Shown here in pieces: positions 1-64,000 of a stretch of 64,000 bases of DNA; position 1 is the stretch's first letter; each line of letters opens with the position of its first letter. The stretch comes from Dechloromonas sp. CZR5. Its GTDB lineage: Bacteria > Pseudomonadota > Gammaproteobacteria > Burkholderiales > Rhodocyclaceae. A program made the position numbers and the translations under genes. The notes beneath the pieces were generated by a model, which was not told the DNA's origin, made no database searches, and saw only the letters and a program-made list of their open reading frames with translations. The stretch covers positions 806,001 to 870,000 of the forward strand of contig NZ_VUYQ01000001.1 of the NCBI RefSeq assembly GCF_008711155.1. The letters are read 5' to 3'.

Positions 1-2
1 CG

Positions 3-1166
3 GCCGACGTGCTGTCGGCCGACGGCAGTCTGCAGGTCGATGTCTACGATGCCATGCCCTCGGTCGGCCGGAAGTTCCTGATGGCCGGCAAGGGCGGAAT
101 GAACATCACCCATTCCGAACCGCTGGCCGATTTTGTCGGGCGCTACGGCGCGCGCGCCGGGGTGGTTGCGCCCTGGCTGTCGGTCTTCGGGCCGACGGCT
201 TTGCGCGACTGGATACATGGCCTGGGCATCGATACGTTCATTGGCACCTCCGGCCGGGTTTTTCCCACCGAGATGAAAGCGGCGCCACTGCTGCGCGCCT
301 GGTTGCACCGCTTGCGCGGGCAGGGGGTGCATATCCACGTGCGTCATCGCTGGCTGGGCTGGCACGACGGGCAGCTGCGCTTCGCCACCCCGGCCGGCGA
401 ACTGGCCGTCGCCGCAGATGCCGTACTGCTCGCCCTCGGCGGCGGCAGTTGGGCCAAGCTCGGTTCGGACGGCACCTGGGTGCCCGTGCTGCGCGACGCC
501 GGCATCCCGGTGGAAACGCTCAAGCCGGCCAACTGCGGATTCGATGTCGACTGGTCGCCGCATTTCCGCGAGCGTCATGCCGGGCAGGCGGTCAAACCGG
601 TGGTGGCGACGGCGGGCGAACAGACCCGGCAGGGCGAGTTCAACATTACCGGCAGCGGCCTTGAAGGCGGTTTGATCTACGCGCTGGCGGCCGACCTGCG
701 CGATGCGCTGGCGCGCGACGGCCGGGCGCTACTGCATCTGGATCTGGCGCCGGGGCGTACTCGGGATCGCTTGGCTACGGACCTGGCCAGGCCGCGCGGT
801 CGCGATTCTCTGGCCAACCATCTGCGCCGCAGAGCCGGGATCGAAGGCGTCAAGGCGGCGCTGCTGCGCGAGTTGTGCACACCCGAAACGCTGGCGTCGG
901 CATCGGCGCTGGCCGCCGCGATCAAGAATCTGCCACTGCCCGTGACGGCTACCCGTCCGCTCGACGAGGCGATCAGCTCGGCCGGCGGCGTCAGTTTCGC
1001 GGCGCTCGACGCCGACCTGATGCTGCGCGAGATGCCCGGGGTGTTTTGTGCCGGCGAGATGCTCGACTGGGAGGCACCGACCGGCGGTTATCTGCTGACG
1101 GCGTGTTTCGCCAGCGGGCAAGTGGCTGCCCGGGGCATGCTGGGGTGGCTGCAGCGCAGGGATTAA
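3..1166 (+). CDS. BaiN/HI0933-type flavoprotein (TIGR03862-like), 5' end cut by window
   Basis: This is a predicted FAD-dependent oxidoreductase of the HI0933/BaiN family, closest in style to the TIGR03862 subgroup. The reading frame is already open at base 3, and the N-terminal dinucleotide-binding GxGxxG motif expected in this family is missing, so the gene starts upstream of the window. Visible family features are [13 protein letters not shown] near the start, [17 protein letters not shown] in the middle, and the C-terminal segment [20 protein letters not shown], which closes the FAD site. About 387 residues are present and the family is usually near 400, so little is lost. It converges on the kinase gene with a 4-base overlap of the stop codons. 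The physiological substrate is unknown. Confidence 0.85.
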
Positions 1167-4100
1167 GGCGTCTTTGGGCCGTAACGGTCCAGATAATCGA
1201 GTGCCGCCTCGAAATCGAAGGAGGAGACCAGGCTCTCGAACTGCGCATGGTGAACCCCGAAGGCTTGCTTGAGAAGGCTCGCTTCCTGCCTGACCCTGTC
1301 CTGGACGCTCATTTCGCCTTGTTGCAGTTCGCGGCGGATGTGTTCGAGCACGTTCCGGATGGCCTCGTCGTCCACGGCCGGCCCTGTCGTGCCGGCATTT
1401 TCGTGAAGGGTCGACAGTTGTTCCTGCAGAGCCTGATAAGCGGATTCCGCACGCTCGACGAGGGGTAGCAGCTCGAGCAGGTCGCGACCTTCCTTGATGG
1501 ACATTTCGAGGGTCAGCGCGGCACGGTTGACTTGGAGCGCACCGAGGGTTGCGGAAACCCCCTTGAGCGAATGGGCCAGTCGCCTCGCCTCGTCGAGGTT
1601 GCCATCGGCCAGTTGTTCGCGGATGCGGGTGAAGTCGTGGCCGTGGGTTTCGGTAAACTTGCCGAGCAGGCGGATATAAGAGTCTACACGGCCGCGTACG
1701 GCCCGCAGGCCGAGGTTGCTGTCCAGCCCGACAATGCCGGCGAGGACGGTGATCTGTTCCGGCGTTCCCTGGACGGCCGCAGCCGGCTTGCGGATGGGCA
1801 GCCAGCGGGCGAGGGTGGCATAGAGGACGTCGGGGGCGACCGGCTTGGCGATATGGTCATTCATGCCGGCTGTCATGCAGATATCGCGGTCTTCGTCGAA
1901 GGCGTTGGCGGTCATGGCCAGAATGGGCACCTGTTGCCAGCCGGGGAGCAGGCGTATCTGCCGGGTGGCCTCGAGGCCGTCCATGACGGGCATCTGCATA
2001 TCCATCAGCACCAGGTCGTAGGTGCCACGGAGGGCGCAGTCGACCGCTTCGGCGCCGTCGCGGGCCAGGTCGACGACGAGTCCGGCACCTTCCAGCATGT
2101 CGCAGGCCACTTCGGCATTGATGACGTTGTCTTCGGCCAGGAGTACCCGGGCGCCCTGCTGGTGGTGGGCGGGTGGCATCGTTGCGATCTGCGGTCTTTG
2201 CCGGTTTTCGGTGCCGCGTTTCAGGCGTGCCGTGAACCAGAAGGTGCTGCCTTTGCCCGGCTCACTTTCGACACCGATATCGCCATGCATGGCCGCCGCC
2301 AGCCTTTTGCTGATGGCCAGGCCCAGCCCTGTTCCGCCGTAGCGGCGGGTGGTCGAGGTGTCGCCCTGTTCGAAGGGCTGAAACAGCCGGGACAGATGCT
2401 CCGCCGTGATGCCGATGCCTGTATCGCTGACTTCGCAACGAATCAACACCTCATCCGTGTCTTCCTCGAGAAGGCTGGTACGCAGCTCTATCCGTCCTTG
2501 TTCCGTGAATTTGATGGCATTCGACAGGAAGTTGATCAGGATTTGCTGAACCCGCATCGAGTCTCCCCGCACGACGGCGGGAATGGCCGGGTCGACTTGG
2601 TGGATGAGGGGCAGGTGCTTGGCTTCGGCGCGTGTCGCAACCAGTTCGCAGGTCCGCTTGCAGACGTCATCGAGGGAGAAATCGCTGTCTTCGAGAACCA
2701 GCTTGTCGGCTTCGATCTTCGACAGGTCGAGGATGTCGTTGATGATGGCCAGCAGATGCTGGGCCGCATCGCCAACCTTGCTCAGGCGCTCGTATTGTTC
2801 CTTGTCGTGGGTGTTGCGCTGCGCGAGATAGGTCAGGCCGATGATGGCGTTCATCGGGGTGCGGATTTCATGGCTCATGTTGGCCAGGAAGGTGCTCTTG
2901 GCGCGGCTCGCCGATTCGGCCTCGTTCTTGGCACGCATCAGCTCTTCGGTCCGTTCGTCGACCAGCTGTTCGAGGTGCTGGCGATAGGTTTCGAGTTCGG
3001 ACTGGATGCGTTTCTTCTCGGTGATGTCTTCCTTGATGGCGAGGTAGTGCGTTATCCGACCATCCGGCTGGCGAACCGGCGAAATGATCGCCATTTCCTC
3101 GAAAATCGACCCATCCTTGCGTCGATTGATGAACTCGCCATGCCAGACCTCGCCACGCTGCAGCGTTGTCCAGAGCTCGGCCGGCGGCGCTGCCTCCAGC
3201 GTGCCGGGGTTGAGCAGTCGGGGGTTCCGGCCGATGACTTCGTCCCGCGTGTAGCCGGTATTCCGGACAAAGGCTTCGTTGACGTACTCGATCTCGGCCT
3301 GCGTGTTGGTGATGATGATGCTGTGCGGACTCTGCTCCATGGCCAGGGAGAGCTTGCGCAGTTGCTCTTCCGCTTCGCGCCGTTCGGTGATGTCCTGGAC
3401 CGTACCGACGGCCGACAGGGCATTGCCGGATTCGTCGAACCGGATGTTGGCGCGCTCGCGAACCCAGCGGATCGAGTGGGCTGTCAGGATGCGGTGTTCG
3501 CTGTCGTAGGGTTCTCCGCGCAAGGCTTTCTGCCAGTCGGCAAGGACGCGCTGGCGGTCGTCGGCGTGGATGCAATTGACGAAGTCGGCCAGCTTCAGGG
3601 GTTCGCCCTGAGTCCGCCCGAAAATCCGGTATACCTCGTCGCTCCAGCTCAGCCGGTCGTTCGCAATATCCAGTGTCCAGCTGCCCAGATGGGCGATGGC
3701 CTGCGCTTCGCGCAGCGCTGCCTCGTTCTGGCTCAGTCGTTGCTCGAACTGCTTGCGCTCGGTGATGTCCTGGCTGGTGCCGAAGAGCCGGCTGACCCGG
3801 CCATCGGTCCCGATGAGCAGTTGGCCGGCCGTGTGTATCCAGCGCTCTTCGCCGCTGTCGCGACGGATGGTCCGGTATTCCGAATCGAAGGGTTGGCGAT
3901 TGCGGAAGACGTGGTCGCGCGAGTACTCGGCAACCTGTTCGCGATCGTCCGGGTGAACCAGCGCCAGCCAGCCGCGGGTGTCCAGCGCTTCGCCCGGGGC
4001 GATGCCGAGTATCTCGTTGTGCGTCGGCGAGCCGATCAGCACGTCCCGGTCCGCTTCGAATGTGAAATGGCCGATCCGGGCCAGGCGCTGGGCTTCCAGC

Positions 4101-5854
4101 AGCATTGCTTCGCTGTGCGCCAGGGTGCGGCGCGAACGCTGCATGGCAATGCCGAGTTCGATTTCGCTGGCGATGTGTGCCAACAGCGCCACCTCTTCGT
4201 CGTCGAAGGCATCGCTAGCCGAGGCGTCGAGGTTCAGGCTCCCGAATACCTTGCCGTCGATCCAGAGCGGCAAACTGATCGACGAACGGGTGCCGCCAGC
4301 CTTGGCTATCTCCCGCCAGCGCGCCAGCGCAGGGTCCGGATCGATGTCCCGGGCGACGAAGGGGCGGCCATGCCGTATGGCCCGGCCGATGGTTCCCTGG
4401 CCGTTCCATTCATCGGCCCAGGTGGCGTTCAGATTGAGGAGATCGGGCCTATGGTTGCCGGAGTGGGCGAGCGGCAGGATGCCTCTGGCCGGGTCGTGCA
4501 TCGCTTCGCCAACCCAGGCCAGCTGGTAGCCGCCGGTTTCGACAATGATGGTGCAGACATCGGCCAGCATTCCCGGCTGGTCGTGGTGGCGGACAAGCGC
4601 CTGGGAAACGGCGTTCATCAGGCGCAGCGCGCGATTCTGGCGGTCGATCTTGTCCTTGTCGTTCTGGCGTGCAGTGATGTCGTTGACGACCCCGGCCGTC
4701 AGGCGCGGGCTTCCATCCGACAGGCGTTCGGTGACGCAACGCCGGTCCTCGATCCATAGCCAATGCCCATCGTCGTGCCGCACGCGGTATTCAAGGCACT
4801 GGGCTTCGGTCGTGCCTTGCGCGGCTGACAGGCAAGCGCTGTCCAGCGCCTCCCGGTCGTCCGGATGAACGCGGTCCATCCAGGCTGCCAGCGTTCGCGG
4901 TGCGGCGCCGGCCGCGCACCCCAGTATGCGCAGCACGCCCCGGCTCAGCTGGTAGCGGTCGATGTCGTGCTGGTACTCCCAGCTTCCGGCGCCCCCGCCA
5001 TCGAGCGCCATCTGCAGGTGGGCTTCCAGGCGAAGGAGGTCGCGTTCCTGCTGCGCCTGCTGCAGGGCGTGTTCCATCCGCTCCAGGGCCAGTTGCTCAA
5101 GCAGGCGTCGCTGGTTGACCACACCGGCGATCTGACCGGACTTGCTCAGCACGACCATGTGTCGCAGCCGGAAACGGGTCATTGCTTCCATGGCGCCCGT
5201 CACCGACATGTCGACTGACACGCTGCGCAGCGGCGCACTCATCGTTTCGCGCAGGGTCAGGACCTGGGGGGCATCGTGCTGCGCGAGCAGGCGCGGGATA
5301 TCCCGCTCGGTCAGGATGCCGATCGGCATGTCGCCTTCGCTGACGATCAGATAGTCGGCGCCCTGTTCGATCATCTGGGCGATGGCCTTGTCGAGTGCCG
5401 CCTCGGGAGGGAGATGCGGCACTTCGTGATCCATGATGCCTGCCAGCGTACGCACATGCCGGAAAGCCGAGCTACCCAGGTACATGCGGAAGTCGGTGTC
5501 GCTGACGATCCCGGCTATCGCTCCGGTTTCATCGAGGACAACCAGGTGGCGGATCTTCTTTTCCTCGGTCAGCCGTCGGGCGCTGACCAGGTCGAGATCG
5601 ACGGGCGCGCTGATCAACGGTTGGGACATGATCGTGCCGACCGGCGTGTCGCCTGGCGTACGGGCGTGAAAGGCGCAAACAATGTTGCTTTCGGTCACGA
5701 TGCCGACCGGAATCCCCTCGGCGAGGACGATGACGCAGGATATCTGCTCGTCCGACATCTTTCGCACAGCCTGCTGCAGAGTCGCCTCCGGCGGCAAGGT
5801 GTGGACTTCGAGGCTCATGATCGAGCCCAGGGTTGAGGAAGGGGCGATGGGCAT
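1163..5854 (-). CDS. CBS-PAS-GAF hybrid sensor histidine kinase with receiver and HPt domains
   Basis: This is a soluble-looking hybrid kinase of about 1563 residues with no evident membrane segment. Domain order by residue is roughly: four CBS motifs (1-265), PAS (285-405), GAF (420-575), three PAS domains (590-965), HisKA with SHEIRTP around 995, HATPase with [16 protein letters not shown] and GGTGLGLAI (1105-1220), receiver with the phospho-Asp in LVLMDMQMP around 1283, and HPt with the histidine in AHSLKGVS around 1426. CBS pairs usually bind adenosine nucleotides, so an energy-linked signal is plausible but inferred. The frame stays open upstream to 6076, but that part overlaps the HD-GYP gene. 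I chose the ATG just before the first CBS motif; no clear Shine-Dalgarno sequence is seen. It lies 106 bases downstream of the HD-GYP regulator gene, a likely phosphotransfer partner. Confidence 0.9.
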
Positions 5855-5960
5855 GGGAGGGGGAAGCGGGGGGGGGCTGCGTTCAGTAAGCCACACCGTT
5901 AGCGGATACGCTCCGGGTCTCCGGTGGGTTTCTCCAGGCGCTGCGGCGAAGCGGCATGTC

Positions 5961-7046
5961 TTACTCTGCGTAGGCCTTGGCAATGGCAACGAAGGTTTCG
6001 AAATCGCAGACGAAGGCTTCGACGATATCCGGATCGAAATGAATTCCCTTGCCGTCCAGTATGATCCGGTGGGCATGCTCGAAGGAGAACGCCGGCTTAT
6101 AGACGCGTTTGCAGGTCAGGGCGTCGAATACGTCGGCGAGCGCCATCAGGCGCGCGGCGATCGGGATGTCGTCGCCGGCCAGCCCGTCCGGATAGCCGCT
6201 GCCGTCCCATTTTTCGTGGTGCGAGCGGGCAATCATCTTGGCGATGGCGAGAAACTCGACGGGCTTGTCGGCGTCAGCTTCGGCCTGGGCAATGGCGTTG
6301 CTGCCGAGTTCGGCGTGGGTCTTCATGATTTCCCACTCTTCCGGCGTCAGTTTGCCGGGTTTGAGCAGGACGTGGTCGGGAATGCCTACCTTGCCGATGT
6401 CGTGCAGGGGGGCGGACTGGACCAGGGCATTGATGGTCCGCTGGTCGAGGTAGTGGGCAAAGCGCGGGTGCTGGCACAAGCGCTTGGCCAGGGTCAGGAT
6501 GTATTCCTGCGTCCGACGCAGATGCTTGCCGGTTTCCGGGTCGCGGGTTTCGGCCAGGCGGGCGAGGGCGTGGATGCTGACTTCCTGGATCAGCTGGTTT
6601 TCATGCATCCGGCGGGCCACCTCATTTTCGAGGAAGGCGTTCTGGTTGCTCAGGAAGTCTCTTGCCGCCTTGAGTTCGAGCTGGGTACGCACCCGGGCGA
6701 GGACGATGCTCGGGCGGATCGGCTTGGTGATGTAGTCGACGGCACCCAGGTCGAGGCCGCGCTCTTCGTCGGAGGTTCCGTCCATGGCGGTGACGAAGAT
6801 CACCGGAATGTTGCGCGTGACCCCGGATGCTTTCAACTCGCCGAGAACCTCGAAGCCATCCATTTCCGGCATCATCACATCGAGCAGAATGAGGTCGGGG
6901 GTCGGATCGGCCATCGCGATCTGGATGGCGCGTTTTCCCGAATTGGCAGCCCGGACTCGATAAGTCGGCTGCAGCAGTTCGCCCAGAACACTGAGATTCT
7001 CGGGCGTGTCGTCGACGATCAGTATGGTCGGTGGGCGGATATCCAT
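5961..7046 (-). CDS. Response regulator with HD-GYP phosphodiesterase domain
   Basis: This is a two-domain regulator of 361 residues: an N-terminal receiver with acidic pocket D12/D13 and phospho-acceptor D56 (LILLDVMMP), a short helical linker, and a C-terminal HD-GYP domain. The catalytic HD pair is H215/D216 ([11 protein letters not shown]), and [11 protein letters not shown] spans about 276-286, so the enzyme should be able to hydrolyse cyclic di-GMP. The family is RpfG-like. The ATG at 7046 was chosen because it has a GGA element 8 bases upstream; a TTG four codons earlier is also possible. It is the first gene of a probable two-gene operon with the large hybrid kinase, whose HPt domain could phosphorylate this receiver. 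Confidence 0.92.
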
Positions 7047-7102
7047 GCGCAAGTCCAATCGCCCTTGAGTGGCGAGTTTGCGAGAATTATCACATTACTG
7101 TA

Positions 7103-7131
7103 ATAGTATTGCCAGCTTTAATCTTTGTTAA
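7103..7131 (-). promoter_or_regulatory. Predicted sigma-70 promoter of the HD-GYP/kinase operon
   Basis: On the minus strand a TTAACA -35 element and a TACTAT -10 element are separated by 17 bases, about 60 bases upstream of the HD-GYP start. The surrounding AT-rich stretch stands out from the GC-rich background. It sits inside a 9-base inverted repeat (7080-7088 and 7131-7139). Confidence 0.45.
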
Positions 7132-7161
7132 ATTCTCGCTCCGGCGGGGCGGACGGGCGGG

Positions 7162-8016
7162 TCACTTGCCGACAATACGGCGGTAGATTGCGAAACGATT
7201 CCGGTCGATCTTGCCACTGTCCACCGCTGTGGTCAGCGCACAGCCGGGTTCGCGGTCATGCTGGCAGTCGCGGAATCGGCAGTGGCCGAGGTATTCCCGG
7301 AATTCCGGGAAGGCGTTTTCGATTTCCTGGCGGTCGAGATGACCAAGACCGAATTCCTGCAGACCCGGGGAGTCGATCAGGTCGCTGTCCGCATCCAGGT
7401 GATAGAGCGTGGCATGCGTGGTGGTGTGCTTGCCGGAATCGAGCGCCTGCGAGATTTCGCGTGTCGCGGCGTTGGCTTCCGGGATCAGTGCATTGACCAG
7501 CGTCGATTTGCCCATGCCGGACTGGCCGACCAGGACGCTGGTCTTGCCGGCCAGGTGGGGGCGCAGGTCTTCGGCGTGGTCGCGGGCCGACAGTTCGAGG
7601 ATCGGATAGTCGAGCGCCGCCAGGGTGGCCAGGCGCGCGCGGGCCGCCGGCAGCTTGTCTGCCAGGTCGCACTTGTTGAGTACGATCAGCGGCGCGATTT
7701 CCTCGCTTTCGGCGGCGAGCAGGGCGCGGGCAACCAGTTCGTCGGAGAAGGCCGGCTCGGTGGCGACGACGATGACGATCTGGTCGACGTTGGCGGCAAT
7801 CAGTTTCTGGCGGATTTCGTTGGAGCGATAGAGCAGGCTGCTGCGTGGCTGGATCGCCTCGACGACGCCCTGGTCGTCCGAGGTGCGCTGGATGTCGACG
7901 CGGTCGCCGCAGGCGATTTCACTTTTCTTGCCGCGCGGAAAACAGGGCAAGCGGGTGCCGTCGGGCAGTTCGACCATGTATTGCCGGCCGTGCGCGGCGA
8001 TGACTCTGCCTTCCAT
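7162..8016 (-). CDS. rsgA: Ribosome small subunit-dependent GTPase A
   Basis: RsgA is a circularly permuted GTPase that acts late in 30S subunit maturation. The 284-residue protein has an N-terminal OB fold, then the permuted motif order: G4 NKCD (114-117), G1 GQSGMGKST (164-172) and G3 DSPG (215-218). A C-terminal zinc site uses C246, C251, H253 and C259. Length and motifs are normal for the family. Its ATG shares one base with the stop codon of the upstream M48 protease gene, so the two are translationally coupled. Confidence 0.97.
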   Translation of the reverse strand: MEGRVIAAHGRQYMVELPDGTRLPCFPRGKKSEIACGDRVDIQRTSDDQGVVEAIQPRSSLLYRSNEIRQKLIAANVDQIVIVVATEPAFSDELVARALLAAESEEIAPLIVLNKCDLADKLPAARARLATLAALDYPILELSARDHAEDLRPHLAGKTSVLVGQSGMGKSTLVNALIPEANAATREISQALDSGKHTTTHATLYHLDADSDLIDSPGLQEFGLGHLDRQEIENAFPEFREYLGHCRFRDCQHDREPGCALTTAVDSGKIDRNRFAIYRRIVGK

Positions 8017-9266
8017 CAGCTGGCGGCCCCCTGCAGCTGCAGGTGGGCAATGCGTTGCGCAGCGGGCGGGTGCGAGTCGTAGAACAGCGAATGCAGCGGG
8101 TCCGGGGTCAATGTCGAGGCGTTGTCCCGGTATAGCTTGACCAGCGCGTGGATGAGATCGTCGGCGGCGGCATGCTCGGCGGCATAGGCATCGGCCTCGA
8201 ACTCATGCCGGCGCGACAGCCAGCTCATCAACGGTGTCAGCGGGAAGGTGAATACCGGCATGACCAAAAAGAACAGGATCAGCGCCAGTGCCGTATTCTG
8301 CGCGTCGACGCCGAGGCCGGCGTAGAACCACGGGGCGTCGATCAGTTGGCCGAGCAGCCACAGGAACGCAAGCGAGCCGGCAAACATCGTGATCATGCGC
8401 TTGAGCACGTGTTTTTTGCGGAAATGGCCCAGTTCGTGGGCGAGCACGGCTTCAACCTCGGGCGGGTCGAGGCGGGTGAGCAGGGTATCGAAAAAGACGA
8501 TGCGCTTGTTGTTACCGAAGCCGGTGAAGTAGGCGTTGCCGTGGCTGGAGCGCTTCGAGCCGTCCATGACGAAAAGGCCGGAAGAACGGAAGCCGCAGCG
8601 GACGAGCAGGGCCTCGACCCGCGATTTCATCTCGCCTTCCTCGAGCGGCGAGAACTTGTTGAACAGCGGCGCGATCCAGGTCGGATACACGAACATCAGC
8701 AGCAGGTTGAAGGCTGACCAGAACAGCCAGACGTAAAGCCACCAGTTTTCGCCCATGGCACCCATCAACCACAGTATGGCGAGGATGACCGGGGCTCCGA
8801 TCAGGGCGCCCAGCAAGGTCTGTTTGACCAGGTCGGCGAAGAACAGGCCCGGCGTCATGCGGTTGAAGCCGTGGCGGGCTTCGACGACGAACTGGCTGTA
8901 GAGGGACAGCGGCAGGTCGACGAGGCCGGAGATGAGCATCAGGCTGAAGATCATGGCCAGGCCGTAGAGCAGGCCGTCGGCGCGCGGCATCCAGAACTCG
9001 TGCAGTCCGGCCAGTCCGCCGCCCAGTGTCAGTGCCAACAGCAGGCCCGCATCGACGAAGATGCCAGCCACGGCTGCCTTGCTACGATCGACGGTGTAGT
9101 CGGCCGCCTTCTGATGGGTGGGCAGGGTCACCGTATCGGCGAATCCGGCAGGCAGCGAGGCGCGATGCGCCGAGACGAAGCGGATGTGCCGGATTTTCAG
9201 CCATAGGCGGACGGCCAGCGTCAGGGTGAAGAAGAGGAGAAAGATCAGGGTGAAATTCTGAGTCAC
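8016..9266 (-). CDS. M48 family membrane metalloprotease (Ste24-like)
   Basis: This is an integral-membrane zinc endopeptidase of the M48 family, Ste24/CAAX-protease-1 type, about 416 residues. The zinc motif HELGH lies at about 277-281 and the third ligand is in [11 protein letters not shown] further on. Several hydrophobic segments flank the active site, and the protein belongs in the inner membrane with a role in membrane-protein quality control by family analogy. The open frame extends to a TTG at 9317, but homologues normally begin MTQNFT, so I place the start at the GTG at 9266; this is uncertain. It is divergent from orn and overlaps rsgA by one base. Confidence 0.9.
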
Positions 9267-9321
9267 GAAGGTCGGGCCGAGCTGTGCGAAAATCGGGGTT
9301 TTCAAGGAATCGGGCAATTAT

Positions 9322-9867
9322 ATGGCAGGCAATGCAAACAACCTCGTCTGGCTGGACATGGAAATGACGGGTTTGAATCCGGATGGCGACCGGATCATCG
9401 AGATGGCGATGGTCGTGACCAATTCCGAACTGGAAATGGTTGCGGAATCCCCGTCCTGGGTGGTTCACCAATCCGACGCAACGCTGGCCGCCATGGATGA
9501 TTGGAACCAGAAAACCCACGGCCGTTCCGGCCTGATCGACAAGGTCAAGGCCTCGACCCTGGACGAGGCAGCCGTCGAGGCAGCAGCACTGGAGTTTCTG
9601 CAGAAATATTCACTGGCCGGCCACTCACCGATGTGCGGCAACTCCATCGGCCAGGATCGCCGTTTCATGGCGCGCTACATGCCGACGCTGGAAGCCTTCT
9701 TCCATTACCGCAACCTCGACGTCAGCACCCTGAAGGAACTGTGCAGGCGCTGGCAGCCCGAGGTCTACAAAGGCTTCAAGAAGAAGAGCAAGCACACGGC
9801 CATGGCCGACATCTACGAGTCCATCGACGAACTCAAGTACTACCGGGAGCATTTCCTGAAGGGCTGA
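9322..9867 (+). CDS. orn: Oligoribonuclease
   Basis: Orn is the 3'-5' exoribonuclease that degrades 2-5 nt RNAs and also clears pGpG formed by cyclic di-GMP hydrolysis. The 181-residue protein has the complete DEDDh set: D12 and E14 in WLDMEMTG, D112 in [11 protein letters not shown]158 and D163 in KHTAMADI. Length is typical. It sits divergently beside the M48 protease with an almost non-existent intergenic region, so its promoter must lie inside the protease reading frame or its very start. Confidence 0.98.
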
Positions 9868-9908
9868 GGATTCAGCCAGACTGTGCTCGTCAAGCGGCGG
9901 GCACAGTC
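9862..9908 (+). terminator. Weak hairpins between convergent orn and glycosyltransferase genes
   Basis: Two short hairpins follow the orn stop: GGCTGA/TCAGCC with a 4-base loop (9862-9877), and GACTGTGC/GCACAGTC with a 14-base loop (9879-9908). Neither has a clear U-tract, so termination activity is only a suggestion. Confidence 0.3.
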
Positions 9909-9909
9909 C

Positions 9910-11532
9910 TCAGCGGCGGTAAAGGCGGAATTTTTCCTTACGGTCGCCCGGGCGGCTGCCCTCCCAGACCTTGGTCCATTGGCCGCTGGGTGCCGCCAGC
10001 TCACGGCGCGTGTCGCCGACCACCAGCAGCCAGTCGCAGGCCTTGCCAGCCTTCGAGTCCTCGGCAACCGGTTCGATCTCGACGAAGTAGGACATTGAAG
10101 CCAGCTGCGTGTCGCTCAGGCCACGCTCGGCCAGGCAGCCGTGGTTGTCCGGCAACGCTTTGGCGATGGCCTGGGCGACAGGACGGTAGGTTTTCCCGTA
10201 GTCGAACCAGGGCAGGATCAGGCTGGTCGCCAGCAGCCATAGTGTCGTGAAGCCCAGCGTCCAGTGCGTCAGGCTACGGTACGGCGAGCGCGGAGCGGTG
10301 ACAATCAGCCATAACCACCAGAGGGTTGCGGCGATGCCGATGACCAGGGCTAACCAGTGAACCTGCCCGACGAAACCGGGGCGCAGGATGACCGCCCGCT
10401 CGGCCAATTTGGTCGGCCAGCCCAGCGCCATGGCCGACCAGCCGATCCAGACGACCACCGCGAACAGGCTGAAGGTGGACATCGCGAACCAGTCGAAGGC
10501 GCTCGCCGCGCCACGCCGCAAGGCCAGCGCGCCGGGGGTGGCGAGCAGGGCGAGCGGCGGAAGGAGGAGCAGGGTGGGTATTTCGCGCGGCCGGAAGGCC
10601 CAGGCCAGCAGGAGCAGGGTGATGGTGAAGAAGGCCAGCGGCAGCAGGAGATTCGGTGTCTGCAATTCCCTGCGCCGGATCCACAACGTCCATGCTGCCA
10701 GTGGCATGGCGGGGAAGGCGAACCAAGGGATCATGCCGATGAAGCGCCCGAGGCCGGTGAACGAGAACGGGGTGTTGAAAGGTGCCAGTTCGGTCGCCAG
10801 CCAGCCATGGAAGCGGGCTGGCTCCAGGCTGAGCACGAGCAGCGGCCAGGGTAGAATCAGCGCAGCGGCAATGGCCAAGCCGATGAGCAGGGTGTGCAGG
10901 GCTTTCGGCCGATCCGGCGATAGCCACCAAGCCACCGGGGCGATGGCGAGCAGGGGCAGGGTCGGGGCGATGCCGGTGCCGAGCAGGCAGGCGGCAACGG
11001 CAAGGCCGTAGAAGATGCCGGTCAGTCGTGGCTTGCGGCCGATGGCCGCCAGGGCGCCGAGGCCACCACCGTAGGCGGCCAGCGCAATCAACATCGGCTG
11101 CGCGTCGTGGGCGTGGAAAAGCAGGCCGGCACAGCCGGCGAGCAGCATCGGGCTGGCCGCCGCCGATTCTTCGCCGTAGAGCTCGCGGCTGGCGTAATAG
11201 AGTCCCATCAGGGCCAGCGTGACCCAGATGCCGCTGGCGATGCGCATCGCCTCGTGCAATGGCAGCAGCCAGCCGAAAGCCTTGCCGGTCAGCGCGGCGC
11301 TCCAGTAATAGAGCGGCGGTTCGTTGAAGACGCGGCCGGCCAGGTCGGGTGACAGCCAGTCGCTGTAATGCAGCATGTGCCAGGCGGCACCGATATGGAT
11401 GGCGTCCTCGCCCTTCCACGGGTCGCGACCGAACAGGCCGGCCAGCACGTAGAAAGCCAGCATGGCGGCCAGCATCCAGCCTGACGGGGGCAGGCGGATG
11501 CCACGACGGATCAGGGCGGAAATGTCAGGCAT
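9910..11532 (-). CDS. GT-C family glycosyltransferase (ArnT/PMT-like), polytopic
   Basis: This is a 540-residue polytopic membrane protein with about a dozen hydrophobic segments. The first extracytoplasmic loop carries the acidic pair E42-D43 in GRDPWKGEDA, the position of the catalytic acidic residue in GT-C enzymes such as ArnT and PMT family 39. These enzymes transfer sugars from polyprenyl-phosphate carriers at the periplasmic face of the inner membrane. The C-terminal soluble part ends in CDWLLVVGDTRRE and a basic tail. The acceptor (lipid A, protein or glycan) cannot be told. It stands alone, downstream of the rpmE terminator and convergent with orn. Confidence 0.85.
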   Translation of the reverse strand: MPDISALIRRGIRLPPSGWMLAAMLAFYVLAGLFGRDPWKGEDAIHIGAAWHMLHYSDWLSPDLAGRVFNEPPLYYWSAALTGKAFGWLLPLHEAMRIASGIWVTLALMGLYYASRELYGEESAAASPMLLAGCAGLLFHAHDAQPMLIALAAYGGGLGALAAIGRKPRLTGIFYGLAVAACLLGTGIAPTLPLLAIAPVAWWLSPDRPKALHTLLIGLAIAAALILPWPLLVLSLEPARFHGWLATELAPFNTPFSFTGLGRFIGMIPWFAFPAMPLAAWTLWIRRRELQTPNLLLPLAFFTITLLLLAWAFRPREIPTLLLLPPLALLATPGALALRRGAASAFDWFAMSTFSLFAVVVWIGWSAMALGWPTKLAERAVILRPGFVGQVHWLALVIGIAATLWWLWLIVTAPRSPYRSLTHWTLGFTTLWLLATSLILPWFDYGKTYRPVAQAIAKALPDNHGCLAERGLSDTQLASMSYFVEIEPVAEDSKAGKACDWLLVVGDTRRELAAPSGQWTKVWEGSRPGDRKEKFRLYRR

Positions 11533-11548
11533 GTCGTCCGGAAATGAA

Positions 11549-11572
11549 AAAGGCAGCCCACAGGCTGCCTTT
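11549..11572 (-). terminator. Intrinsic terminator after rpmE
   Basis: A 10-base stem (AAAGGCAGCC with GGCTGCCTTT) and 4-base loop is followed on the minus strand by a U-rich run. It lies 24 bases after the rpmE stop and just before the glycosyltransferase start. Confidence 0.85.
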
Positions 11573-11595
11573 CGAGACGGCGAAAATCAAGCCGA

Positions 11596-11820
11596 TCAGG
11601 CGGCAGCCTTGCCGCGCATGGCGCCGAACTTCTGGTTGAACTTCTCGACGCGACCGGCGGTGTCGACGATCTTCTGCTTGCCGGTGTAGAACGGATGGCA
11701 CAGGGAGCAGACTTCAACGTGGAAGGCATCCTTGGTCATGGTCGACTTGGTCGTGAAGGTGTGGCCGCAGGAGCAGGTCACGGCGACGTCTTTGTAATTC
11801 GGGTGGATATCGGCTTTCAT
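11596..11820 (-). CDS. rpmE: 50S ribosomal protein L31, zinc-binding type
   Basis: This is ribosomal protein L31 of 74 residues. It carries the four cysteines of the zinc-binding (C+) form, C16, C18, C38 and C41 (CSC and CSLC), so it is the RpmE type rather than the zinc-free paralogue. The ATG at 11820 is preceded by a good AAAGGACA Shine-Dalgarno element. The frame is open far upstream, but that part covers a promoter and a repeat segment and is not coding. It has its own promoter and terminator. Confidence 0.97.
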
Positions 11821-11874
11821 CTTTTGTCCTTTAAACGAGCGACCGGCGGATGTGGCCGATCTGGGAAGCCCGCG

Positions 11875-11903
11875 ATTATCCTCGAAAAAACGCGGGCTTG
11901 CAA
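11875..11903 (-). promoter_or_regulatory. Predicted sigma-70 promoter of rpmE
   Basis: On the minus strand TTGCAA (-35) and GATAAT (-10) are separated by 17 bases, giving a predicted start about 48 bases upstream of the rpmE ATG. The promoter lies within a 9-base inverted repeat (AAGCCCGCG at 11866-11874 and CGCGGGCTT at 11891-11899). Confidence 0.65.
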
Positions 11904-11914
11904 TATGTTTGCTG

Positions 11915-11935
11915 TAGCCGCGACGCATGGCGTCA
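11915..11935 (-). repeat. Direct repeat copy 1: duplicate of the rho 3' end
   Basis: These 21 bases are identical to 12042-12062, which encode the last codons (DAMRRG) of rho. This copy lies in the rho-rpmE intergenic region and has no stop codon at the equivalent place. The copies are 106 bases apart. Confidence 0.85.
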
Positions 11936-11967
11936 CAACACACCGCAGGTTTGTTGCGGCGTAGGCT

Positions 11968-12010
11968 AACTTCGCGAGCGAAGTTAAGCCCCCGCCCCGG
12001 GGGGGGCGGC
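11968..12010. repeat. Palindromic, GC-extreme segment between rho and rpmE
   Basis: A near-perfect palindrome (AACTTCGC, GA, GCGAAGTT; 11968-11985) is followed at once by a second inverted repeat made of C and G runs (CCGCCCC at 11992-11998, GGGGCGG at 12003-12009). Together with the flanking direct repeats this looks like a small REP-like intergenic element. The second arm could also fold into a rho transcript hairpin, but there is no U-tract. Confidence 0.6.
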
Positions 12011-12040
12011 CGCAGCCAAAGCTGCCGATGCGTTGCGGCT

Positions 12041-13300
12041 TTAGCCGCGACGCATGGCGTCAAAGAACTCCTGGTTGCCCTTGGTCGATTTGACCTTGTC
12101 GAGCAGGAATTCCATCGCTTCCAGATCGTCCATCGGGTAGCACAGCTTGCGCAGCACCCACATCTTCTGCAGGACGTCCGGCTTGAGCAGCAGTTCCTCG
12201 CGGCGGGTGCCGGAGCGATTGACGTTGACCGCCGGGTACATCCGCTTCTCGGCCATGCGGCGGTCGAGGTGGATTTCGGAGTTGCCGGTGCCCTTGAATT
12301 CTTCGTAGATCACTTCGTCCATGCGCGAGCCGGTGTCGATCAGCGCGGTGGCGAGGATGGTCAGCGAGCCGCCTTCCTCGATGTTGCGCGCAGCGCCGAA
12401 GAAGCGCTTGGGCTTCTGCAGGGCGTTGGCGTCGACACCGCCGGTCAGCACCTTGCCGGAGGCCGGCTGCACGGTGTTGTAGGCGCGGGCCAGGCGGGTG
12501 ATGGAGTCGAGCAGGATGACCACATCCTTCTTGTGCTCGACCAGGCGCTTGGCCTTCTCGATGACCATCTCGGCGACCGCGACGTGGCGGGTAGCCGGTT
12601 CGTCGAAGGTTGAGGCGACGACCTCGCCCTTGACGGTGCGGGTCATTTCGGTGACTTCTTCCGGACGCTCGTCGATGAGCAGCACGATGAGCACGACTTC
12701 CGGATGGTTGGCAGTGATGGCGTGGGCGATGTTCTGCAGCATCACGGTCTTGCCGGTCTTTGGCGGGGCGACCAAGAGGCCGCGCTGGCCGCAGCCGATC
12801 GGGGCGATCATGTCGATGACGCGGCTGGTGATGTTTTCGTCGGACTTGATGTCGCGTTCGAGCTTGAGGTGACGCGTCGGGTGCAGCGGCGTCAGGTTCT
12901 CGAACATGATCTTGTTCTTGTTCGCTTCCGGCGAGAAACCGTTGATACGCTCGAGCTTGGTCAGTGCGACGTAGCGCTCGCCGTCCTTCGGGGTGCGGAT
13001 TTCACCCTCGACCGTATCACCGGTGCGCAGGTTGAAGCGACGGACCTGCGACGGGGAGACGTAGATGTCGTCCGGGTTGGCCAGGTATGAGGTGTCGGCC
13101 GAGCGAAGGAAGCCGTAGCCGTCGGGCAGGACTTCGAGGGTGCCGTCGCCGTAGATGGTGTCGCCATTCTTGGCCTTGGCCTTGAGGATGGCGTAGATCA
13201 GCTCCTGCTTGCGCATCCGGTTGGCATTCTCGATGCCGAGTTCGGTGGCCATATCCAGCAGTTTGCTGACGTGTAATGTCTTGAGTTCGGAAAGTTGCAT
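12041..13300 (-). CDS. rho: Transcription termination factor Rho
   Basis: Rho is the hexameric RNA-dependent ATPase that ends transcription. The 419-residue protein has the N-terminal RNA-binding cold-shock-like domain (DGYGFLRS around 60-67), Walker A APPKTGKT around 178-186, and a Walker B segment [15 protein letters not shown]. The ATG at 13300 ([11 protein letters not shown]) gives the usual length. A GCGGCT/AGCCGC hairpin spans the stop codon (12035-12048), and the last codons are duplicated downstream. It follows trxA, a conserved pairing. Confidence 0.98.
12042..12062 (-). repeat. Direct repeat copy 2: 3' end of rho
   Basis: This is the coding copy of the 21-base direct repeat and encodes the final residues of Rho. 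It matches 11915-11935 exactly. Confidence 0.85.
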
Positions 13301-13412
13301 GTGGGAGTGTGTGGCGCCGGTTAACGAACGGGCGATTACCCGGAGGCCGGGGCGCAGATTGCAGAAGCTTGGGGGAGGAGAATGACGCCGGACAGCTTGC
13401 CTGTCGCGTCTG

Positions 13413-13439
13413 CCTGAAGGTGCAGGACGCACCTTCAGG
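13413..13439 (-). terminator. Hairpin between trxA and rho (attenuator or processing site)
   Basis: An 11-base perfect stem (CCTGAAGGTGC with GCACCTTCAGG) and a 5-base loop lies 18 bases after the trxA stop, in the leader of rho. It lacks a U-tract, so it may be a processing or attenuation structure rather than a full intrinsic terminator. Confidence 0.5.
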
Positions 13440-13456
13440 GCGGGAGACTACGGAGA

Positions 13457-13783
13457 TTACAGGTTGCTGTCAATAAAGGCAGCGAGTTGGGACTTGGACA
13501 GCGCGCCAACCTTGGTTGCTTCGATATTGCCGTTCTTGAAGATCATCAGGGTCGGGATGCCGCGGATGCCGTATTTGGCCGGGGTGGCCTGGTTGTCGTC
13601 GATGTTGACCTTGGCGACCTTCAGCTTGCCGGCGTATTCGTTGGCGACTTCGTCGAGGATCGGAGCAATCATCTTGCAGGGGCCACACCATTCTGCCCAG
13701 TAGTCGACGAGAACCGGCTGCTGCGATTGCAGCACTTCGGCTTCAAAGGTGTCGTCGGTGACGTAATGGATGTGCTCGCTCAT
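13457..13783 (-). CDS. trxA: Thioredoxin 1
   Basis: This is a cytoplasmic thiol-disulfide reductase of 108 residues. The active site WCGPC is at 32-36 and the cis-proline loop GIPT follows. Length and fold signature are those of canonical TrxA. A GAGGAAA Shine-Dalgarno sits just before the ATG. It lies upstream of rho in the order conserved in betaproteobacteria and probably shares transcription with it, modulated by the hairpin between them. Confidence 0.98.
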
Positions 13784-13949
13784 GGTTTCCTCATGGGATG
13801 GAATGTAGGGATGGGGGCGCCGGCTAACGGCGACAGGAAGGTTGGCGTGATGCTAGCGAAAAAAAATGCCTTAGGGAAGCGTTAGCGGTCTGCCGGGAAA
13901 GGAGTTGTCACGGAGCGGCCGTCGCGATGCGGTGCTGTTTCTGCGCGGG

Positions 13950-13976
13950 CAAGACGGGGGCTAGGCGCCCGTCTTG
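13950..13976 (-). terminator. Hairpin overlapping the end of the FixJ-type regulator gene
   Basis: A 9-base stem (CAAGACGGG with CCCGTCTTG) holds the regulator stop codon in its loop. There is no U-tract, so only weak termination is expected. Confidence 0.35.
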
Positions 13977-14563
13977 AGCAGGTTGGCGAGTTCGACGGCT
14001 GTCTTGACCTGCATCTTGTCGAAGATATTGGCTCGGTGTACCTCGACGGTGCGCATGCTGATGTTGAGTTCGTCGGCGATGACCTTGTTGAACTTGCCGG
14101 CCAGGATCAGTTCCATGATCTGTCTTTCGCGGGTGGTCAGGCGCGCCACGCGCGAGCGGACGGAGTCGACGGCCGCCGTGGCTTCTCGTTGCTGGGCGTT
14201 CAGGGTCAGGGCCTGTTCGATGCGGTCGGCGAGATCGTTGTCGTTGACAGGTTTTTCGAAGAAATCGAACGCCCCTTTTTTCAGTGCGCCCACGGCCATC
14301 GGCACATCGCCGTGGCCGGTCAGGAAAATTACCGGCAGTGTCGAGTGGCGTTCGCATAGCCGGTCGAAGCAATCGAGGCCGGTCATGCCGCCCATGCGCA
14401 TGTCGAGAACGATGCATCCGGCCATCTCCGGCGTCCACCGTTCGAGAAAGTCCTCGGCGGAGGGATAGCTGATGCTGTGCAGGCCCCGCGACTTGAGCAG
14501 CCAGGCAAGTGCGTCGCGAATCGCCTCGTCGTCGTCTACCAGATGGGCTGGGGCGTGGTTCAT
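13961..14563 (-). CDS. dctR: FixJ/NarL-type response regulator, probable C4-dicarboxylate regulator (DctR-like)
   Basis: This is a 200-residue two-domain regulator with a receiver (acidic pocket D10-D12, phospho-acceptor D54 in IVLDMRMGGM, conserved lysine in EKPV) and a C-terminal LuxR-type helix-turn-helix (LTTRERQIMELI through MRTVEVHRANIFDKM). The ATG at 14563 overlaps the stop of the kinase gene in an ATGA arrangement, which fixes the start. Family and context, next to dctA and a TRAP transporter, point to control of C4-dicarboxylate uptake. The gene symbol is inferred from context. Confidence 0.85.
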   Translation of the reverse strand: MNHAPAHLVDDDEAIRDALAWLLKSRGLHSISYPSAEDFLERWTPEMAGCIVLDMRMGGMTGLDCFDRLCERHSTLPVIFLTGHGDVPMAVGALKKGAFDFFEKPVNDNDLADRIEQALTLNAQQREATAAVDSVRSRVARLTTRERQIMELILAGKFNKVIADELNISMRTVEVHRANIFDKMQVKTAVELANLLKTGA

Positions 14564-16554
14564 GGTCTTTCCAGGGGCAAGGTGAAGGTGAATATCGTAC
14601 CTCGCCCGGTGTGTGAATTGGGGTTGTCGTCGGCCCACAGTCGGCCGCGGTGGGATTCAATGATCGACCGGCAGATCGACAGGCCGATGCCCATGCCGTC
14701 CTGTTTGGTGGAGAAGAAGGCGGTAAAGAGTTTTTCGCGGTTTTCGGGGGCGATACCGCAGCCCTGGTCGGCAACGCGGACTGACAACTCGTGCTCTCCC
14801 TGCTCGACGCGCACGGACAGGATTCGGTCTGGTTCCTCGTTGTCCGACATCGCCTCCATTCCGTTGCGCATCAGGTTGAGCAGGACCTGTTCCAGCATCA
14901 GGCGATCGGCGGGGATGGGCGGCAGGTCGGGGATGTGGGTCTCTATCCGGATGCGATGTTTGCGGGCATCGGCTTCGATGAAGCCCAGGCAGTCGTCGAC
15001 CACTTCGTTCAGCGAACAGGGCGCGCGCTTCGGTTCGCTTTTGCGGACGAAGTCGTGGACACGCCTGATGATCTTCCCGGCACGTTGGGCCTGGGTGCCG
15101 ATTTTTTCGAGGGCCGGTTTGATGTCGTCGATGGAGCATTCCGGACGCCCCAGGAGGTTGAGGCAGCCGGTGTTGTAGCTGGCGATGGCAGCCAGCGGCT
15201 GATTGAGTTCGTGGGCCAGCGTCGAGGCCATTTCGCCCATGGTCACGAGGCGGGAGGTGAACTGTAGCTGCGCCTGCTGCTGCCGGGCCAGTTCTTCGGC
15301 ATGCTTGCGTTCAGTGACGTCGAGCACGGAGGCCATCCAGCCGGTGTGCTTGCCGTTTCCGTCGATCAGTTTGGCTTCGTAGACGAGGGCGTGGAAATGT
15401 TTTCCGTCCTTGCGTTGAAAGGTCATTTCAAAACCGTCAGGTGGTGCCATGCCGGCCATGACCGCCTGGTGCATGGCAAAGGTTTCGTCAATCTGCTCGG
15501 GAATCCAGTAAGGCATCGGTGGCGTGGTGCCGACCAGTTCATCGCTGTTGAATCCGGTCATCCGGCAGAAGGCTGGATTGACGTAGATGACCTTGCCATG
15601 GAGGTCGCGGGCGCGCATGCCGACGGTCAGGGAGTCTTCCATGGCTGTCCGGAAGGCGTGTTCGCCGCGCAAGGCTTCTTCGGCGCGGGTTCGTTTGCGC
15701 ATCAGGTCGCGGACCAGCCAGAGGCTCCAGAAAACGCCACCGGCAAGCAGGATGATGGCGGTCGACAGGATGCGCGGGAGCAGATTTTCGCCGCTCTGGT
15801 AGCTGGTGACGCGTAACTTGAGACCTCGTCCCGGCGGGTCGAAGGGGATTTCATAGCTTTGGGCGCTGTTTCCTTCGACACTGGTTTTGGCGGCGTACTG
15901 GATATCGTTGTCGTCAATGATGACGACCTTGTATTTTTGCGTGAACCACCAGGGAACCTGGCTGTTGAGCAGCGTGTCCAGCGGGAAGACGGCGGCCAGC
16001 ATCCCCTTCAGGCGGCGTCCGTCGAAAATGGGGATCATCAGTTCGACGAAGGCACGCTTGCCGTCGGCGAAGAAGGGTTCGCTGTATCCCGGTTTGCCGA
16101 GCTGTTTGGCCAGGTCAAAGGCCTGGCGCGTGTAGGCGAGGCCGAAAGCCTCGATTTCCTGGTCCGGCAAAGTCGAGCTCGGCAGTGCGTCGATGACGCG
16201 GTTTGTCCCGTCCAACCACAGTATTTGCGATATCTCCGGCGTGTTCGTGAGCATGTGAGCCGCGCGGAGGCGGAAGGTGCGCGAGGGCTCCGGCTGCTGG
16301 GCCAGGTCGACCGCCAGCTGTTGCAAGTGATCCTCGCTGCCGTTCAGGTGAAAGCGCAGGTTCTGCTCGAGCCAAAGGACGTCCTTGATCAATGCGGTCC
16401 GTTCTTCCTCGACTTCATTGCGCTGGAGGAGCCAGAGCAGGACGATCAGGGCGATGACCAGCAGTACGATGCCGAACTTCGGCAAGGCGAGCAGTAGGCG
16501 CAGGCGTCGGGAGCCGCCGGGGCCGGGCAAAGGCAGGGTGGTCATCGTGCGCAT
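14560..16554 (-). CDS. dctB: Membrane sensor histidine kinase (DctB/FixL-like)
   Basis: This is a sensor kinase of about 664 residues. A transmembrane segment near the N-terminus ([19 protein letters not shown]), a periplasmic sensory region of about 230 residues, and a second transmembrane segment around 265-290 are followed by a PAS domain (about 290-410), HisKA with AHELNQPL around 450, and HATPase ending with [17 protein letters not shown]. It is translationally coupled to the FixJ-type regulator and divergent from dctA. Periplasmic sensing of dicarboxylates is inferred from this context. I chose the ATG at 16554; another ATG three codons later is equally possible. Confidence 0.87.
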
Positions 16555-16593
16555 CGTATACCAATCGCCAGCAACCCGAGCCATTCGTGTTTT

Positions 16594-16615
16594 CCACAAT
16601 TCGGATCACCACAAT
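16594..16615 (+). promoter_or_regulatory. CCACAAT direct repeats upstream of dctA
   Basis: Two CCACAAT heptamers (16594-16600 and 16609-16615) are spaced 15 bases apart in the divergent dctB-dctA region. A third CCACAAT, as part of an inverted repeat, lies upstream of the TRAP dctP gene. They are candidate regulator sites. Confidence 0.35.
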
Positions 16616-16675
16616 AGGCAGGTGGGGAGGGGGTGTTCATACTCCGCGCCACTACAAATCCGTGGGGGATGTCTC

Positions 16676-18022
16676 GTGAAGAAAAGCATTTTCAAAAGCC
16701 TGTATGTGCAGGTTCTGATCGCCATTGCGCTGGGTGTGGCGCTCGGGCATTTCTATCCGTCGGCCGGTGCCGACATGAAGCCGCTGGGCGATGCCTTCAT
16801 CAAGCTGATCAAGATGATCATCGCCCCGATTATCTTCTGCACCATCGTCGTCGGCATCGCCGGCATGGAGGATATGAAGAAGGTCGGCAAGACGGGTGGC
16901 TACGCGGTTCTGTATTTTGAAGTCGTCAGTACCATCGCGCTGATCATCGGCCTGATCGTGGTCAATGTCTGGGCGCCGGGCTCCGGCATGAACGTCGATC
17001 CTGCATCGCTCGACACCAAGGGGCTCGACAAGTATGTCGGTCCGGGCAAGCTGCAATCGACGACCGAGTTCCTGATCAACATCATCCCGACCAGCGTGGT
17101 GGACGCCTTTGCCAAGGGCGACATGCTGCAGGTGCTGTTCTTCTCCATTCTCTTCGGCTATGCCATGCATGCTTTCGGTGAGCGCGGCAAACCGGTGTTC
17201 GATTTGATCGAAAAGCTGTCGCATGTGCTGTTCGGCATCGTCGGCGTGATCATGAAGGTGGCTCCGATCGGTGCCTTCGGTGCCATGGCCTACACCATCG
17301 GCAAGCATGGCGTGGGCAGCCTCGTCCAGCTGGCCAACCTGATGGGGGCTTTCTACCTCACCTGCGTGATTTTCGTGGTTGGCGTGCTGGGAACGATCGC
17401 CAAGGTGCACGGTTTCTCCATCTTCAAGCTGATCAAATACATCAAGGAAGAGTTGTTCCTGGTGCTTGGAACGTCCTCGTCCGAATCGGCACTGCCCCGC
17501 CTGATGGCCAAGATGGAAAATGCCGGTGCCCAGAAGTCGGTGGTCGGCCTGGTCGTGCCGACCGGCTATTCGTTCAATCTGGACGGTACGTCGATCTACC
17601 TGACCATGGCCGCCGTATTCATCGCCCAGGCGACCAATACGCCGATGGACCTGTCGCAGCAGATCACCTTGCTGATCATTTTGCTGCTCACGTCCAAGGG
17701 AGCTGCCGGGGTGACGGGTTCCGGCTTTATCGTGCTGGCGGCGACGCTGTCGGCCGTCGGAACGGTGCCGGTTGCCGGGTTGGCGCTGATCCTTGGCATC
17801 GATCGTTTCATGTCGGAAGCGCGTGCCCTGACCAACTTCATCGGCAACAGCGTGGCGACCCTGGTCGTTGCCAAATGGTGCAAGGCGCTTGACGTCGAGC
17901 GCATGAATGCCGTTCTCAACGACGAGACCGACGATGAGGCCGACAACCCGGAACTAGTGCTGGACGATGCGCCGGATGTGCTTATCCCCCATGTGCCGCG
18001 CCCGATTGTCGAGCACCACTAG
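16676..18022 (+). CDS. dctA: C4-dicarboxylate/proton or sodium symporter DctA
   Basis: DctA belongs to the DAACS family and imports succinate, fumarate and malate across the inner membrane. The 448-residue protein shows the family hairpin motif [13 protein letters not shown], the substrate-site segment [16 protein letters not shown] and the C-terminal [17 protein letters not shown]. The start is a GTG at 16676 with a GGGGGA element upstream; homologues begin [13 protein letters not shown] at this point. It is followed by a strong terminator. An acidic C-terminal tail of about 30 residues is longer than in E. coli. Confidence 0.95.
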
Positions 18023-18040
18023 GCGTCCGACGCGACCAGG

Positions 18041-18071
18041 AAAAACCGCCGGCAAGTCCGGCGGTTTTTTT
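18041..18071 (+). terminator. Intrinsic terminator after dctA
   Basis: A stem CCGCCGG/CCGGCGG with loop CAAGT is flanked by five A residues and seven T residues. It separates dctA from the TRAP operon. Confidence 0.92.
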
Positions 18072-18112
18072 GTTGACCATCGCTGGCTAGCTTCTTGTCA
18101 GTTTCCGGTCAG

Positions 18113-18130
18113 CTGTGGATAACCACAATA
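18113..18130 (+). promoter_or_regulatory. Inverted repeat upstream of dctP
   Basis: TGTGG and CCACA arms flank ATAA (18114-18127), and the right arm continues as CCACAATA, shared with the sites upstream of dctA. A common regulator of the two transporters is possible. Confidence 0.35.
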
Positions 18131-18201
18131 CTCAGCGATTTCTCCTTTCGTAATACTTGTATCTAGTCGTAATTTGCGACAGTTCAACTGGAGGAGAGAA
18201 T

Positions 18202-19206
18202 ATGAAGATTTCCAAACTGCTTGCCGGCCTGTTCGTCTGTGCCGCTTCGTTTGGCGCCTATGCCCAGCAGCCGATCGTCATCAAGTTCAGCCACGTCGTG
18301 GCGGCCGATACGCCCAAGGGCAAGGCTGCCGAGATGTTTGCCAAGAAAGCCGGCGAACTGACTGGCGGCAAGGTCAAGGTCGAGGTCTATGCCAACTCGA
18401 CGCTGTACAAGGACAAGGAAGAGATGGAAGCGCTGCAGCTGGGTGCTGTCCAGATGCTGGCGCCGTCGCTGGCCAAGTTCGGTCCGCTGGGCGTCAAGGA
18501 GTTCGAGGTTTTTGACTTGCCGTTCATCTTCAGCAGCTACGACGATCTGCGCAAGGTGACCAATGGTGCAGTCGGCAAGCAGCTGCTGACCAAGCTGGAG
18601 CCCAAGGGTATCCGTGGCCTGGCTTACTGGGACAATGGCTTCAAGTCGTTCTCGGCGAATACGCCGATCAAGACACCGGCCGACCTGAAGGGCAAGAAGC
18701 TGCGTATCCAGTCGTCCAAGGTGCTTGAGGAGCAAATCCGCTCCGTCGGCGGCATGCCGCAAGTCATGGCGTTCTCCGAGGTTTATCAGGCGCTGCAGAC
18801 CGGCGTGGTCGACGGTACCGAGAACCCGATTTCCAACCTCTATACCCAGAAGATGCACGAAGTGCAGAAGCATCTGACCCTGACCGAGCACGGCTATCTG
18901 GGCTATGCGGTCATCGTCAACAAGAAGTTCTGGGACGGTTTGCCGGCCGATATCCGCAAGCAACTGGATGATGCAATGGAGCAGGCGACCCGCTACGCCA
19001 ACCAGATCGCCAAGGTCGAAAACGACGCGTCTCTGGAGGCTGTGAAAAAGAGCGGCAAGACTACGGTTTACGTACCGACCAAGGAAGAACGCCTGGCTTT
19101 CAAGAAGGCGATGGTGCCGGTCCATCAGAAGATGGAAAGCCGTGTCGGGAAGGAAGTGATCCAGGCGGTATACAAGGACATCGGCTTCAAGCCGGATAGC
19201 CTGTAA
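18202..19206 (+). CDS. dctP: TRAP transporter substrate-binding protein, DctP family
   Basis: This is the periplasmic solute receptor of a TRAP transporter, 334 residues. A clear signal peptide ends in FGAYA before QQPIVIKFSHVV. Family features include the segment LRIQSSKVLEEQIRSVGGMP, with the arginine that normally binds the substrate carboxylate, and VVDGTENPISNLYT. A very strong GGAGGAG ribosome-binding site precedes the ATG. It heads the P-Q-M operon. C4-dicarboxylate as substrate is inferred from family and the neighbouring dctA and dctBR. Confidence 0.93.
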   Translation: MKISKLLAGLFVCAASFGAYAQQPIVIKFSHVVAADTPKGKAAEMFAKKAGELTGGKVKVEVYANSTLYKDKEEMEALQLGAVQMLAPSLAKFGPLGVKEFEVFDLPFIFSSYDDLRKVTNGAVGKQLLTKLEPKGIRGLAYWDNGFKSFSANTPIKTPADLKGKKLRIQSSKVLEEQIRSVGGMPQVMAFSEVYQALQTGVVDGTENPISNLYTQKMHEVQKHLTLTEHGYLGYAVIVNKKFWDGLPADIRKQLDDAMEQATRYANQIAKVENDASLEAVKKSGKTTVYVPTKEERLAFKKAMVPVHQKMESRVGKEVIQAVYKDIGFKPDSL

Positions 19207-19266
19207 GACACACGGCAGCAACGGTCGGGGGCGAAAGCCCCCGATTCAAAAACGGGGGTACACACC

Positions 19267-20049
19267 ATGTTAAACAAGGCGCTCAATCACCTAGAAGAGC
19301 TGCTGGTCACGTTCCTGATGGGCGCGGCCACGCTGATCATCTTCATTTCGGTGGCGCACCGCTATATGGCCGGGGTCGATATTCCCGGTCTGCAGGACTG
19401 GCTGCTGACTTTGAATTTCAGCTGGGCCCAGGAGCTCTGCATCATCATGTTCGTCTGGATGGCGAAATTCGGCGCCGCCTATGGCGTTCGCACGGGCATC
19501 CACGTCGGCGTCGACGTCCTGATCAACCGTCTGGACGACGGCATGCGCCGCCGGTTCATCCTGTTCGGCCTGATGGCCGGCGCGCTGTTCACCGGCATCG
19601 TCGCCACGCTCGGCGGGCATTTCGTCTGGGAGAACGGGGCGCACTACGCATTTTTCAATACCTTCGGCATCCATGCCGAGGATATCTACGAAGGGCCTAC
19701 GACACCTGACCTCGAATGGCCGACCTGGGTCGTTTACAGTGCCATTCCGCTCGGTTCTTCGCTGATGTGTTTCCGTTTTCTGCAGGTGGCGTGGAGCTTC
19801 CTGAAAACGGGCGAACTGCCGCACCACGATCACGGCCACGTCGATGGCCTCGAGGATGAGGTGCCGCCGGTCGACTTCGACCCCTATGGCATGGATGACA
19901 ACCTGCACATGAAAGACTTGAAGCACACCATGGTTGGCGAACGCCGTTCGGGTGAGGAGCGTCGCACCCATGCCAGTCCCGCCGCCGATGAGCGTCGCGG
20001 CGGTGCCGAGCGTCGTCAGGTATCCGACAAGCAAGGAGACCAGCAATGA
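19267..20049 (+). CDS. dctQ: TRAP transporter small permease, DctQ-like, with long basic tail
   Basis: This is the small membrane subunit of the TRAP transporter, 260 residues. Four hydrophobic segments are visible, with the family motif FSWAQELCIIMFVWMAKFGAA cut between two helices and RTGIHVGVDVLINRL after it. It is longer than typical DctQ proteins (about 160-200). The last 75 residues form a hydrophilic tail with HHDHGH followed by repeated ERR motifs (GERRSGEERR, DERRGGAERR). The tail is likely cytoplasmic and its role is unknown. The stop overlaps the dctM start by 4 bases. Confidence 0.92.
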   Translation: MLNKALNHLEELLVTFLMGAATLIIFISVAHRYMAGVDIPGLQDWLLTLNFSWAQELCIIMFVWMAKFGAAYGVRTGIHVGVDVLINRLDDGMRRRFILFGLMAGALFTGIVATLGGHFVWENGAHYAFFNTFGIHAEDIYEGPTTPDLEWPTWVVYSAIPLGSSLMCFRFLQVAWSFLKTGELPHHDHGHVDGLEDEVPPVDFDPYGMDDNLHMKDLKHTMVGERRSGEERRTHASPAADERRGGAERRQVSDKQGDQQ

Positions 20050-21329
20050 ACGCCCTGGTAATTTTTGGTTTGCTGGCCATTCTCATGCTGACCGGCATGC
20101 CGATCTCGATTTCGCTCGGCCTGACCGTGTTGACCTTCCTGTTTACCATGACGCAGGTGCCGCTGGAGTCGGTGGCCCTCAAGCTGTTCACGGGGATCGA
20201 GAAGTTCGAGATCATGGCGATTCCGTTCTTCATTCTGGCCGGCAATTTCCTGACGCACGGCGGGGTGGCGAAACGGATGATCAACTTCGCGACGTCGATG
20301 GTCGGTCACTGGTACGGCGGCCTCGGTCTGGCCGGCGTGCTGGCTTGCGCCTTGTTCGCTGCCGTGTCGGGCTCCAGCCCGGCTACCGTTGTGGCCATCG
20401 GTTCCATCCTGCTACCCGCCATGGTCAAGGCCGGATTCCCGAACAAGTTCGGTGCCGGTGTCATCGCCACGTCGGGTGCGCTGGGTATCCTGATTCCGCC
20501 GTCCATCGTCATGGTGATGTACTCGGTGGCGACCAATACCTCGGTCGGTGCCCTGTTCATGGCCGGTGTCATCCCGGGCCTGGCCTTGGCGGGTGTCCTC
20601 GGTGGCGTCACTTGGTATCGTGCCAAGAAGTTCAACTACCCGCGTCAGCCCAAGGCGACCTGGGGCGAGCGTTGGCAATCATTCCGCGCCTCGGTCTGGG
20701 GGCTGCTGCTGATCGTGGTGGTGATGGGCGGTATCTACTCCGGCATCTTCACGCCCACCGAAGCGGCGGCGATGTCCGCGGTCTACGCCTTCATCTGCGC
20801 GGTTTTCATCTACCGTGACATGAGTCTGAAGGATGTGCCGAAGGTGTTGTTGAACTCGGCCAACATGTCGGCGATGCTGCTCTACATCATCACCAACGCC
20901 GTACTGTTCTCCTTCATCATGACCAACGAGAACATCCCGCAGGCCTTGGCCGACTGGATGCTGGGCAACGGCCTGGGCGTGATCACCTTCCTGCTCGCGG
21001 TGAATATCATCCTGTTGCTGGCCGGCAATTTCATGGAGCCGTCGTCGATCGTCCTGATCTTCGCCCCCATCCTGTTCCCGGTTGCCGTTGCGCTGGGTAT
21101 TCACCCGGTACACTTCGGCATCCTGATGGTGGTGAATATGGAAGTCGGCATGTGCCATCCGCCGGTCGGTCTCAACCTGTACGTGGCCTCCGGCATCACC
21201 AAGATGGGCATTACGGAACTGACCGTTGCCGTATGGCCGTGGTTGCTTTCGATGCTGGGCTTCCTGGTCGTGGTCACCTACTGGCCAGATCTGTCCCTGT
21301 GGCTGCCGCGGCAGCTGGGCATGCTCTAA
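20046..21329 (+). CDS. dctM: TRAP transporter large permease, DctM family
   Basis: This is the transporting subunit of the TRAP system, 427 residues with about 12 membrane helices. Family signatures include GMPISISLGLTVL, the loop segment FAAVSGSSPATVVAIGSI, and GNFMEPSSIVLIFAPILFPVA. The ATG overlaps the dctQ stop (ATGA), so P, Q and M form one operon. Import is driven by an ion gradient in this family. A strong terminator follows. Confidence 0.96.
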   Translation: MNALVIFGLLAILMLTGMPISISLGLTVLTFLFTMTQVPLESVALKLFTGIEKFEIMAIPFFILAGNFLTHGGVAKRMINFATSMVGHWYGGLGLAGVLACALFAAVSGSSPATVVAIGSILLPAMVKAGFPNKFGAGVIATSGALGILIPPSIVMVMYSVATNTSVGALFMAGVIPGLALAGVLGGVTWYRAKKFNYPRQPKATWGERWQSFRASVWGLLLIVVVMGGIYSGIFTPTEAAAMSAVYAFICAVFIYRDMSLKDVPKVLLNSANMSAMLLYIITNAVLFSFIMTNENIPQALADWMLGNGLGVITFLLAVNIILLLAGNFMEPSSIVLIFAPILFPVAVALGIHPVHFGILMVVNMEVGMCHPPVGLNLYVASGITKMGITELTVAVWPWLLSMLGFLVVVTYWPDLSLWLPRQLGML

Positions 21330-21350
21330 CGCCATCACCCGCTCTTGCCA

Positions 21351-21377
21351 AAGCCCCGGACCAGTCCGGGGCTTTTT
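21351..21377 (+). terminator. Intrinsic terminator after dctM
   Basis: A 9-base stem AGCCCCGGA/TCCGGGGCT with loop CCAG is followed by TTTTT. It ends the TRAP operon. Confidence 0.92.
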
Positions 21378-21431
21378 GCTGGGGGCGGCTGTGGCACAAT
21401 CGACCCCCTTATTCCCCAAGCCAGTCCCGTA

Positions 21432-22118
21432 ATGAAATTTGCCCTGTCGTTGATTGCACTGATCCTTGTTGCCGTGATCGTCCCGTTTCTGCTGCCCGGA
21501 GTGGCCAAGCAGGAAGGTGTAGATCCGAATAGCAATCTGCCCTGGCAGATACAGGTGGATGGGCAGGGCGGGAGCACGGTCTTTGGTCTTCGCCCCGGTG
21601 CAAGCACCTTGGGCGAGGTCAGGCAAAAGCTGGGAAACGAGCTTGACGTGGCAATCATCGCCGAGCCGAACGAGGCAGGGGCGCTGGAAGCTTACTATGC
21701 TCAGGTTTCGCTCGGTTTCGTGCTGGCAAGGGCCATCATTACCCTGGAGGCGACGGAGCAAACCGTGATTGCCTTGCGCGAGCGGGCGTTGAAAGCCAAG
21801 CGCATGGAAAGCACGACCCGCAAGATCACCCTGCACCCGGATGATCTGCTCGCGGTCGATGCCATGCCGATCAGGGCCATCAGCATCATTCCCACGGTCA
21901 ATCTCGATGAGGCGACGGTCGTGCAACGCTTCGGTCAGCCCGGCGAGCGCCTGGTCGTGTCGGACAAGCGTGTGCATCTGCTTTATCCCGAGAAGGGGTT
22001 GGACGTTATTGTCGATGCCGATGGCAAGGAGTTGCTGCAGTACGTCGCTCCCCGCAATTTTGCCTGGCTGCGTGAACCGCTGACCAAGGCGGCGGTCGAA
22101 AAGCAGGCCGGGCGGTGA
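21432..22118 (+). CDS. Conserved hypothetical membrane-anchored protein
   Basis: This protein of 228 residues has an unrecognised family. An N-terminal hydrophobic segment (FALSLIALILVAVIVPFLL) is likely an uncleaved anchor or signal. The rest is soluble with alternating helices and strands, a central block of charged helix (IALRERALKAKRMES) and a late segment VQRFGQPGERLVVSDKRVHLLYPEKGLDVIV that resembles a small beta-rich domain and repeats an earlier theme (GLRPGASTLGEVRQKLG). It lies between the dctM terminator and ndk and seems to be its own unit. No function is assigned. Confidence 0.75.
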   Translation: MKFALSLIALILVAVIVPFLLPGVAKQEGVDPNSNLPWQIQVDGQGGSTVFGLRPGASTLGEVRQKLGNELDVAIIAEPNEAGALEAYYAQVSLGFVLARAIITLEATEQTVIALRERALKAKRMESTTRKITLHPDDLLAVDAMPIRAISIIPTVNLDEATVVQRFGQPGERLVVSDKRVHLLYPEKGLDVIVDADGKELLQYVAPRNFAWLREPLTKAAVEKQAGR

Positions 22119-22141
22119 GGCGGGCGCTTGGGCGCCGAGTC

Positions 22142-22150
22142 TGCTAAAAT
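22142..22150 (+). promoter_or_regulatory. Extended -10 promoter element of ndk
   Basis: TGCTAAAAT has the form of an extended -10 element 41 bases upstream of the ndk ATG. No good -35 is visible at the right distance, which fits the extended -10 class. Confidence 0.45.
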
Positions 22151-22190
22151 GATCCGTTTTTCAACTGACTAGCTTTCTCGGAGCAAACCC

Positions 22191-22619
22191 ATGGCTATCG
22201 AACGCACCCTTTCCATCATCAAGCCGGACGCCGTCAAGAAGAACGTTATCGGCCAGATCTATTCCCGTTTCGAAGGCGCCGGCCTGAAGGTTATCGCCGC
22301 CCGCATGACCTGGTTGTCCGAGCAGGAAGCCGGCCAATTCTACGCCGTGCACAAAGAGCGTCCCTTCTTCAAGGATCTGGTCTCCTTCATGACCTCCGGT
22401 CCGGTCATGATCCAAGCTCTGGAAGGCGAGAACGCCATCGCCAAGAACCGTGAACTGATGGGCGCCACCGATCCGAAGAAGGCCGACAAGGGCACCATTC
22501 GCGCCGATTTTGCCGAATCCATCGACGCCAACGCCGTCCATGGTTCCGACGCTCCGGAAACCGCTGCCGTGGAAGTTGCCTTCTTCTTCCCGGGCATGAA
22601 CACCTATTCCGGCCGTTGA
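22191..22619 (+). CDS. ndk: Nucleoside diphosphate kinase
   Basis: Ndk transfers the gamma phosphate among nucleoside di- and triphosphates. The 142-residue protein has the active-site histidine H117 in NAVHGSD and the N-terminal [12 protein letters not shown] motif. The ATG has a GGAG element 8 bases upstream. It is the first gene of a long run of co-oriented housekeeping genes. Confidence 0.98.
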
Positions 22620-22641
22620 TTTTCAGCCGAAGTAGCAAGCG

Positions 22642-23736
22642 ATGACCGTCAATCTGCTGGATTTCGATGTCGATGGCCTGACCGCCTGGTTTGCCGAGCA
22701 GGGCGAGAAGCCCTTCCGCGCAAAGCAGGTGCTGCGCTGGATGCACCGTTCCGGCGTGGCGGACTTCGATGCCATGACCGACATCGCCAAGAGCTTGCGT
22801 GAAAAGCTCAAGGCGAGGGCGGTCGTGGCGCCGCCTGCCGTGGTTTCCGACAAGTTGTCGGACGACGGTACGCGCAAGTTCCTGATCGATGTCGGCAACG
22901 GCAATGCCGTCGAAACGGTGTTCATTCCCGAAGACGATCGCGGAACGCTCTGTATTTCCACGCAAGCCGGCTGCGCACTCGACTGCGCCTTCTGTTCGAC
23001 CGGTAAGCAAGGCTTCAACCGCAACCTCACGGTGGCGGAAATCATCGGCCAGCTGTGGCAGGCCAACAACGCGCTGGGCGCGGTCCACGGCGACGAGCGG
23101 GTGATCTCCAACGTCGTCATGATGGGCATGGGCGAGCCGCTCGCCAACTTCGAAAACACCGTCGCCGCGCTCAAGCTGATGCTCGACGACAACGCCTACG
23201 GCCTGTCGCGCCGCCGTGTCACGGTGTCGACATCCGGCCTGGTGCCGGTGATGGATCGTCTGCGCGAGGAATGCCCGGTGGCACTCGCCGTGTCGCTGCA
23301 CGCGCCGAACGACAAGCTGCGCGACGAACTGGTGCCGATCAACCAGAAATACCCGTTGAAGGAGCTGATGGCTGCCTGCCAGCGTTACCTGGAAAAGGCG
23401 CCGCGCGACTTCATCACCTTCGAATACACGATGATCGACGGCATCAACGATTCCGAAGGCCATGCCCGCGAACTGCTGGCGCTGGTCAGGAACGTGCCGT
23501 GCAAATTCAACCTGATTCCCTTCAACCCCTTCCCGGGGTCGCCGTTCAGGCGCTCGCCGGCTGAGCGGGTGCGCCGCTTCGCCGATATCCTGATGCAGGC
23601 CGGCATCGTCACCACGACGCGCAAGACGCGCGGTGACGATATCGATGCCGCCTGCGGCCAGTTGGCGGGGCAGGTCAAGGACAAGACCAAACGTACTTCC
23701 GGACGCGTGATATCCCTGGTGGAGGCCCGATCATGA
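22642..23736 (+). CDS. rlmN: 23S rRNA (A2503-C2)/tRNA (A37-C2) methyltransferase RlmN
   Basis: This radical-SAM enzyme methylates C2 of A2503 in 23S rRNA and of A37 in some tRNAs. The 364-residue protein has the cluster motif C111-x3-C115-x2-C118 (CALDCAFC), the SAM segment [14 protein letters not shown], and a C-terminal cysteine in [10 protein letters not shown] that acts in the methyl-shuttle mechanism of the family. It overlaps pilF by 4 bases. Confidence 0.97.
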
Positions 23737-24536
23737 CAATTCAATCCCTGAAGCCCTGGGTGCTTGCCTTCGGGCTGGGTATCCTGAGTGTTCTTCCGGT
23801 CCATGCACAGCAATACCAGTTCAACAACAATTCGGGTACTCAGGAGCAGAAGACGACGGATCCGCGCAATCGTGCGAGGATTCATACCGAGCTAGCTGCA
23901 CTCTATTTTCAGGCCGGCAGCTATGCCGTTGCTCTCGATGAGTTGCAAATCGCGCTGAATGCCGATTCAAGCTATTTCCAGGCGTACAGCATCCGTGGCC
24001 TGGTGCGTACGGCGCTGAAGGAAAACGACAAGGCCGAAAGCGACTTCCGGCGTGCGCTCGACTTGGCGCCGAATGATCCGGAAGTGAACAACAACTACGG
24101 CTGGTATCTCTGTGAGACTGGAAAAGAGCGCCAGTCCATCGCTTATTTCCTGAACGCGCTGAAGAGCCCGCTCTATGAAACGCCGGATCGCGCCTACACC
24201 AACGCGGGCTCCTGTGCCTTGAAGGCCGGCGATCTGGACGGGGCGCAAAACTACCTGCTCAAGGCCCTGCAGATATCCCAGGACGGTGCGATGCAGGCGC
24301 GATATGAGTTGTCCAAAGTATTTTATCGTCGCGGAATTCTTGAAGAGTCACGCATCTATTTGAACGACGCCTTGAAGATGATGGAACCGCCGACTGCCGA
24401 GGCACTCTGGCTGGGGCTGCGCGTCGAGCGCAAGCTGGGCAATCGTGCGGCGGAAGGCAGTTTTGCCTCGCAGCTGCGCAGCCGCTATCCCTCTTCGGCG
24501 GAGTATCAGGAGTTCCTGAAGGGTAATTTTGAATGA
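23733..24536 (+). CDS. pilF: Type IV pilus biogenesis TPR protein PilF/PilW
   Basis: This pilotin-type TPR protein helps assemble the PilQ secretin in the outer membrane. The 267-residue protein has a signal peptide followed by about five to six TPR repeats from residue 45 (for example [20 protein letters not shown] and [17 protein letters not shown]). The signal ends VLPVHAQQ without a lipobox cysteine, unlike the lipoprotein form known in Pseudomonas and Neisseria, so it may be soluble in the periplasm. Order rlmN-pilF-rodZ-ispG is conserved in the class. Confidence 0.92.
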
Positions 24537-25471
24537 ACGAGCAGGTCAGTAGTCAGGAATCGATGAGCGATGAAACACCCGTCGTCGTGACGGAAACGCC
24601 GGTCGGAGAACAGTTGCGTCTGGCACGCGAAGCGCGGGGTTTGCAGATCGGCGATATCTCGCAGACGCTCAAGCTGGGGCAGCGCCAGGTCGAGGCACTC
24701 GAAAGCGGTGACTGGAACGGGCTTCCGGGGCATACGTTCATCAGGGGCTTCGTGCGTAACTATGCGCGATTGATGCAGCTTGATCCGACGCCGATGATGG
24801 CACAGCTCGACCGTACACTGGAAAAACCGGTCAGCAATCTGGGCATGCAGGATACAGGTCCGGCGCCGATGCCGGATAGCGGTAGCTCGGGGGCGTCCCG
24901 TCGCGACCGGCAGTTCGTGTTGTTTGGCGTCGCTCTGGTCGTTCTGGCCGCTCTGGCTTATACCTTGATGCCGGCCGATCTGTCGGCCTTGCGCACGACG
25001 GCGCAATCCCTGCTGGACTCGTTTGCACGCAAGGACGTTGCGGAACAGGTCGCTACGCCTGCCGCAACCTCGCCTCAACCGGCTCCGGCGAGCGAACCCG
25101 TCTTCCCGCCGGGAGCGACACAGCAGCAGGTCATGTACCCGCAAGTCCTGGCGCCTGCCGAAACGACGCCAGCTCCTGCGGCTCAGGGTGGGGCAGGCCA
25201 GGAGGCTGCTCCGGCGCCTGCTGCAGCCAGTGCAGCACCGCAATTGCGCTTCCTGTTCGACAAGGAATCGTGGATCGAAGTACGCGATCGTGACAATAAG
25301 GTGGTTTTCTCGCAGCGCCTGAATGCGGGGGCCGAGCAGTCCGTTTCCGGTCAGGGCCCTCTGTCGTTGACCATTGGCTATGCACCGGGCGTTCGCTTGT
25401 TCTGGCGCGGTCAGACGGTTGATCTGGCGCCGCATACCAAGGGCGATGTCGCCCGCCTGGTTCTGGAGTAA
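24533..25471 (+). CDS. rodZ: RodZ-like helix-turn-helix membrane protein
   Basis: RodZ links the MreB cytoskeleton to the cell-wall machinery. This 312-residue protein has a cytoplasmic HTH_25 domain (about 20-85, GEQLRLAREARGLQIGDIS), one transmembrane helix around 123-145 (FVLFGVALVVLAALAYTLM), a proline/alanine-rich periplasmic linker, and a DUF4115 beta domain at the C-terminus (WIEVRDRDNKVVFSQRL). It overlaps pilF by 4 bases and precedes ispG by 3 bases. The assignment to cell shape is by family and synteny. Confidence 0.9.
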   Translation: MNEQVSSQESMSDETPVVVTETPVGEQLRLAREARGLQIGDISQTLKLGQRQVEALESGDWNGLPGHTFIRGFVRNYARLMQLDPTPMMAQLDRTLEKPVSNLGMQDTGPAPMPDSGSSGASRRDRQFVLFGVALVVLAALAYTLMPADLSALRTTAQSLLDSFARKDVAEQVATPAATSPQPAPASEPVFPPGATQQQVMYPQVLAPAETTPAPAAQGGAGQEAAPAPAAASAAPQLRFLFDKESWIEVRDRDNKVVFSQRLNAGAEQSVSGQGPLSLTIGYAPGVRLFWRGQTVDLAPHTKGDVARLVLE

Positions 25472-25474
25472 TCG

Positions 25475-26704
25475 GTGAGTGCCTTTAGCAAGCGCCTGAC
25501 TCGGGCCACCCGCATTGCGCACGTCGGGATCGGCGGCTCTTCGCCGGTCGTTGTCCAGTCGATGACCAATACCGATACCGCCGACTACCTGGCCACCGCC
25601 ATCCAGTGCGCCGAACTGGCGCGGGCCGGTTCCGAGCTGGTGCGCATCACGGTCAATACGCTGGAAGCTGCAGCTGCTGTGCCGAAGATTCGCGATCATC
25701 TGGACAAGATGAATTGCAACGTACCGTTGATCGGCGACTTCCATTACAACGGCCATCGTCTGCTCACCGAGCATCCGGCTTGCGCCGAGGCGCTGGCCAA
25801 GTACCGCATCAACCCGGGCAACGTCGGCTTCGGCAAGAAGAAGGATGAGCAGTTTGCCCAGATGGTCGAGCTGGCCTGCAAGTACGACAAGCCGGTACGC
25901 ATCGGTGTGAACTGGGGTAGCCTCGATCAGGAACTGCTGGCCCGTATCATGGACGAGAACTCGCGCCGTGCCGAGCCGCTCGATGCAACCGAGATGATGC
26001 GCCATGCCATGGTCACCTCGGCGCTCGAATCGGCGGCCAAGGCCGAAGAGGTCGGCCTGGCCGGCGAAAAGATCATTCTTTCCTGCAAGGTGTCGAGCGT
26101 GCAGGATCTGATCGCCATCTATCGCGAGCTGGCGCGCCGTGCCGACTACGCGCTGCACCTAGGCCTGACCGAGGCCGGGATGGGTTCCAAGGGTATCGTT
26201 GCTTCGACGGCAGCCCTGTCCGTGCTGCTGCAGGAAGGTATCGGCGACACCATCCGCGTATCGCTGACCCCGGAACCGGGCGGCTCGCGTTCGCAGGAAG
26301 TCATCGTCGCCCAGGAAATCCTGCAGACCATGGGCCTGCGCGCCTTTACGCCGATGGTCGCGGCCTGTCCCGGCTGCGGCCGGACGACCAGCACGTTTTT
26401 CCAGGAACTGGCCGGCGAGGTGCAGGATTTCGTCCGCGCCAAGATGCCGGAATGGAAGCTGCACTACGATGGCGCCGAGAACATGACGCTGGCCGTCATG
26501 GGCTGCATCGTCAATGGCCCCGGCGAATCGAAGCATGCCAACATTGGAATTTCGCTGCCGGGCACGGGCGAAGCACCGTCGGCCCCCGTCTATGAGGACG
26601 GCGTCAAGACTGTGACGCTGAAAGGTGACAACATCGCCAGCGAATTCAAGGACATCATCGAGCGCTACGTCCAGCGCACCTACAAGAAGAAACTGCAAGC
26701 ATGA
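25475..26704 (+). CDS. ispG: 4-hydroxy-3-methylbut-2-enyl diphosphate synthase (flavodoxin)
   Basis: IspG is the 4Fe-4S enzyme of the MEP isoprenoid pathway that converts MEcPP to HMBPP. The 409-residue protein shows the cluster cysteines in ACPGCGRT and in [18 protein letters not shown] near the C-terminus. The start is GTG at 25475, three bases after rodZ, matching the usual length. The stop overlaps the hisS start (ATGA). Confidence 0.97.
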
Positions 26705-27990
26705 GTCAAACCCTCCAGTCCGTGCGCGGGATGAACGATATCCTGCCGGACGAAGCCGAATTCTGGGAACTGTTCGAAGACACCATCCGTTCGTGGCTGA
26801 AGGGCTACGGCTACCGGCCGATCCGCATGCCGATCGTCGAGCCGACACCGCTCTTCAAGCGCGCCATCGGCGAAGTGACTGACATCGTCGAGAAGGAGAT
26901 GTATTCCTTCGAGGACAGCCTGAACGGCGAGCAGCTGACGCTGCGCCCGGAAGGTACCGCCGGTTGCGTGCGCGCCGTCATCCAGCATGGCCTGGCCAAC
27001 CAGGTGCCGCGCCGTCTCTACTACATCGGCCAGATGTTCCGCCACGAACGTCCGCAGAAAGGCCGTTACCGCCAGTTTCATCAGGTTGGCGTGGAATCCA
27101 TCGGCTTTGCCGGACCGGATATCGATGCCGAAATGATCCTGATGGGTGCCCGCTTGTGGGCGGACCTGGGTCTCGACGGCATCGAATTGCAGATCAACAG
27201 CCTCGGCCAGTCGGAGGAGCGCGCCCAGCATCGCGCGGCACTGATCGCCTATTTCGAGGAGCATGCCGAGATTCTCGACGAGGACGCCAAGCGCCGTCTG
27301 TACACCAACCCCTTGCGTATTCTCGACACTAAGAATCCGGTCCTGCAGGACATGTGTTCCGCTGCGCCCAAACTGATCGATTACCTCGGTGAAGCCTCGC
27401 TGGCCCACTTCGAGGGCGTTCAGCGCGTATTGCGCGACGCCGGCATTCCGTTCGTCATCAATCCGCGCCTGGTGCGCGGCCTCGACTACTACAACCTGAC
27501 CGTCTTCGAGTGGGTGACCGACAAGCTCGGTGCCCAGGGTACGGTCTGTGCCGGCGGGCGTTATGACGGCCTGGTCGAGCAGCTGGGCGGCAAATCGACG
27601 CCGGCCTGCGGCTTCGCCATGGGCGTTGAACGCCTGATCGCGCTGATCAAGGAATCGGGTGGCGAACCGGCGGCACCGGCTCCGGACGTTTATCTGGTGC
27701 ATCAAGGCGAGGCAGCTTCCCGTCTTGCTTTCCGCGTCGCTGAGGGCTTGCGCGATCATGGTATCGACGTGCTGCTGCACTGCGGTGGCGGCTCCTTCAA
27801 GTCGCAGATGAAGAAGGCCGACGGTAGCGGTGCCACTTTCGCCGTGGTTATCGGTGACGACGAGGCGGTCAATGGCGAAGCCCAACTGAAGTCGCTGCGC
27901 GAAGAAGGCGTGGAGCAACGTAAACTGAAAGTCGATGATCTGGCAGAGGCCATCATCGGCCAACTGATTGATTCGGACGAAGAGGAATAA
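26701..27990 (+). CDS. hisS: Histidyl-tRNA synthetase
   Basis: HisS charges tRNA-His. The 429-residue class II enzyme has motif 2 around [16 protein letters not shown], the histidine-A motif [15 protein letters not shown], motif 3 [12 protein letters not shown], and a C-terminal anticodon-binding domain. Length is typical. It is embedded in the ispG-hisS-yfgM-bamB-der order seen across proteobacteria. Confidence 0.98.
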
Positions 27991-27995
27991 GCAGC

Positions 27996-28634
27996 ATGGC
28001 GCATTACGACCTCGAAGAACAGGAACAGATCGATACCCTGAAAACCTGGTGGAAGATGTATGGCAACCTTATCACCGGGGTGGTCATGGCTGCTTCGCTG
28101 GCCGTCGTCGGCTGGCAGGGCTGGAACTGGTATCAGGGTGGGCAGTCGGCCCAGGCGGCAGCGATCTACGGCGTGCTCGAGCAGGCGGCCGGCGTCGGCG
28201 ATGCCCAGAAGGTCAAGGCCGCTGCCGGCGAACTGGCCGAAAAGTTCGGCCGTACCACTTATGCGGCGCTGGGCGCCATGGTCGCCGCCAAGCAATCATT
28301 CGATGCGGGTGACCTGAAGACGGCCAAGACCCAGCTGGTCTGGGTGGCCGAAAACGGCAAGAACGAAATCCGCGATCTGGCCCGCTTGCGTCTGGCTGCC
28401 GTGCAACTCGACGAGCAGGCCTACGACGAAGCCTTGAAGCAGTTGGAGTCCAGTCATGCTGCGGCGTTCGATACGCGCTTCCTGGAGCTCAAGGGGGATG
28501 TGCTTACGGCTCAGGGAAAGAAGGCTGAGGCGCGTGCTGCCTACAAGTCGGCCCTGGAGAAAATGGCCGACAAGCAGTCTTCCGGCCGCGAACTGCTGCA
28601 GCAAAAACTCGACGCTCTGGGCGAGGCCGCCTGA
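27996..28634 (+). CDS. yfgM: YfgM/UPF0070 family protein, ancillary SecYEG translocon subunit
   Basis: This 212-residue protein has a cytoplasmic N-terminus (YDLEEQEQIDTLKTWWKMYG), one transmembrane helix about 24-42, and a periplasmic TPR-like domain. YfgM associates with SecYEG and the chaperone PpiD in E. coli, by family knowledge. Its stop codon shares one base with the bamB start. Confidence 0.93.
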   Translation: MAHYDLEEQEQIDTLKTWWKMYGNLITGVVMAASLAVVGWQGWNWYQGGQSAQAAAIYGVLEQAAGVGDAQKVKAAAGELAEKFGRTTYAALGAMVAAKQSFDAGDLKTAKTQLVWVAENGKNEIRDLARLRLAAVQLDEQAYDEALKQLESSHAAAFDTRFLELKGDVLTAQGKKAEARAAYKSALEKMADKQSSGRELLQQKLDALGEAA

Positions 28635-29794
28635 TGTCACGCCACCTGATTCTTCTGCTCGCCACTGCCGGCCTGCTGTTGGGTGGCTGTACAACCATTT
28701 CTTCCGGTCTGGATGCGATCAACCCGTTTTCCAGTTCGGCGCCGAAAATGCCGCCGTTGTCGCCCATCAAGGCGACGGCCGATATCCGCACAGCCTGGTC
28801 AGTCAACGTCGGCAAGGCCGGGGACTATGTCTTTACGCCGGCCGTCGTGGATGGCGTGGTGTATGCCGCCAGCGCCAAGGGAACGATCAGCCGGATCGAA
28901 GATGGAAAAGTCGTCTGGAAGGTTGAAGCAGGGCAGGCCTTGTCAGCAGGCGTAGGTGCCAATGGCAAGTTGGTCGTGGTTGGAACCCCGAAGGGTGAAG
29001 TCCTGGCGTTTTCCGCCGATGACGGCAAGGCCGTCTGGAAAGCCAGGGCATCGAGTGAGATTCTTGCGGCGCCGGTGGTGGGTGACGAGGGCGTCGCTGT
29101 GAAGAGCGGCGATAATCAGGTGTTCCTGTTCGATGCGCTCGATGGCGGTCGCAAGTGGGCCTACCAGCGGGCGACTCCGCCGCTCTCCGTGCGTAGTGCC
29201 GGGTCGCCGGTTTTTGCAGACCGCTACCTGTTCGTCGGCTACCCCGGCGGCAAGTTGGTCGCGCTGGCCTTGCAGAACGGTGCGCCGGTCTGGGAGGGTG
29301 CCGTCGCGTCGCCCAAGGGGGCAACGGAACTGGATCGGGTCGCCGATGTGGTCGCCACGCCGGTGGTCGATGGCCGTCAGGTCTGCGCGGTGGCCTTCCA
29401 GGGGCGGGTTGCCTGTTTCGACATGGGGCAGGGGGGCGCCATGGTTTGGTCGCGCGATATCTCGTCGGTCAGCGGCCTTGTCATGGATGGGCGCTATCTG
29501 TTCATAACCGACGACAAGGGAATCGTCTACGGTCTGGATCGCCTGTCCGGAAGCAGCCTGTGGAAGCAGGACAAGCTGAAGAACCGTCGCCTGTCCGCGC
29601 CGGTCATTCGCCGCGGCCTCGTGACCGTGGCTGACGGTGAAGGCATCATTCATTTCCTGTCGCGTGAAGATGGAAGCTTCGCGGCTCGCCAGGCAACCGA
29701 TGGCACGCCGGTTCGCGCGCTGTTGCAAGCGTTGGGCCCTGCCGTGCTGGTTCAGACAGTCGGCGGGGAAGTCCGCGCATTCGAGGTGCAATGA
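28634..29794 (+). CDS. bamB: Outer membrane assembly lipoprotein BamB
   Basis: BamB is a beta-propeller lipoprotein of the BAM complex that inserts outer-membrane proteins. The 386-residue protein has a lipobox LLGGC with the lipidated cysteine C19, and repeated PQQ-like blades (for example [49 protein letters not shown]). It overlaps yfgM by one base and der by four. Confidence 0.96.
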
Positions 29795-31122
29795 AACCTA
29801 CGCTCGTCCTGGTTGGCCGTCCCAATGTCGGCAAGTCCACACTCTTCAATCGCCTGACCAAGTCGCGCGACGCAATCGTCGCCGACCTGCCGGGCTTGAC
29901 CCGCGATCGTCATTACGGTCACGGCAAGCTGGGCAAGAAGCCTTATCTGGTGGTCGATACCGGCGGTTTCGAACCCTTGGTTAAGGACGGCATCTTGCAC
30001 GAGATGGCGCGCCAGACCGAGCAGGCCATCGCCGAAGCCGATGCAATCATCTTCGTCGTCGACGGTCGCACCGGCCTGACGCCGCACGACAAGGAAATCG
30101 CCAATAAACTGCGTCGCATCGACCGGCCGGTTTTCGTCGCGGTCAACAAATCCGAAGGCATGAATGCCGGGATGGTCGAAGCCGACTTCCATGAACTGGG
30201 TCTGGGGGAGCCGAACGCTATTTCTGCCTCGCATGGCGAAGGTGTTCGTGGCTTGGTCGAAATGGCGCTGGAGAGCTTCCCCGAGCCGGAGGACGATGAG
30301 TGGCATTCCGATGCGGTCCGGGTCGCCATTGTCGGCCGCCCCAACGTCGGCAAGTCCACGCTGATCAATACCTTGCTCGGTGAAGAGCGTGTCATTGCTT
30401 TTGATGCGCCGGGGACGACCCGCGATTCGATCGAGATCGATTTTGAGCGTGGCGGTCATAAATACGTGCTCGTCGACACGGCCGGTATGCGCAAACGGGG
30501 TAAGGTTTTCGAGGCAATCGAGAAGTTCTCGGTGGTCAAGACCTTGAAGTCCATCGAGGATGCCAATGTCGTGATCCTGATGATGGACGCCCAAGCCGAC
30601 GTTTCCGATCAGGATGCCCATATTGCCGATTTCATCGTGCAGTCCGGGCGGGCACTGGTCGTCGCAGTTAACAAATGGGATGGCCTGGATGCCTATACCC
30701 GCGAGCAGACCCGCCAGATCCTGCAGCGCAAGCTGAAATTCCTCGATTTCGCCAAGTTCCATTTCATCTCGGCGCGCGAGAACATCGGTCTGGGAAATCT
30801 CTTCAAGTCGGTCGATGCGGCTTATTCGGCTGCCATGGCTAAGATGTCCACGCCGCGCCTGACGCGTGTGCTGATCGACGCGGTGGCCAAGCAGGCGCCG
30901 GCCAAGCACAATATGTTCCGCCCGAAGCCGCGCTACGCCCACCAGGGGGGTTCCAATCCGCCGATCATCGTTGTGCACGGCAATGCGGTCGATCACATTA
31001 CCGACAGCTATCGCCGGTATCTCGAGCATACGTTCCGCGAAGCGTTCAAGTTGCAGGGGACACCCTTGCGCATCCAGTTTGTGGCGGCAAAGAACCCGTT
31101 TGCCGACAAAGACAAGAAATAA
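29791..31122 (+). CDS. der: Ribosome biogenesis GTPase Der (EngA)
   Basis: Der has two tandem GTPase domains and a C-terminal KH-like domain and is needed for 50S assembly. In this 443-residue protein both P-loops are present as GRPNVGKST (about 9-17 and 183-191), with NKSEG/NKWDG as G4 motifs and [16 protein letters not shown] as G3 motifs. The C-terminal [21 protein letters not shown] is the KH segment. It ends the tightly packed part of the operon. Confidence 0.98.
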
Positions 31123-31134
31123 TCTGCAAATTTT

Positions 31135-31164
31135 TTGGCATCACCCCCCAAATTTGGGTACATT
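31135..31164 (+). promoter_or_regulatory. Predicted promoter of hfq with a palindromic spacer
   Basis: TTGGCA and TACATT are spaced 18 bases apart, 39 bases before the hfq ATG. The spacer holds the perfect palindrome CCCAAATTTGGG (31147-31158), which could be an operator. Confidence 0.4.
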
Positions 31165-31202
31165 AGGACCCTCATAACAACTACCACCATGGAGTCCACA
31201 CC

Positions 31203-31439
31203 ATGAGCAACAAAGGGCAACTGTTACAAGACCCCTTCCTCAACGCGCTTCGTCGCGAGCATGTCCCAGTCTCTATTTATCTGGTGAACGGCATCAAGCT
31301 GCAGGGCCAGGTCGAGTCTTTCGACCAATACGTCGTTCTGCTCAAGAACACGGTTACTCAAATGGTGTACAAGCACGCCATTTCCACGGTGGTGCCGGCC
31401 CGTCCGGTCAACCTCCAGCAGGAACAGGCGGCCGAATAA
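31203..31439 (+). CDS. hfq: RNA chaperone Hfq
   Basis: Hfq forms a ring that pairs small RNAs with mRNAs. The 78-residue protein has the Sm1 motif ([28 protein letters not shown]) split by the usual turn and the Sm2 motif YKHAISTV, with a short C-terminal tail. GGAG lies 9 bases before the ATG. It precedes hflX, as in most proteobacteria. Confidence 0.98.
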
Positions 31440-31456
31440 TCTGCCCCTGTTCAGCA

Positions 31457-31477
31457 CCCCGCCGTTCTGGCGGGGTT
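31457..31477 (+). terminator. Hairpin between hfq and hflX
   Basis: A perfect 7-base stem CCCCGCC/GGCGGGG with loop GTTCT follows hfq by 17 bases. Only two T residues follow directly, so partial termination is more likely than full. Confidence 0.5.
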
Positions 31478-31502
31478 GCGCTTCTCTCTCCCGGAAACGC
31501 CC

Positions 31503-32657
31503 ATGATTGAACGACCCGCCGCCGGTGAACGTGCGGTGATCGTTCAACTCGACTTCGGTCAGCCCGATCTCGAGGATCAACTGGAAGAAGTTCGCCTGCT
31601 GGCCGAGTCGGCTGGCGGTATCGTGGCAGCCGAGGTTCGCGGACGGCGTCAGAGTCCCGATCCCAAAACCTACGCCGGCAAAGGAAAGGTCGATGAAATC
31701 GCTGCCATGCTGGCCGCCGGTGATGCCGATCTGGTGATTTTCAATCACGATTTGTCACCGGCGCAGCAACGCAATCTTGAGCGGGCATTGAAATGCCGCG
31801 TCATCGATCGCACCAGTCTGATTCTCGATATCTTTGCCTTGCGCGCATCCAGCGCCGAAGGCAAATTGCAGGTCGAACTGGCTCAGCTTGAGCACCTGTC
31901 TACCCGCCTGGTTCGTGGCTGGACACACCTCGAGCGGCAGCGTGGCGGTATCGGCATGCGTGGTCCCGGTGAAAAGCAATTGGAAACCGACCGCCGCCTT
32001 TTAGGTAATCGCGTCAAGTTGCTGAAGGACAGGCTGGCCAAGCTGACGCGTCAGCGAGGGGTTCAGCGCAAGGCCCGAATGCGCGGCGATGTGCTCAGCG
32101 TATCGCTCGTTGGTTACACCAATGCCGGAAAATCCACCTTGTTCAACGCATTGACCCATGCCGGGGTATATGCGGCTGACCAGTTGTTCGCAACCCTCGA
32201 CACCACGTCGAGAAAGCTTTGGATTGCCGGTGCCGGGAATATCGTCATTTCCGACACTGTCGGTTTTATCCGGGATCTGCCGCACTCGCTGGTCGATGCA
32301 TTTCATGCGACGCTGGAGGCGGCGGCTGATGCCGATGTCTTATTGCACGTCGTCGATAGTGCCAGCCACGCACGGGATGAACAGATGAACGAAGTGAACA
32401 AGGTGCTGTCCGAGATCGGTGCCGAGCGTGTTCGGCAGATTGTCGCCTGGAACAAGATCGATCTGACTGACGCCTCGCCGGGAGTCGATCGGGACGAGTA
32501 TGGTAATATCGCGCGCGTTCGTGTCAGTGCGCGCTCCGGTGAGGGACTCGATCTGCTGCGCGAGTCGTTGGCCGAATATGCGCGTGCCAAAGCCGAGGCC
32601 CGACAGAAGGCATTGGCTGAAGCAGAACGCGAAGCTCACAACGAATACATTAACTGA
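31503..32657 (+). CDS. hflX: Ribosome-associated GTPase HflX
   Basis: HflX is an Obg-class GTPase that splits stalled ribosomes after stress. The 384-residue protein has the HflX-specific GGIGMRGPGEKQLETDRR region, G1 GYTNAGKST, G3 DTVGFIRDLP and G4 NKID. The ATG at 31503 was chosen over an upstream in-frame TTG because it gives the usual N-terminus. hflK and hflC follow. Confidence 0.96.
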   Translation: MIERPAAGERAVIVQLDFGQPDLEDQLEEVRLLAESAGGIVAAEVRGRRQSPDPKTYAGKGKVDEIAAMLAAGDADLVIFNHDLSPAQQRNLERALKCRVIDRTSLILDIFALRASSAEGKLQVELAQLEHLSTRLVRGWTHLERQRGGIGMRGPGEKQLETDRRLLGNRVKLLKDRLAKLTRQRGVQRKARMRGDVLSVSLVGYTNAGKSTLFNALTHAGVYAADQLFATLDTTSRKLWIAGAGNIVISDTVGFIRDLPHSLVDAFHATLEAAADADVLLHVVDSASHARDEQMNEVNKVLSEIGAERVRQIVAWNKIDLTDASPGVDRDEYGNIARVRVSARSGEGLDLLRESLAEYARAKAEARQKALAEAEREAHNEYIN

Positions 32658-32693
32658 ACCCGACTATTCATGATTCCGACCCTTGGTATTTTC

Positions 32694-34007
32694 ATGTCGC
32701 TCAATGACCCGCAGTGGGGCAATCGTGGTGGCGATGACGGTGACAAATCCGGTGGCAATGGTCCACGTCGCCCCAATGACGGCCCGCCCGATCTGGAAGA
32801 TCTCTGGCGTGACTTCAACCGCAAGCTGAACGGCATGTTCGGCAACAAGCGCGGAGGTGGAGGCGGAAATGGCGGTGGCGACGGCCCGCGGATGCCGCAA
32901 ATCGATTTCAATCCGCGCTTCCTGGGGGGCGGTATCGGCTTGTTGATCGGTCTGGCAGCAATTGTCTGGCTGGCTTCCGGGTTTTATATTGTCGACGCCT
33001 CGCAACGTGGCCTGGTTCTCCAGTTCGGCAGCTTCAAGGAGGCGACCGAGCCCGGTTTGCGCTGGCGTTTGCCCTATCCGATCCAGTCGCACGAACTGGT
33101 CAACCTGACCGGTGTGCGGACCATTGAAATCGGCTACCGCGGCAGCGAGCGCAACAAGGTGCTCAAGGAAGCGCTGATGCTCACCGATGACGAGAACATC
33201 GTGAACATCCAGTTTGCTGTCCAGTACATTCTCAAGGATCCGGTCGATTACCTGTTCAACAACCGTTCGACCGATGAAGCGGTGATGGGCGCGGCCGAAA
33301 CCGCCGTTCGCGAGATCGTCGGCAAGAGCAAGATGGACTACGTGCTGTATGAAGGCCGTGAGCAGATCGCGACCCAGGCTGCCAAGCTGATGCAGGACAT
33401 CCTGGATCGTTACAAGAGCGGCATCCTGATTTCCAAGGTCACGATGCAGAACGCCCAGCCGCCCGAGCAGGTACAGGCGGCGTTTGACGACGCCGTAAAG
33501 GCCGGCCAGGATCGCGAGCGCCAGAAGAACGAAGGCCAGGCCTACGCCAACGACGTGATTCCCAAGGCCAAGGGTACGGCCGCTCGCCTGCTGCAGGAAG
33601 CCGATGGCTACAAGCAGCGCGTGATTTCGACTGCCGAGGGCGATGCTTCCCGTTTCAAGCAGGTGGTCGCTGAATACGCCAAGGCACCGGAAGTGACCCG
33701 CCAGCGCATGTATCTGGATACCATGCAGCAGATTTTCGCCAATACCAGCAAGGTGCTGGTCGACGCCAAGGGGCAGGGCAATCTGCTCTATCTGCCGCTC
33801 GACAAGCTGATGCAGGCTACCGCAGCGGCGTCGGCCGCCCAGGTGGCGCCGGAAGCCTCGGTGGCCCCATCAACTGCTCGTCCATCGGCACCTTTGTCAT
33901 CCGATGCGCCACCGCAGATGGAAAGTGCACCCAAGGTCGGGGGCGGTTCGTATTCGTCTACTTCGCGCGACGGTTCGTTGCGTTCGCGTGATCGGGAGGG
34001 TCGTTGA
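32694..34007 (+). CDS. hflK: FtsH protease modulator HflK
   Basis: HflK and HflC form a large membrane cage around the FtsH protease. The 437-residue protein has a glycine-rich, asparagine-rich cytoplasmic N-terminus, a transmembrane helix around 80-100 (LGGGIGLLIGLAAIVWLASGF), an SPFH/prohibitin domain from VDASQRGLVLQFG, and a serine/proline-rich tail. The ATG at 32694 (MSLNDPQWG) matches homologues; an ATG 8 codons earlier is possible. Its stop overlaps the hflC start by one base. Confidence 0.96.
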   Translation: MSLNDPQWGNRGGDDGDKSGGNGPRRPNDGPPDLEDLWRDFNRKLNGMFGNKRGGGGGNGGGDGPRMPQIDFNPRFLGGGIGLLIGLAAIVWLASGFYIVDASQRGLVLQFGSFKEATEPGLRWRLPYPIQSHELVNLTGVRTIEIGYRGSERNKVLKEALMLTDDENIVNIQFAVQYILKDPVDYLFNNRSTDEAVMGAAETAVREIVGKSKMDYVLYEGREQIATQAAKLMQDILDRYKSGILISKVTMQNAQPPEQVQAAFDDAVKAGQDRERQKNEGQAYANDVIPKAKGTAARLLQEADGYKQRVISTAEGDASRFKQVVAEYAKAPEVTRQRMYLDTMQQIFANTSKVLVDAKGQGNLLYLPLDKLMQATAAASAAQVAPEASVAPSTARPSAPLSSDAPPQMESAPKVGGGSYSSTSRDGSLRSRDREGR

Positions 34008-34894
34008 TGAGCTCGCGCATGAATTTGTTGGGCGCGCTGGTCGCGACCGTTTTGGTGGTGCTGGCCATGTCGATGTTTACGGTCGACCAGCGTCAGTACG
34101 CAGTGGTTTTCCAGCTTGGCGAAGTGAAGCGGGCTATTTCCGAGCCGGGACTTTATTTCAAGGTGCCGATGGTCCAGAATGTGCGCTACTTCGAAAAGCG
34201 CATCATTACGCTGGATAACGCCGAGCCGGAACGTTTCATCACGTCAGAGAAGAAGAACGTCCTGGTCGACTCCTACATCAAGTGGCGCATCGTCGATCCC
34301 AAGCTGTATTACGTTTCGGTGGGAGGCGATGAGTCGCGGGCCAAGATTCGTCTGAACCAGACCGTCAATGCCGGCTTGCGGGAGGAGTTCGGCAAGCGCA
34401 CGGTGCATGATGTCGTTTCCGGCGAGCGCGAGAAGATCATGGATGCCATGCGCGAGAAGGCCGATGCGGATGCCCGCAAGATTGGTGTTCAGATTGTCGA
34501 TGTCCGCCTGAAGCGCGTCGAGTTGCCGACAGAAGTCAGCGAAGCGGTCTATCGCCGCATGGAGGCCGAACGCAAGCGCGTCGCCAACGAGTTGCGCTCC
34601 GAAGGTTCTGCCGAGGCCGAGAAGATTCGTGCCGATGCCGATCGTCAGCGCGAAATCATCATCGCCGAAGCCTACCGTGATGCCCAGAAGATCAAGGGTG
34701 AGGGCGATGCCAAGGCGACCAATACCTATGCCCAGGCTTTCGGCCAGAATCCCGAGTTCTATGCCTTCTACCGCAGCCTTGAAGCGTATCGCGGCAGCTT
34801 CAAGAACAAGAATGACGTGCTGGTCATTGAGCCAAATTCTGAATTCTTCAAGTACATGAAGAGTACCGGGCGTGGAAACGACAAGGCCAAATGA
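34007..34894 (+). CDS. hflC: FtsH protease modulator HflC
   Basis: HflC is the partner of HflK, 295 residues, with an N-terminal transmembrane helix (LGALVATVLVVLAMSMF) and an SPFH domain beginning VDQRQYAVVFQLGEVKR. A long coiled-coil helix rich in Ala, Glu and Arg follows (ERKRVANELRSEGSAEAEKI). GGAGGG lies before the ATG. It ends with the usual YMKSTG segment and overlaps the DUF2065 gene by 4 bases. Confidence 0.96.
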   Translation: MSSRMNLLGALVATVLVVLAMSMFTVDQRQYAVVFQLGEVKRAISEPGLYFKVPMVQNVRYFEKRIITLDNAEPERFITSEKKNVLVDSYIKWRIVDPKLYYVSVGGDESRAKIRLNQTVNAGLREEFGKRTVHDVVSGEREKIMDAMREKADADARKIGVQIVDVRLKRVELPTEVSEAVYRRMEAERKRVANELRSEGSAEAEKIRADADRQREIIIAEAYRDAQKIKGEGDAKATNTYAQAFGQNPEFYAFYRSLEAYRGSFKNKNDVLVIEPNSEFFKYMKSTGRGNDKAK

Positions 34895-35076
34895 CCTCGA
34901 CGCTGCTTCTCGCCTTCGCGCTGATGCTGGTGCTCGAAGGCGCCATGCCTTTCATTGCGCCGGCGGCATGGCGTGAAACCTTTCGCCGTCTCATTCAATT
35001 TTCGGATGGGCAGATTCGCTTCGTCGGCCTGACGTCGATGCTGATCGGCCTGATCCTCCTGATGCTTTTCTCATGA
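34891..35076 (+). CDS. DUF2065 family small membrane protein (YjeT-like)
   Basis: This is a 61-residue protein with two hydrophobic helices flanking the conserved [21 protein letters not shown] loop typical of DUF2065. It is located after hflC in many proteobacteria and its function is unknown. It overlaps hflC and hisZ by four bases on each side, so it is part of the same operon. Confidence 0.93.
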
Positions 35077-36227
35077 ACTGGCTGTTACCTGAATACCTCG
35101 CCGATGCGCTGCCCGCTGAGGCGGCACGCATCGAGCGTTTGCGCCGCACGGTGCTTGATCATTTCCGCAGCCGCGGTTTCGAACTGGTCATGCCGCCCAT
35201 GCTGGAATACCTTGAGTCGCTGCTGACCGGGGCCGGGCAGGATTTGAAACTGCGTACCTTCAAGCTGGTTGACCAGTTGTCCGGCAGGACACTGGGTGTG
35301 CGCGCCGACATCACGCCACAGGCAGCACGCATTGATGCGCATCTGCTCAACCATCAGGGGGTCACCCGCCTGTGTTACTGCGGCAGTGTGCTGCATACCC
35401 TGCCGGCAACCATTTCAGCCGGTCGCGAACCCTTGCAGATTGGTGCCGAACTTTACGGTTACGCTGGCATCGCTGCTGATCTGGAGGTGGTTCGCCTGAT
35501 GGCCGGGGCCTTCGACAAGATCAGCTTGCCGCTCAATCGCATTGACCTGGGGCATGTTGGCATCTTCCGTGCGCTGGCCGCAGCGGCTGGCCTGCCACAG
35601 GAGGCCGAAGAAAACCTGCTTAGCCTGTTGCAGGCCAAGGATGCGCCGGGACTGGCCGATGCCTGTGCCGACGTTGCCTCGCCCTATCGCGAGGCGCTGC
35701 AGCGTTTGCCGTATCTCTATGGCGGTGTGGAGGTGCTTGATGAGGCAGCCCGGACCCTGCCGGATCTGCCGGCTATTCGTGCGGCATTGGAGAGCTTGCG
35801 CCACATTGCGGCGCAGGCGCCGACACTGCCGCTTTCATTTGATCTGTCGGATCTGCGCAGCTATCACTACCACAATGGGGTGATATTTGCTGCTTACTGC
35901 TCCGGTTATCCGACGGCGATCGCGTCCGGTGGTCGTTACGACGAGGCAGGCAAGGCATTCGGGCGGGCTCGTCCTGCCACGGGTTTCTCGATGGATCTGC
36001 GCGAAGTTGCGCGCCTGGTACCGGCCGGCAAGAACATTGGCGCCATCCTGGCGCCGCATGTCGGCAAGGATGGACGGCTGGCGGCCCATATCGCCGCGCT
36101 GCGCGATCAGGGCGAGATCGTCGTCGAGTTGCTGCCTGGCGAAACCGCCTGCGAAGGGCCGTTCTGCGACCGCAAATTGGTGCTGGTCGGCGAACACTGG
36201 ATTATTGAAGCAATACAAGAGGACTAA
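35073..36227 (+). CDS. hisZ: ATP phosphoribosyltransferase regulatory subunit HisZ
   Basis: HisZ is a HisRS-like protein without aminoacylation activity that activates the short form of HisG in the first step of histidine synthesis. The 384-residue protein keeps the class II core ([29 protein letters not shown]) and the [17 protein letters not shown] segment. It implies that the genome encodes the short HisG elsewhere. It is four bases upstream of purA. Confidence 0.95.
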
Positions 36228-36231
36228 AAAA

Positions 36232-37539
36232 ATGGCCAAGAATGTCATCGTGGTAGGTACCCAGTGGGGCGATGAGGGTAAAGGCAAGATCGTCGACTGG
36301 CTGACCGATCACGCCAGTGGCGTCGTTCGTTTCCAAGGCGGTCACAATGCCGGCCACACCCTGGTTGTCGGCGAGAACGTCTACAAGCTAAATCTGGTAC
36401 CGTCCGGCATCGTGCGCGATGGCGTCGATTGTTATATCGGCAACGGCGTCGTGCTCGATATCCATCACCTGATTTCCGAAATTGCCGAGCTGGAAAAGGG
36501 CGGTATCGACGTTCGTTCGCGGCTGAAGATCAGCCCGGGATGTCCGATCATCCTGCCGTACCATTCGGCGATCGATAAGGCCCGCGAGGGCGCCAAGTGC
36601 GCCGACAAAAAGATTGGTACGACCGGCAAAGGCATTGGTCCGACCTACGAGGACAAGGTGTCGCGTCGCGGCCTGCGCGTGTACGACCTGTTCCATCCCG
36701 AGCGTTTTGCCGAAAAGCTCAAGGAAGTCCTTGAGTATCACAACTTCGTCCTGACCCAGTATTTCAAGGCCGATCCGGTTGATTTCCAGATGGTCTATGA
36801 CCAGGCGATGGCCGATGCCGAATACATCAAGCCGTTGGTGGTCGACGTCTCTGCTGCGCTGTATGACGCCAACAAGGCTGGTCAGAACATGCTGTTCGAA
36901 GGCGCCCAGGGTACCCTGCTCGATATCGACCATGGCACGTATCCGTTCGTTACGTCCTCCAACTGCGTGGCCGGCCAGGCGGCGGCTGGTGCCGGCATTG
37001 GTCCGGGCATGCTGCATTACGTGCTGGGGATCACCAAGGCCTACTGTACCCGTGTCGGTGGCGGTCCGTTCCCGAGCGAACTGGATATCGATACCGAAGG
37101 CACGCCGGGCCACCAGATGTTCAGCGTCGGCAAGGAGTTCGGTACGGTGACCGGGCGCAAGCGTCGTTGCGGCTGGTTCGATGCGGCCCTGCTGCGCCGT
37201 TCGGCCCGCATCAACGGATTGACCGGGCTGTGCATCACCAAGCTGGATGTGCTCGATGGTTTGAAGGAAATCAAGATCTGCACCGGTTATCAACTGGGCG
37301 ACAAGGTGGTCGATCTGTTGCCGATCGGTGCCGATGATGTGGCGCGTTGCGTACCCATCTATGAAACGATGCCGGGCTGGGAAGGAACCACCTTCCGCGT
37401 CAAGCGCTGGGAAGACCTGCCGGTCAATGCTCAGGCCTATTTGAACCGGCTGGAAGAGCTGTGCGAAGTGCCGATCGCCATCGTGTCGACCGGTCCGGAG
37501 CGCGACGAGACCATCCTCAAGCAGCATCCGTTCAAATAA
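36232..37539 (+). CDS. purA: Adenylosuccinate synthetase
   Basis: PurA joins aspartate to IMP using GTP in AMP synthesis. The 435-residue protein shows the N-terminal GTP loop [13 protein letters not shown], the catalytic histidine in [24 protein letters not shown], and the late GGGPFPSEL motif. The ATG at 36232 is the usual start; the frame is open further upstream inside hisZ, but that is not coding. A strong terminator follows. Confidence 0.98.
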
Positions 37540-37564
37540 TCAGTATCCTCCGGATGCAATGAAC

Positions 37565-37593
37565 AACGGGCCCGGTGGGCCCGTTTTGTTTTT
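37565..37593 (+). terminator. Intrinsic terminator after purA
   Basis: A 9-base stem AACGGGCCC/GGGCCCGTT with loop GGT is followed by a T-rich run. It ends the ndk-purA gene run and abuts the convergent secreted-protein gene. Confidence 0.92.
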
Positions 37594-37977
37594 TCAGCGG
37601 GCCGGTACGGCCTGCCAGCCTTCCGGGCAGGCATTGGTGTAGGGGTAGTACTGGTCGGACGAGGCGCAGTAGTACCAGACGCTGCTGCGCGCAGGCGGTG
37701 CGGCATAAACAGGGGCAGGGGGGGCGTAAACCGGCGCCGCGTAGACCGGGGCCGGCCGGGCGTAGGCGTTGCTGTACGCTGCGGCACCGATCGCCATGCC
37801 GGCGATGGCGAGCACGGCTGCGGGGCCGACCCAACCGCCGCCACGGTGCTCGTGACGCTCATACATCGGCATGGGGGGGCGAAAATCGCCATGGTGGCGC
37901 CCCCAGTCGGCCTGTGCCGACGTGTTGAGGGTCATGGCAAGGGCGGCAGCTAGGCAGAGGGTGGCGGTCTTCTTCAT
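37594..37977 (-). CDS. Secreted Pro/Ala/Tyr-rich small protein
   Basis: This is a 127-residue protein of unknown function. A signal peptide ends around NTSAQA, followed by a His/Arg-rich segment, a short hydrophobic glycine/alanine stretch (VGPAAVLAIAGMAIGAAAY), and a low-complexity run of PVYAAP repeats. The C-terminus has two cysteines in WYYCASSDQYYPYTNACPEGW, a pattern seen in many proteobacterial exported proteins. It is likely periplasmic or outer-membrane associated. The ATG at 37977 was chosen for its signal peptide. Confidence 0.8.
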   Translation of the reverse strand: MKKTATLCLAAALAMTLNTSAQADWGRHHGDFRPPMPMYERHEHRGGGWVGPAAVLAIAGMAIGAAAYSNAYARPAPVYAAPVYAPPAPVYAAPPARSSVWYYCASSDQYYPYTNACPEGWQAVPAR

Positions 37978-38110
37978 GATTTGGCTCGTGATTGTCGTTG
38001 GGACAAGCCAAATAACGCCTCGGGACAGCGGGCGATTACCAGTGCTGTGTACGCTTCTGTGAGCAAATGTTACAGCCGCCGTCGGGTGCGAGAAGATCAG
38101 CGCAGAAATG

Positions 38111-38138
38111 AAAAAAGGCTTCGATTGCTCGAAGCCTT
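38111..38138 (-). terminator. Intrinsic terminator after tRNA-Leu copy 1
   Basis: On the minus strand a perfect 10-base stem AAGGCTTCGA/TCGAAGCCTT with a GCAA loop is followed by a run of T. Confidence 0.92.
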
Positions 38139-38151
38139 CAATCAAAATCGC

Positions 38152-38236
<85 letters not shown>

Positions 38237-38255
38237 ACAGGTGCGAAGAGCGCGC

Positions 38256-38283
38256 ATTTTACATGATTTTTGCCCGCTGTAAA
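38256..38283 (-). promoter_or_regulatory. Promoter of tRNA-Leu copy 1
   Basis: TTTACA and TAAAAT are spaced 16 bases apart on the minus strand, about 20 bases upstream of the mature tRNA. Confidence 0.65.
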
Positions 38284-38365
38284 CATTTTTCGTGCCGAGA
38301 TTGCATTCGGGGTTTTGTAGGCCCTGTGAGACAATTCGCTCAGTCGTTCGGCGGAAGCCGAAAAG

Positions 38366-38393
38366 AAAAAAGACTTCGATCACTCGAAGCCTT
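38366..38393 (-). terminator. Intrinsic terminator after tRNA-Leu copy 2
   Basis: This has the same hairpin as copy 1, with one G-U wobble replacing a G-C pair and a changed loop (GTGA). A T-run follows on the minus strand. Confidence 0.88.
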
Positions 38394-38406
38394 CAATCAA
38401 AATCGC

Positions 38407-38491
<85 letters not shown>

Positions 38492-38510
38492 ACAGATGCG
38501 AAGAGCGCGC

Positions 38511-38538
38511 ATTTTAGAGGAAATACCGTTAATGTCAA
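38511..38538 (-). promoter_or_regulatory. Promoter of tRNA-Leu copy 2, overlapping the rnr start codon
   Basis: Consensus TTGACA and TAAAAT are spaced 16 bases apart on the minus strand. The -35 (38533-38538) overlaps the rnr ATG at 38532, and the rnr ribosome-binding site GAGGAAA (38517-38523) lies in the spacer. Confidence 0.75.
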
Positions 38539-40928
38539 GAAAGAAGCTGTCCAAGGTCCGTCGGGCCGATCCGTTTTTCGAGCGCGAATCCGCTCGCTAT
38601 GATTTCCCCCTGCCATCGCGCGAATATGTTTCGCAAATTCTGGCGGACGAAGGGCGACCGCTCGGTTTCATCGAGCTGACCGAATTGCTCGATATCGCGG
38701 GCAGCGAGCGTGAAATGTTCCAGCGCCGTCTGGGGGCCATGGAGCGTGAAGGTCAGCTGATGCGCAACCGCAAGGGCGCCTATATCCTGCCCGAGCGGGC
38801 CAGCCTGACGCCGGGCAAGATTCAGGGCCATCCGGATGGTTTCGGTTTCCTGATTCCTGATGATGGCAGCGCCGATATCTTTCTCGACCAGCACCAGATG
38901 GGCAAGGTACTGCATGGTGATCGGGCGCTGATTCGCGTTGTCGGCATTGACCGCAAGGGACGCCCCGAAGGCAGCATCGTCGAAGTGACCGAGCGGGTGA
39001 ACACGCGAGTGGTTGGCCGGGTCTTTGTCGAACACGGCGTGGTGGTCGTGGTGCCGGAAAACAAGCGCATTTCGCAGGACATCCTGGTGCCGCCGGAGAA
39101 GAAGGCCAAGGACAAGCCGCAGTCCGGGCAGGTGGTGATGGTCGAGATCATCGAGCAGCCGAGCAAGTTTTCGCAGCCTATCGGCCGAATCATCGAGGTG
39201 CTGGGCAATTACGCCGATCCGGGCATGGAAATCGAAATCGCGCTGCGCAAGCATGACCTGCCATTCGAGTTTTCGAAGGCGGCGCTGGATGAGAACAAGA
39301 AACTGCCGGACAAGGTGCGCAAGACGGATCTGAAAGGCCGCGAGGATTTGCGCGAGCTGCCGCTGGTCACCATCGACGGCGAGACGGCGCGCGACTTCGA
39401 CGATGCAGTGTTCTGCGAGAAGAAGGGCCGCGGCTGGCGGCTGGTGGTGGCTATCGCCGACGTGTCGCATTACGTCAAACCAGGCATGGCGCTCGACAAG
39501 GAGGCGCTGGAACGCGGCAATTCGGTTTATTTCCCGCGCCGGGTCATTCCCATGCTGCCGGAAAAGCTGTCGAACGGCATCTGTTCGCTGAACCCGGATG
39601 TCGAGCGAATGGCGATGGTGTGCGACATGGACATCAGCGCGGCGGGCAAGATCGGCAAGTACCGCTTCTACCCGGCTGTCTTCCGTTCGCATGCCCGGCT
39701 GACCTACAACCTGGTGTGGTCGTGGCTGTCGGGCGAGAAAAAGCCCGAAACCGAAGCCCATCAGGCTGTTCTGCCGCATGTGCAGAATCTCTACAAGTTG
39801 TTCGGCGCCCTGCACAAGGCGCGGGCCGAACGTGGCGCCATCGATTTCGAGACGACCGAGACGATGATGCTGTTCAACGAGCAAGGCAAGATCGAGAACA
39901 TCGTGCCGGTCGTACGCAACGACGCGCACCGCATCATCGAGGAATGCATGCTGGCTGCCAACGTCTGTGCCTCGGCTTTCCTCGAAAAGCACAAGCAGAC
40001 CTGCCTGTATCGCATCCACGAAGGTCCGTCCGAAGACAAGTTGCAGAACCTGCGTACCTTCCTTGGCGAATTCGGACTGGCGCTGGGGGGCGGCGATGAT
40101 CCGCGCGCCAAGGATTACGGCATCCTGCTCGAGAAGGTCAAGCAGAGGCCCGACTTTCAGCTGTTGCAGACGGTGATGTTGCGCTCGCTGAAGCAGGCGA
40201 TGTACAGCCCGGACAACGTCGGCCACTTTGGTCTGGCCTATGAGCATTACACCCATTTCACCTCGCCCATCCGGCGTTACCCGGACCTGCTGGTTCACCG
40301 CGCGATCAAGGCCGTGCTGGCGGGTGAGCAATACGTTCCTGAGCGTGAATGGGACGATATCGGCCTGCAGTGCTCGGCTACTGAACGTCGGGCCGATGAG
40401 GCGACGCGCGATGTCGAGAACTGGCTGAAGTGCTTCTTCATGAAGGAGCGCATTGGCGAGGAGTTCGAAGGGACGATTTCGGCCGTGACGGCCTTCGGTA
40501 TCTTCGTTGCGCTCGACGCCATCTACATCGAAGGTCTGGTGCACGTCTCTGAATTGGGCTCGGATTACTTCCAGTTCGACAACATCAAGCACCAGATGCT
40601 GGGTGAGCGGACAGGTCAGCGCTTCCGCCTGGGCGACAGGGTGCGGGTGAAACTGGTCAGGGCCGATCTGGAATCGAACCGGATCGATTTCGTCCTGGCT
40701 CAGGAGACGCGCGGGCCGCTATTGAAGAAGCAGGCAAGCAAAACGGCTGCAACAAAGGCAACGGCGACGCTGCGCAGGGTGGAGGATAAACCGGCATCAA
40801 CCAAGGCGAAGCCCCGCAAGGCGGTTGCCAAGGGGACTCCCAAGGCCGGATCAAAGAAAGCGCCGACCCCGAAAGCCAAGCCGGCATCCCGCAAGGCTCC
40901 CGCTAAGACGCCGACGAAGCGACGTTGA
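38532..40928 (+). CDS. rnr: Ribonuclease R
   Basis: RNase R is a processive 3'-5' exoribonuclease that digests structured RNA. The 798-residue protein has an N-terminal winged helix (EYVSQILADEGRPLGFIEL), two cold-shock-like domains, the RNB domain with catalytic aspartates in TARDFDDAVF, an S1 domain (GTISAVTAFGIFVALDAIYI), and a C-terminal Lys/Ala-rich tail of about 75 residues typical of RNase R. The ATG at 38532 has GAGGAAA upstream; the frame is open back through the tRNA region but that part is not coding. In the class it is usually followed by rlmB; here a HDOD and a hemerythrin gene intervene. Confidence 0.96.
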   Translation: MSRKKLSKVRRADPFFERESARYDFPLPSREYVSQILADEGRPLGFIELTELLDIAGSEREMFQRRLGAMEREGQLMRNRKGAYILPERASLTPGKIQGHPDGFGFLIPDDGSADIFLDQHQMGKVLHGDRALIRVVGIDRKGRPEGSIVEVTERVNTRVVGRVFVEHGVVVVVPENKRISQDILVPPEKKAKDKPQSGQVVMVEIIEQPSKFSQPIGRIIEVLGNYADPGMEIEIALRKHDLPFEFSKAALDENKKLPDKVRKTDLKGREDLRELPLVTIDGETARDFDDAVFCEKKGRGWRLVVAIADVSHYVKPGMALDKEALERGNSVYFPRRVIPMLPEKLSNGICSLNPDVERMAMVCDMDISAAGKIGKYRFYPAVFRSHARLTYNLVWSWLSGEKKPETEAHQAVLPHVQNLYKLFGALHKARAERGAIDFETTETMMLFNEQGKIENIVPVVRNDAHRIIEECMLAANVCASAFLEKHKQTCLYRIHEGPSEDKLQNLRTFLGEFGLALGGGDDPRAKDYGILLEKVKQRPDFQLLQTVMLRSLKQAMYSPDNVGHFGLAYEHYTHFTSPIRRYPDLLVHRAIKAVLAGEQYVPEREWDDIGLQCSATERRADEATRDVENWLKCFFMKERIGEEFEGTISAVTAFGIFVALDAIYIEGLVHVSELGSDYFQFDNIKHQMLGERTGQRFRLGDRVRVKLVRADLESNRIDFVLAQETRGPLLKKQASKTAATKATATLRRVEDKPASTKAKPRKAVAKGTPKAGSKKAPTPKAKPASRKAPAKTPTKRR

Positions 40929-40942
40929 ACGCCCGATCGTCG

Positions 40943-41809
40943 TCAATGGTGGGTCGGGTCAAGCAGATCCGCTGCCTTGGCGACGATGGGGGATATTTGT
41001 GCTTCGTCGATGCCTGGCAGCTGTTCTGCCAGCCATTCGAGCGTGGCGCCGGGGATGATGTGTTTGGCTTCGGCAATATCCGAGGGAAGGGCCGGACTGC
41101 TGCTGCCTTCGGTCAGAATGTGCCGGGCGGTGTCGACGCACAGTCGCGACAGATTGGATCGTGTGTTGTCGATACCGCGAATCAACTGGGTCAGCAGGGG
41201 TGGAAGATGCCAGATCGTGGCGCATTTCAGGGTTAGGTCTTTGAAACGGAAGCCGCAGGTGTCGACCTGGGCCTGAACGGAGCGTGGCGATTGCCCTGAA
41301 TGAAGCGCGACCAAGGCGTTCTTCGGAACATCGGGCGCAAAGGACCAGAGCAGCAGTTCGCCAATTTCCGACAACAGCGCAGCCATCGCAATTTCGTCGG
41401 GCGAGATGTCGGCCCGCGCCGTTCCCCAGCGCAGGGCGAGAAGACTGGCGATGTGAGAGCGCGCTTCACATTCGGCCAGTCCGGATGCCGATTCGTCGGT
41501 TTCCGGACAATTCAGCAACAGTTTGTGGAAAGTGTCAGTTCCCAGTTGCATGACGGCGGCGAGTGGCGTCGTGGTGTCGTGCCCGAGGCGTTGCACGCGA
41601 TGGGCTTCGGCTTCGCGCAAGAGTTTCAGGCAAAGGAAGGGATCGGCGGCGGCAATGTCGGCCAGGTCGCGTGCTGCCAGTTTTTCGCCCTGCGCAGCCT
41701 CCAGTTCGAGCAGGCGTACTTTGGAGCGCGGCATGCATGGCAATTCGCGGTTGCTCAAATAGGCAGCCCACTGATCCACACCCCAGCGTTTCTGGTTTTC
41801 TGTAAGCAC
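40943..41809 (-). CDS. HDOD domain protein
   Basis: This is a 288-residue protein of the HDOD family, a catalytically degraded relative of HD phosphohydrolases that often acts in signalling. Characteristic segments are ADIAAADPFLCLKLLREA, ALLSEIGELLLWSFAPD and FKDLTLKCATIWHLPPLL. The HD metal ligands are not retained. The GTG at 41809 was chosen because GGAG lies just upstream; a TTG 16 codons earlier is possible. It converges on rnr with 14 bases between them and diverges from the hemerythrin gene. Confidence 0.85.
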   Translation of the reverse strand: MLTENQKRWGVDQWAAYLSNRELPCMPRSKVRLLELEAAQGEKLAARDLADIAAADPFLCLKLLREAEAHRVQRLGHDTTTPLAAVMQLGTDTFHKLLLNCPETDESASGLAECEARSHIASLLALRWGTARADISPDEIAMAALLSEIGELLLWSFAPDVPKNALVALHSGQSPRSVQAQVDTCGFRFKDLTLKCATIWHLPPLLTQLIRGIDNTRSNLSRLCVDTARHILTEGSSSPALPSDIAEAKHIIPGATLEWLAEQLPGIDEAQISPIVAKAADLLDPTHH

Positions 41810-41932
41810 CTGATCTCCTGTCCGTGCCGATGGATCATTATCGGCAATATCGCCCAAAACCTGAGCTTCCGCTTGAAGCTGCGCGCTGCGTCAGGAGGTC
41901 ATCGTTCAATGGAACCTCCAATTGACATTTTT

Positions 41933-41968
41933 TTACATTTCGACACCGTAATTATGCATAAAATGTAA
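41933..41968. promoter_or_regulatory. Inverted repeat TTACATTT/AAATGTAA in the HDOD-hemerythrin promoter region
   Basis: Two perfect 8-base arms (41933-41940 and 41961-41968) with a 20-base spacer lie in an AT-rich island between the divergent HDOD and hemerythrin genes. A TTGACA stands just before the left arm. It is a candidate operator. Confidence 0.4.
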
Positions 41969-41991
41969 TGTTTGAACTGAGAGGGTTTGCA

Positions 41992-42561
41992 ATGACGAAG
42001 CAACGAACGGCTCCAGTCCCATTCCTGGAAGGGGTGACCGTTGATGAGCTTCCCGACGTCATTGCTTACTGGCGAAAGGCGGGCGTTTTGCCCCCCCAGT
42101 TGGTCACCGGTCACCGGTTGATCGACAGGGAGCACCGCTTTCTGATCGATGCCATCGCGAATCTGCAACGTGTCTGCAAGAGTGTGACGGATTTCAAGGA
42201 TTGTAGTTCCTGCGGTCACCAGCAACAGGCACGTTGCGAAAACAATCTGGTTGCCCTGCTGGGGGATGTGTTCGCCTTTATTCTGGATCATTTCAGGAAC
42301 GAAGAGGAGATCATCCGGAATTCCATGCTGCTGGTGATCGATCGGGCGGTTTGCGAGGCACATATCGAGGACCATGCGGAAATCGCCGCCAAGGTGCAAC
42401 AGATCGTTTCGGAACTCGATACCCGGCACGTGGTGAGCAGGATTCGCGAGCTCGATACCTTGCTGGCACGTTGGGTAACCAATCACATCGCCCTGCACGA
42501 CATGTTGCTGTTGCGCTGGGTCACCCGCTACGAACCGCAGTTCGAGGCGCCCGACCGCTGA
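41992..42561 (+). CDS. Hemerythrin-like protein with a cysteine cluster
   Basis: This is a 189-residue four-helix hemerythrin fold predicted to bind a di-iron centre and perhaps O2 or NO. All expected ligands are visible: H48 (IDREH), H100 and E104 (HFRNEE), H124 and H128 (HIEDH), H165 and D170 (HIALHD). An insert between helices carries C71-x2-C74-x7-C82 (CSSC and C82 beyond it), with C62 nearby, which is not part of the classical fold and may bind metal or sense redox. The ATG at 41992 has GAGAGGG upstream. Oxygen sensing or storage is inferred. Confidence 0.87.
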   Translation: MTKQRTAPVPFLEGVTVDELPDVIAYWRKAGVLPPQLVTGHRLIDREHRFLIDAIANLQRVCKSVTDFKDCSSCGHQQQARCENNLVALLGDVFAFILDHFRNEEEIIRNSMLLVIDRAVCEAHIEDHAEIAAKVQQIVSELDTRHVVSRIRELDTLLARWVTNHIALHDMLLLRWVTRYEPQFEAPDR

Positions 42562-42636
42562 CTGTTGGCGGCTCGAGATTTTCGGAGCGTGTCCCGGGCG
42601 CGGTAGAATCCGCCATCCCGAATTTTGAAAGCAGCC

Positions 42637-43368
42637 ATGACCTCCCGCCTAATCTATGGCTTTCACGCCGTTATTTCCAAACTTCGCCATGATCCAGGCT
42701 CGATCAAGGAAATCATGGTCGATGCGACGCGCCAGGATGCGCGCGCCCGCGATCTGCTTCAGCACGCCGAGTTGCAGGGTATTCGCATCATCGCCACCGA
42801 CAGCAAGCGGCTCGACGGCATGGTGGCTGACGGCAGGCACCAGGGGGTGGTGGCCCGTATCGAAGGGGGACGGAAAGCTGCCCATCTCGACGATGTGCTC
42901 GATACCCTGGAAGAACCGGCCTTCCTGCTCGTTCTCGATGGCATCACCGATCCGCGCAACCTCGGTGCCTGCCTGCGCGTGGCCGATGCCGCCGGTGCCC
43001 ATGCCGTCATCGCGCCCAAGGACCGTGCGGTCGGCTTGACCGATGTGGCGGCCAAGACGGCCTGCGGAGCCGCCGAAACGGTACCTTACGTGATGGTCAC
43101 CAATCTGGCGCGCACGCTGAGGGAATTGCAGGAACGCGACATCTGGGTCATCGGAACGGCCGGCGAGGCGCAAAGCGATCTTTATGCGGCCGAATGGCCC
43201 AAGGCGACTGCCTGGGTGATGGGGGCCGAGGGTGAAGGCATGCGCCGCCTGACTCGCGAAAATTGCGATCAGCTGGTCAAGATTCCCATGCATGGCAGTG
43301 TCGAGAGCCTCAATGTCTCGGTTGCGGCGGGTGTTTGCCTGTTCGAGGCCAGACGCCGTCTTTCCTGA
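42637..43368 (+). CDS. rlmB: 23S rRNA (guanosine-2'-O) methyltransferase RlmB
   Basis: RlmB methylates the 2'-O of G2251 in 23S rRNA. The 243-residue SPOUT enzyme has an N-terminal substrate-binding domain and the SpoU motifs NLGACLRVADAAGAHAV (motif 1), GAEGEGMRRLT (motif 2) and SLNVSVAAGVCLFE (motif 3). The ATG at 42637 was chosen by homology; an ATG four codons upstream is possible. A TAGAAT -10 like element lies at about 42603-42608. Confidence 0.96.
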   Translation: MTSRLIYGFHAVISKLRHDPGSIKEIMVDATRQDARARDLLQHAELQGIRIIATDSKRLDGMVADGRHQGVVARIEGGRKAAHLDDVLDTLEEPAFLLVLDGITDPRNLGACLRVADAAGAHAVIAPKDRAVGLTDVAAKTACGAAETVPYVMVTNLARTLRELQERDIWVIGTAGEAQSDLYAAEWPKATAWVMGAEGEGMRRLTRENCDQLVKIPMHGSVESLNVSVAAGVCLFEARRRLS

Positions 43369-43371
43369 GCG

Positions 43372-44250
43372 ATGACCCATCGTCGGGCCATGTTGTTGAT
43401 GGTGCTGGTGACGCTCCTCTGGAGTATTGCCGGCGTCGTCACACGCCATCTCGAAGCGGCTCGCGGCTTCGAGGTCACCTTCTGGCGCAGTTTCTTCACG
43501 GCTTTCAGCCTGTTGCTCGGCTTGCTTGTCGCCAAGGGGCGCGGCCTCTGGGATAGCTTGCGGCAAGGCGATCGCTGGTTGTGGATGTCCGGCATTTGCT
43601 GGGCCGTGATGTTTACCGCCTTCATGCTGGCGCTGACCCTGACCAGCGTCGCTAACGTGCTGGTCATGATGGCTTTGGGGCCGCTTGTGACGGCCTTGTT
43701 CTCCCGGGTTTTCCTGGGCTATGCCCTTCCCGGCGCAACGTGGCTGGCGATCGTCGTGGCCGGTTGCGGGGTGGCGTGGATGTTTGCGGGCGAGGCCGGA
43801 ACGGGGTTTTCGCTGGCCGGCGTGCTGGTTGCCGGCTGCGTGGCGCTGGCGGGGGCTGCCAACTGGACGGTGCTGCAGGGGGCGGGGAAGCGCCGGCGTG
43901 TCGACATGATGCCGGCGGTGCTGATCGGCGCATGCCTGTCGGCGCTGGCGAGCCTGCCGTTGGCCTGGCCGGTGACGGCTTCCCTGCATGACGTTGGTTT
44001 GCTGGCCCTGCTTGGTGTGGTGCAACTGGCGCTGCCATGCCTGCTGGTCGTGCGCTTGAGCCGCGAACTGCCGGCTGCCGAGATCGCCCTGTTGGGGCTT
44101 CTGGAGGTCGTTTTCGGCGTTACCTGGGCCTGGCTGTGGGGCGGTGAAACACCGTCGCCGCAGGTTGTGACGGGTGGCCTGCTGGTTCTCTCGGCGCTGG
44201 CTGCCAACGAACTGCTCGGTTTCAGGCGCCGTCAGACAGCTGCGGCCTAG
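43372..44250 (+). CDS. DMT superfamily transporter (two EamA domains)
   Basis: This 292-residue protein has about ten transmembrane helices arranged as two EamA repeats. It begins RRAMLLMVLVTLLWSIAGVV and the second repeat starts near FSLAGVLVAGCVALAGAA. Substrate is unknown; family members export amino acids and other metabolites. It lies 3 bases after rlmB and converges on the spermidine-synthase-like gene with 6 bases between stops. Confidence 0.88.
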   Translation: MTHRRAMLLMVLVTLLWSIAGVVTRHLEAARGFEVTFWRSFFTAFSLLLGLLVAKGRGLWDSLRQGDRWLWMSGICWAVMFTAFMLALTLTSVANVLVMMALGPLVTALFSRVFLGYALPGATWLAIVVAGCGVAWMFAGEAGTGFSLAGVLVAGCVALAGAANWTVLQGAGKRRRVDMMPAVLIGACLSALASLPLAWPVTASLHDVGLLALLGVVQLALPCLLVVRLSRELPAAEIALLGLLEVVFGVTWAWLWGGETPSPQVVTGGLLVLSALAANELLGFRRRQTAAA

Positions 44251-44256
44251 CGCTGC

Positions 44257-45600
44257 CTAGCGAGAGCGGGCGCGGTCCACGTCGGCACGGTTCGTCTCGT
44301 CGCTGTAGACCAGTCCGCTGCCGGGACGACTGCTGGCAAAACAGGCGACTTCCACGTTGGCCAGCGGCTTGCCCTTTTGCAGCACGTCCACGGCGCAGCG
44401 CCCGAATACGCGCTCTATCGTGTTCAGCAGATTGCGGGCATACGGTGTTTCCAGCTTGCCGTCGAGGATCAGGTTGGCTAGGAGAACGCCATCGGGTTTC
44501 AGCACCTTGCGGGTGCCGGCCCAGAACTCAAGGGTCACCAGGTGGCTGGGTATCGCGGTGTGTGAGCTATAGACGTCGACAACCAGCGCATCGAAACGGC
44601 GCTCCGTCGTGGCAACGAAGCGCCGGGCATCGTCGGCGATAAACTCGCCACGCACGGCATCCCGCAGGAAATGCCGTTCGGCGATGTCGCGGATTTTCGG
44701 ATCGATATCGACATAGGTGTAGCGATTGAGCGGCTCCCGGTGCGACAGGGTGAAGCCGCCGGCCCCCAGAACCAGGATATCCCGCTCGCGATAACCGAGG
44801 TCGTCGAGCAGGATTTTGCGCAGATGCCGGATATAGCGCGTGTAGTGGGGCGGTTCGCTATCGTCGATCAACGAGGCGAGGGATTTGTTGACCATGAAGG
44901 CGCGTGGGTTCTGCTGGCCTTCGAGCACCACGCTGCTGACCTCATATTCCGCGTAGGCGGTATCGGCCGTGAGCGTTTGCCGGGTATTCAGTACGCCGGC
45001 GGCAATGAGGGTGGCCAGAGAGAGCGCTGCCATTCCGGGTTGCCGGCCGGCGAGCAGCAGGACGCCGATGAGCAGCCCGCCGCTGCAGGCAAGAATCGCC
45101 GCCGACACCCCCAGCCACTGCATGACCAGCAGGGACAGCGATAGCGAGCCGAGGAACGATCCCAGCGTCGACCAGTAGAGCGCCATGCCGCTGGCCTCGC
45201 CGCTGCGCTGGGTCTGCATCAGGTTGGTCAGAATGGGCACGGTCTGGCCAAGAAGCCAGGCCAGAGGGCAGAGGATGGCGGCGATGAAGCACAGGTAGGC
45301 GAACCAGGTCGGCTGCAGGTGGGCAAACATGCCGTCAACGCTGGTGCCGGCCAGTCCCAGCCCGGCCAGCATGGCCGAAATCAGAAAATTGCGGGCGACG
45401 ATCCGGCGGTAGTCGGCGGCTACCCTGGCGCCGGATGCATAGCCGAGTGCCAGGGCGAGCAGGAAGAAGCCGATGGTCGGCGCGGTGACAACGATGGAAC
45501 TGCCGACATGCGGTACCAGGCGGCGTAGCGCAATGACTTCGGCGCCGAGCGAGCAAAACCCTTCAATGAAAACGATGGTGTAGAGGAGGGCGCGCGACAT
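44257..45600 (-). CDS. Membrane protein with spermidine-synthase-like C-terminal domain
   Basis: This is a 447-residue fusion: an N-terminal half with about six transmembrane helices, then a Rossmann methyltransferase-like domain (DILVLGAGGFTLS, YVDIDPKIRDIA, DDARRFV). The active-site segment reads VVDVYSSHTAIPSHL instead of the canonical DSSDPxGPA of polyamine synthases, so true spermidine synthase activity is doubtful. The ATG at 45600 overlaps the stop of the rarD-like gene (ATGA). Its role is unknown; the fused architecture is common in bacteria. Confidence 0.8.
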   Translation of the reverse strand: MSRALLYTIVFIEGFCSLGAEVIALRRLVPHVGSSIVVTAPTIGFFLLALALGYASGARVAADYRRIVARNFLISAMLAGLGLAGTSVDGMFAHLQPTWFAYLCFIAAILCPLAWLLGQTVPILTNLMQTQRSGEASGMALYWSTLGSFLGSLSLSLLVMQWLGVSAAILACSGGLLIGVLLLAGRQPGMAALSLATLIAAGVLNTRQTLTADTAYAEYEVSSVVLEGQQNPRAFMVNKSLASLIDDSEPPHYTRYIRHLRKILLDDLGYRERDILVLGAGGFTLSHREPLNRYTYVDIDPKIRDIAERHFLRDAVRGEFIADDARRFVATTERRFDALVVDVYSSHTAIPSHLVTLEFWAGTRKVLKPDGVLLANLILDGKLETPYARNLLNTIERVFGRCAVDVLQKGKPLANVEVACFASSRPGSGLVYSDETNRADVDRARSR

Positions 45601-46487
45601 CAGGCGGTTGTCCGGTATTTCCGCCAAGTGCTCCAGCTGAAGACGAGCAGGCTGATCCAGATCAGGCTGAAGCTGATCAGGCGGGCCGTTTGCAGCGGTT
45701 CATCGAACAGGTAGATGGCCGTCAGGAACTGCATGGTCGGGTTGATGTACATCAGCATGCCGACGGTCGCCAGGTCGAGGCGTTGCGTGGCGGCGGCGAA
45801 GGCCATCAAGGGCAAGGCCGTCATGATGCCGGCGCCGATCAGCCAGCCTGCCGTCGATGCGGAAGGGACGGCAAAGACGGTGTGGCCGGTTTGTGCCATC
45901 CACAGGGCGTAGAGAGCGCACACCGGCAGCATCCACAGCGTTTCCAGCCACAGGCCGGACAGCGCATCGACCGGTACCTGCTTGCGTACCAGACCGTACG
46001 TGCCGAAGGTGCCGGCAAGAAAGAGCGATACCCAGGGCAGGCTGCCCAGCGTGGCTACTTCGTTACCGATGGCGGCGATTGCCAGTGCAACCGATACCCA
46101 TTCAAGGCGATTGAGCTTTTCCTTGAGTACCAGCAGGCCGAGGAGGATATTCACCAGCGGCGTCAGAAAGTAGCCGAGACTGGAAGCGACGACCTGCTGG
46201 TTGGCTACTGCCCACAGGAAAACGAGCCAGTTGCTGCCGACCAGAAGGGCGGCAAGAGCCAGCATGCCCAGTTGTCGTGGCGCCCTGACGATGGCGGCAA
46301 CATTGGCCCAGCGGCCGCGCAGCGTCAGCAGCAGGCCGACGAAAACGCAGGCCCAGACGGCGCGATGCGACAGCACATCCATCGGTGGAACGTGCGACAG
46401 CTGTCGGAAATAGAGCGGAAAAAACCCCCAGATGCCATAGGCCAGCAGGCCGTAGCCGATGCCGGCCGCCGAGAAGGATGTACGCAC
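45600..46487 (-). CDS. rarD: RarD-type EamA transporter
   Basis: This is a 295-residue DMT transporter of the RarD/chloramphenicol-sensitive protein family. It begins GYGLLAYGIWGFFPLYFRQL and has about ten helices with the segment GSNWLVFLWAVANQQVVASS typical of the family. The start is a GTG at 46487, four bases after the DUF599 stop. An open frame upstream overlaps DUF599 and is not coding. Substrate is unknown. Confidence 0.88.
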   Translation of the reverse strand: MRTSFSAAGIGYGLLAYGIWGFFPLYFRQLSHVPPMDVLSHRAVWACVFVGLLLTLRGRWANVAAIVRAPRQLGMLALAALLVGSNWLVFLWAVANQQVVASSLGYFLTPLVNILLGLLVLKEKLNRLEWVSVALAIAAIGNEVATLGSLPWVSLFLAGTFGTYGLVRKQVPVDALSGLWLETLWMLPVCALYALWMAQTGHTVFAVPSASTAGWLIGAGIMTALPLMAFAAATQRLDLATVGMLMYINPTMQFLTAIYLFDEPLQTARLISFSLIWISLLVFSWSTWRKYRTTA

Positions 46488-46491
46488 GGGT

Positions 46492-47184
46492 TCAGTCCGG
46501 GGCGCCGAGCACGGCCAGCGTGGATGATTGATAGTCGCGCCGATACAGCACGACGAGCACGGCCAGCGCGAGCGCGGTGAGGACGATCGGGCTGAGCAGC
46601 CAGCCGGAGGCGGCCAGGCCGAAGTAGTAGGCGCGGATGCCCCGGTTGAAGTCGTCGCCCGCGAGGTTGTTGGTTCCCGCCAGCCGTCGCGCATAGGCAT
46701 CGATACCCGCTTCGCCCGTCTTGCCCGCCGGTGCGGCGCCGACGAGGATGGAAAGCAGGTTGAACTGGCGCAGGGACCAGGTGAACTTGAAATAGGCAAA
46801 GACGAAGCTGGCGAGCAGCAGCATCAGCTTGACCTCGAGCAACTCCTGATTGCCGGCGCCGCCGAAGGGCAGGTCGGCGGTGACGCTGAGCAGCTTGTCC
46901 GCGGCGCCCAGTGCCGCGACAAGGCCGGCGATGATGTAGATGGTGGTGTTGGCGTAGAACGAGACCGAATTGACCAGATTGCCGATCAGCGTCGAGTCCA
47001 TTACCCGTATATCGCGTTCCAGCATGCGGTAGGCCCAGAGCAGGCGGTACTGCTGGGTGGTGCCGATCAGTCCGTGGGCGCCCCGGCGGCTATGTTCGGA
47101 AAACCAGGCGTAGCCCGCCCAGCAGGAGAAGAAGGCGATCAACGCCAGCCAATCGACCACGGCAAGATGGGGCAAGGCATGCAT
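46492..47184 (-). CDS. DUF599 family membrane protein
   Basis: This 230-residue protein has about four hydrophobic helices. DUF599 segments are visible: LIGTTQQYRLLWAYRMLERDIRVMDSTLIGN split by a turn, LPFGGAGNQELLEVKLMLLL, and FNRGIRAYYFGLAASGWLLSP. Function is unknown. The ATG at 47184 fits homologues; ATGs at 47202 and 47247 are alternatives. It is the first gene of an operon with rarD and the spermidine-synthase-like gene. Confidence 0.82.
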   Translation of the reverse strand: MHALPHLAVVDWLALIAFFSCWAGYAWFSEHSRRGAHGLIGTTQQYRLLWAYRMLERDIRVMDSTLIGNLVNSVSFYANTTIYIIAGLVAALGAADKLLSVTADLPFGGAGNQELLEVKLMLLLASFVFAYFKFTWSLRQFNLLSILVGAAPAGKTGEAGIDAYARRLAGTNNLAGDDFNRGIRAYYFGLAASGWLLSPIVLTALALAVLVVLYRRDYQSSTLAVLGAPD

Positions 47185-47329
47185 TCCGGTATATTGCCAC
47201 ATCGCTGGAGCTGGCGATATTGGGGAAATCCGCGCTTTTTCCGTCATTCAAAGTGCTATTCTGAGCCTCGTATCTCGTCGCCGACAAGACGGGAACACCC
47301 GACAAGAGATTGATCTAGGCGCGTCGATA

Positions 47330-48472
47330 ATGACAAAGATGCATCTGCTGACGCTCGGATTTCGCGATTCCGCAACGGAAGTGGCATTCGTTCGCCATAT
47401 TTTGCCGCGACTGCGCCTGCAGGGCAGGGCAGCGATCATTCTGGGGGCTGTCGTTTATTTTCTCTACGGTGCGGTGGATCACCTGTTCGTTCCGGCCGAT
47501 CTGCTTGGCGAGGTATGGCTGGTTCGCGTGCTGGCCTTGATCGTGCCGGTGAGCGTGCTGATCCTCACCTTCCTGCCATGGTTCGAAAGGCATAATCAGC
47601 TACCGCTCGGGCTGGTCGGCCTGTCGGCGGCGCTGGGGTTGATTGCCATGCTGTGGGGCCTGCCGCTCGAGAGTGCCGCTTACTGTTTTCCGGGCATGAT
47701 GCTGGCAACGTTTTATACCTACAATCTGCTGGGCACCCGCTTCATCCATGCCTTGCTGATCAATGTTGCGGTGCTGCTTCTCTATAACGTGCTGTTTGGC
47801 GTCGTTCGTCAGTTTCCCGAAGCGGTGCTGCTCAGCCAGAATTTCTTCCTGGTCTCGGCCAACCTGATCGGTGGCGCGGCAGGCTATCTTGCCGAGTTTT
47901 ACCGCCGACAGCTCTTCTTGCGCGAAGTGCAACTCGATGATGAACGTCAATTGCACTTGAACCGTTCGCTGCATGATCGCCTGACCGGGCTGCCCAATCG
48001 CGATCTGCTCGACGACCGCATCAATCAGGCGCTCGCCCTGGCGCGGCGCGATCAGGCGCGTCATGCCGGGTTTTTCATCGATCTGGACGGCTTCAAGAAC
48101 ATCAACGACTGCCTTGGCCACGACCATGGCGACCTGGTTCTGCGCTGCGTTGCCCGCCGGCTCGAATCGGTGATGCGCGAGACGGACACCATTTCACGCA
48201 TTGGCGGTGACGAATTTTTCGTGCTGGTGCAGGATATCGGCTCCTGCGACGGGGCCGCGCATCTGGCGGAAAAGTTGATCGCGGTGATCGAACAACCGAT
48301 TCCGGAGCTTCACGGTCGCCACCTACTGAGCGCCAGCATCGGCATCTGTCTTTTTCCGTACACGGGGCTGGCGAATACGCCGGACGGCATTATTCGCAGC
48401 GCCGATCTGGCCATGTACCAGGCCAAGGCGGATGGCAAGCGCTGCCACCGCTTCGCCGAAATGCCGGCGTGA
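47330..48472 (+). CDS. Membrane-bound diguanylate cyclase (GGDEF)
   Basis: This is a 380-residue protein with six or so N-terminal transmembrane helices (about 30-205) and a cytoplasmic GGDEF domain (about 215-375). The active site RIGGDEFF is intact, and an RxxD inhibitory site (RETD) stands five residues before it, so synthesis of cyclic di-GMP with product inhibition is expected. No extracytoplasmic sensory domain is large enough to identify the signal. It is divergent from DUF599. Confidence 0.93.
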   Translation: MTKMHLLTLGFRDSATEVAFVRHILPRLRLQGRAAIILGAVVYFLYGAVDHLFVPADLLGEVWLVRVLALIVPVSVLILTFLPWFERHNQLPLGLVGLSAALGLIAMLWGLPLESAAYCFPGMMLATFYTYNLLGTRFIHALLINVAVLLLYNVLFGVVRQFPEAVLLSQNFFLVSANLIGGAAGYLAEFYRRQLFLREVQLDDERQLHLNRSLHDRLTGLPNRDLLDDRINQALALARRDQARHAGFFIDLDGFKNINDCLGHDHGDLVLRCVARRLESVMRETDTISRIGGDEFFVLVQDIGSCDGAAHLAEKLIAVIEQPIPELHGRHLLSASIGICLFPYTGLANTPDGIIRSADLAMYQAKADGKRCHRFAEMPA

Positions 48473-48539
48473 GCGGAGGCGTTCCGACAGGCGGAAACTC
48501 CTGTATCCTGCTCGCCTTTGACCGATTGGGGAGATGACT

Positions 48540-48857
48540 ATGGGACAAGCCAAACAGCGGGGCACCCTGGCGCAGCGGGTTGAGCAGGCGCAGGCCAAGG
48601 TCGAGGCGACTCGTCCGGAAAAGCTGGTTTGCAATCACTGCAGCGCCGACGTGACGCAGATCAATCCGGTGAGTACGCGCGGTCTGCGCGGCCTCGATGC
48701 GATCTGGGTCGGTCAATGCGAGTGCGGCCACACCACGTTTGCCGCTTCCGGCGACCCCAAGGCGGTCGAAGCCTTTTTCTTCGCGCTCAGCGAGAATACC
48801 GAACTGACGCTGGGCAGCCAGAGCAAGGACGGCAGCCAGCACGAGACGGCTGCCTGA
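48540..48857 (+). CDS. Small zinc-ribbon-like conserved hypothetical protein
   Basis: This 105-residue protein starts MGQAKQRGTLAQRVEQA, with a charged helix, then C31-x2-C34 (CNHC) and C60-x-C62 (CEC), suggesting a zinc-ribbon fold. GGGGAG lies 7 bases before the ATG at 48540. No function can be assigned; the MGQAKQRGTL start is known from conserved proteobacterial proteins. Confidence 0.72.
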   Translation: MGQAKQRGTLAQRVEQAQAKVEATRPEKLVCNHCSADVTQINPVSTRGLRGLDAIWVGQCECGHTTFAASGDPKAVEAFFFALSENTELTLGSQSKDGSQHETAA

Positions 48858-48895
48858 GGTCTTGCCGGCTTCGGCGGCGCCGGCGACCCCGGCGC

Positions 48896-49450
48896 TTAGT
48901 GTGTTCCGGCGACTTCGGCGGCGCGCTGCTCGCCTGCTGCCGTGGCGCGACGAGGGATCAGGTTCTCGTCAAGCAGGCGCTCGATCCGGAAGAAGATTTC
49001 GTATCGCGAGAACGGTTTTTTCATGAAATCGTCGGCTCCGATACGGGTGCCGAAAAATTGCTCCATGGCCTGCTCGTTGCCGCTCATCATGATGACGGGG
49101 ATGTCGCGAGTCATCGGGTCGCGGCGAATGGCGCGCAGCGCGGCAAAACCGTTCATGCCAGGCAGCACGATATCGAGAAAGATCAGATCCGGCTTGTGTT
49201 CACGCAGTTGTTCCAGTCCGGATTCGGCATCCTCTGCTTCCAGTGTTTCGTAGCCGGCCGAGCGCAGGAACTTCTTCAGCGCCGTCACGATGGTCCTGGA
49301 GTCGTCGACGATGAGTACCCGGGTGCCTTCTCGCGCATTGATACGGGTTCGCTTGCGCCGCTCGACGACGCTCTCGGTGACGTTCGGAAGCGTCGCTTCC
49401 TTTGCTTCGCCTTGCCCGAGCAAGGCCCGGATCTGATCAAGTATTCCCAC
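48896..49450 (-). CDS. Single-domain response regulator (CheY/PilG-like)
   Basis: This 184-residue protein has a 40-residue basic N-terminal segment and then one receiver domain with D49-D50 pocket, phospho-acceptor D93 (LIFLDIVLPGMN), conserved SG and KKPF residues. There is no output domain, so it probably acts by protein contact, as PilG/PilH do. The GTG at 49450 was chosen because a GGGGAA element precedes it. It is convergent with the zinc-ribbon gene, 38 bases apart. Confidence 0.82.
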   Translation of the reverse strand: MGILDQIRALLGQGEAKEATLPNVTESVVERRKRTRINAREGTRVLIVDDSRTIVTALKKFLRSAGYETLEAEDAESGLEQLREHKPDLIFLDIVLPGMNGFAALRAIRRDPMTRDIPVIMMSGNEQAMEQFFGTRIGADDFMKKPFSRYEIFFRIERLLDENLIPRRATAAGEQRAAEVAGTH

Positions 49451-49642
49451 CCTGTTTCCCCGTGAAGTTCGGTCGCCCGATGGCTGATTGAACAGGCAGC
49501 ATTTTATGATCGAATCATTGCGCGCCGGAAGGCATGATCTCAAAAATGCCTGCATTTCGGATCGATATCGCGGAGTTCGTCCTGAGGATGAATGCTTCTA
49601 GGGGCGCTTTTGCCAGGTCCGCTCAGGCGGTGCCCCGGAGGG

Positions 49643-50239
49643 TCAGCGCATGCACGGTTTGCCCGGGGCGCAGATAACCATGCCCTGGCCGCCTGGCGGC
49701 GTGGTTGCCGGCGGTTCGGGTTTTGGCGGCCTTGGTTGAGGCTGGGGGTGCGGATAGTGAGGGTGGTGGGGATAGACCGGAGGAGCCACATAGACCGGTA
49801 CATGAACGGTCTGTGCTGGTTCGGGCGGGCGAATCAGGTTGCGGCACTCGGCTTCCAGTTGTGCTCGCTGGGTTGCTTCGAGGGCGCGCTGTGCGACGTC
49901 GCGCAGGCAGGCATCGGGGTCGCCGTAGCTGCGCGGCGGATTCGCCGTGGCCGCCTGTTTCTGGCTTTGAAGCTGTCGCTCGGCGGCGATGTCGGCCCGC
50001 TGGGTGCTTTCGCGCTTCTCCACGTAATTGCGCATGCGTTCGACGTCGCGCTCGGCCTGCTGGCGGCTCGTCTCGGACACGGCCTCGTCGGGGCGTACGG
50101 CCAGCGTACCGCTGCCGCCCGGGCAGGGCGAGTTTGAAATCTCCGTCTTGCCGTTCGGCAGGCGGCATTTGTAGATTTCGGCACCGGCCGGCTGGGTGAG
50201 CAGCAGGCCGGCAAGAAGAGGCAGGGCTATCCGGTACAT
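49643..50239 (-). CDS. DUF4124 family periplasmic protein
   Basis: This 198-residue protein has a signal peptide ending QPAGA before EIYKCRLPNGKTEISNSPC, the DUF4124 signature. A charged helical middle is followed by a proline/histidine-rich C-terminal stretch (YPHHPHYPHPQPQPRPPKP) and a final CAPGKPC. DUF4124 proteins are exported but their function is unknown. It lies just downstream of the RND pump gene. Confidence 0.83.
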   Translation of the reverse strand: MYRIALPLLAGLLLTQPAGAEIYKCRLPNGKTEISNSPCPGGSGTLAVRPDEAVSETSRQQAERDVERMRNYVEKRESTQRADIAAERQLQSQKQAATANPPRSYGDPDACLRDVAQRALEATQRAQLEAECRNLIRPPEPAQTVHVPVYVAPPVYPHHPHYPHPQPQPRPPKPEPPATTPPGGQGMVICAPGKPCMR

Positions 50240-50274
50240 GGTCTTGTTATAGCTTAAACGCCGTACAAGACAAT

Positions 50275-53200
50275 TCAGTTGACCGGATTTTCCGCCGTCT
50301 CGATTTCCGGCACCTGGCCGGATTTGTCGGTGAATCGATCGAGGTAGATATAGACGACCGGCGTCAGGTAGAGCGTCAGGAGCTGCGACAGCATCAAGCC
50401 ACCGACCACGGCCAGACCGAGCGGTTGCCGCACTTCCGCACCGGCGCCGATGCCCAGGGCGATGGGCAGGGTGCCGACCAGGGCGGCCATGGTGGTCATC
50501 ATGATCGGTCGGAAGCGGACCAGGCTGGCCTGGAAGATGGCGTCATGGGGCTGGGCGCCCTCCTTGCGCTGCTTTTCCAGGGCGAAGTCGATCATCATGA
50601 TGGCGTTTTTCTTGACGATGCCGATCAGCATGATGACGCCGACGAAAGCGTAGAGACTGAGGTCGACCTTGAAGATGAGCAGGGTGATCAGCGCACCAAG
50701 ACCGGCGGAGGGCAGACCGGAGAGGATGGTCAGCGGATGAATGAAGCTTTCGTACAGCACGCCGAGCACCAGGTAGACGACCAGCACGGCGACGAGCAGG
50801 AGGATGCCGAGCCCCTGCAGCGAAGACTGGAAGGCCTGGGCGGTGCCCTGCAGGCTGGTGGCCAGCGAGACCGGGACGCGGATTTCCTGCTCGAGCGCCT
50901 TGATGCGATCGACGGCATCGCCCAGCGAGACGCCGGGCAACAGGTTGAAGGAGATGGTGACGGATGGCAGCTGCCCTTGGTGATTGACGGTCAGCGCCTG
51001 TGTCTTGCGCGTGAAGCGGGCGACGGTATCGAGCGGAATCAGCTTGCCGTTGCCGCGCACGTAGATGCGCGACAGGACCTGCGGGTCGGCCTGGTATTCC
51101 GGTGCAACCTCAAGAATGACCTGGTATTGCGCCGTGGAGCCGTAGATGGTGGATACCTGGCGGGCGCTGAAGGCGCTCTGCAGGGCATCCTCGACCTGTC
51201 CGAAGGTGAGTCCGAGCGAGGACAGCTTGTCGCGGTCGATGTCGATACCGACCACCGGGCTGAGGTTGCTCAGGTTGTTGGTGACGTCGACGAAGCCGGG
51301 CAACTGGCGGATCTTCTGGGTCAGCGTGCCGGTCCATTCGTACAGCTCGTCCAGGTCGGTGTCCTGCAGCGTGTATTGGTATTGCGCTGCGGTGATCTGG
51401 CCGCCGATACGGATCACCGGCGGGTTCTGCATGTACACCTTGATGCCGGGAACCGCCGCCAGTTTGGGGCGCAGGCGCTGGATGATCTGGTCCGGCATCG
51501 ATTTCCGCTCGCTGGCCGGCTTGAGGATCATGAACACCGTGCCGGTATTGGCTGTCGGGCGGATGCCGCCGGCGCCGACGGACGACATGAAGGAGGCGAT
51601 GTCCGGTTCCTGGGCGACGATGTCCGCTACCGCACGCTGGTGGGCGACCATCGCGGTAAAGGAGGCATCCTGCGCCCCTTCGGTGAAGGCGATGATCTGG
51701 CCGGAGTCGCCGCTCGGGATGAAATCCTTGGGCACGTGCGTGAACAGGTAGCCGGTAAGCAGCAGCGTGGCGACAAAGCTGGCCAGGATGGTTCGCGGGT
51801 GGCTCATTGCCAGGCGCAACGTCTTCTCGTAGCCGGCATGGAGGCTTTCGAAGAAGCGCTCGAAGAGCTGGAAGACTCGGCCATGCGAATCCGGCTCGGC
51901 GTGGCGCACATAGCGGCTGCACAGCATGGGTGTCAGGGTCAGCGAGACGAAGCCGGACACCAGGATGGCAACGCAGATGGTGACCGCGAATTCGTGGAGC
52001 AGCCGGCCGACGATGCCCTGCATGAAGAGCACCGGAATGAACACGGCAATCAGCGAGATGGTCATTGAGATGATGGTGAAGCCGATCTCCTTGGCTCCCT
52101 TGATCGCCGCCTGGAACGGCGGTTCGCCGGCCTCGACGTGGCGGACGATGTTCTCCAGCATGACGATGGCGTCGTCGACGACGAAGCCGACCGACAGCGT
52201 CAGGGCGAGCAGCGACAGGTTGTCCAGGCTGTAGCCGAGCACCGACATGGCGGCAAAGGTGCCGACGACCGAGATCGGTAGCGCCAGGCTGGGGATGACG
52301 GTGGCCGAGAGATTGCGCAGGAAAAGCAGGATGACCAGGATGACCAGCACCGCCGACAGGATCAGCGTGAATTGCACGTCGTCGATGGCGTGGCGGATCG
52401 AATGGCTGCGGTCGAACAGGATATTCATGTTCACCGCGGCCGGCAGCTTGGATTGGAAGGATGGCAGGACGCGCTTGATGGCGTCGACCGTCTCGATGGT
52501 GTTGGCGCCGGGCTGGCGCTGGATGGCCAGCACGATGGCGCGCTTGTCGACGTTCCAGCTGGCGATGCGGATGTTTTCGACGCTGTCGATGGGGGTGGCC
52601 ACGTCCTCCAGGCGTACCGGGGCGCCATTGCGCCAGGTGACGATGAGCGGCCGGTAGGCAGCGGCATCGTTCAGCTGGCCGTTGTCCTTGAGGGCGAAGG
52701 TCTGGCGGCTGCCGTCGAGCTGGCCGACGGGCTGGTTGACGTTGCCCTGGGCGATGGCCTGCTGCAGCTCGTCAATGCCGATGCCGCGGGCGGCGAGCTG
52801 GTCCGGGTTGGCCTGGACACGCACGGCGTACTTCTGCGAGCCGTAGATCAGCACCTGGGCGACGCCGGGGATGGTGGATAGCCGCTGGGCCAGCTGGGTT
52901 TCGGCGTATTCGTGGACCAGCGACAGGGGCAGGGTCGGCGACGACATGGCGATGTAGAAGATCGGCGAGTCGGCCGGGTTGACCTTGCGGAAGGAGGGGG
53001 GCGTCGGCATGTTGGGCGGCAGCTTGCGCTGGGCCGCCGAAATGGCCGACTGTACGTCTTGAGCCGCCGCGTCGATGTTGCGGTCGAGGGCGAACTGCAG
53101 GGTAATGGTGGTCGATCCCTGGGCGCTGGTCGATGTCATCGAGTCCAGCCCGGCGATGGTCGAGAACTGGCCTTCGAGCGGCGTCGCGACGGCGGCGGCC

Positions 53201-53376
53201 ATGGTCTCCGGCGAGGCGCCGGGCAGGCTGGCGCTGACCGAGATGGTCGGGAAATCGACGGCCGGCAGTTCGGAAACCGGGAGCGAACGGTAGCCGATGA
53301 TGCCGAAGATCAGTAGTGCCACCATCAGCAGGGTGGTCATCACCGGTCGCCGGATGCACAGTTCAGGTAGGGTCAT
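50275..53376 (-). CDS. RND multidrug efflux permease (MdtB/MdtC-like)
   Basis: This 1033-residue inner-membrane pump has twelve expected helices and two large periplasmic loops. It starts MTLPELCIRRPVMTTLLMVALL and carries the proton-relay aspartates in FVVDDAIVMLENI. It resembles the MdtB/MdtC branch of the HAE1 family rather than AcrB. The adaptor gene lies 9 bases upstream in the same direction. No outer-membrane channel gene is adjacent, so a TolC-like protein elsewhere is needed. Substrate is not evident. Confidence 0.93.
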   Translation of the reverse strand: MTLPELCIRRPVMTTLLMVALLIFGIIGYRSLPVSELPAVDFPTISVSASLPGASPETMAAAVATPLEGQFSTIAGLDSMTSTSAQGSTTITLQFALDRNIDAAAQDVQSAISAAQRKLPPNMPTPPSFRKVNPADSPIFYIAMSSPTLPLSLVHEYAETQLAQRLSTIPGVAQVLIYGSQKYAVRVQANPDQLAARGIGIDELQQAIAQGNVNQPVGQLDGSRQTFALKDNGQLNDAAAYRPLIVTWRNGAPVRLEDVATPIDSVENIRIASWNVDKRAIVLAIQRQPGANTIETVDAIKRVLPSFQSKLPAAVNMNILFDRSHSIRHAIDDVQFTLILSAVLVILVILLFLRNLSATVIPSLALPISVVGTFAAMSVLGYSLDNLSLLALTLSVGFVVDDAIVMLENIVRHVEAGEPPFQAAIKGAKEIGFTIISMTISLIAVFIPVLFMQGIVGRLLHEFAVTICVAILVSGFVSLTLTPMLCSRYVRHAEPDSHGRVFQLFERFFESLHAGYEKTLRLAMSHPRTILASFVATLLLTGYLFTHVPKDFIPSGDSGQIIAFTEGAQDASFTAMVAHQRAVADIVAQEPDIASFMSSVGAGGIRPTANTGTVFMILKPASERKSMPDQIIQRLRPKLAAVPGIKVYMQNPPVIRIGGQITAAQYQYTLQDTDLDELYEWTGTLTQKIRQLPGFVDVTNNLSNLSPVVGIDIDRDKLSSLGLTFGQVEDALQSAFSARQVSTIYGSTAQYQVILEVAPEYQADPQVLSRIYVRGNGKLIPLDTVARFTRKTQALTVNHQGQLPSVTISFNLLPGVSLGDAVDRIKALEQEIRVPVSLATSLQGTAQAFQSSLQGLGILLLVAVLVVYLVLGVLYESFIHPLTILSGLPSAGLGALITLLIFKVDLSLYAFVGVIMLIGIVKKNAIMMIDFALEKQRKEGAQPHDAIFQASLVRFRPIMMTTMAALVGTLPIALGIGAGAEVRQPLGLAVVGGLMLSQLLTLYLTPVVYIYLDRFTDKSGQVPEIETAENPVN

Positions 53377-53385
53377 GAATGTCCC

Positions 53386-54543
53386 TTATTTGGCCGGTGC
53401 GGCCGTAGCGGAAGGGGCCGCTCCAGCGGCCGGCTTCGCCATGACGGTGGCGCCCGGCGCCAGGCGCAGCTGGCCGTCGGTGACCACCGTTTCGCCGGCC
53501 GCCACGCCCTTGCCGATGGCCGTCATGCCCTGGTGGCTGGCGACGATCTCGAGTTTGCGGACTTCGACCGTGTCGTCGCCTTTGACGACGTACAGGAAAT
53601 TGCCTTCGGCGCCCTGCTGGATCGCCTCGTTCGGTACGAGGACCACGCCGGTGGCCTTGTCGAGCATCATGCTGACGTTCAGGAACTGGCCCGGCGTCAG
53701 GCGTGCCTGCTTGTTGTCGAGCACCGCCTTCATCTGGACGGTGCCGGTGGTGGCATCGACCGCGTTGTCGATGAAGCGTGCCTTGGCCTCGAAGGCAACC
53801 TGTTTGTTCCCCGGCAACGCCAGTTGCACGGTCATCGGGCCCTTGCTGACCGCCCGGTGCAGGGTCTGCAGATGCCGTTCCGGGACGGCGAAGCCGACAT
53901 AGAGCGGATCGACGCGATTGACGACCGCCAGCGCCGTGTCGTTGATCTTGACCGTCGAGCCAGGAAAGACCAGGCGAGCGCCGACGATGCCCGAGAAGGG
54001 CGCGCGCACGGCGGTGTAGGAAACCTGCAGGCGGGCCAGTTCGAGGGCCGCCTGGTCGGCCTTGAGCGTGGCGGCGGCGGCCACCTCGTTGGTGCGGATT
54101 TCGTTGACCTTCTCGTCAGAGACGAAGCCGCGCGCCTTCAGCCCCTGGTAACGCTCCAGGTCGGCCCGTGCCTTGGCGAGTTGCGCCTGGTCACGGGCCA
54201 CCACGGCCTCGGCCTGCGCCACGCGGGCCTCGAAATCGGCCGGGTCGAGGCGAACCAGGACATCGCCCTGCTTGACGGATTGTCCCTCGGTGAAAGCGAC
54301 CGACAGCACCTGGCCGTCCACGCGCGACTTGACGGTGACGCCCTCGTAGGCTTCGGCCCGCCCGACGACATTCAGGAACACCGGCATCTCGCCGCTCTCC
54401 GCCCGGGCGACGATCACGGGTACTGGCGGGGCGGTCTTGGCAGGGGCGGGTGTGGCCGTTTTCTGGACGGTCCACCACCAGACAGTGCCGCCGAACAGGG
54501 CGGCGATGACGAGGGTGGTGAGCGGTTTCTTGAGCTTGGGCAT
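53386..54543 (-). CDS. RND periplasmic adaptor protein (MdtA-like)
   Basis: This is a 385-residue membrane fusion protein that bridges the pump and the outer-membrane channel. An N-terminal anchor (LTTLVIAALFGGTVWWW) is followed by a lipoyl-like half (VKSRVDGQVLSVAFTEGQSVKQGD), a helical hairpin and a beta-barrel domain; the C-terminal tail is alanine/proline rich. The ATG at 54543 (MPKLKKPL) was chosen for its anchor. It is followed by the permease gene with a 9-base gap. The 186 bases upstream hold no gene. Confidence 0.92.
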   Translation of the reverse strand: MPKLKKPLTTLVIAALFGGTVWWWTVQKTATPAPAKTAPPVPVIVARAESGEMPVFLNVVGRAEAYEGVTVKSRVDGQVLSVAFTEGQSVKQGDVLVRLDPADFEARVAQAEAVVARDQAQLAKARADLERYQGLKARGFVSDEKVNEIRTNEVAAAATLKADQAALELARLQVSYTAVRAPFSGIVGARLVFPGSTVKINDTALAVVNRVDPLYVGFAVPERHLQTLHRAVSKGPMTVQLALPGNKQVAFEAKARFIDNAVDATTGTVQMKAVLDNKQARLTPGQFLNVSMMLDKATGVVLVPNEAIQQGAEGNFLYVVKGDDTVEVRKLEIVASHQGMTAIGKGVAAGETVVTDGQLRLAPGATVMAKPAAGAAPSATAAPAK

Positions 54544-54729
54544 GGTCGAAGCAGCGGGGCGGTGGGAGCGAGTCGGGTGGCGTCCGGGACAGGGCACCGG
54601 TAGCGTGCCGTCCATTGGTGACGAATCCTAGCATGCCCCAGGGGCGGCGGCTTGCAGGCGCGGCGCTCGACCGGCGCATCGGGGACTCAGCCCTTCCCCG
54701 TGCGCATCGCGCCTACGCTGCGACAGGGG

Positions 54730-55398
54730 TTAGGCGAGTAGCCGGCGGAGGCCGAGCAGGATCAGGACGGCGGCCGATGCCCAGATCAGCCAGCGCGACA
54801 GCCAGGGGCGGCCGACGCGCAGTTCGCGGCCGAGCCGGCCGGCGAGGGGGACGAGGATGAGGATCGGCGTCATCGCGGCCCCGAGGCCGAAGGCCAGGCC
54901 GTAGCTGGCCCCGGAGAGGGCGCTGCCGCTCTGGGCGGCGAGGGCCAGCAAAGAGGCGAGCGGCGTGCACGGGGTAAGGGCCAGGGTGGCGCCCAGTGCG
55001 AAGGGGGGCGCGGCGTCGGCGCGGCGCTGAAAGCGCACGGGCTGGGCGGTCGGGCGCTTTGGTCGGCATCCGGCGACGTGGGCGCGTACGATGAGCCACA
55101 GCCCGGCGCCGATACTGGCGCCGCCGATCAACGCATTGCCCCAGGTGCCGCCCAGCAGCCGGGCGAGGTGCAGCCCGGCCATTCCGGCCGACGTGGCGAG
55201 CAGGGTGTACATCAGTACCCGGCCAGCGAGGAAGACAGCGGTATGGCGGAAGGCTTCCGCCGTGCCGCTGGAGCGGCCGAGCGCCCAGGTACCCATGAAG
55301 GGGAGACAGGTGACGGTGCACGCCGTCAGGCCCATCGAGACGCCGAGCAGCCAGACGGTGCCGAGACCGACATGGCCGGCCGCAAGGTCATCGAGCAT
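54730..55398 (-). CDS. SafE/DsbD_2-type membrane protein (TauE/SafE-like family)
   Basis: This is a 222-residue protein with about six transmembrane helices. The first helix has C27 and C31 (TACTVTCLP) and the fourth has C144 (LTPCTPLASLL), a layout like the thiol-carrying helices of DsbD/CcdA, so it may pass electrons or metal across the inner membrane. Members of this family next to CcoG-like polyferredoxins occur in cytochrome oxidase assembly loci. It is the last gene of the TonB operon and overlaps the polyferredoxin gene by 11 bases. Confidence 0.8.
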   Translation of the reverse strand: MLDDLAAGHVGLGTVWLLGVSMGLTACTVTCLPFMGTWALGRSSGTAEAFRHTAVFLAGRVLMYTLLATSAGMAGLHLARLLGGTWGNALIGGASIGAGLWLIVRAHVAGCRPKRPTAQPVRFQRRADAAPPFALGATLALTPCTPLASLLALAAQSGSALSGASYGLAFGLGAAMTPILILVPLAGRLGRELRVGRPWLSRWLIWASAAVLILLGLRRLLA

Positions 55399-56446
55399 CG
55401 GCCGCCTCGTCGCGCTGCATGAAACGTAACGGCTTGACGCTGCCATCCGGCAATTCGCTGCGTACCTTGTCCTTGTAGTAGGCGCGGCGCGACGAGAACA
55501 GGGCAAGCGGCCCCCATTTCAGCCGGATCGTCCCGTCCTGCGGGCAGTATTCGGCGCACCGTCCGCACAGCGTGCAATCCTCGGTATAGGCCTTGCGTCC
55601 GGCTTGCTGCGATATTTCCTCAATATCCATGGGGCAGGCATCGCTGCAGATGCGGCACTGACCGCAGTTGGCGTGCGCTGTCTTGACCAGGCGCAGCGGC
55701 GACAGGCGCTGGAACAGCGCGTTGAAGGCGAGCAGCGGGCAGATGCGGCAGAAGGGCTGGCGGATGGCCAGGCCGCCGACGATCATGAAACCGATCAGGA
55801 AGTCGGCGGCGGCGCCGAGCGCAAAGCTCCAGCCATCGCCGACGCGCAGGGCGAGCTGATCGGTGTTGCCGGTAAGCAGCGTGGTGGCGACGCGCGACGG
55901 GCAGATGTCGCAGTAGGGATTGCCAAGCGCATGAGGCGTCACGCCAAGGCCGGTGAGCAGGGGCAGCAGGAAGACCAGTCCGAGCAGAAGCAGCCACTTG
56001 ACCGGACGCACCCGGTGCGCGGCGAGCAAGTCGGCGGACGTCAGTCGGCGCAGGCCGATCCCGAAGCGGCGACCGATCCGCCCGACGACTTCCTGCAGGG
56101 TGCCCAGGGGGCAGACCCAGCCGCAGAACGCCTTGCCGAGCACGAAGAAGAAGGCGAAGAAGGCGAGGAAGCTCATCAGCAGCGGCAGGATCATCGACAG
56201 GGTCAGTTGCTGGGCGCGCACCATCGCCTCGCCGATGCGATGGTGCAGGATGTGCTGGGTGGGGATCAGCACGCAGTAGCCCCCGTTCATCTGGTCGTAG
56301 GCGCAGGACAGCGCGGGCAAGGCGTTGGAGATCTTGCCGGCCATGTAGGTGCCGACCAGGACGCTGCCGTAGACGGTGACGAAGAGCATCGCCAGCTGGA
56401 TCGCGAAGCGCAGCCGGGAGAGTGTGGGAATGAGGGTTTTCAACAC
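55388..56446 (-). CDS. Membrane-anchored 4Fe-4S polyferredoxin (NosR/NapH/CcoG-like)
   Basis: This 352-residue protein has about five transmembrane helices. The membrane part holds C108-x3-C112P (FCGWVCPLG), C179-x2-C182 and C233-x2-C236 motifs, as in NosR and NapH. The C-terminal part carries two ferredoxin-type clusters: C261-x2-C264-x2-C267-x3-C271P and C291-x2-C294-x2-C297-x3-C301P. It should conduct electrons from the membrane to a periplasmic or metal substrate. The start is a GTG with AAAGGAG upstream. It overlaps both operon neighbours. Confidence 0.9.
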   Translation of the reverse strand: MLKTLIPTLSRLRFAIQLAMLFVTVYGSVLVGTYMAGKISNALPALSCAYDQMNGGYCVLIPTQHILHHRIGEAMVRAQQLTLSMILPLLMSFLAFFAFFFVLGKAFCGWVCPLGTLQEVVGRIGRRFGIGLRRLTSADLLAAHRVRPVKWLLLLGLVFLLPLLTGLGVTPHALGNPYCDICPSRVATTLLTGNTDQLALRVGDGWSFALGAAADFLIGFMIVGGLAIRQPFCRICPLLAFNALFQRLSPLRLVKTAHANCGQCRICSDACPMDIEEISQQAGRKAYTEDCTLCGRCAEYCPQDGTIRLKWGPLALFSSRRAYYKDKVRSELPDGSVKPLRFMQRDEAADAR

Positions 56447-57273
56447 GATGACTCCTTTGCGGGGCGACGGCGTAGCAGCGGCAAGGCGCCGAGCATGCCG
56501 GCAAGGCCGAAGACGGCCCCCCAGCCGAGGCTGCGGCCGCGTTCGCTGTCCGGTGCGTAGGTGTGGTTGAACGAGGTCACGAAATGCCGGCCCGCCTCCT
56601 GGCGCTCGGTGCTCAGCACGAATCCGGCCTTCGCCCGGGCATGCCCGTCACCCTCGGTATCGGGTGGAAAGTCGCGCGGGAAGAGGACGGTGGCGATGCC
56701 TTCGGTGTCCGTTGTGAACGCCGTTCGCGTGCCGCGCTCGGTTTCCATGCGGACGATCTGGCCGGCCAGGGGACGTCCCTCGTAACGAACGATGAAGCGC
56801 CATTTCTCGCTTTCGCGATAGCTGGCGTGCTCGCGCGGCAGCGGATCGGGGACGATCTCCAGTTCGTTCTTGATGCGGCGCAACAGGTCGACCGGAGCGG
56901 GGCCCGGGTTGCTCGCATACCAGATGGTCGAGGCGATCGCCACATGGGCAGGTGTTTCGGCACGGGCGCTCAGCCAGTGGTAATTGCCGGATTCCGGGGC
57001 CGGGCTGCGCAGGCGGGCGACGCCGGCCTCGACCGGAAAAGCCTGTTCGCCGCCGCGCGGGCCGAAGACGTGGATCTCGCTTGCATTCAGTCCGACCGGC
57101 CGGTACGGCGCCGTCGTGCGATCGCCGCGATTGCCCGCAGCGGCGACGATCAGCGCCTGCCCGGTCCATGGTGGGGCGGCGCTGCCCGGTGCGGCGGGGT
57201 GGCGGTCGTGCGACTGGGCGAGCGACAGGCTGCTGGCCAGTGCCAGGGCCAGCATCGATACGGTACGGTGCAT
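56440..57273 (-). CDS. DUF4198 family periplasmic protein with C-terminal anchor
   Basis: This 277-residue protein has a signal peptide and a His-containing N-terminus (SHDRHPA), a beta-rich DUF4198 domain with EIHVFGPRGGEQAFPVEAG, LEIVPDPLPREHASY and FIVRYEGRPLAGQIVRMETERG cut by turns, and a C-terminal hydrophobic helix ending RRRPAKESSC. DUF4198 occurs in periplasmic components of nickel and cobalt uptake, so metal handling is likely. AGGAG lies before the ATG. It is 9 bases after the TonB receptor. Confidence 0.83.
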   Translation of the reverse strand: MHRTVSMLALALASSLSLAQSHDRHPAAPGSAAPPWTGQALIVAAAGNRGDRTTAPYRPVGLNASEIHVFGPRGGEQAFPVEAGVARLRSPAPESGNYHWLSARAETPAHVAIASTIWYASNPGPAPVDLLRRIKNELEIVPDPLPREHASYRESEKWRFIVRYEGRPLAGQIVRMETERGTRTAFTTDTEGIATVLFPRDFPPDTEGDGHARAKAGFVLSTERQEAGRHFVTSFNHTYAPDSERGRSLGWGAVFGLAGMLGALPLLRRRPAKESSC

Positions 57274-57282
57274 GGCGTTCTC

Positions 57283-59382
57283 CTAGCGGAAGTCGTAGCG
57301 ATAGGTCAGCATCAGCGCGCGCGGGGCGCCGACCGTGTAGGTGACCCGGCCGGTCGTGTCCTTCTTGGCTTCGGCGGCGTAACGCTGGTTGAACAGGTTG
57401 TCGGCGTTGAGCGTCAATGAATGCTGGTTCAGCTGGTAGCCTATCGAGGCGTTGGCTATCCATTCCCAGCCTTCGTATTTCTGCGTGTTGGCGCTGTCCA
57501 TCCAGTACTCGCCCCAAGTGTTGGCCGACAGGCGTGCGCGCCAGCCGCCCTGCCTCCAGCCGGCGAAGACGCCATACTGGTGGCGCGGCACGAAGGGCAG
57601 CGCATTGCCCGCCCGTTGCTGGTTGACGGTGGCGGCACCGACGCGCACCGGTTCCGAGAACTCCGTATAGCGGTAGCGCGTATGGCTGTAGTAGCCGCCG
57701 ATTTCCCAGTGCTTGTCCAAGGCGTAGCGACCGGCGAACTCGAAGCCTTTCTTGTCGGTCTTGCCCGCGTTGAGGTAGGTCGTCACGCCGCCGTTGCTCT
57801 GCTGCACGATGTCCTTGCTCACCGGGTTGACGTAGGCGCTGGCGTCGATGGACCAGTTGTCGGCGCGGGCCTTCAGGCCCAGTTCGTAGTTGCGGGCGAC
57901 CGGGGCCTCCAGCGCCGGGTTGGTCGAGACCTCGCTGAACGAGGGAATCTGGCCCGCCTGGGCAGCCATCGCGAAGATGTTCAGGCCGGGTTGCAGGCGG
58001 TAGCTTGCGGCGATTTTGGGTGCCGGCAGATGGAAGGTCTTGCTGATCTGTGTCGATCCGGCGCCGGCGACGTAGCGGCCGGAAGCGTAGTCGTACTTGC
58101 GGAACTGCCGGTTGTTGTCGTCGAAGTCGACGACGTCGTAGCGCAGGCCGGCGTCGACGATCCAGCGTTCGTTCGGCCGCCAGGATTCCTGCACATAGAC
58201 GCCCGTCAGCAGGGTCGTCGCGTCGTCGATTTCCGCGAGTCGTCCCCTGGCGTCGGATCGTGTGGCGACGATGCGGCCGCCTGCCGTGGCGACATCGCGG
58301 TACTCGTACTTGCGCGAATCGGGTGCGCGCTCACGGCGCGCCGTGACGCCAGCGACGAGCGTCCCTCCGGCATGGCGGTAGTTGCCTTCGATATCGACCC
58401 CGAGATTGGAAACCCAGGATTCTGTTTCGTTGATGAGTCCGGTGACCGGATGGTAGTGGTACCAGGTGTTGTAGTAGAGGCGGGGCTTGAAGGTGAAGTC
58501 GCCGCGGCGCATTTCCAGTCGGCTGTTGAGGAACCAGACCTTGGAGTAGCGTCCCGAGTGTTTCCAGGCCTCCGGGGTGCCGTTCTGCTTGCCGGTTCGC
58601 TTGAAGGTCTGGAACAGGGTCTCGTCGACTGCCCCGGGGAGCTGCATGTTGGATTCGGCGTAGGAAATCTCGCTCTCGATGACGTCCGATTCATTGATCT
58701 GGAGGCCGTGCTTGAGCGATGCCTGCGTCGTGTCGAAGCGGTTCCAGAAGCGCCAGTCATTGTCCATTTCGCGGCGGGTAACCGTCAGGGCCAGGGCCTG
58801 GCGGTCGTCGACCATGCCGCCGACGCGCAGGTGGTAGTTCTGCGTCCCCGACGTGCCGGCGCCGATCTTGAGATTGTTGGCCCGGTTGTCGAACACCGAC
58901 TTGGAGATGATCTGGATGGCGCCGCCGGCGCTGCCCGCGGCAAACAGGTTGCCGGGACCCTTGGCGATCTCGATGCGCTCGATGTCCTGTGTGTCGACGA
59001 AATCGAGGCGGGTGAAGCTGTCGGGGTCGGAGAGAGGGACGCCGTCGCGCAGCACCTGGATTTCGCGGATTCCGAATGCCGCCTTGAGGCCGGCGCCACG
59101 GATGATCAGGCGGGCGTCGAAGCCGCCGTTCTTGCTGTCGACCAGCACGCCGGGAACCTCCTGCAAGGCTTCCTTGACGTTGAACATCTTCTTGTCGGCC
59201 AGCGTTTCCTTGCCGACGACAGCGATGGCCTGCGGTACCTCACCGGTGGCGCGCGTTTCCCGCGTCGCGGTGACCGAGACTTCGTCGAACACCTTGGCGA
59301 CATCGCCCGCCAGTGCGCCGCCCGTTGCCAGCGAGCAGGCGCAGAGCACCCCGCAGGGCAGCAATCCCTTTTTCTGTTTCAT
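57283..59382 (-). CDS. TonB-dependent outer-membrane receptor, first gene of a four-gene operon
   Basis: This is a 699-residue receptor with a signal peptide, a plug domain (VAVVGKETLADKK through GPGNLFAAGSAGGAIQI), a 22-strand barrel and a C-terminal aromatic end (LMLTYRYDFR). A TonB-box-like EVSVTATRE stands at the mature N-terminus. AGGGGAG precedes the ATG. Its ligand is unknown; the operon partners suggest a metal or metal complex. It leads the unit TonB receptor-DUF4198-polyferredoxin-SafE. Confidence 0.93.
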   Translation of the reverse strand: MKQKKGLLPCGVLCACSLATGGALAGDVAKVFDEVSVTATRETRATGEVPQAIAVVGKETLADKKMFNVKEALQEVPGVLVDSKNGGFDARLIIRGAGLKAAFGIREIQVLRDGVPLSDPDSFTRLDFVDTQDIERIEIAKGPGNLFAAGSAGGAIQIISKSVFDNRANNLKIGAGTSGTQNYHLRVGGMVDDRQALALTVTRREMDNDWRFWNRFDTTQASLKHGLQINESDVIESEISYAESNMQLPGAVDETLFQTFKRTGKQNGTPEAWKHSGRYSKVWFLNSRLEMRRGDFTFKPRLYYNTWYHYHPVTGLINETESWVSNLGVDIEGNYRHAGGTLVAGVTARRERAPDSRKYEYRDVATAGGRIVATRSDARGRLAEIDDATTLLTGVYVQESWRPNERWIVDAGLRYDVVDFDDNNRQFRKYDYASGRYVAGAGSTQISKTFHLPAPKIAASYRLQPGLNIFAMAAQAGQIPSFSEVSTNPALEAPVARNYELGLKARADNWSIDASAYVNPVSKDIVQQSNGGVTTYLNAGKTDKKGFEFAGRYALDKHWEIGGYYSHTRYRYTEFSEPVRVGAATVNQQRAGNALPFVPRHQYGVFAGWRQGGWRARLSANTWGEYWMDSANTQKYEGWEWIANASIGYQLNQHSLTLNADNLFNQRYAAEAKKDTTGRVTYTVGAPRALMLTYRYDFR

Positions 59383-59446
59383 GAACTCCCCTTGTGTCGT
59401 TTTTTGAAATTTGGGGAATGGTAGTGATCGCCCATGGGGCAGGGCA

Positions 59447-59476
59447 GTGACACGTTGTCACATGCGGCAACGTGTC
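59447..59476. promoter_or_regulatory. Nested inverted repeats upstream of the TonB-DUF4198 operon
   Basis: GACACGTTG (59449-59457) and CAACGTGTC (59468-59476) form perfect 9-base arms, 10 bases apart. The left arm is also part of a 15-base palindrome GTGACA-CGT-TGTCAC (59447-59461). It is a candidate binding site for a dimeric repressor or two adjacent dimers. Confidence 0.5.
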
Positions 59477-59708
59477 GCAGAAATACGCATACTGCATGGA
59501 AATGACGGTCTTTCTGCGCGTTAACGCCCGGCAGTGGGGAAAAACGGGGTAACGGGATTAACGTCGGGGCAGTTGCTGTGCATAATCCGGTATTTTTCTG
59601 GCGGACGGTTTCGGGGCGGTCGCCGCCTGCTGCTTCAATCCGTGCCAATCCGCGCAGTACCTGGATCTGATTATGATTTTTTCATCTTTGGTGATGTCGT
59701 CGATAGCG

Positions 59709-59730
59709 ACTCCCCGCGTCGGGAGTTTTT
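59709..59730 (+). promoter_or_regulatory. Terminator-like hairpin that covers the ribosome-binding site of the second TonB gene
   Basis: ACTCCC (59709-59714) pairs with GGGAGT (59721-59726) and is followed by T residues. GGGAG is also the only Shine-Dalgarno element for the TTG start at 59732, so folding would hide it or stop transcription. Confidence 0.45.
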
Positions 59731-59731
59731 C

Positions 59732-61726
59732 TTGACGCTGCGTGTCCATCGACATCGGTCTGTATCCGGCGCTCTGCTGCGTCTTGGCGTGCTGGCTGCC
59801 GCTCTTGCCGGCCGGGTGGCACTGGCAGCAGGCCCGGCCGACCTGAGCGCCGTGCCCTTTGATCAGCTGGTCCAGCGCGAGGTCGTGTCCGCATCAGCGC
59901 TGGTGCGTCAGATCAGCAACTCACCGTCCGCCGTGGCCATCGTGACGGCCGACGACATCCGCGCCTATGGCTATCGCACCCTGGCCGATGTCATCAGCAG
60001 CATGCGCGGCCTGTATACGACCAATGACCGCCGCTATCAGTACATGGGCGGGCGGGGCTTCGGTGCGCCGGGGGACTATACCGGCCGCATCATGGTGCTT
60101 ATCGACGGTTACCAGACGCAGGATCCGTTGTTCAACCAGGCCTACATCGACGAGTCGGGATTGATCGACCTGGCGCTGGTCGAGCGCGTCGAGTACGTGC
60201 CCGGCACCGGGTCGGTGATCTACGGCAACAATGCCATGCTGGGCATCATCAACATCGTCACCCGCAAGGGGAGCGATTTCAACACCTTGCAGCTTTCCAG
60301 CGAGGCGGGTAGCCACGATACCTATCGCCAGCGCGCGACTTTCGGCAAACGCTTCGATAACGGCGCCGACGTCCTGCTCTCGGCGTCGTCCCTGCAATCG
60401 CAGGGGCAGAATCTCCATTTTCCGGCCTACGACACCCCGGCCAACAATCATGGCTGGGCAAACGGGATCGACGACGAAAGGAACCGGCGCGTTTTCGGCA
60501 AGTTCTCCTACGAGGGATTCACGGTCGAGGCTGCACATGTCGAACGCCGGAAAACGGTACCGACCAAGCCGATGAAACTCGCCGTCTTCAATACGCCTTT
60601 TGTCATCGACGACGAAAACAGCTATTTGAACGTCAGCTACGAGACCGATCTGGGGCTGCACCTGTATTCCACATCGCGTCTATATTTCGGTCGCTATGCC
60701 TATGACAGCCAGCGGACCATCGACGATGCGGCTTCCAATGCCCAGCGCAAGCACCGGGCGGAATGGTGGGGCCTCGACCAGAAATTCGTCGGGAAATGGT
60801 TTGCCCATCATTCGATCATGTTTGGCATGGAGTATCGGAACGACTACAACCAGTATCTGAGTCGGTCGTACTGGTATCCCGATGGGCGGATCGATGCGGC
60901 CAGCAGCGTCAAGGACGCATACTCGCGAAACACGACCAGCTTCTACCTGGCCGACGAGTATCGCTTCCATGAGCGCTGGCGGCTCAATGTCGGCGCGCGC
61001 TACGACAAGGCCAGCGACCTGGAAGGCAACTGGAGTCCGCGCGTGGCGCTGATTTATCAGCCCGGTTTCCGGACCACGTTGAAGGCCAGCTATAGCGAGG
61101 CTTTCCGCATGCCCAATGCCGACGATCGCTCGTTCTACCTTTCGGGAACCGCACCCGAATACGTGGTGGCCAAGGAGTTTGCCATCCAGCACGACCTGGA
61201 CCGGCGGATGCGGATGACCGGCACGCTCTACGAATACCGGCGCAGCAAGCAGCAGGTCTATATCAGCGATGGGCATTACGTGCCGACCGGTAGCAGTCTG
61301 GCGCGCGGCCTGGAGCTGGAGTTCGAGGCGCGCTGGGATAACGGCGTGCGCGCCCGCAGCAGCGGCGCCTGGCAGCACTCGACCGACATCGCCGGCCTGG
61401 ATGCGGTGAATTCTCCCAACGTGCTGGGAAAATTCCAGGTTTCCGCACCGTTGCCAGGTAAGGGCGTGCGCGTCGGCATCGAGGCACAATACCTCGGTTC
61501 CCGCCTGACGGATGAACGCCGCCGCCTGGGCGGCGTAGCGCTGGCCAACCTGACTTTCTCCAGCGAACGGAAGTGGAACGGATTGTCGGCCTCGTTCAGT
61601 ATCCGCAACCTGTTCGACCGCGACTACGAGGTCGTTTCACCCTTCACCTGGGCACCGGGAACCGGTATCGATGCTTTGCGCATGGATGGCCGGACCTACT
61701 GGTTCCAGATCAACTACGATCTCTGA
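59732..61726 (+). CDS. TonB-dependent receptor paired with a YfiR-family gene
   Basis: This is a 664-residue outer-membrane receptor. It has a signal peptide (ending VALAAG), the segment LSAVPFDQLVQREVVSAS common in receptors of this class, a plug domain (GRIMVLIDGYQTQDP, GTGSVIYGNNAMLGIINIVT) and a barrel ending WFQINYDL. The start is a TTG at 59732 with GGGAG 7 bases upstream; the upstream open frame adds no recognisable sequence. A YfiR-family gene follows after 8 bases, a pairing seen in many proteobacteria. Ligand unknown. Confidence 0.88.
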   Translation: MTLRVHRHRSVSGALLRLGVLAAALAGRVALAAGPADLSAVPFDQLVQREVVSASALVRQISNSPSAVAIVTADDIRAYGYRTLADVISSMRGLYTTNDRRYQYMGGRGFGAPGDYTGRIMVLIDGYQTQDPLFNQAYIDESGLIDLALVERVEYVPGTGSVIYGNNAMLGIINIVTRKGSDFNTLQLSSEAGSHDTYRQRATFGKRFDNGADVLLSASSLQSQGQNLHFPAYDTPANNHGWANGIDDERNRRVFGKFSYEGFTVEAAHVERRKTVPTKPMKLAVFNTPFVIDDENSYLNVSYETDLGLHLYSTSRLYFGRYAYDSQRTIDDAASNAQRKHRAEWWGLDQKFVGKWFAHHSIMFGMEYRNDYNQYLSRSYWYPDGRIDAASSVKDAYSRNTTSFYLADEYRFHERWRLNVGARYDKASDLEGNWSPRVALIYQPGFRTTLKASYSEAFRMPNADDRSFYLSGTAPEYVVAKEFAIQHDLDRRMRMTGTLYEYRRSKQQVYISDGHYVPTGSSLARGLELEFEARWDNGVRARSSGAWQHSTDIAGLDAVNSPNVLGKFQVSAPLPGKGVRVGIEAQYLGSRLTDERRRLGGVALANLTFSSERKWNGLSASFSIRNLFDRDYEVVSPFTWAPGTGIDALRMDGRTYWFQINYDL

Positions 61727-61734
61727 GTCCGGTG

Positions 61735-62274
61735 ATGCGAGCGCTTCTGCTTCTATTGGGGTTCTGGATCAGCCTGGCGGCCAACGCGCAGGGGGTGTCC
61801 GAACATGACATGAAGGCTGCCTACCTGTACAACTTCGCCCACCTTTTCGAATGGCCGGAATCGCGGCGTGCCAATTTCCACATCTGCATTCTGGGCGACG
61901 AAGAGGTGGGTGCAGCCATGCAGGGGTATGACGAAAAGCGGGTCAATGGCCAGCGCATGGTCATCGCCCGGCTGAGCACGACGACGCCTATCCGCCTGTG
62001 CGATATCCTCTACGTCGGGGCCGCCGCAGTGGGCAATCTGCCGAAAATCCGCTCGATGCTGGGCGGCCAGCCGACCCTGACCGTTGCCGACAGGGCTCCG
62101 CTGCAGTCGGTGGCGGTGGCGCTGGCGCTGGAAAACCAGCACCTGATGTTCGATGTCAATCTCGAGCATTGCGAGCGCGCCAGTCTCAAACCCAAGCTGA
62201 TCGTTCTGGGGTTGGCGCGCTTGGTACGCAAGGCTGCTGAAGGCGAACCCAAGGGGAGTGCCGTTCCGCGCTAG
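61735..62274 (+). CDS. YfiR/DUF4154 family periplasmic protein
   Basis: This is a 179-residue exported protein of the YfiR family. A signal peptide (LLLLLGFWISLAANA) precedes the hallmark KAAYLYNFAHLFEWPE. YfiR in Pseudomonas and E. coli is a periplasmic repressor of the diguanylate cyclase YfiN. Here no YfiN-like gene follows; the next gene is convergent cysN. Cysteines occur in FHICILGDEE, IRLCDIL and LEHCERA. It is co-transcribed with the TonB receptor. Confidence 0.88.
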   Translation: MRALLLLLGFWISLAANAQGVSEHDMKAAYLYNFAHLFEWPESRRANFHICILGDEEVGAAMQGYDEKRVNGQRMVIARLSTTTPIRLCDILYVGAAAVGNLPKIRSMLGGQPTLTVADRAPLQSVAVALALENQHLMFDVNLEHCERASLKPKLIVLGLARLVRKAAEGEPKGSAVPR

Positions 62275-62302
62275 GCGAAGGGTGCAGCAAATGATCGGAT
62301 CC

Positions 62303-62334
62303 AAAAAAAACGCTTCCCTCGGGAAGCGTTTTTT
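62303..62334. terminator. Bidirectional intrinsic terminator between yfiR-like gene and cysN
   Basis: The stem CGCTTCCC/GGGAAGCG with a 2-base core loop is flanked by A-runs and T-runs on both sides, so it can serve both convergent genes. Confidence 0.92.
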
Positions 62335-62357
62335 CGTTGCAGCCATCCGGCAGTCGA

Positions 62358-63629
62358 TCAGCGGATCATCCCGGCGCCGACGGTATTGTTGTTGCTCTCG
62401 TCGATGACGATGAAGGCACCGGTCGCCCGGTTATCCTCGTAGGCATCGACAAACAGCGGCTGGGCCAGCTTGAAGCGGACCTGGGCGATGTCGTTCATGG
62501 ACAGCTTCTCGGCCGGCACCTTTTCCAGGGTGTTCACGTCCAGGCGGTGGTCGATGGCGGTGAGCTTGGCCTTGGAGTCGCGGGTGGTATGGCGGATCAG
62601 GTAGGTGCGGGCGCGGTCGAGCGGGGTTTCGGCCAGCCAGCAGACGGTGGCGGCGATTTCCTTGACGGCCGGCGGCACTTCGCTGGATTTGACGATCATG
62701 TCGCCGCGCGAGGTGTCGATTTCATCAGCCAGCAGCAGGGTGACCGATTGCTCGGTGCCGGCTTCGCCAATGTCGACACCGCCGATCTGCACGGCCTTGA
62801 CGGTCGATTCCAGGCCGTTGGGCAGCACGGTGACCTTGTCGCCGACCTTGATCGAGCCGGATTCGACGCGGCCCATGAAGCCGCGGTAGTCGTGCAGTTC
62901 CGGGTTGGCGGAGTCTTGCGGGCGGCAGACGTACTGGACCGGGAAACGGAATTTCTCGGTGTGCTCGGTGTGCGCGGCCGGAGCGGCTTCGAGAATCTCG
63001 AGCAGGGTCGGGCCTTCGTACCAGTTCAGCGAGTCGCCGCGGTCGACGATCATGTCGCCGTTGAGCGCCGACATGGGCAGGAAGCGGATGTCGTCGATGC
63101 CGACCTTGGCGGCGAATTCGAGGTAGTCGGCCTTGATCTTCTCGTAGGTGTCCTGCGAGTAATCGACCAGGTCCATCTTGTTGATGGCGACGACCAGGTG
63201 CGGAATGCCGACCAGCGACGCCAGCTTGGAGTGGCGGCGGGTCTGGGTCAGCACGCCCTTGCGCGCATCGATCAGGATGATGGCCAGGTTGGCGGTCGAG
63301 GCGGCGGTGACCATGTTGCGGGTGTACTGTTCGTGGCCCGGGGCGTCGGCGATGATGTACTTGCGCGTGCCGGTCGAGAAGTAGCGATAGGCGACGTCGA
63401 TGGTGATGCCCTGTTCGCGCTCGGCCTGCAGGCCGTCGGTGAGCAGGGACAGGTCGACCGCGCCCATGCCGCGCTTCTGCGAGGTCTTCTCGATGGCGTT
63501 CAGCGTGTCGGCGAGAATGGTCTTGGTGTCGAACAGCAGGCGGCCGATCAGGGTGCTCTTGCCGTCGTCGACGCTGCCGCAGGTCAGGAAGCGCAGCAGG
63601 CCGTGATCTTCAATTGGGTGGGCGCTCAT
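62358..63629 (-). CDS. cysN: Sulfate adenylyltransferase subunit 1 (GTPase)
   Basis: CysN is the GTPase partner of CysD in ATP sulfurylase, the first step of sulfate assimilation. The 423-residue protein has the G1 loop GSVDDGKST, G3 DAPGHEQYT and G4 NKMD, followed by EF-Tu-like barrel domains. No fused CysC kinase is present, since the protein ends after the barrel at the usual single-domain length. It overlaps cysD by one base. Confidence 0.97.
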   Translation of the reverse strand: MSAHPIEDHGLLRFLTCGSVDDGKSTLIGRLLFDTKTILADTLNAIEKTSQKRGMGAVDLSLLTDGLQAEREQGITIDVAYRYFSTGTRKYIIADAPGHEQYTRNMVTAASTANLAIILIDARKGVLTQTRRHSKLASLVGIPHLVVAINKMDLVDYSQDTYEKIKADYLEFAAKVGIDDIRFLPMSALNGDMIVDRGDSLNWYEGPTLLEILEAAPAAHTEHTEKFRFPVQYVCRPQDSANPELHDYRGFMGRVESGSIKVGDKVTVLPNGLESTVKAVQIGGVDIGEAGTEQSVTLLLADEIDTSRGDMIVKSSEVPPAVKEIAATVCWLAETPLDRARTYLIRHTTRDSKAKLTAIDHRLDVNTLEKVPAEKLSMNDIAQVRFKLAQPLFVDAYEDNRATGAFIVIDESNNNTVGAGMIR

Positions 63630-64000
63630 CAGAAGTAACCCTCTTTCTTGCGTTGTTCCATGGAGGCTTCGCTGGTCTGATCGTCCAGACGCGTGGCGCC
63701 GCGCTCGGTGATGGTGGTGGTGGCGGTTTCGACGACGATCTTGGCGACATCGTCGGCATCGGATTCGACCGGCGCCGTGCAGGAGATGTCGCCGACCGTG
63801 CGGAAGCGCACCAGCTTGTCGATGATTTCTTCACCGGCCTTCGGCAGGTTGGTCAGCTCGCCGGAAACCAGCGGCACGTTGACCGGCACGATGGCGCCCT
63901 GGCGGATGACGACCGGGCGGGTATGGGCGAAGTAGATCGACGGCAGTTCGAGGCCTTCGCGCTCGATGTATTGCCAGACATCCATTTCCGTCCAGTTCGA
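63629..64000 (-). CDS. cysD: Sulfate adenylyltransferase subunit 2, N-terminus cut by window
   Basis: This is the C-terminal 123 residues of CysD, the PAPS-reductase-fold subunit that makes APS. The segment SNWTEMDVWQYIEREGLE and the end TSEASMEQRKKEGYF are characteristic. The 5' part, with the ATP-binding motif, lies beyond the right edge. It is the upstream partner of cysN in the same operon; the stop overlaps the cysN ATG by one base. Confidence 0.95.
   Translation of the reverse strand, partial: SNWTEMDVWQYIEREGLELPSIYFAHTRPVVIRQGAIVPVNVPLVSGELTNLPKAGEEIIDKLVRFRTVGDISCTAPVESDADDVAKIVVETATTTITERGATRLDDQTSEASMEQRKKEGYF

Follow-up and report, generated by a model that had tools for sequence, protein, structure and literature searches.

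A conserved four-gene operon in Dechloromonas sp. CZR5 and its relatives: a candidate copper acquisition and reduction system

In Dechloromonas sp. CZR5, four co-directional genes (called the module below) lie within the window, which is the whole 64-kb stretch of DNA that was analysed, and two RND pump genes follow them downstream. ORF calling placed all four on the minus strand exactly where the original prediction had put them, and the gaps it reported between them (9, -7 and -11 bases) were exact on recount. The features of the locus are as follows.

57283..59382, minus strand: TonB-dependent outer-membrane receptor, 699 aa (Pfam PF00593 and PF07715, for barrel and plug; phmmer)
56440..57273, minus strand: DUF4198-like periplasmic protein, 277 aa (weak PF10670 match; alignments; hydropathy)
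55388..56446, minus strand: polyferredoxin, 352 aa, candidate transmembrane metal reductase (Fer4_5, Fer4_10; NapH/MauN-like below cut-off)
54730..55398, minus strand: DsbD_2/SafE-like membrane protein, 222 aa (PF13386)
50275..54615, minus strand: RND pump adaptor and MdtB/C-like permease, downstream in the same direction (domain matches)
59464..59478, no strand assigned: RegA/RegR-type palindrome GCGACACGTTGCCGC, located 82-96 bp before the start codon of the receptor gene
59447..59461, no strand assigned: second palindrome GTGACAACGTGTCAC, directly adjoining the first (promoter sequence)
56252..56305, minus strand: polyferredoxin loop C48-x9-C58-x5-Q64-H65, predicted periplasmic (43 of 43 clustered members; invariant in alignment A1)
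55901..55912, minus strand: second polyferredoxin Cys pair C179-x2-C182, predicted periplasmic (invariant in the 38-member alignment and in A1)
55544..55666, minus strand: polyferredoxin dicluster C261 to C301, predicted cytoplasmic (eight Cys invariant in A1; Fer4_10)

The polyferredoxin starts with GTG and the SafE-like protein with ATG at 55398, its mechanical ORF beginning further upstream at 55506. By hydropathy, the DUF4198-like protein has one membrane segment, the polyferredoxin four and the SafE-like protein six. The RND pair is a possible accessory of the operon, with uncertain membership, and L080, L089 and Sulfurovum L093 likewise have RND genes close to the module. Riboswitch control of the operon was rejected, as an Rfam scan of the window returned just two tRNAs and no riboswitch.

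The genome-neighbourhood search proposed with the original prediction was carried out, and the module is not confined to close relatives. The DUF/polyferredoxin/SafE trio lies on one strand in about 3 kb in 13 of 15 order-level loci and 24 of 26 phylum-level loci, genes counting as "together" when they share a strand and span no more than 3 to 3.5 kb; in this count, L026 has an extra gene between polyferredoxin and SafE, and in L037 an opposite-strand ORF separates DUF from polyferredoxin. The receptor is present with the module in 14 of 15 and 25 of 26 loci, respectively. Gene calls in these loci are rough, and the calls and many of the gene names were assigned in the present analysis. TonB-ExbB-ExbD genes often belong to the same cluster in relatives, and lie elsewhere in the genome in Dechloromonas sp. 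CZR5. The four-gene operon is real and not a chance arrangement, because its synteny is kept across the phylum, and this conservation upholds the original view of a gene set suited to metal import and periplasmic reduction. In one branch (L038, L039, plus Sulfurovum from another phylum) a double-cubane reductase is added, and the DUF counterparts in L038 and L039 are Met-rich. Plasmid-borne spread was rejected, with a single plasmid record, from Sulfurovum, at an E value of 1e-5.

The polyferredoxin contains Fer4_5 and a ferredoxin dicluster (Fer4_10 match at 259-302), and its matches among solved structures are short ferredoxin matches only. The three CxxC/CxxxC pairs noticed before are C108/C112, C179/C182 (topology judged by eye from hydropathy) and C233/C236, while a further invariant pair that had been missed, C48/C58, is followed by QH65 in the predicted first periplasmic loop. 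This protein had been described as CcoG-type, and it does share with CcoG (TIGR02745) the build of a membrane-bound polyferredoxin, the CxxxCP motifs and the ferredoxin dicluster. However, it is shorter (352 aa versus about 480) and carries extra periplasmic Cys and QH residues, the C-x9-C-x5-QH loop being absent from the two CcoG copies inspected. TIGR02745, with a cut-off of 316.7 bits, is not among the best 25 of its 33 matches, module polyferredoxins score only 18.8 bits (G106) and 21.6 bits (G187) against it, and a separate CcoG over the cut-off is encoded outside the module in 21 of 23 module genomes. CcoG membership was therefore rejected. The protein scores nearer to NapH, at 62.7 bits for NapH/MauN TIGR02163 against a cut-off of 213, and shares with NapH/MauN and NosR the four membrane helices, two CxxxCP motifs and C-terminal dicluster, but the NapH-like protein of Dechloromonas sp. 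CZR5, inspected by eye, lacks the periplasmic Cys/QH motif.

Upstream of the operon, the palindrome at 59464-59478 is what we take to be a RegA/RegR-type box, both name and consensus being given from general knowledge, and binding there is predicted. Allowing at most one mismatch, this box precedes 18 of the 37 usable operons and occurs in 3.4% of 2520 control windows. This count favours the box, since each operon was represented by its best upstream region out of as many as six and the control windows, taken from whole loci, are mostly coding DNA. The count leaves out ten of 47 loci: three without a clustered polyferredoxin (L031, L075, L079), six without a usable upstream gap in the rough calls (L005, L007, L032, L039, L087, L090), and L008, which was handled manually and has no row. 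The box was nevertheless seen in L005, L008 and L032. L005 is Dechloromonas agitata, whose operon has a transposase-like ORF of 539 aa immediately upstream. It is missing, allowing one mismatch, in 19 of the 37 operons, including the counted f87 loci (L071, L074, L076, L082, L085), and the match in L038 is placed at the start of a neighbouring gene. Boxes for Fur, NikR, Zur, CueR and MntR have no clear enrichment upstream of the operons (38 regions for the Fur-like scores).

The same perfect box precedes nosZ and TonB-ExbB-ExbD in Dechloromonas sp. CZR5, and in relatives it precedes nosZ twice, nosL, ccoN, coxB, Csp1 twice, and a TIGR01778 copper receptor accompanied by PCuAC-like genes. Every perfect box was inspected in G150 (13), G043 (7), G243 (7), G258 (4, the fourth in L083) and G292 (2). 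Those placed in promoters precede nosZ twice, nosL and a receptor adjoining the module in G150; the module and coxB in G043; the module, Csp1 and an RND operon in G258; and the module and a PAS protein in G292. None of the seven in G243 is at a recognised copper-related gene, and the remaining boxes of these five genomes lie in or at ORF edges or are unclear. All 19 perfect sites of G000 were inspected; the module, TonB-ExbB-ExbD and nosZ stand out, and the others are mostly inside ORFs. The boxes from G106 (3 of 10, besides two in the module locus), G024 (3 of 11) and G071 (3 of 9) are a selected sample because they were chosen by eye, mostly those with AT-rich spacers, and the G273 sites were left out of one-by-one inspection. 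Promoter-placed boxes with no evident copper link precede a PAS protein (L131), an Mrp-like gene (L166) and a cold-shock gene (L145). As a loose control, G029, which does not belong to the genomes that gave a DUF match, has 13 boxes and 6 sites for the reversed pattern.

Five genomes, belonging to three families (G071, G348, G289, G258, G266), have a gene for the copper-storage protein Csp1 at most about 12 kb from the module, whereas about 0.15 would be expected (our own arithmetic, with 19 copies over the cut-off). In the other 13 of 18 Csp1-bearing genomes it is located elsewhere or on another contig, and none was found in the Dechloromonas sp. CZR5 genome.

With moderate confidence, we read the operon as a system that acquires and reduces copper for respiratory cuproenzymes. 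The box common to cuproenzyme genes and the Csp1 neighbourhood favour copper over nickel or iron as the metal, and the Met-rich DUF counterparts in L038 and L039 may also speak for copper. RegA is a global redox regulator, so the box shared with cuproenzymes may reflect respiration and not copper. In the proposed process, the receptor would import a Cu(II) chelate, powered by TonB-ExbB-ExbD, and the membrane-anchored DUF4198-like protein would take over the complex or ion at the inner membrane. Electrons would pass from a cytoplasmic donor through the ferredoxin clusters and the CxxxCP pairs of the polyferredoxin to a putative periplasmic C48/C58/C179/C182/H65 site, where Cu(II) would be reduced to Cu(I). 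The SafE/DsbD_2 protein would hand on Cu(I), or reducing equivalents via thiols, to the periplasmic chaperones PCuAC and NosL, which would supply N2O reductase and haem-copper oxidases. Transcription would be under RegBA-type redox regulators, and in some relatives also FNR. We know of no experimentally characterised module member.

The SafE-like protein is a DsbD_2 member (PF13386; 69.4 bits, gathering cut-off 24.9) without a match among solved structures. Numbered on the 258-aa ORF, C63 and C67 of the helix 1 CxxxC are present in 38 of 38 members, and the later C180 in 37 of 38. It could be the inner-membrane transporter, and electron carriage is equally possible. These conserved Cys suit another explanation, in which the polyferredoxin and SafE form a periplasmic reducing system for cuproenzyme maturation, sending electrons to thiols or apo-enzymes, and the receptor is merely a co-regulated metal importer. 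A thioredoxin-like c18 gene in four loci (weak Pfam match) agrees with it, as does the copper use, rather than uptake, ascribed to Bordetella CrpH in PMC13038864. We consider this explanation rather unlikely, as the trio is tightly linked to the receptor, and often to TonB-ExbB-ExbD too, which points to import.

Ferric-siderophore uptake is unlikely. In this reading an iron chelate would enter through the receptor, the polyferredoxin would stand in for a PepSY-type reductase or for FtrD by reducing periplasmic Fe(III), and an RND pump would recycle the emptied chelator. The receptor does match siderophore-receptor models below cut-off, RND genes adjoin the module in several lineages, and the L068 operon has an upstream Fur-like match with two mismatches. 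FtrABCD iron transport also includes a polyferredoxin, FtrD, and is thus similar as a polyferredoxin within a metal-uptake operon. However, Fur-like scores over 38 upstream regions are at background apart from L068, and the shared box and Csp1 point towards copper. Within the four genes, Pfam finds no P19, cupredoxin, Ftr1-like permease or ferrous transporter, and neither of the last two was recognised when the 40 largest neighbour clusters were inspected by eye.

The original lead towards nickel or cobalt came from DUF4198 and is not supported. PF10670 scores below its gathering cut-off of 34 bits in all four proteins tested (21.1 for the window protein, 30.3 for L036, 24.3 for L083, 18.0 for L038), so full DUF4198 membership was rejected. 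The protein has a signal peptide (by eye), a single C-terminal membrane anchor (hydropathy) and a His near the mature N terminus, without a match among solved structures. H99 and R147-E148-H149 are conserved (38-member alignment and alignment A4), but the N-terminal His of the nickel-binding type is not a conserved column in A4 (cleavage judged by eye). NikR boxes are at background, and no nickel-enzyme or nickel-transport gene was recognised by eye in the neighbour clusters. To our knowledge, nickel uptake needs no reductase. Uptake of nickel or cobalt is thus very improbable here, even though, according to the accessible part of PMC12537917, one DUF4198 protein binds nickel with a Kd of 18 nM and such genes adjoin TonB receptors and NikR. 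The module protein resembles IsDUF4198, as described there, in being periplasmic and close to TonB receptors, and it weakly matches PF10670 over the C-terminal part of that domain. It differs in its C-terminal anchor and in having no conserved N-terminal His column.

The nearest solved structures of the receptor are PqqU/YncD (6v81/9c4o, E about 1e-30 by phmmer). The characterised proteins closest to it carry PQQ or siderophores, which speaks against the copper reading. Despite the likeness to PqqU/YncD, it is very improbable that the operon imports and reduces an organic compound or another redox-active ligand, for instance a PQQ-like cofactor, since the PqqU model gives 134 bits against a cut-off of 1200 and no recurring cofactor-linked enzyme was recognised beside the module.

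Returning to copper, its acquisition by Gram-negative bacteria is poorly understood. Related gene sets with the same core exist in distant bacteria, so the module may be a common, apparently undescribed route for copper to respiratory enzymes. Tentatively, it may represent a separate, widespread copper-acquisition class of Pseudomonadota. In such a class, a transmembrane wire fed by ferredoxin and bearing a periplasmic Cys/His site of its own would reduce the copper chelate brought into the cell envelope. In the L038/L039/Sulfurovum branch an ATP-driven double-cubane-cluster reductase would feed this wire; if such feeding is true, very low-potential electrons would be spent on getting a metal. 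Copper is required by N2O reductase, which is the chief biological sink for the greenhouse gas N2O, and the operon conserved in Dechloromonas/Azonexus relatives, with a box common to it and their own nosZ, would offer a genetic handle on the copper supply of this enzyme.

We found no description of this gene set in the open-access literature, including passages of PMC6769254, PMC5955497 and PMC9426467. In Bradyrhizobium, RegR governs nos and copCAB (PMC4064962, in part), which is similar in placing N2O reductase and copper-homeostasis genes under one regulator, but an operon of the present type does not appear in that part. The window receptor has 21 model matches, and the OprC/NosA-type copper receptor TIGR01778 (cut-off 472 bits) is not one of them; neither CrtA nor BfrG is named among the 27 PDB matches of the window receptor. 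A CruR (DUF2946) leader, judged by ORF length, was not found: the minus strand from 59383 to 59920 contains no ORF of 90 aa or longer. One of the closest known systems is CrtA-CrpH of Bordetella pertussis, as described in PMC12914433 and PMC13038864: a TonB-dependent copper importer with an inner-membrane protein suspected of reducing copper in the periplasm, in some cases accompanied by ExbBD-TonB, and linked to respiratory oxidases. Compared by description, the module has DUF4198-like and SafE-like proteins in addition. CrpH is a haem-dependent PepSY_TM protein, whereas the Pfam scan finds no PepSY_TM protein in the four genes and the module has an iron-sulfur polyferredoxin instead. This protein is a candidate for one more kind of metal reductase, in addition to CcoG and the PepSY_TM proteins, and its motif is open to mutation.

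The four genes at 54730–59382, from a TonB receptor to a SafE-like protein, were originally predicted to be one compact operon, and this is confirmed: all lie on the minus strand, with intergenic gaps of exactly 9, -7 and -11 bases. Pfam searches recognized a TonB-dependent receptor, a relative of DUF4198 below threshold, a ferredoxin-type membrane protein (the polyferredoxin) and a DsbD_2 protein (the SafE-like protein). According to hydropathy, the DUF protein has a single C-terminal membrane anchor, the polyferredoxin four helices and the SafE-like protein six. The nearest solved structures to the receptor are PqqU/YncD, but it scores only 134 bits against the PqqU model (cut-off 1200) and is therefore too distant for their substrate to be transferred to it. 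The module and the genes around it, here and in relatives (L-numbers are fetched loci), are as follows.

Features of the module and its surroundings
57283–59382, minus strand: TonB-dependent receptor
56440–57273, minus strand: DUF4198-like protein
55388–56446, minus strand: polyferredoxin
54730–55398, minus strand: SafE-like protein
59534–62274, divergent pair: receptor (relative of the TOL_0244 family) and YfiR-like protein (relative of TOL_0243), both below cut-off
50275–54615, directly downstream of the module: MdtB/C-like RND permease and adaptor
L029:12199–16042 and L032:12220–16255: second receptor, BNR-repeat protein (CECC and CPHHGG motifs) and thioredoxin-like protein
L038:6645–9716, L039:6738–9782 and L093:8959–15037 (two phyla): double-cubane-cluster reductase and activase by polyferredoxin and SafE

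A search with the DUF protein gave hits in 16 genomes of the order (250 searched) and in 32 of the phylum (398 searched), the own genome being counted in both. Conservation of the neighbourhood across proteobacteria, proposed with the original prediction as a check, was observed: the trio of DUF protein, polyferredoxin and SafE-like protein is confined to about 3 kb of one strand in 13 of 15 further order loci (interrupted by an extra gene or ORF in two, L026 and L037), and together in 24 of 26 fetched phylum loci, which leave out the hits in genomes G447, G473 and G518. The two remaining order loci, L038 and L039, have polyferredoxin and SafE with a diverged DUF-like protein, and both phylum exceptions are on short contigs (L069 stops inside the polyferredoxin, and L079 contains no module gene other than the DUF gene, at the contig edge). 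All five genome-contig loci, including Dechloromonas agitata, likewise contain the trio; going by these matches, the stretch itself belongs to an Azonexus/Dechloromonas-like genome. A receptor is found alongside in 14/15 order and 25/26 phylum loci, and a TonB-type gene in 10/15 and 18/26. In ten loci of family f79 (L077, L078, L080, L081, L083, L084, L087–L090), a gene for a small protein separates receptor and DUF gene; the one tested, from L080, matches LTXXQ (Spy/CpxP-like).

In an alignment of 16 polyferredoxins with identity down to 29%, C48, C58, Q64, H65, C108, C112, C179, C182, C233 and C236 are invariant, as are all eight ferredoxin cysteines. All 43 clustered members share the pattern C-x(8,12)-C-x(4,6)-QH; inspection by eye did not reveal it in two CcoG proteins of relatives or in the NapH-like protein of the own genome. 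From hydropathy and the expected cytoplasmic place of the ferredoxin dicluster, C48, C58, H65, C179 and C182 are predicted to lie on the periplasmic side of the membrane, and the CxxxCP pairs and dicluster on the cytoplasmic side, the layout expected for a transmembrane reductase. The known bacterial cupric reductase is CcoG (PMC7558416). We rejected this identity for the module polyferredoxin, because a separate CcoG above cut-off exists in 21 of 23 module genomes, with four copies in the own genome.

A palindrome, GCGRCAnnnTGYCGC, is located at 59464–59478, 82–96 bp upstream of the receptor start codon, and we take it to be a RegA/PrrA/RegR-type box. With at most one mismatch, it precedes 18 of 37 usable operons (at a neighbouring gene's start in one, L038), compared with 3.4% of 2520 control windows; a second count gave 17 of 38 against 3.7% of 760 controls. 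For perfect matches, the reversed-pattern control gave 3 against 13 for the box in G150 and 6 against 9 in G071, and with one mismatch 174 against 302 in the own genome. These genomes are GC-rich, and many of the perfect matches fall within long ORFs, probably by chance. RegB-like genes are present in the fetched stretch of 2/15 order and 6/26 phylum loci. In the own genome, RegB-/RegA-like genes (best matches NF033792 and NF033791, both below their cut-offs) are located close to nosZ and to a PCuAC gene, the latter a clear Pfam match. The module promoter shares its intergenic region with the divergent pair at 59534–62274. In D. agitata, a 539-aa ORF that we read as transposase-like (L005:6232–7851) lies between two divergent receptors and separates the module from the box at 6140.

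Perfect copies of the RegA-type box are also found ahead of nosZ and a TonB-ExbB-ExbD operon in the own genome, of nosL and, twice, nosZ in G150, of ccoN in G071, of coxB in G043 and of Csp1 copper-storage genes in G258 and G266. In G024, one precedes a copper receptor (TIGR01778) encoded together with PCuAC-like genes and a sensor kinase. NosL and the G024 PCuAC-like genes were named by our own reading; neither NosL nor the single PCuAC-like protein examined had an NCBIfam match at 1e-10. Against a copper link, the seven perfect boxes of G243 include none at a gene that we recognized as connected with copper, and in other genomes some boxes in promoter position stand before genes without such a connection.

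Of the 43 module genomes, 18 have Csp1 (TIGR04401) above cut-off, with 19 copies in all. Five of these genomes, from three families (G071, G348, G289, G258 and G266), have it no more than about 12 kb from the module, where about 0.15 such cases are expected at random by our arithmetic (19 copies, genomes of ~3 Mb); in the other 13 it is elsewhere or on a different contig. In G266, Csp1 has a box of its own and is closely followed, on the same strand, by RegB and RegA; in G258, it also has a box and shares the strand of the module. Among the 40 largest neighbour clusters, Csp1 is the only metal-specific one recognized by eye besides the module.

As for other motifs, three of the 38 upstream regions carry a perfect FNR box (L025, L027, L028), and none of the 760 controls does. 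Enrichment of Fur, NikR, Zur, CueR or MntR boxes in these 38 regions over controls was not clear; the nearest cases are a single Fur-like site at L068 and Zur-like sites in 4 of 38 regions (against 5% of controls), each differing from its motif at two positions. By eye, several operons lacking the box (L071, L076, L082, L085) show a different repeated motif around TGTGTGATTTGCCACA.

L080, L089 and L093 also have RND genes close to the module, and an RND operon of G258 (L132) carries the RegA-type box; chelator recycling is one possibility for such genes. The second-receptor genes of L029 and L032 sit behind their own box. In L038 and L039, the gene order is polyferredoxin, double-cubane-cluster reductase, its ATP-dependent activase and SafE; the L038 reductase matches NF040772 (367.7 bits, cut-off 350), and that of L039 was assigned by similarity only. 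In another phylum, a Sulfurovum plasmid (L093) encodes a receptor and SafE together with two 4Fe-4S proteins, an RND permease and the double-cubane pair, which at 321.9 bits stays under the cut-off. With such a reductase beside the module, very-low-potential electrons may feed the same polyferredoxin type.

We read the operon as a novel variation on receptor-plus-reductase metal uptake, with copper as the most likely metal. It would import a copper chelate, the copper would be reduced in the periplasm, and Cu(I) would be handed over for respiratory enzymes; the role of SafE may be to pass on either Cu(I) or electrons. The original interpretation is partly supported: the gene set fits receptor-plus-reductase uptake, but the polyferredoxin is not CcoG. 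In Bradyrhizobium, nos and copCAB are under RegR control (PMC4064962), so such a regulator can span cuproenzymes and copper handling. The nearest known arrangement is the CrtA-CrpH pair of Bordetella (PMC12914433, PMC13038864), in which a copper receptor is accompanied by what is presumed to be a haem-based copper reductase. The two are alike in logic but not in parts, because the operon here has neither a PepSY_TM protein nor a CruR-sized leader ORF.
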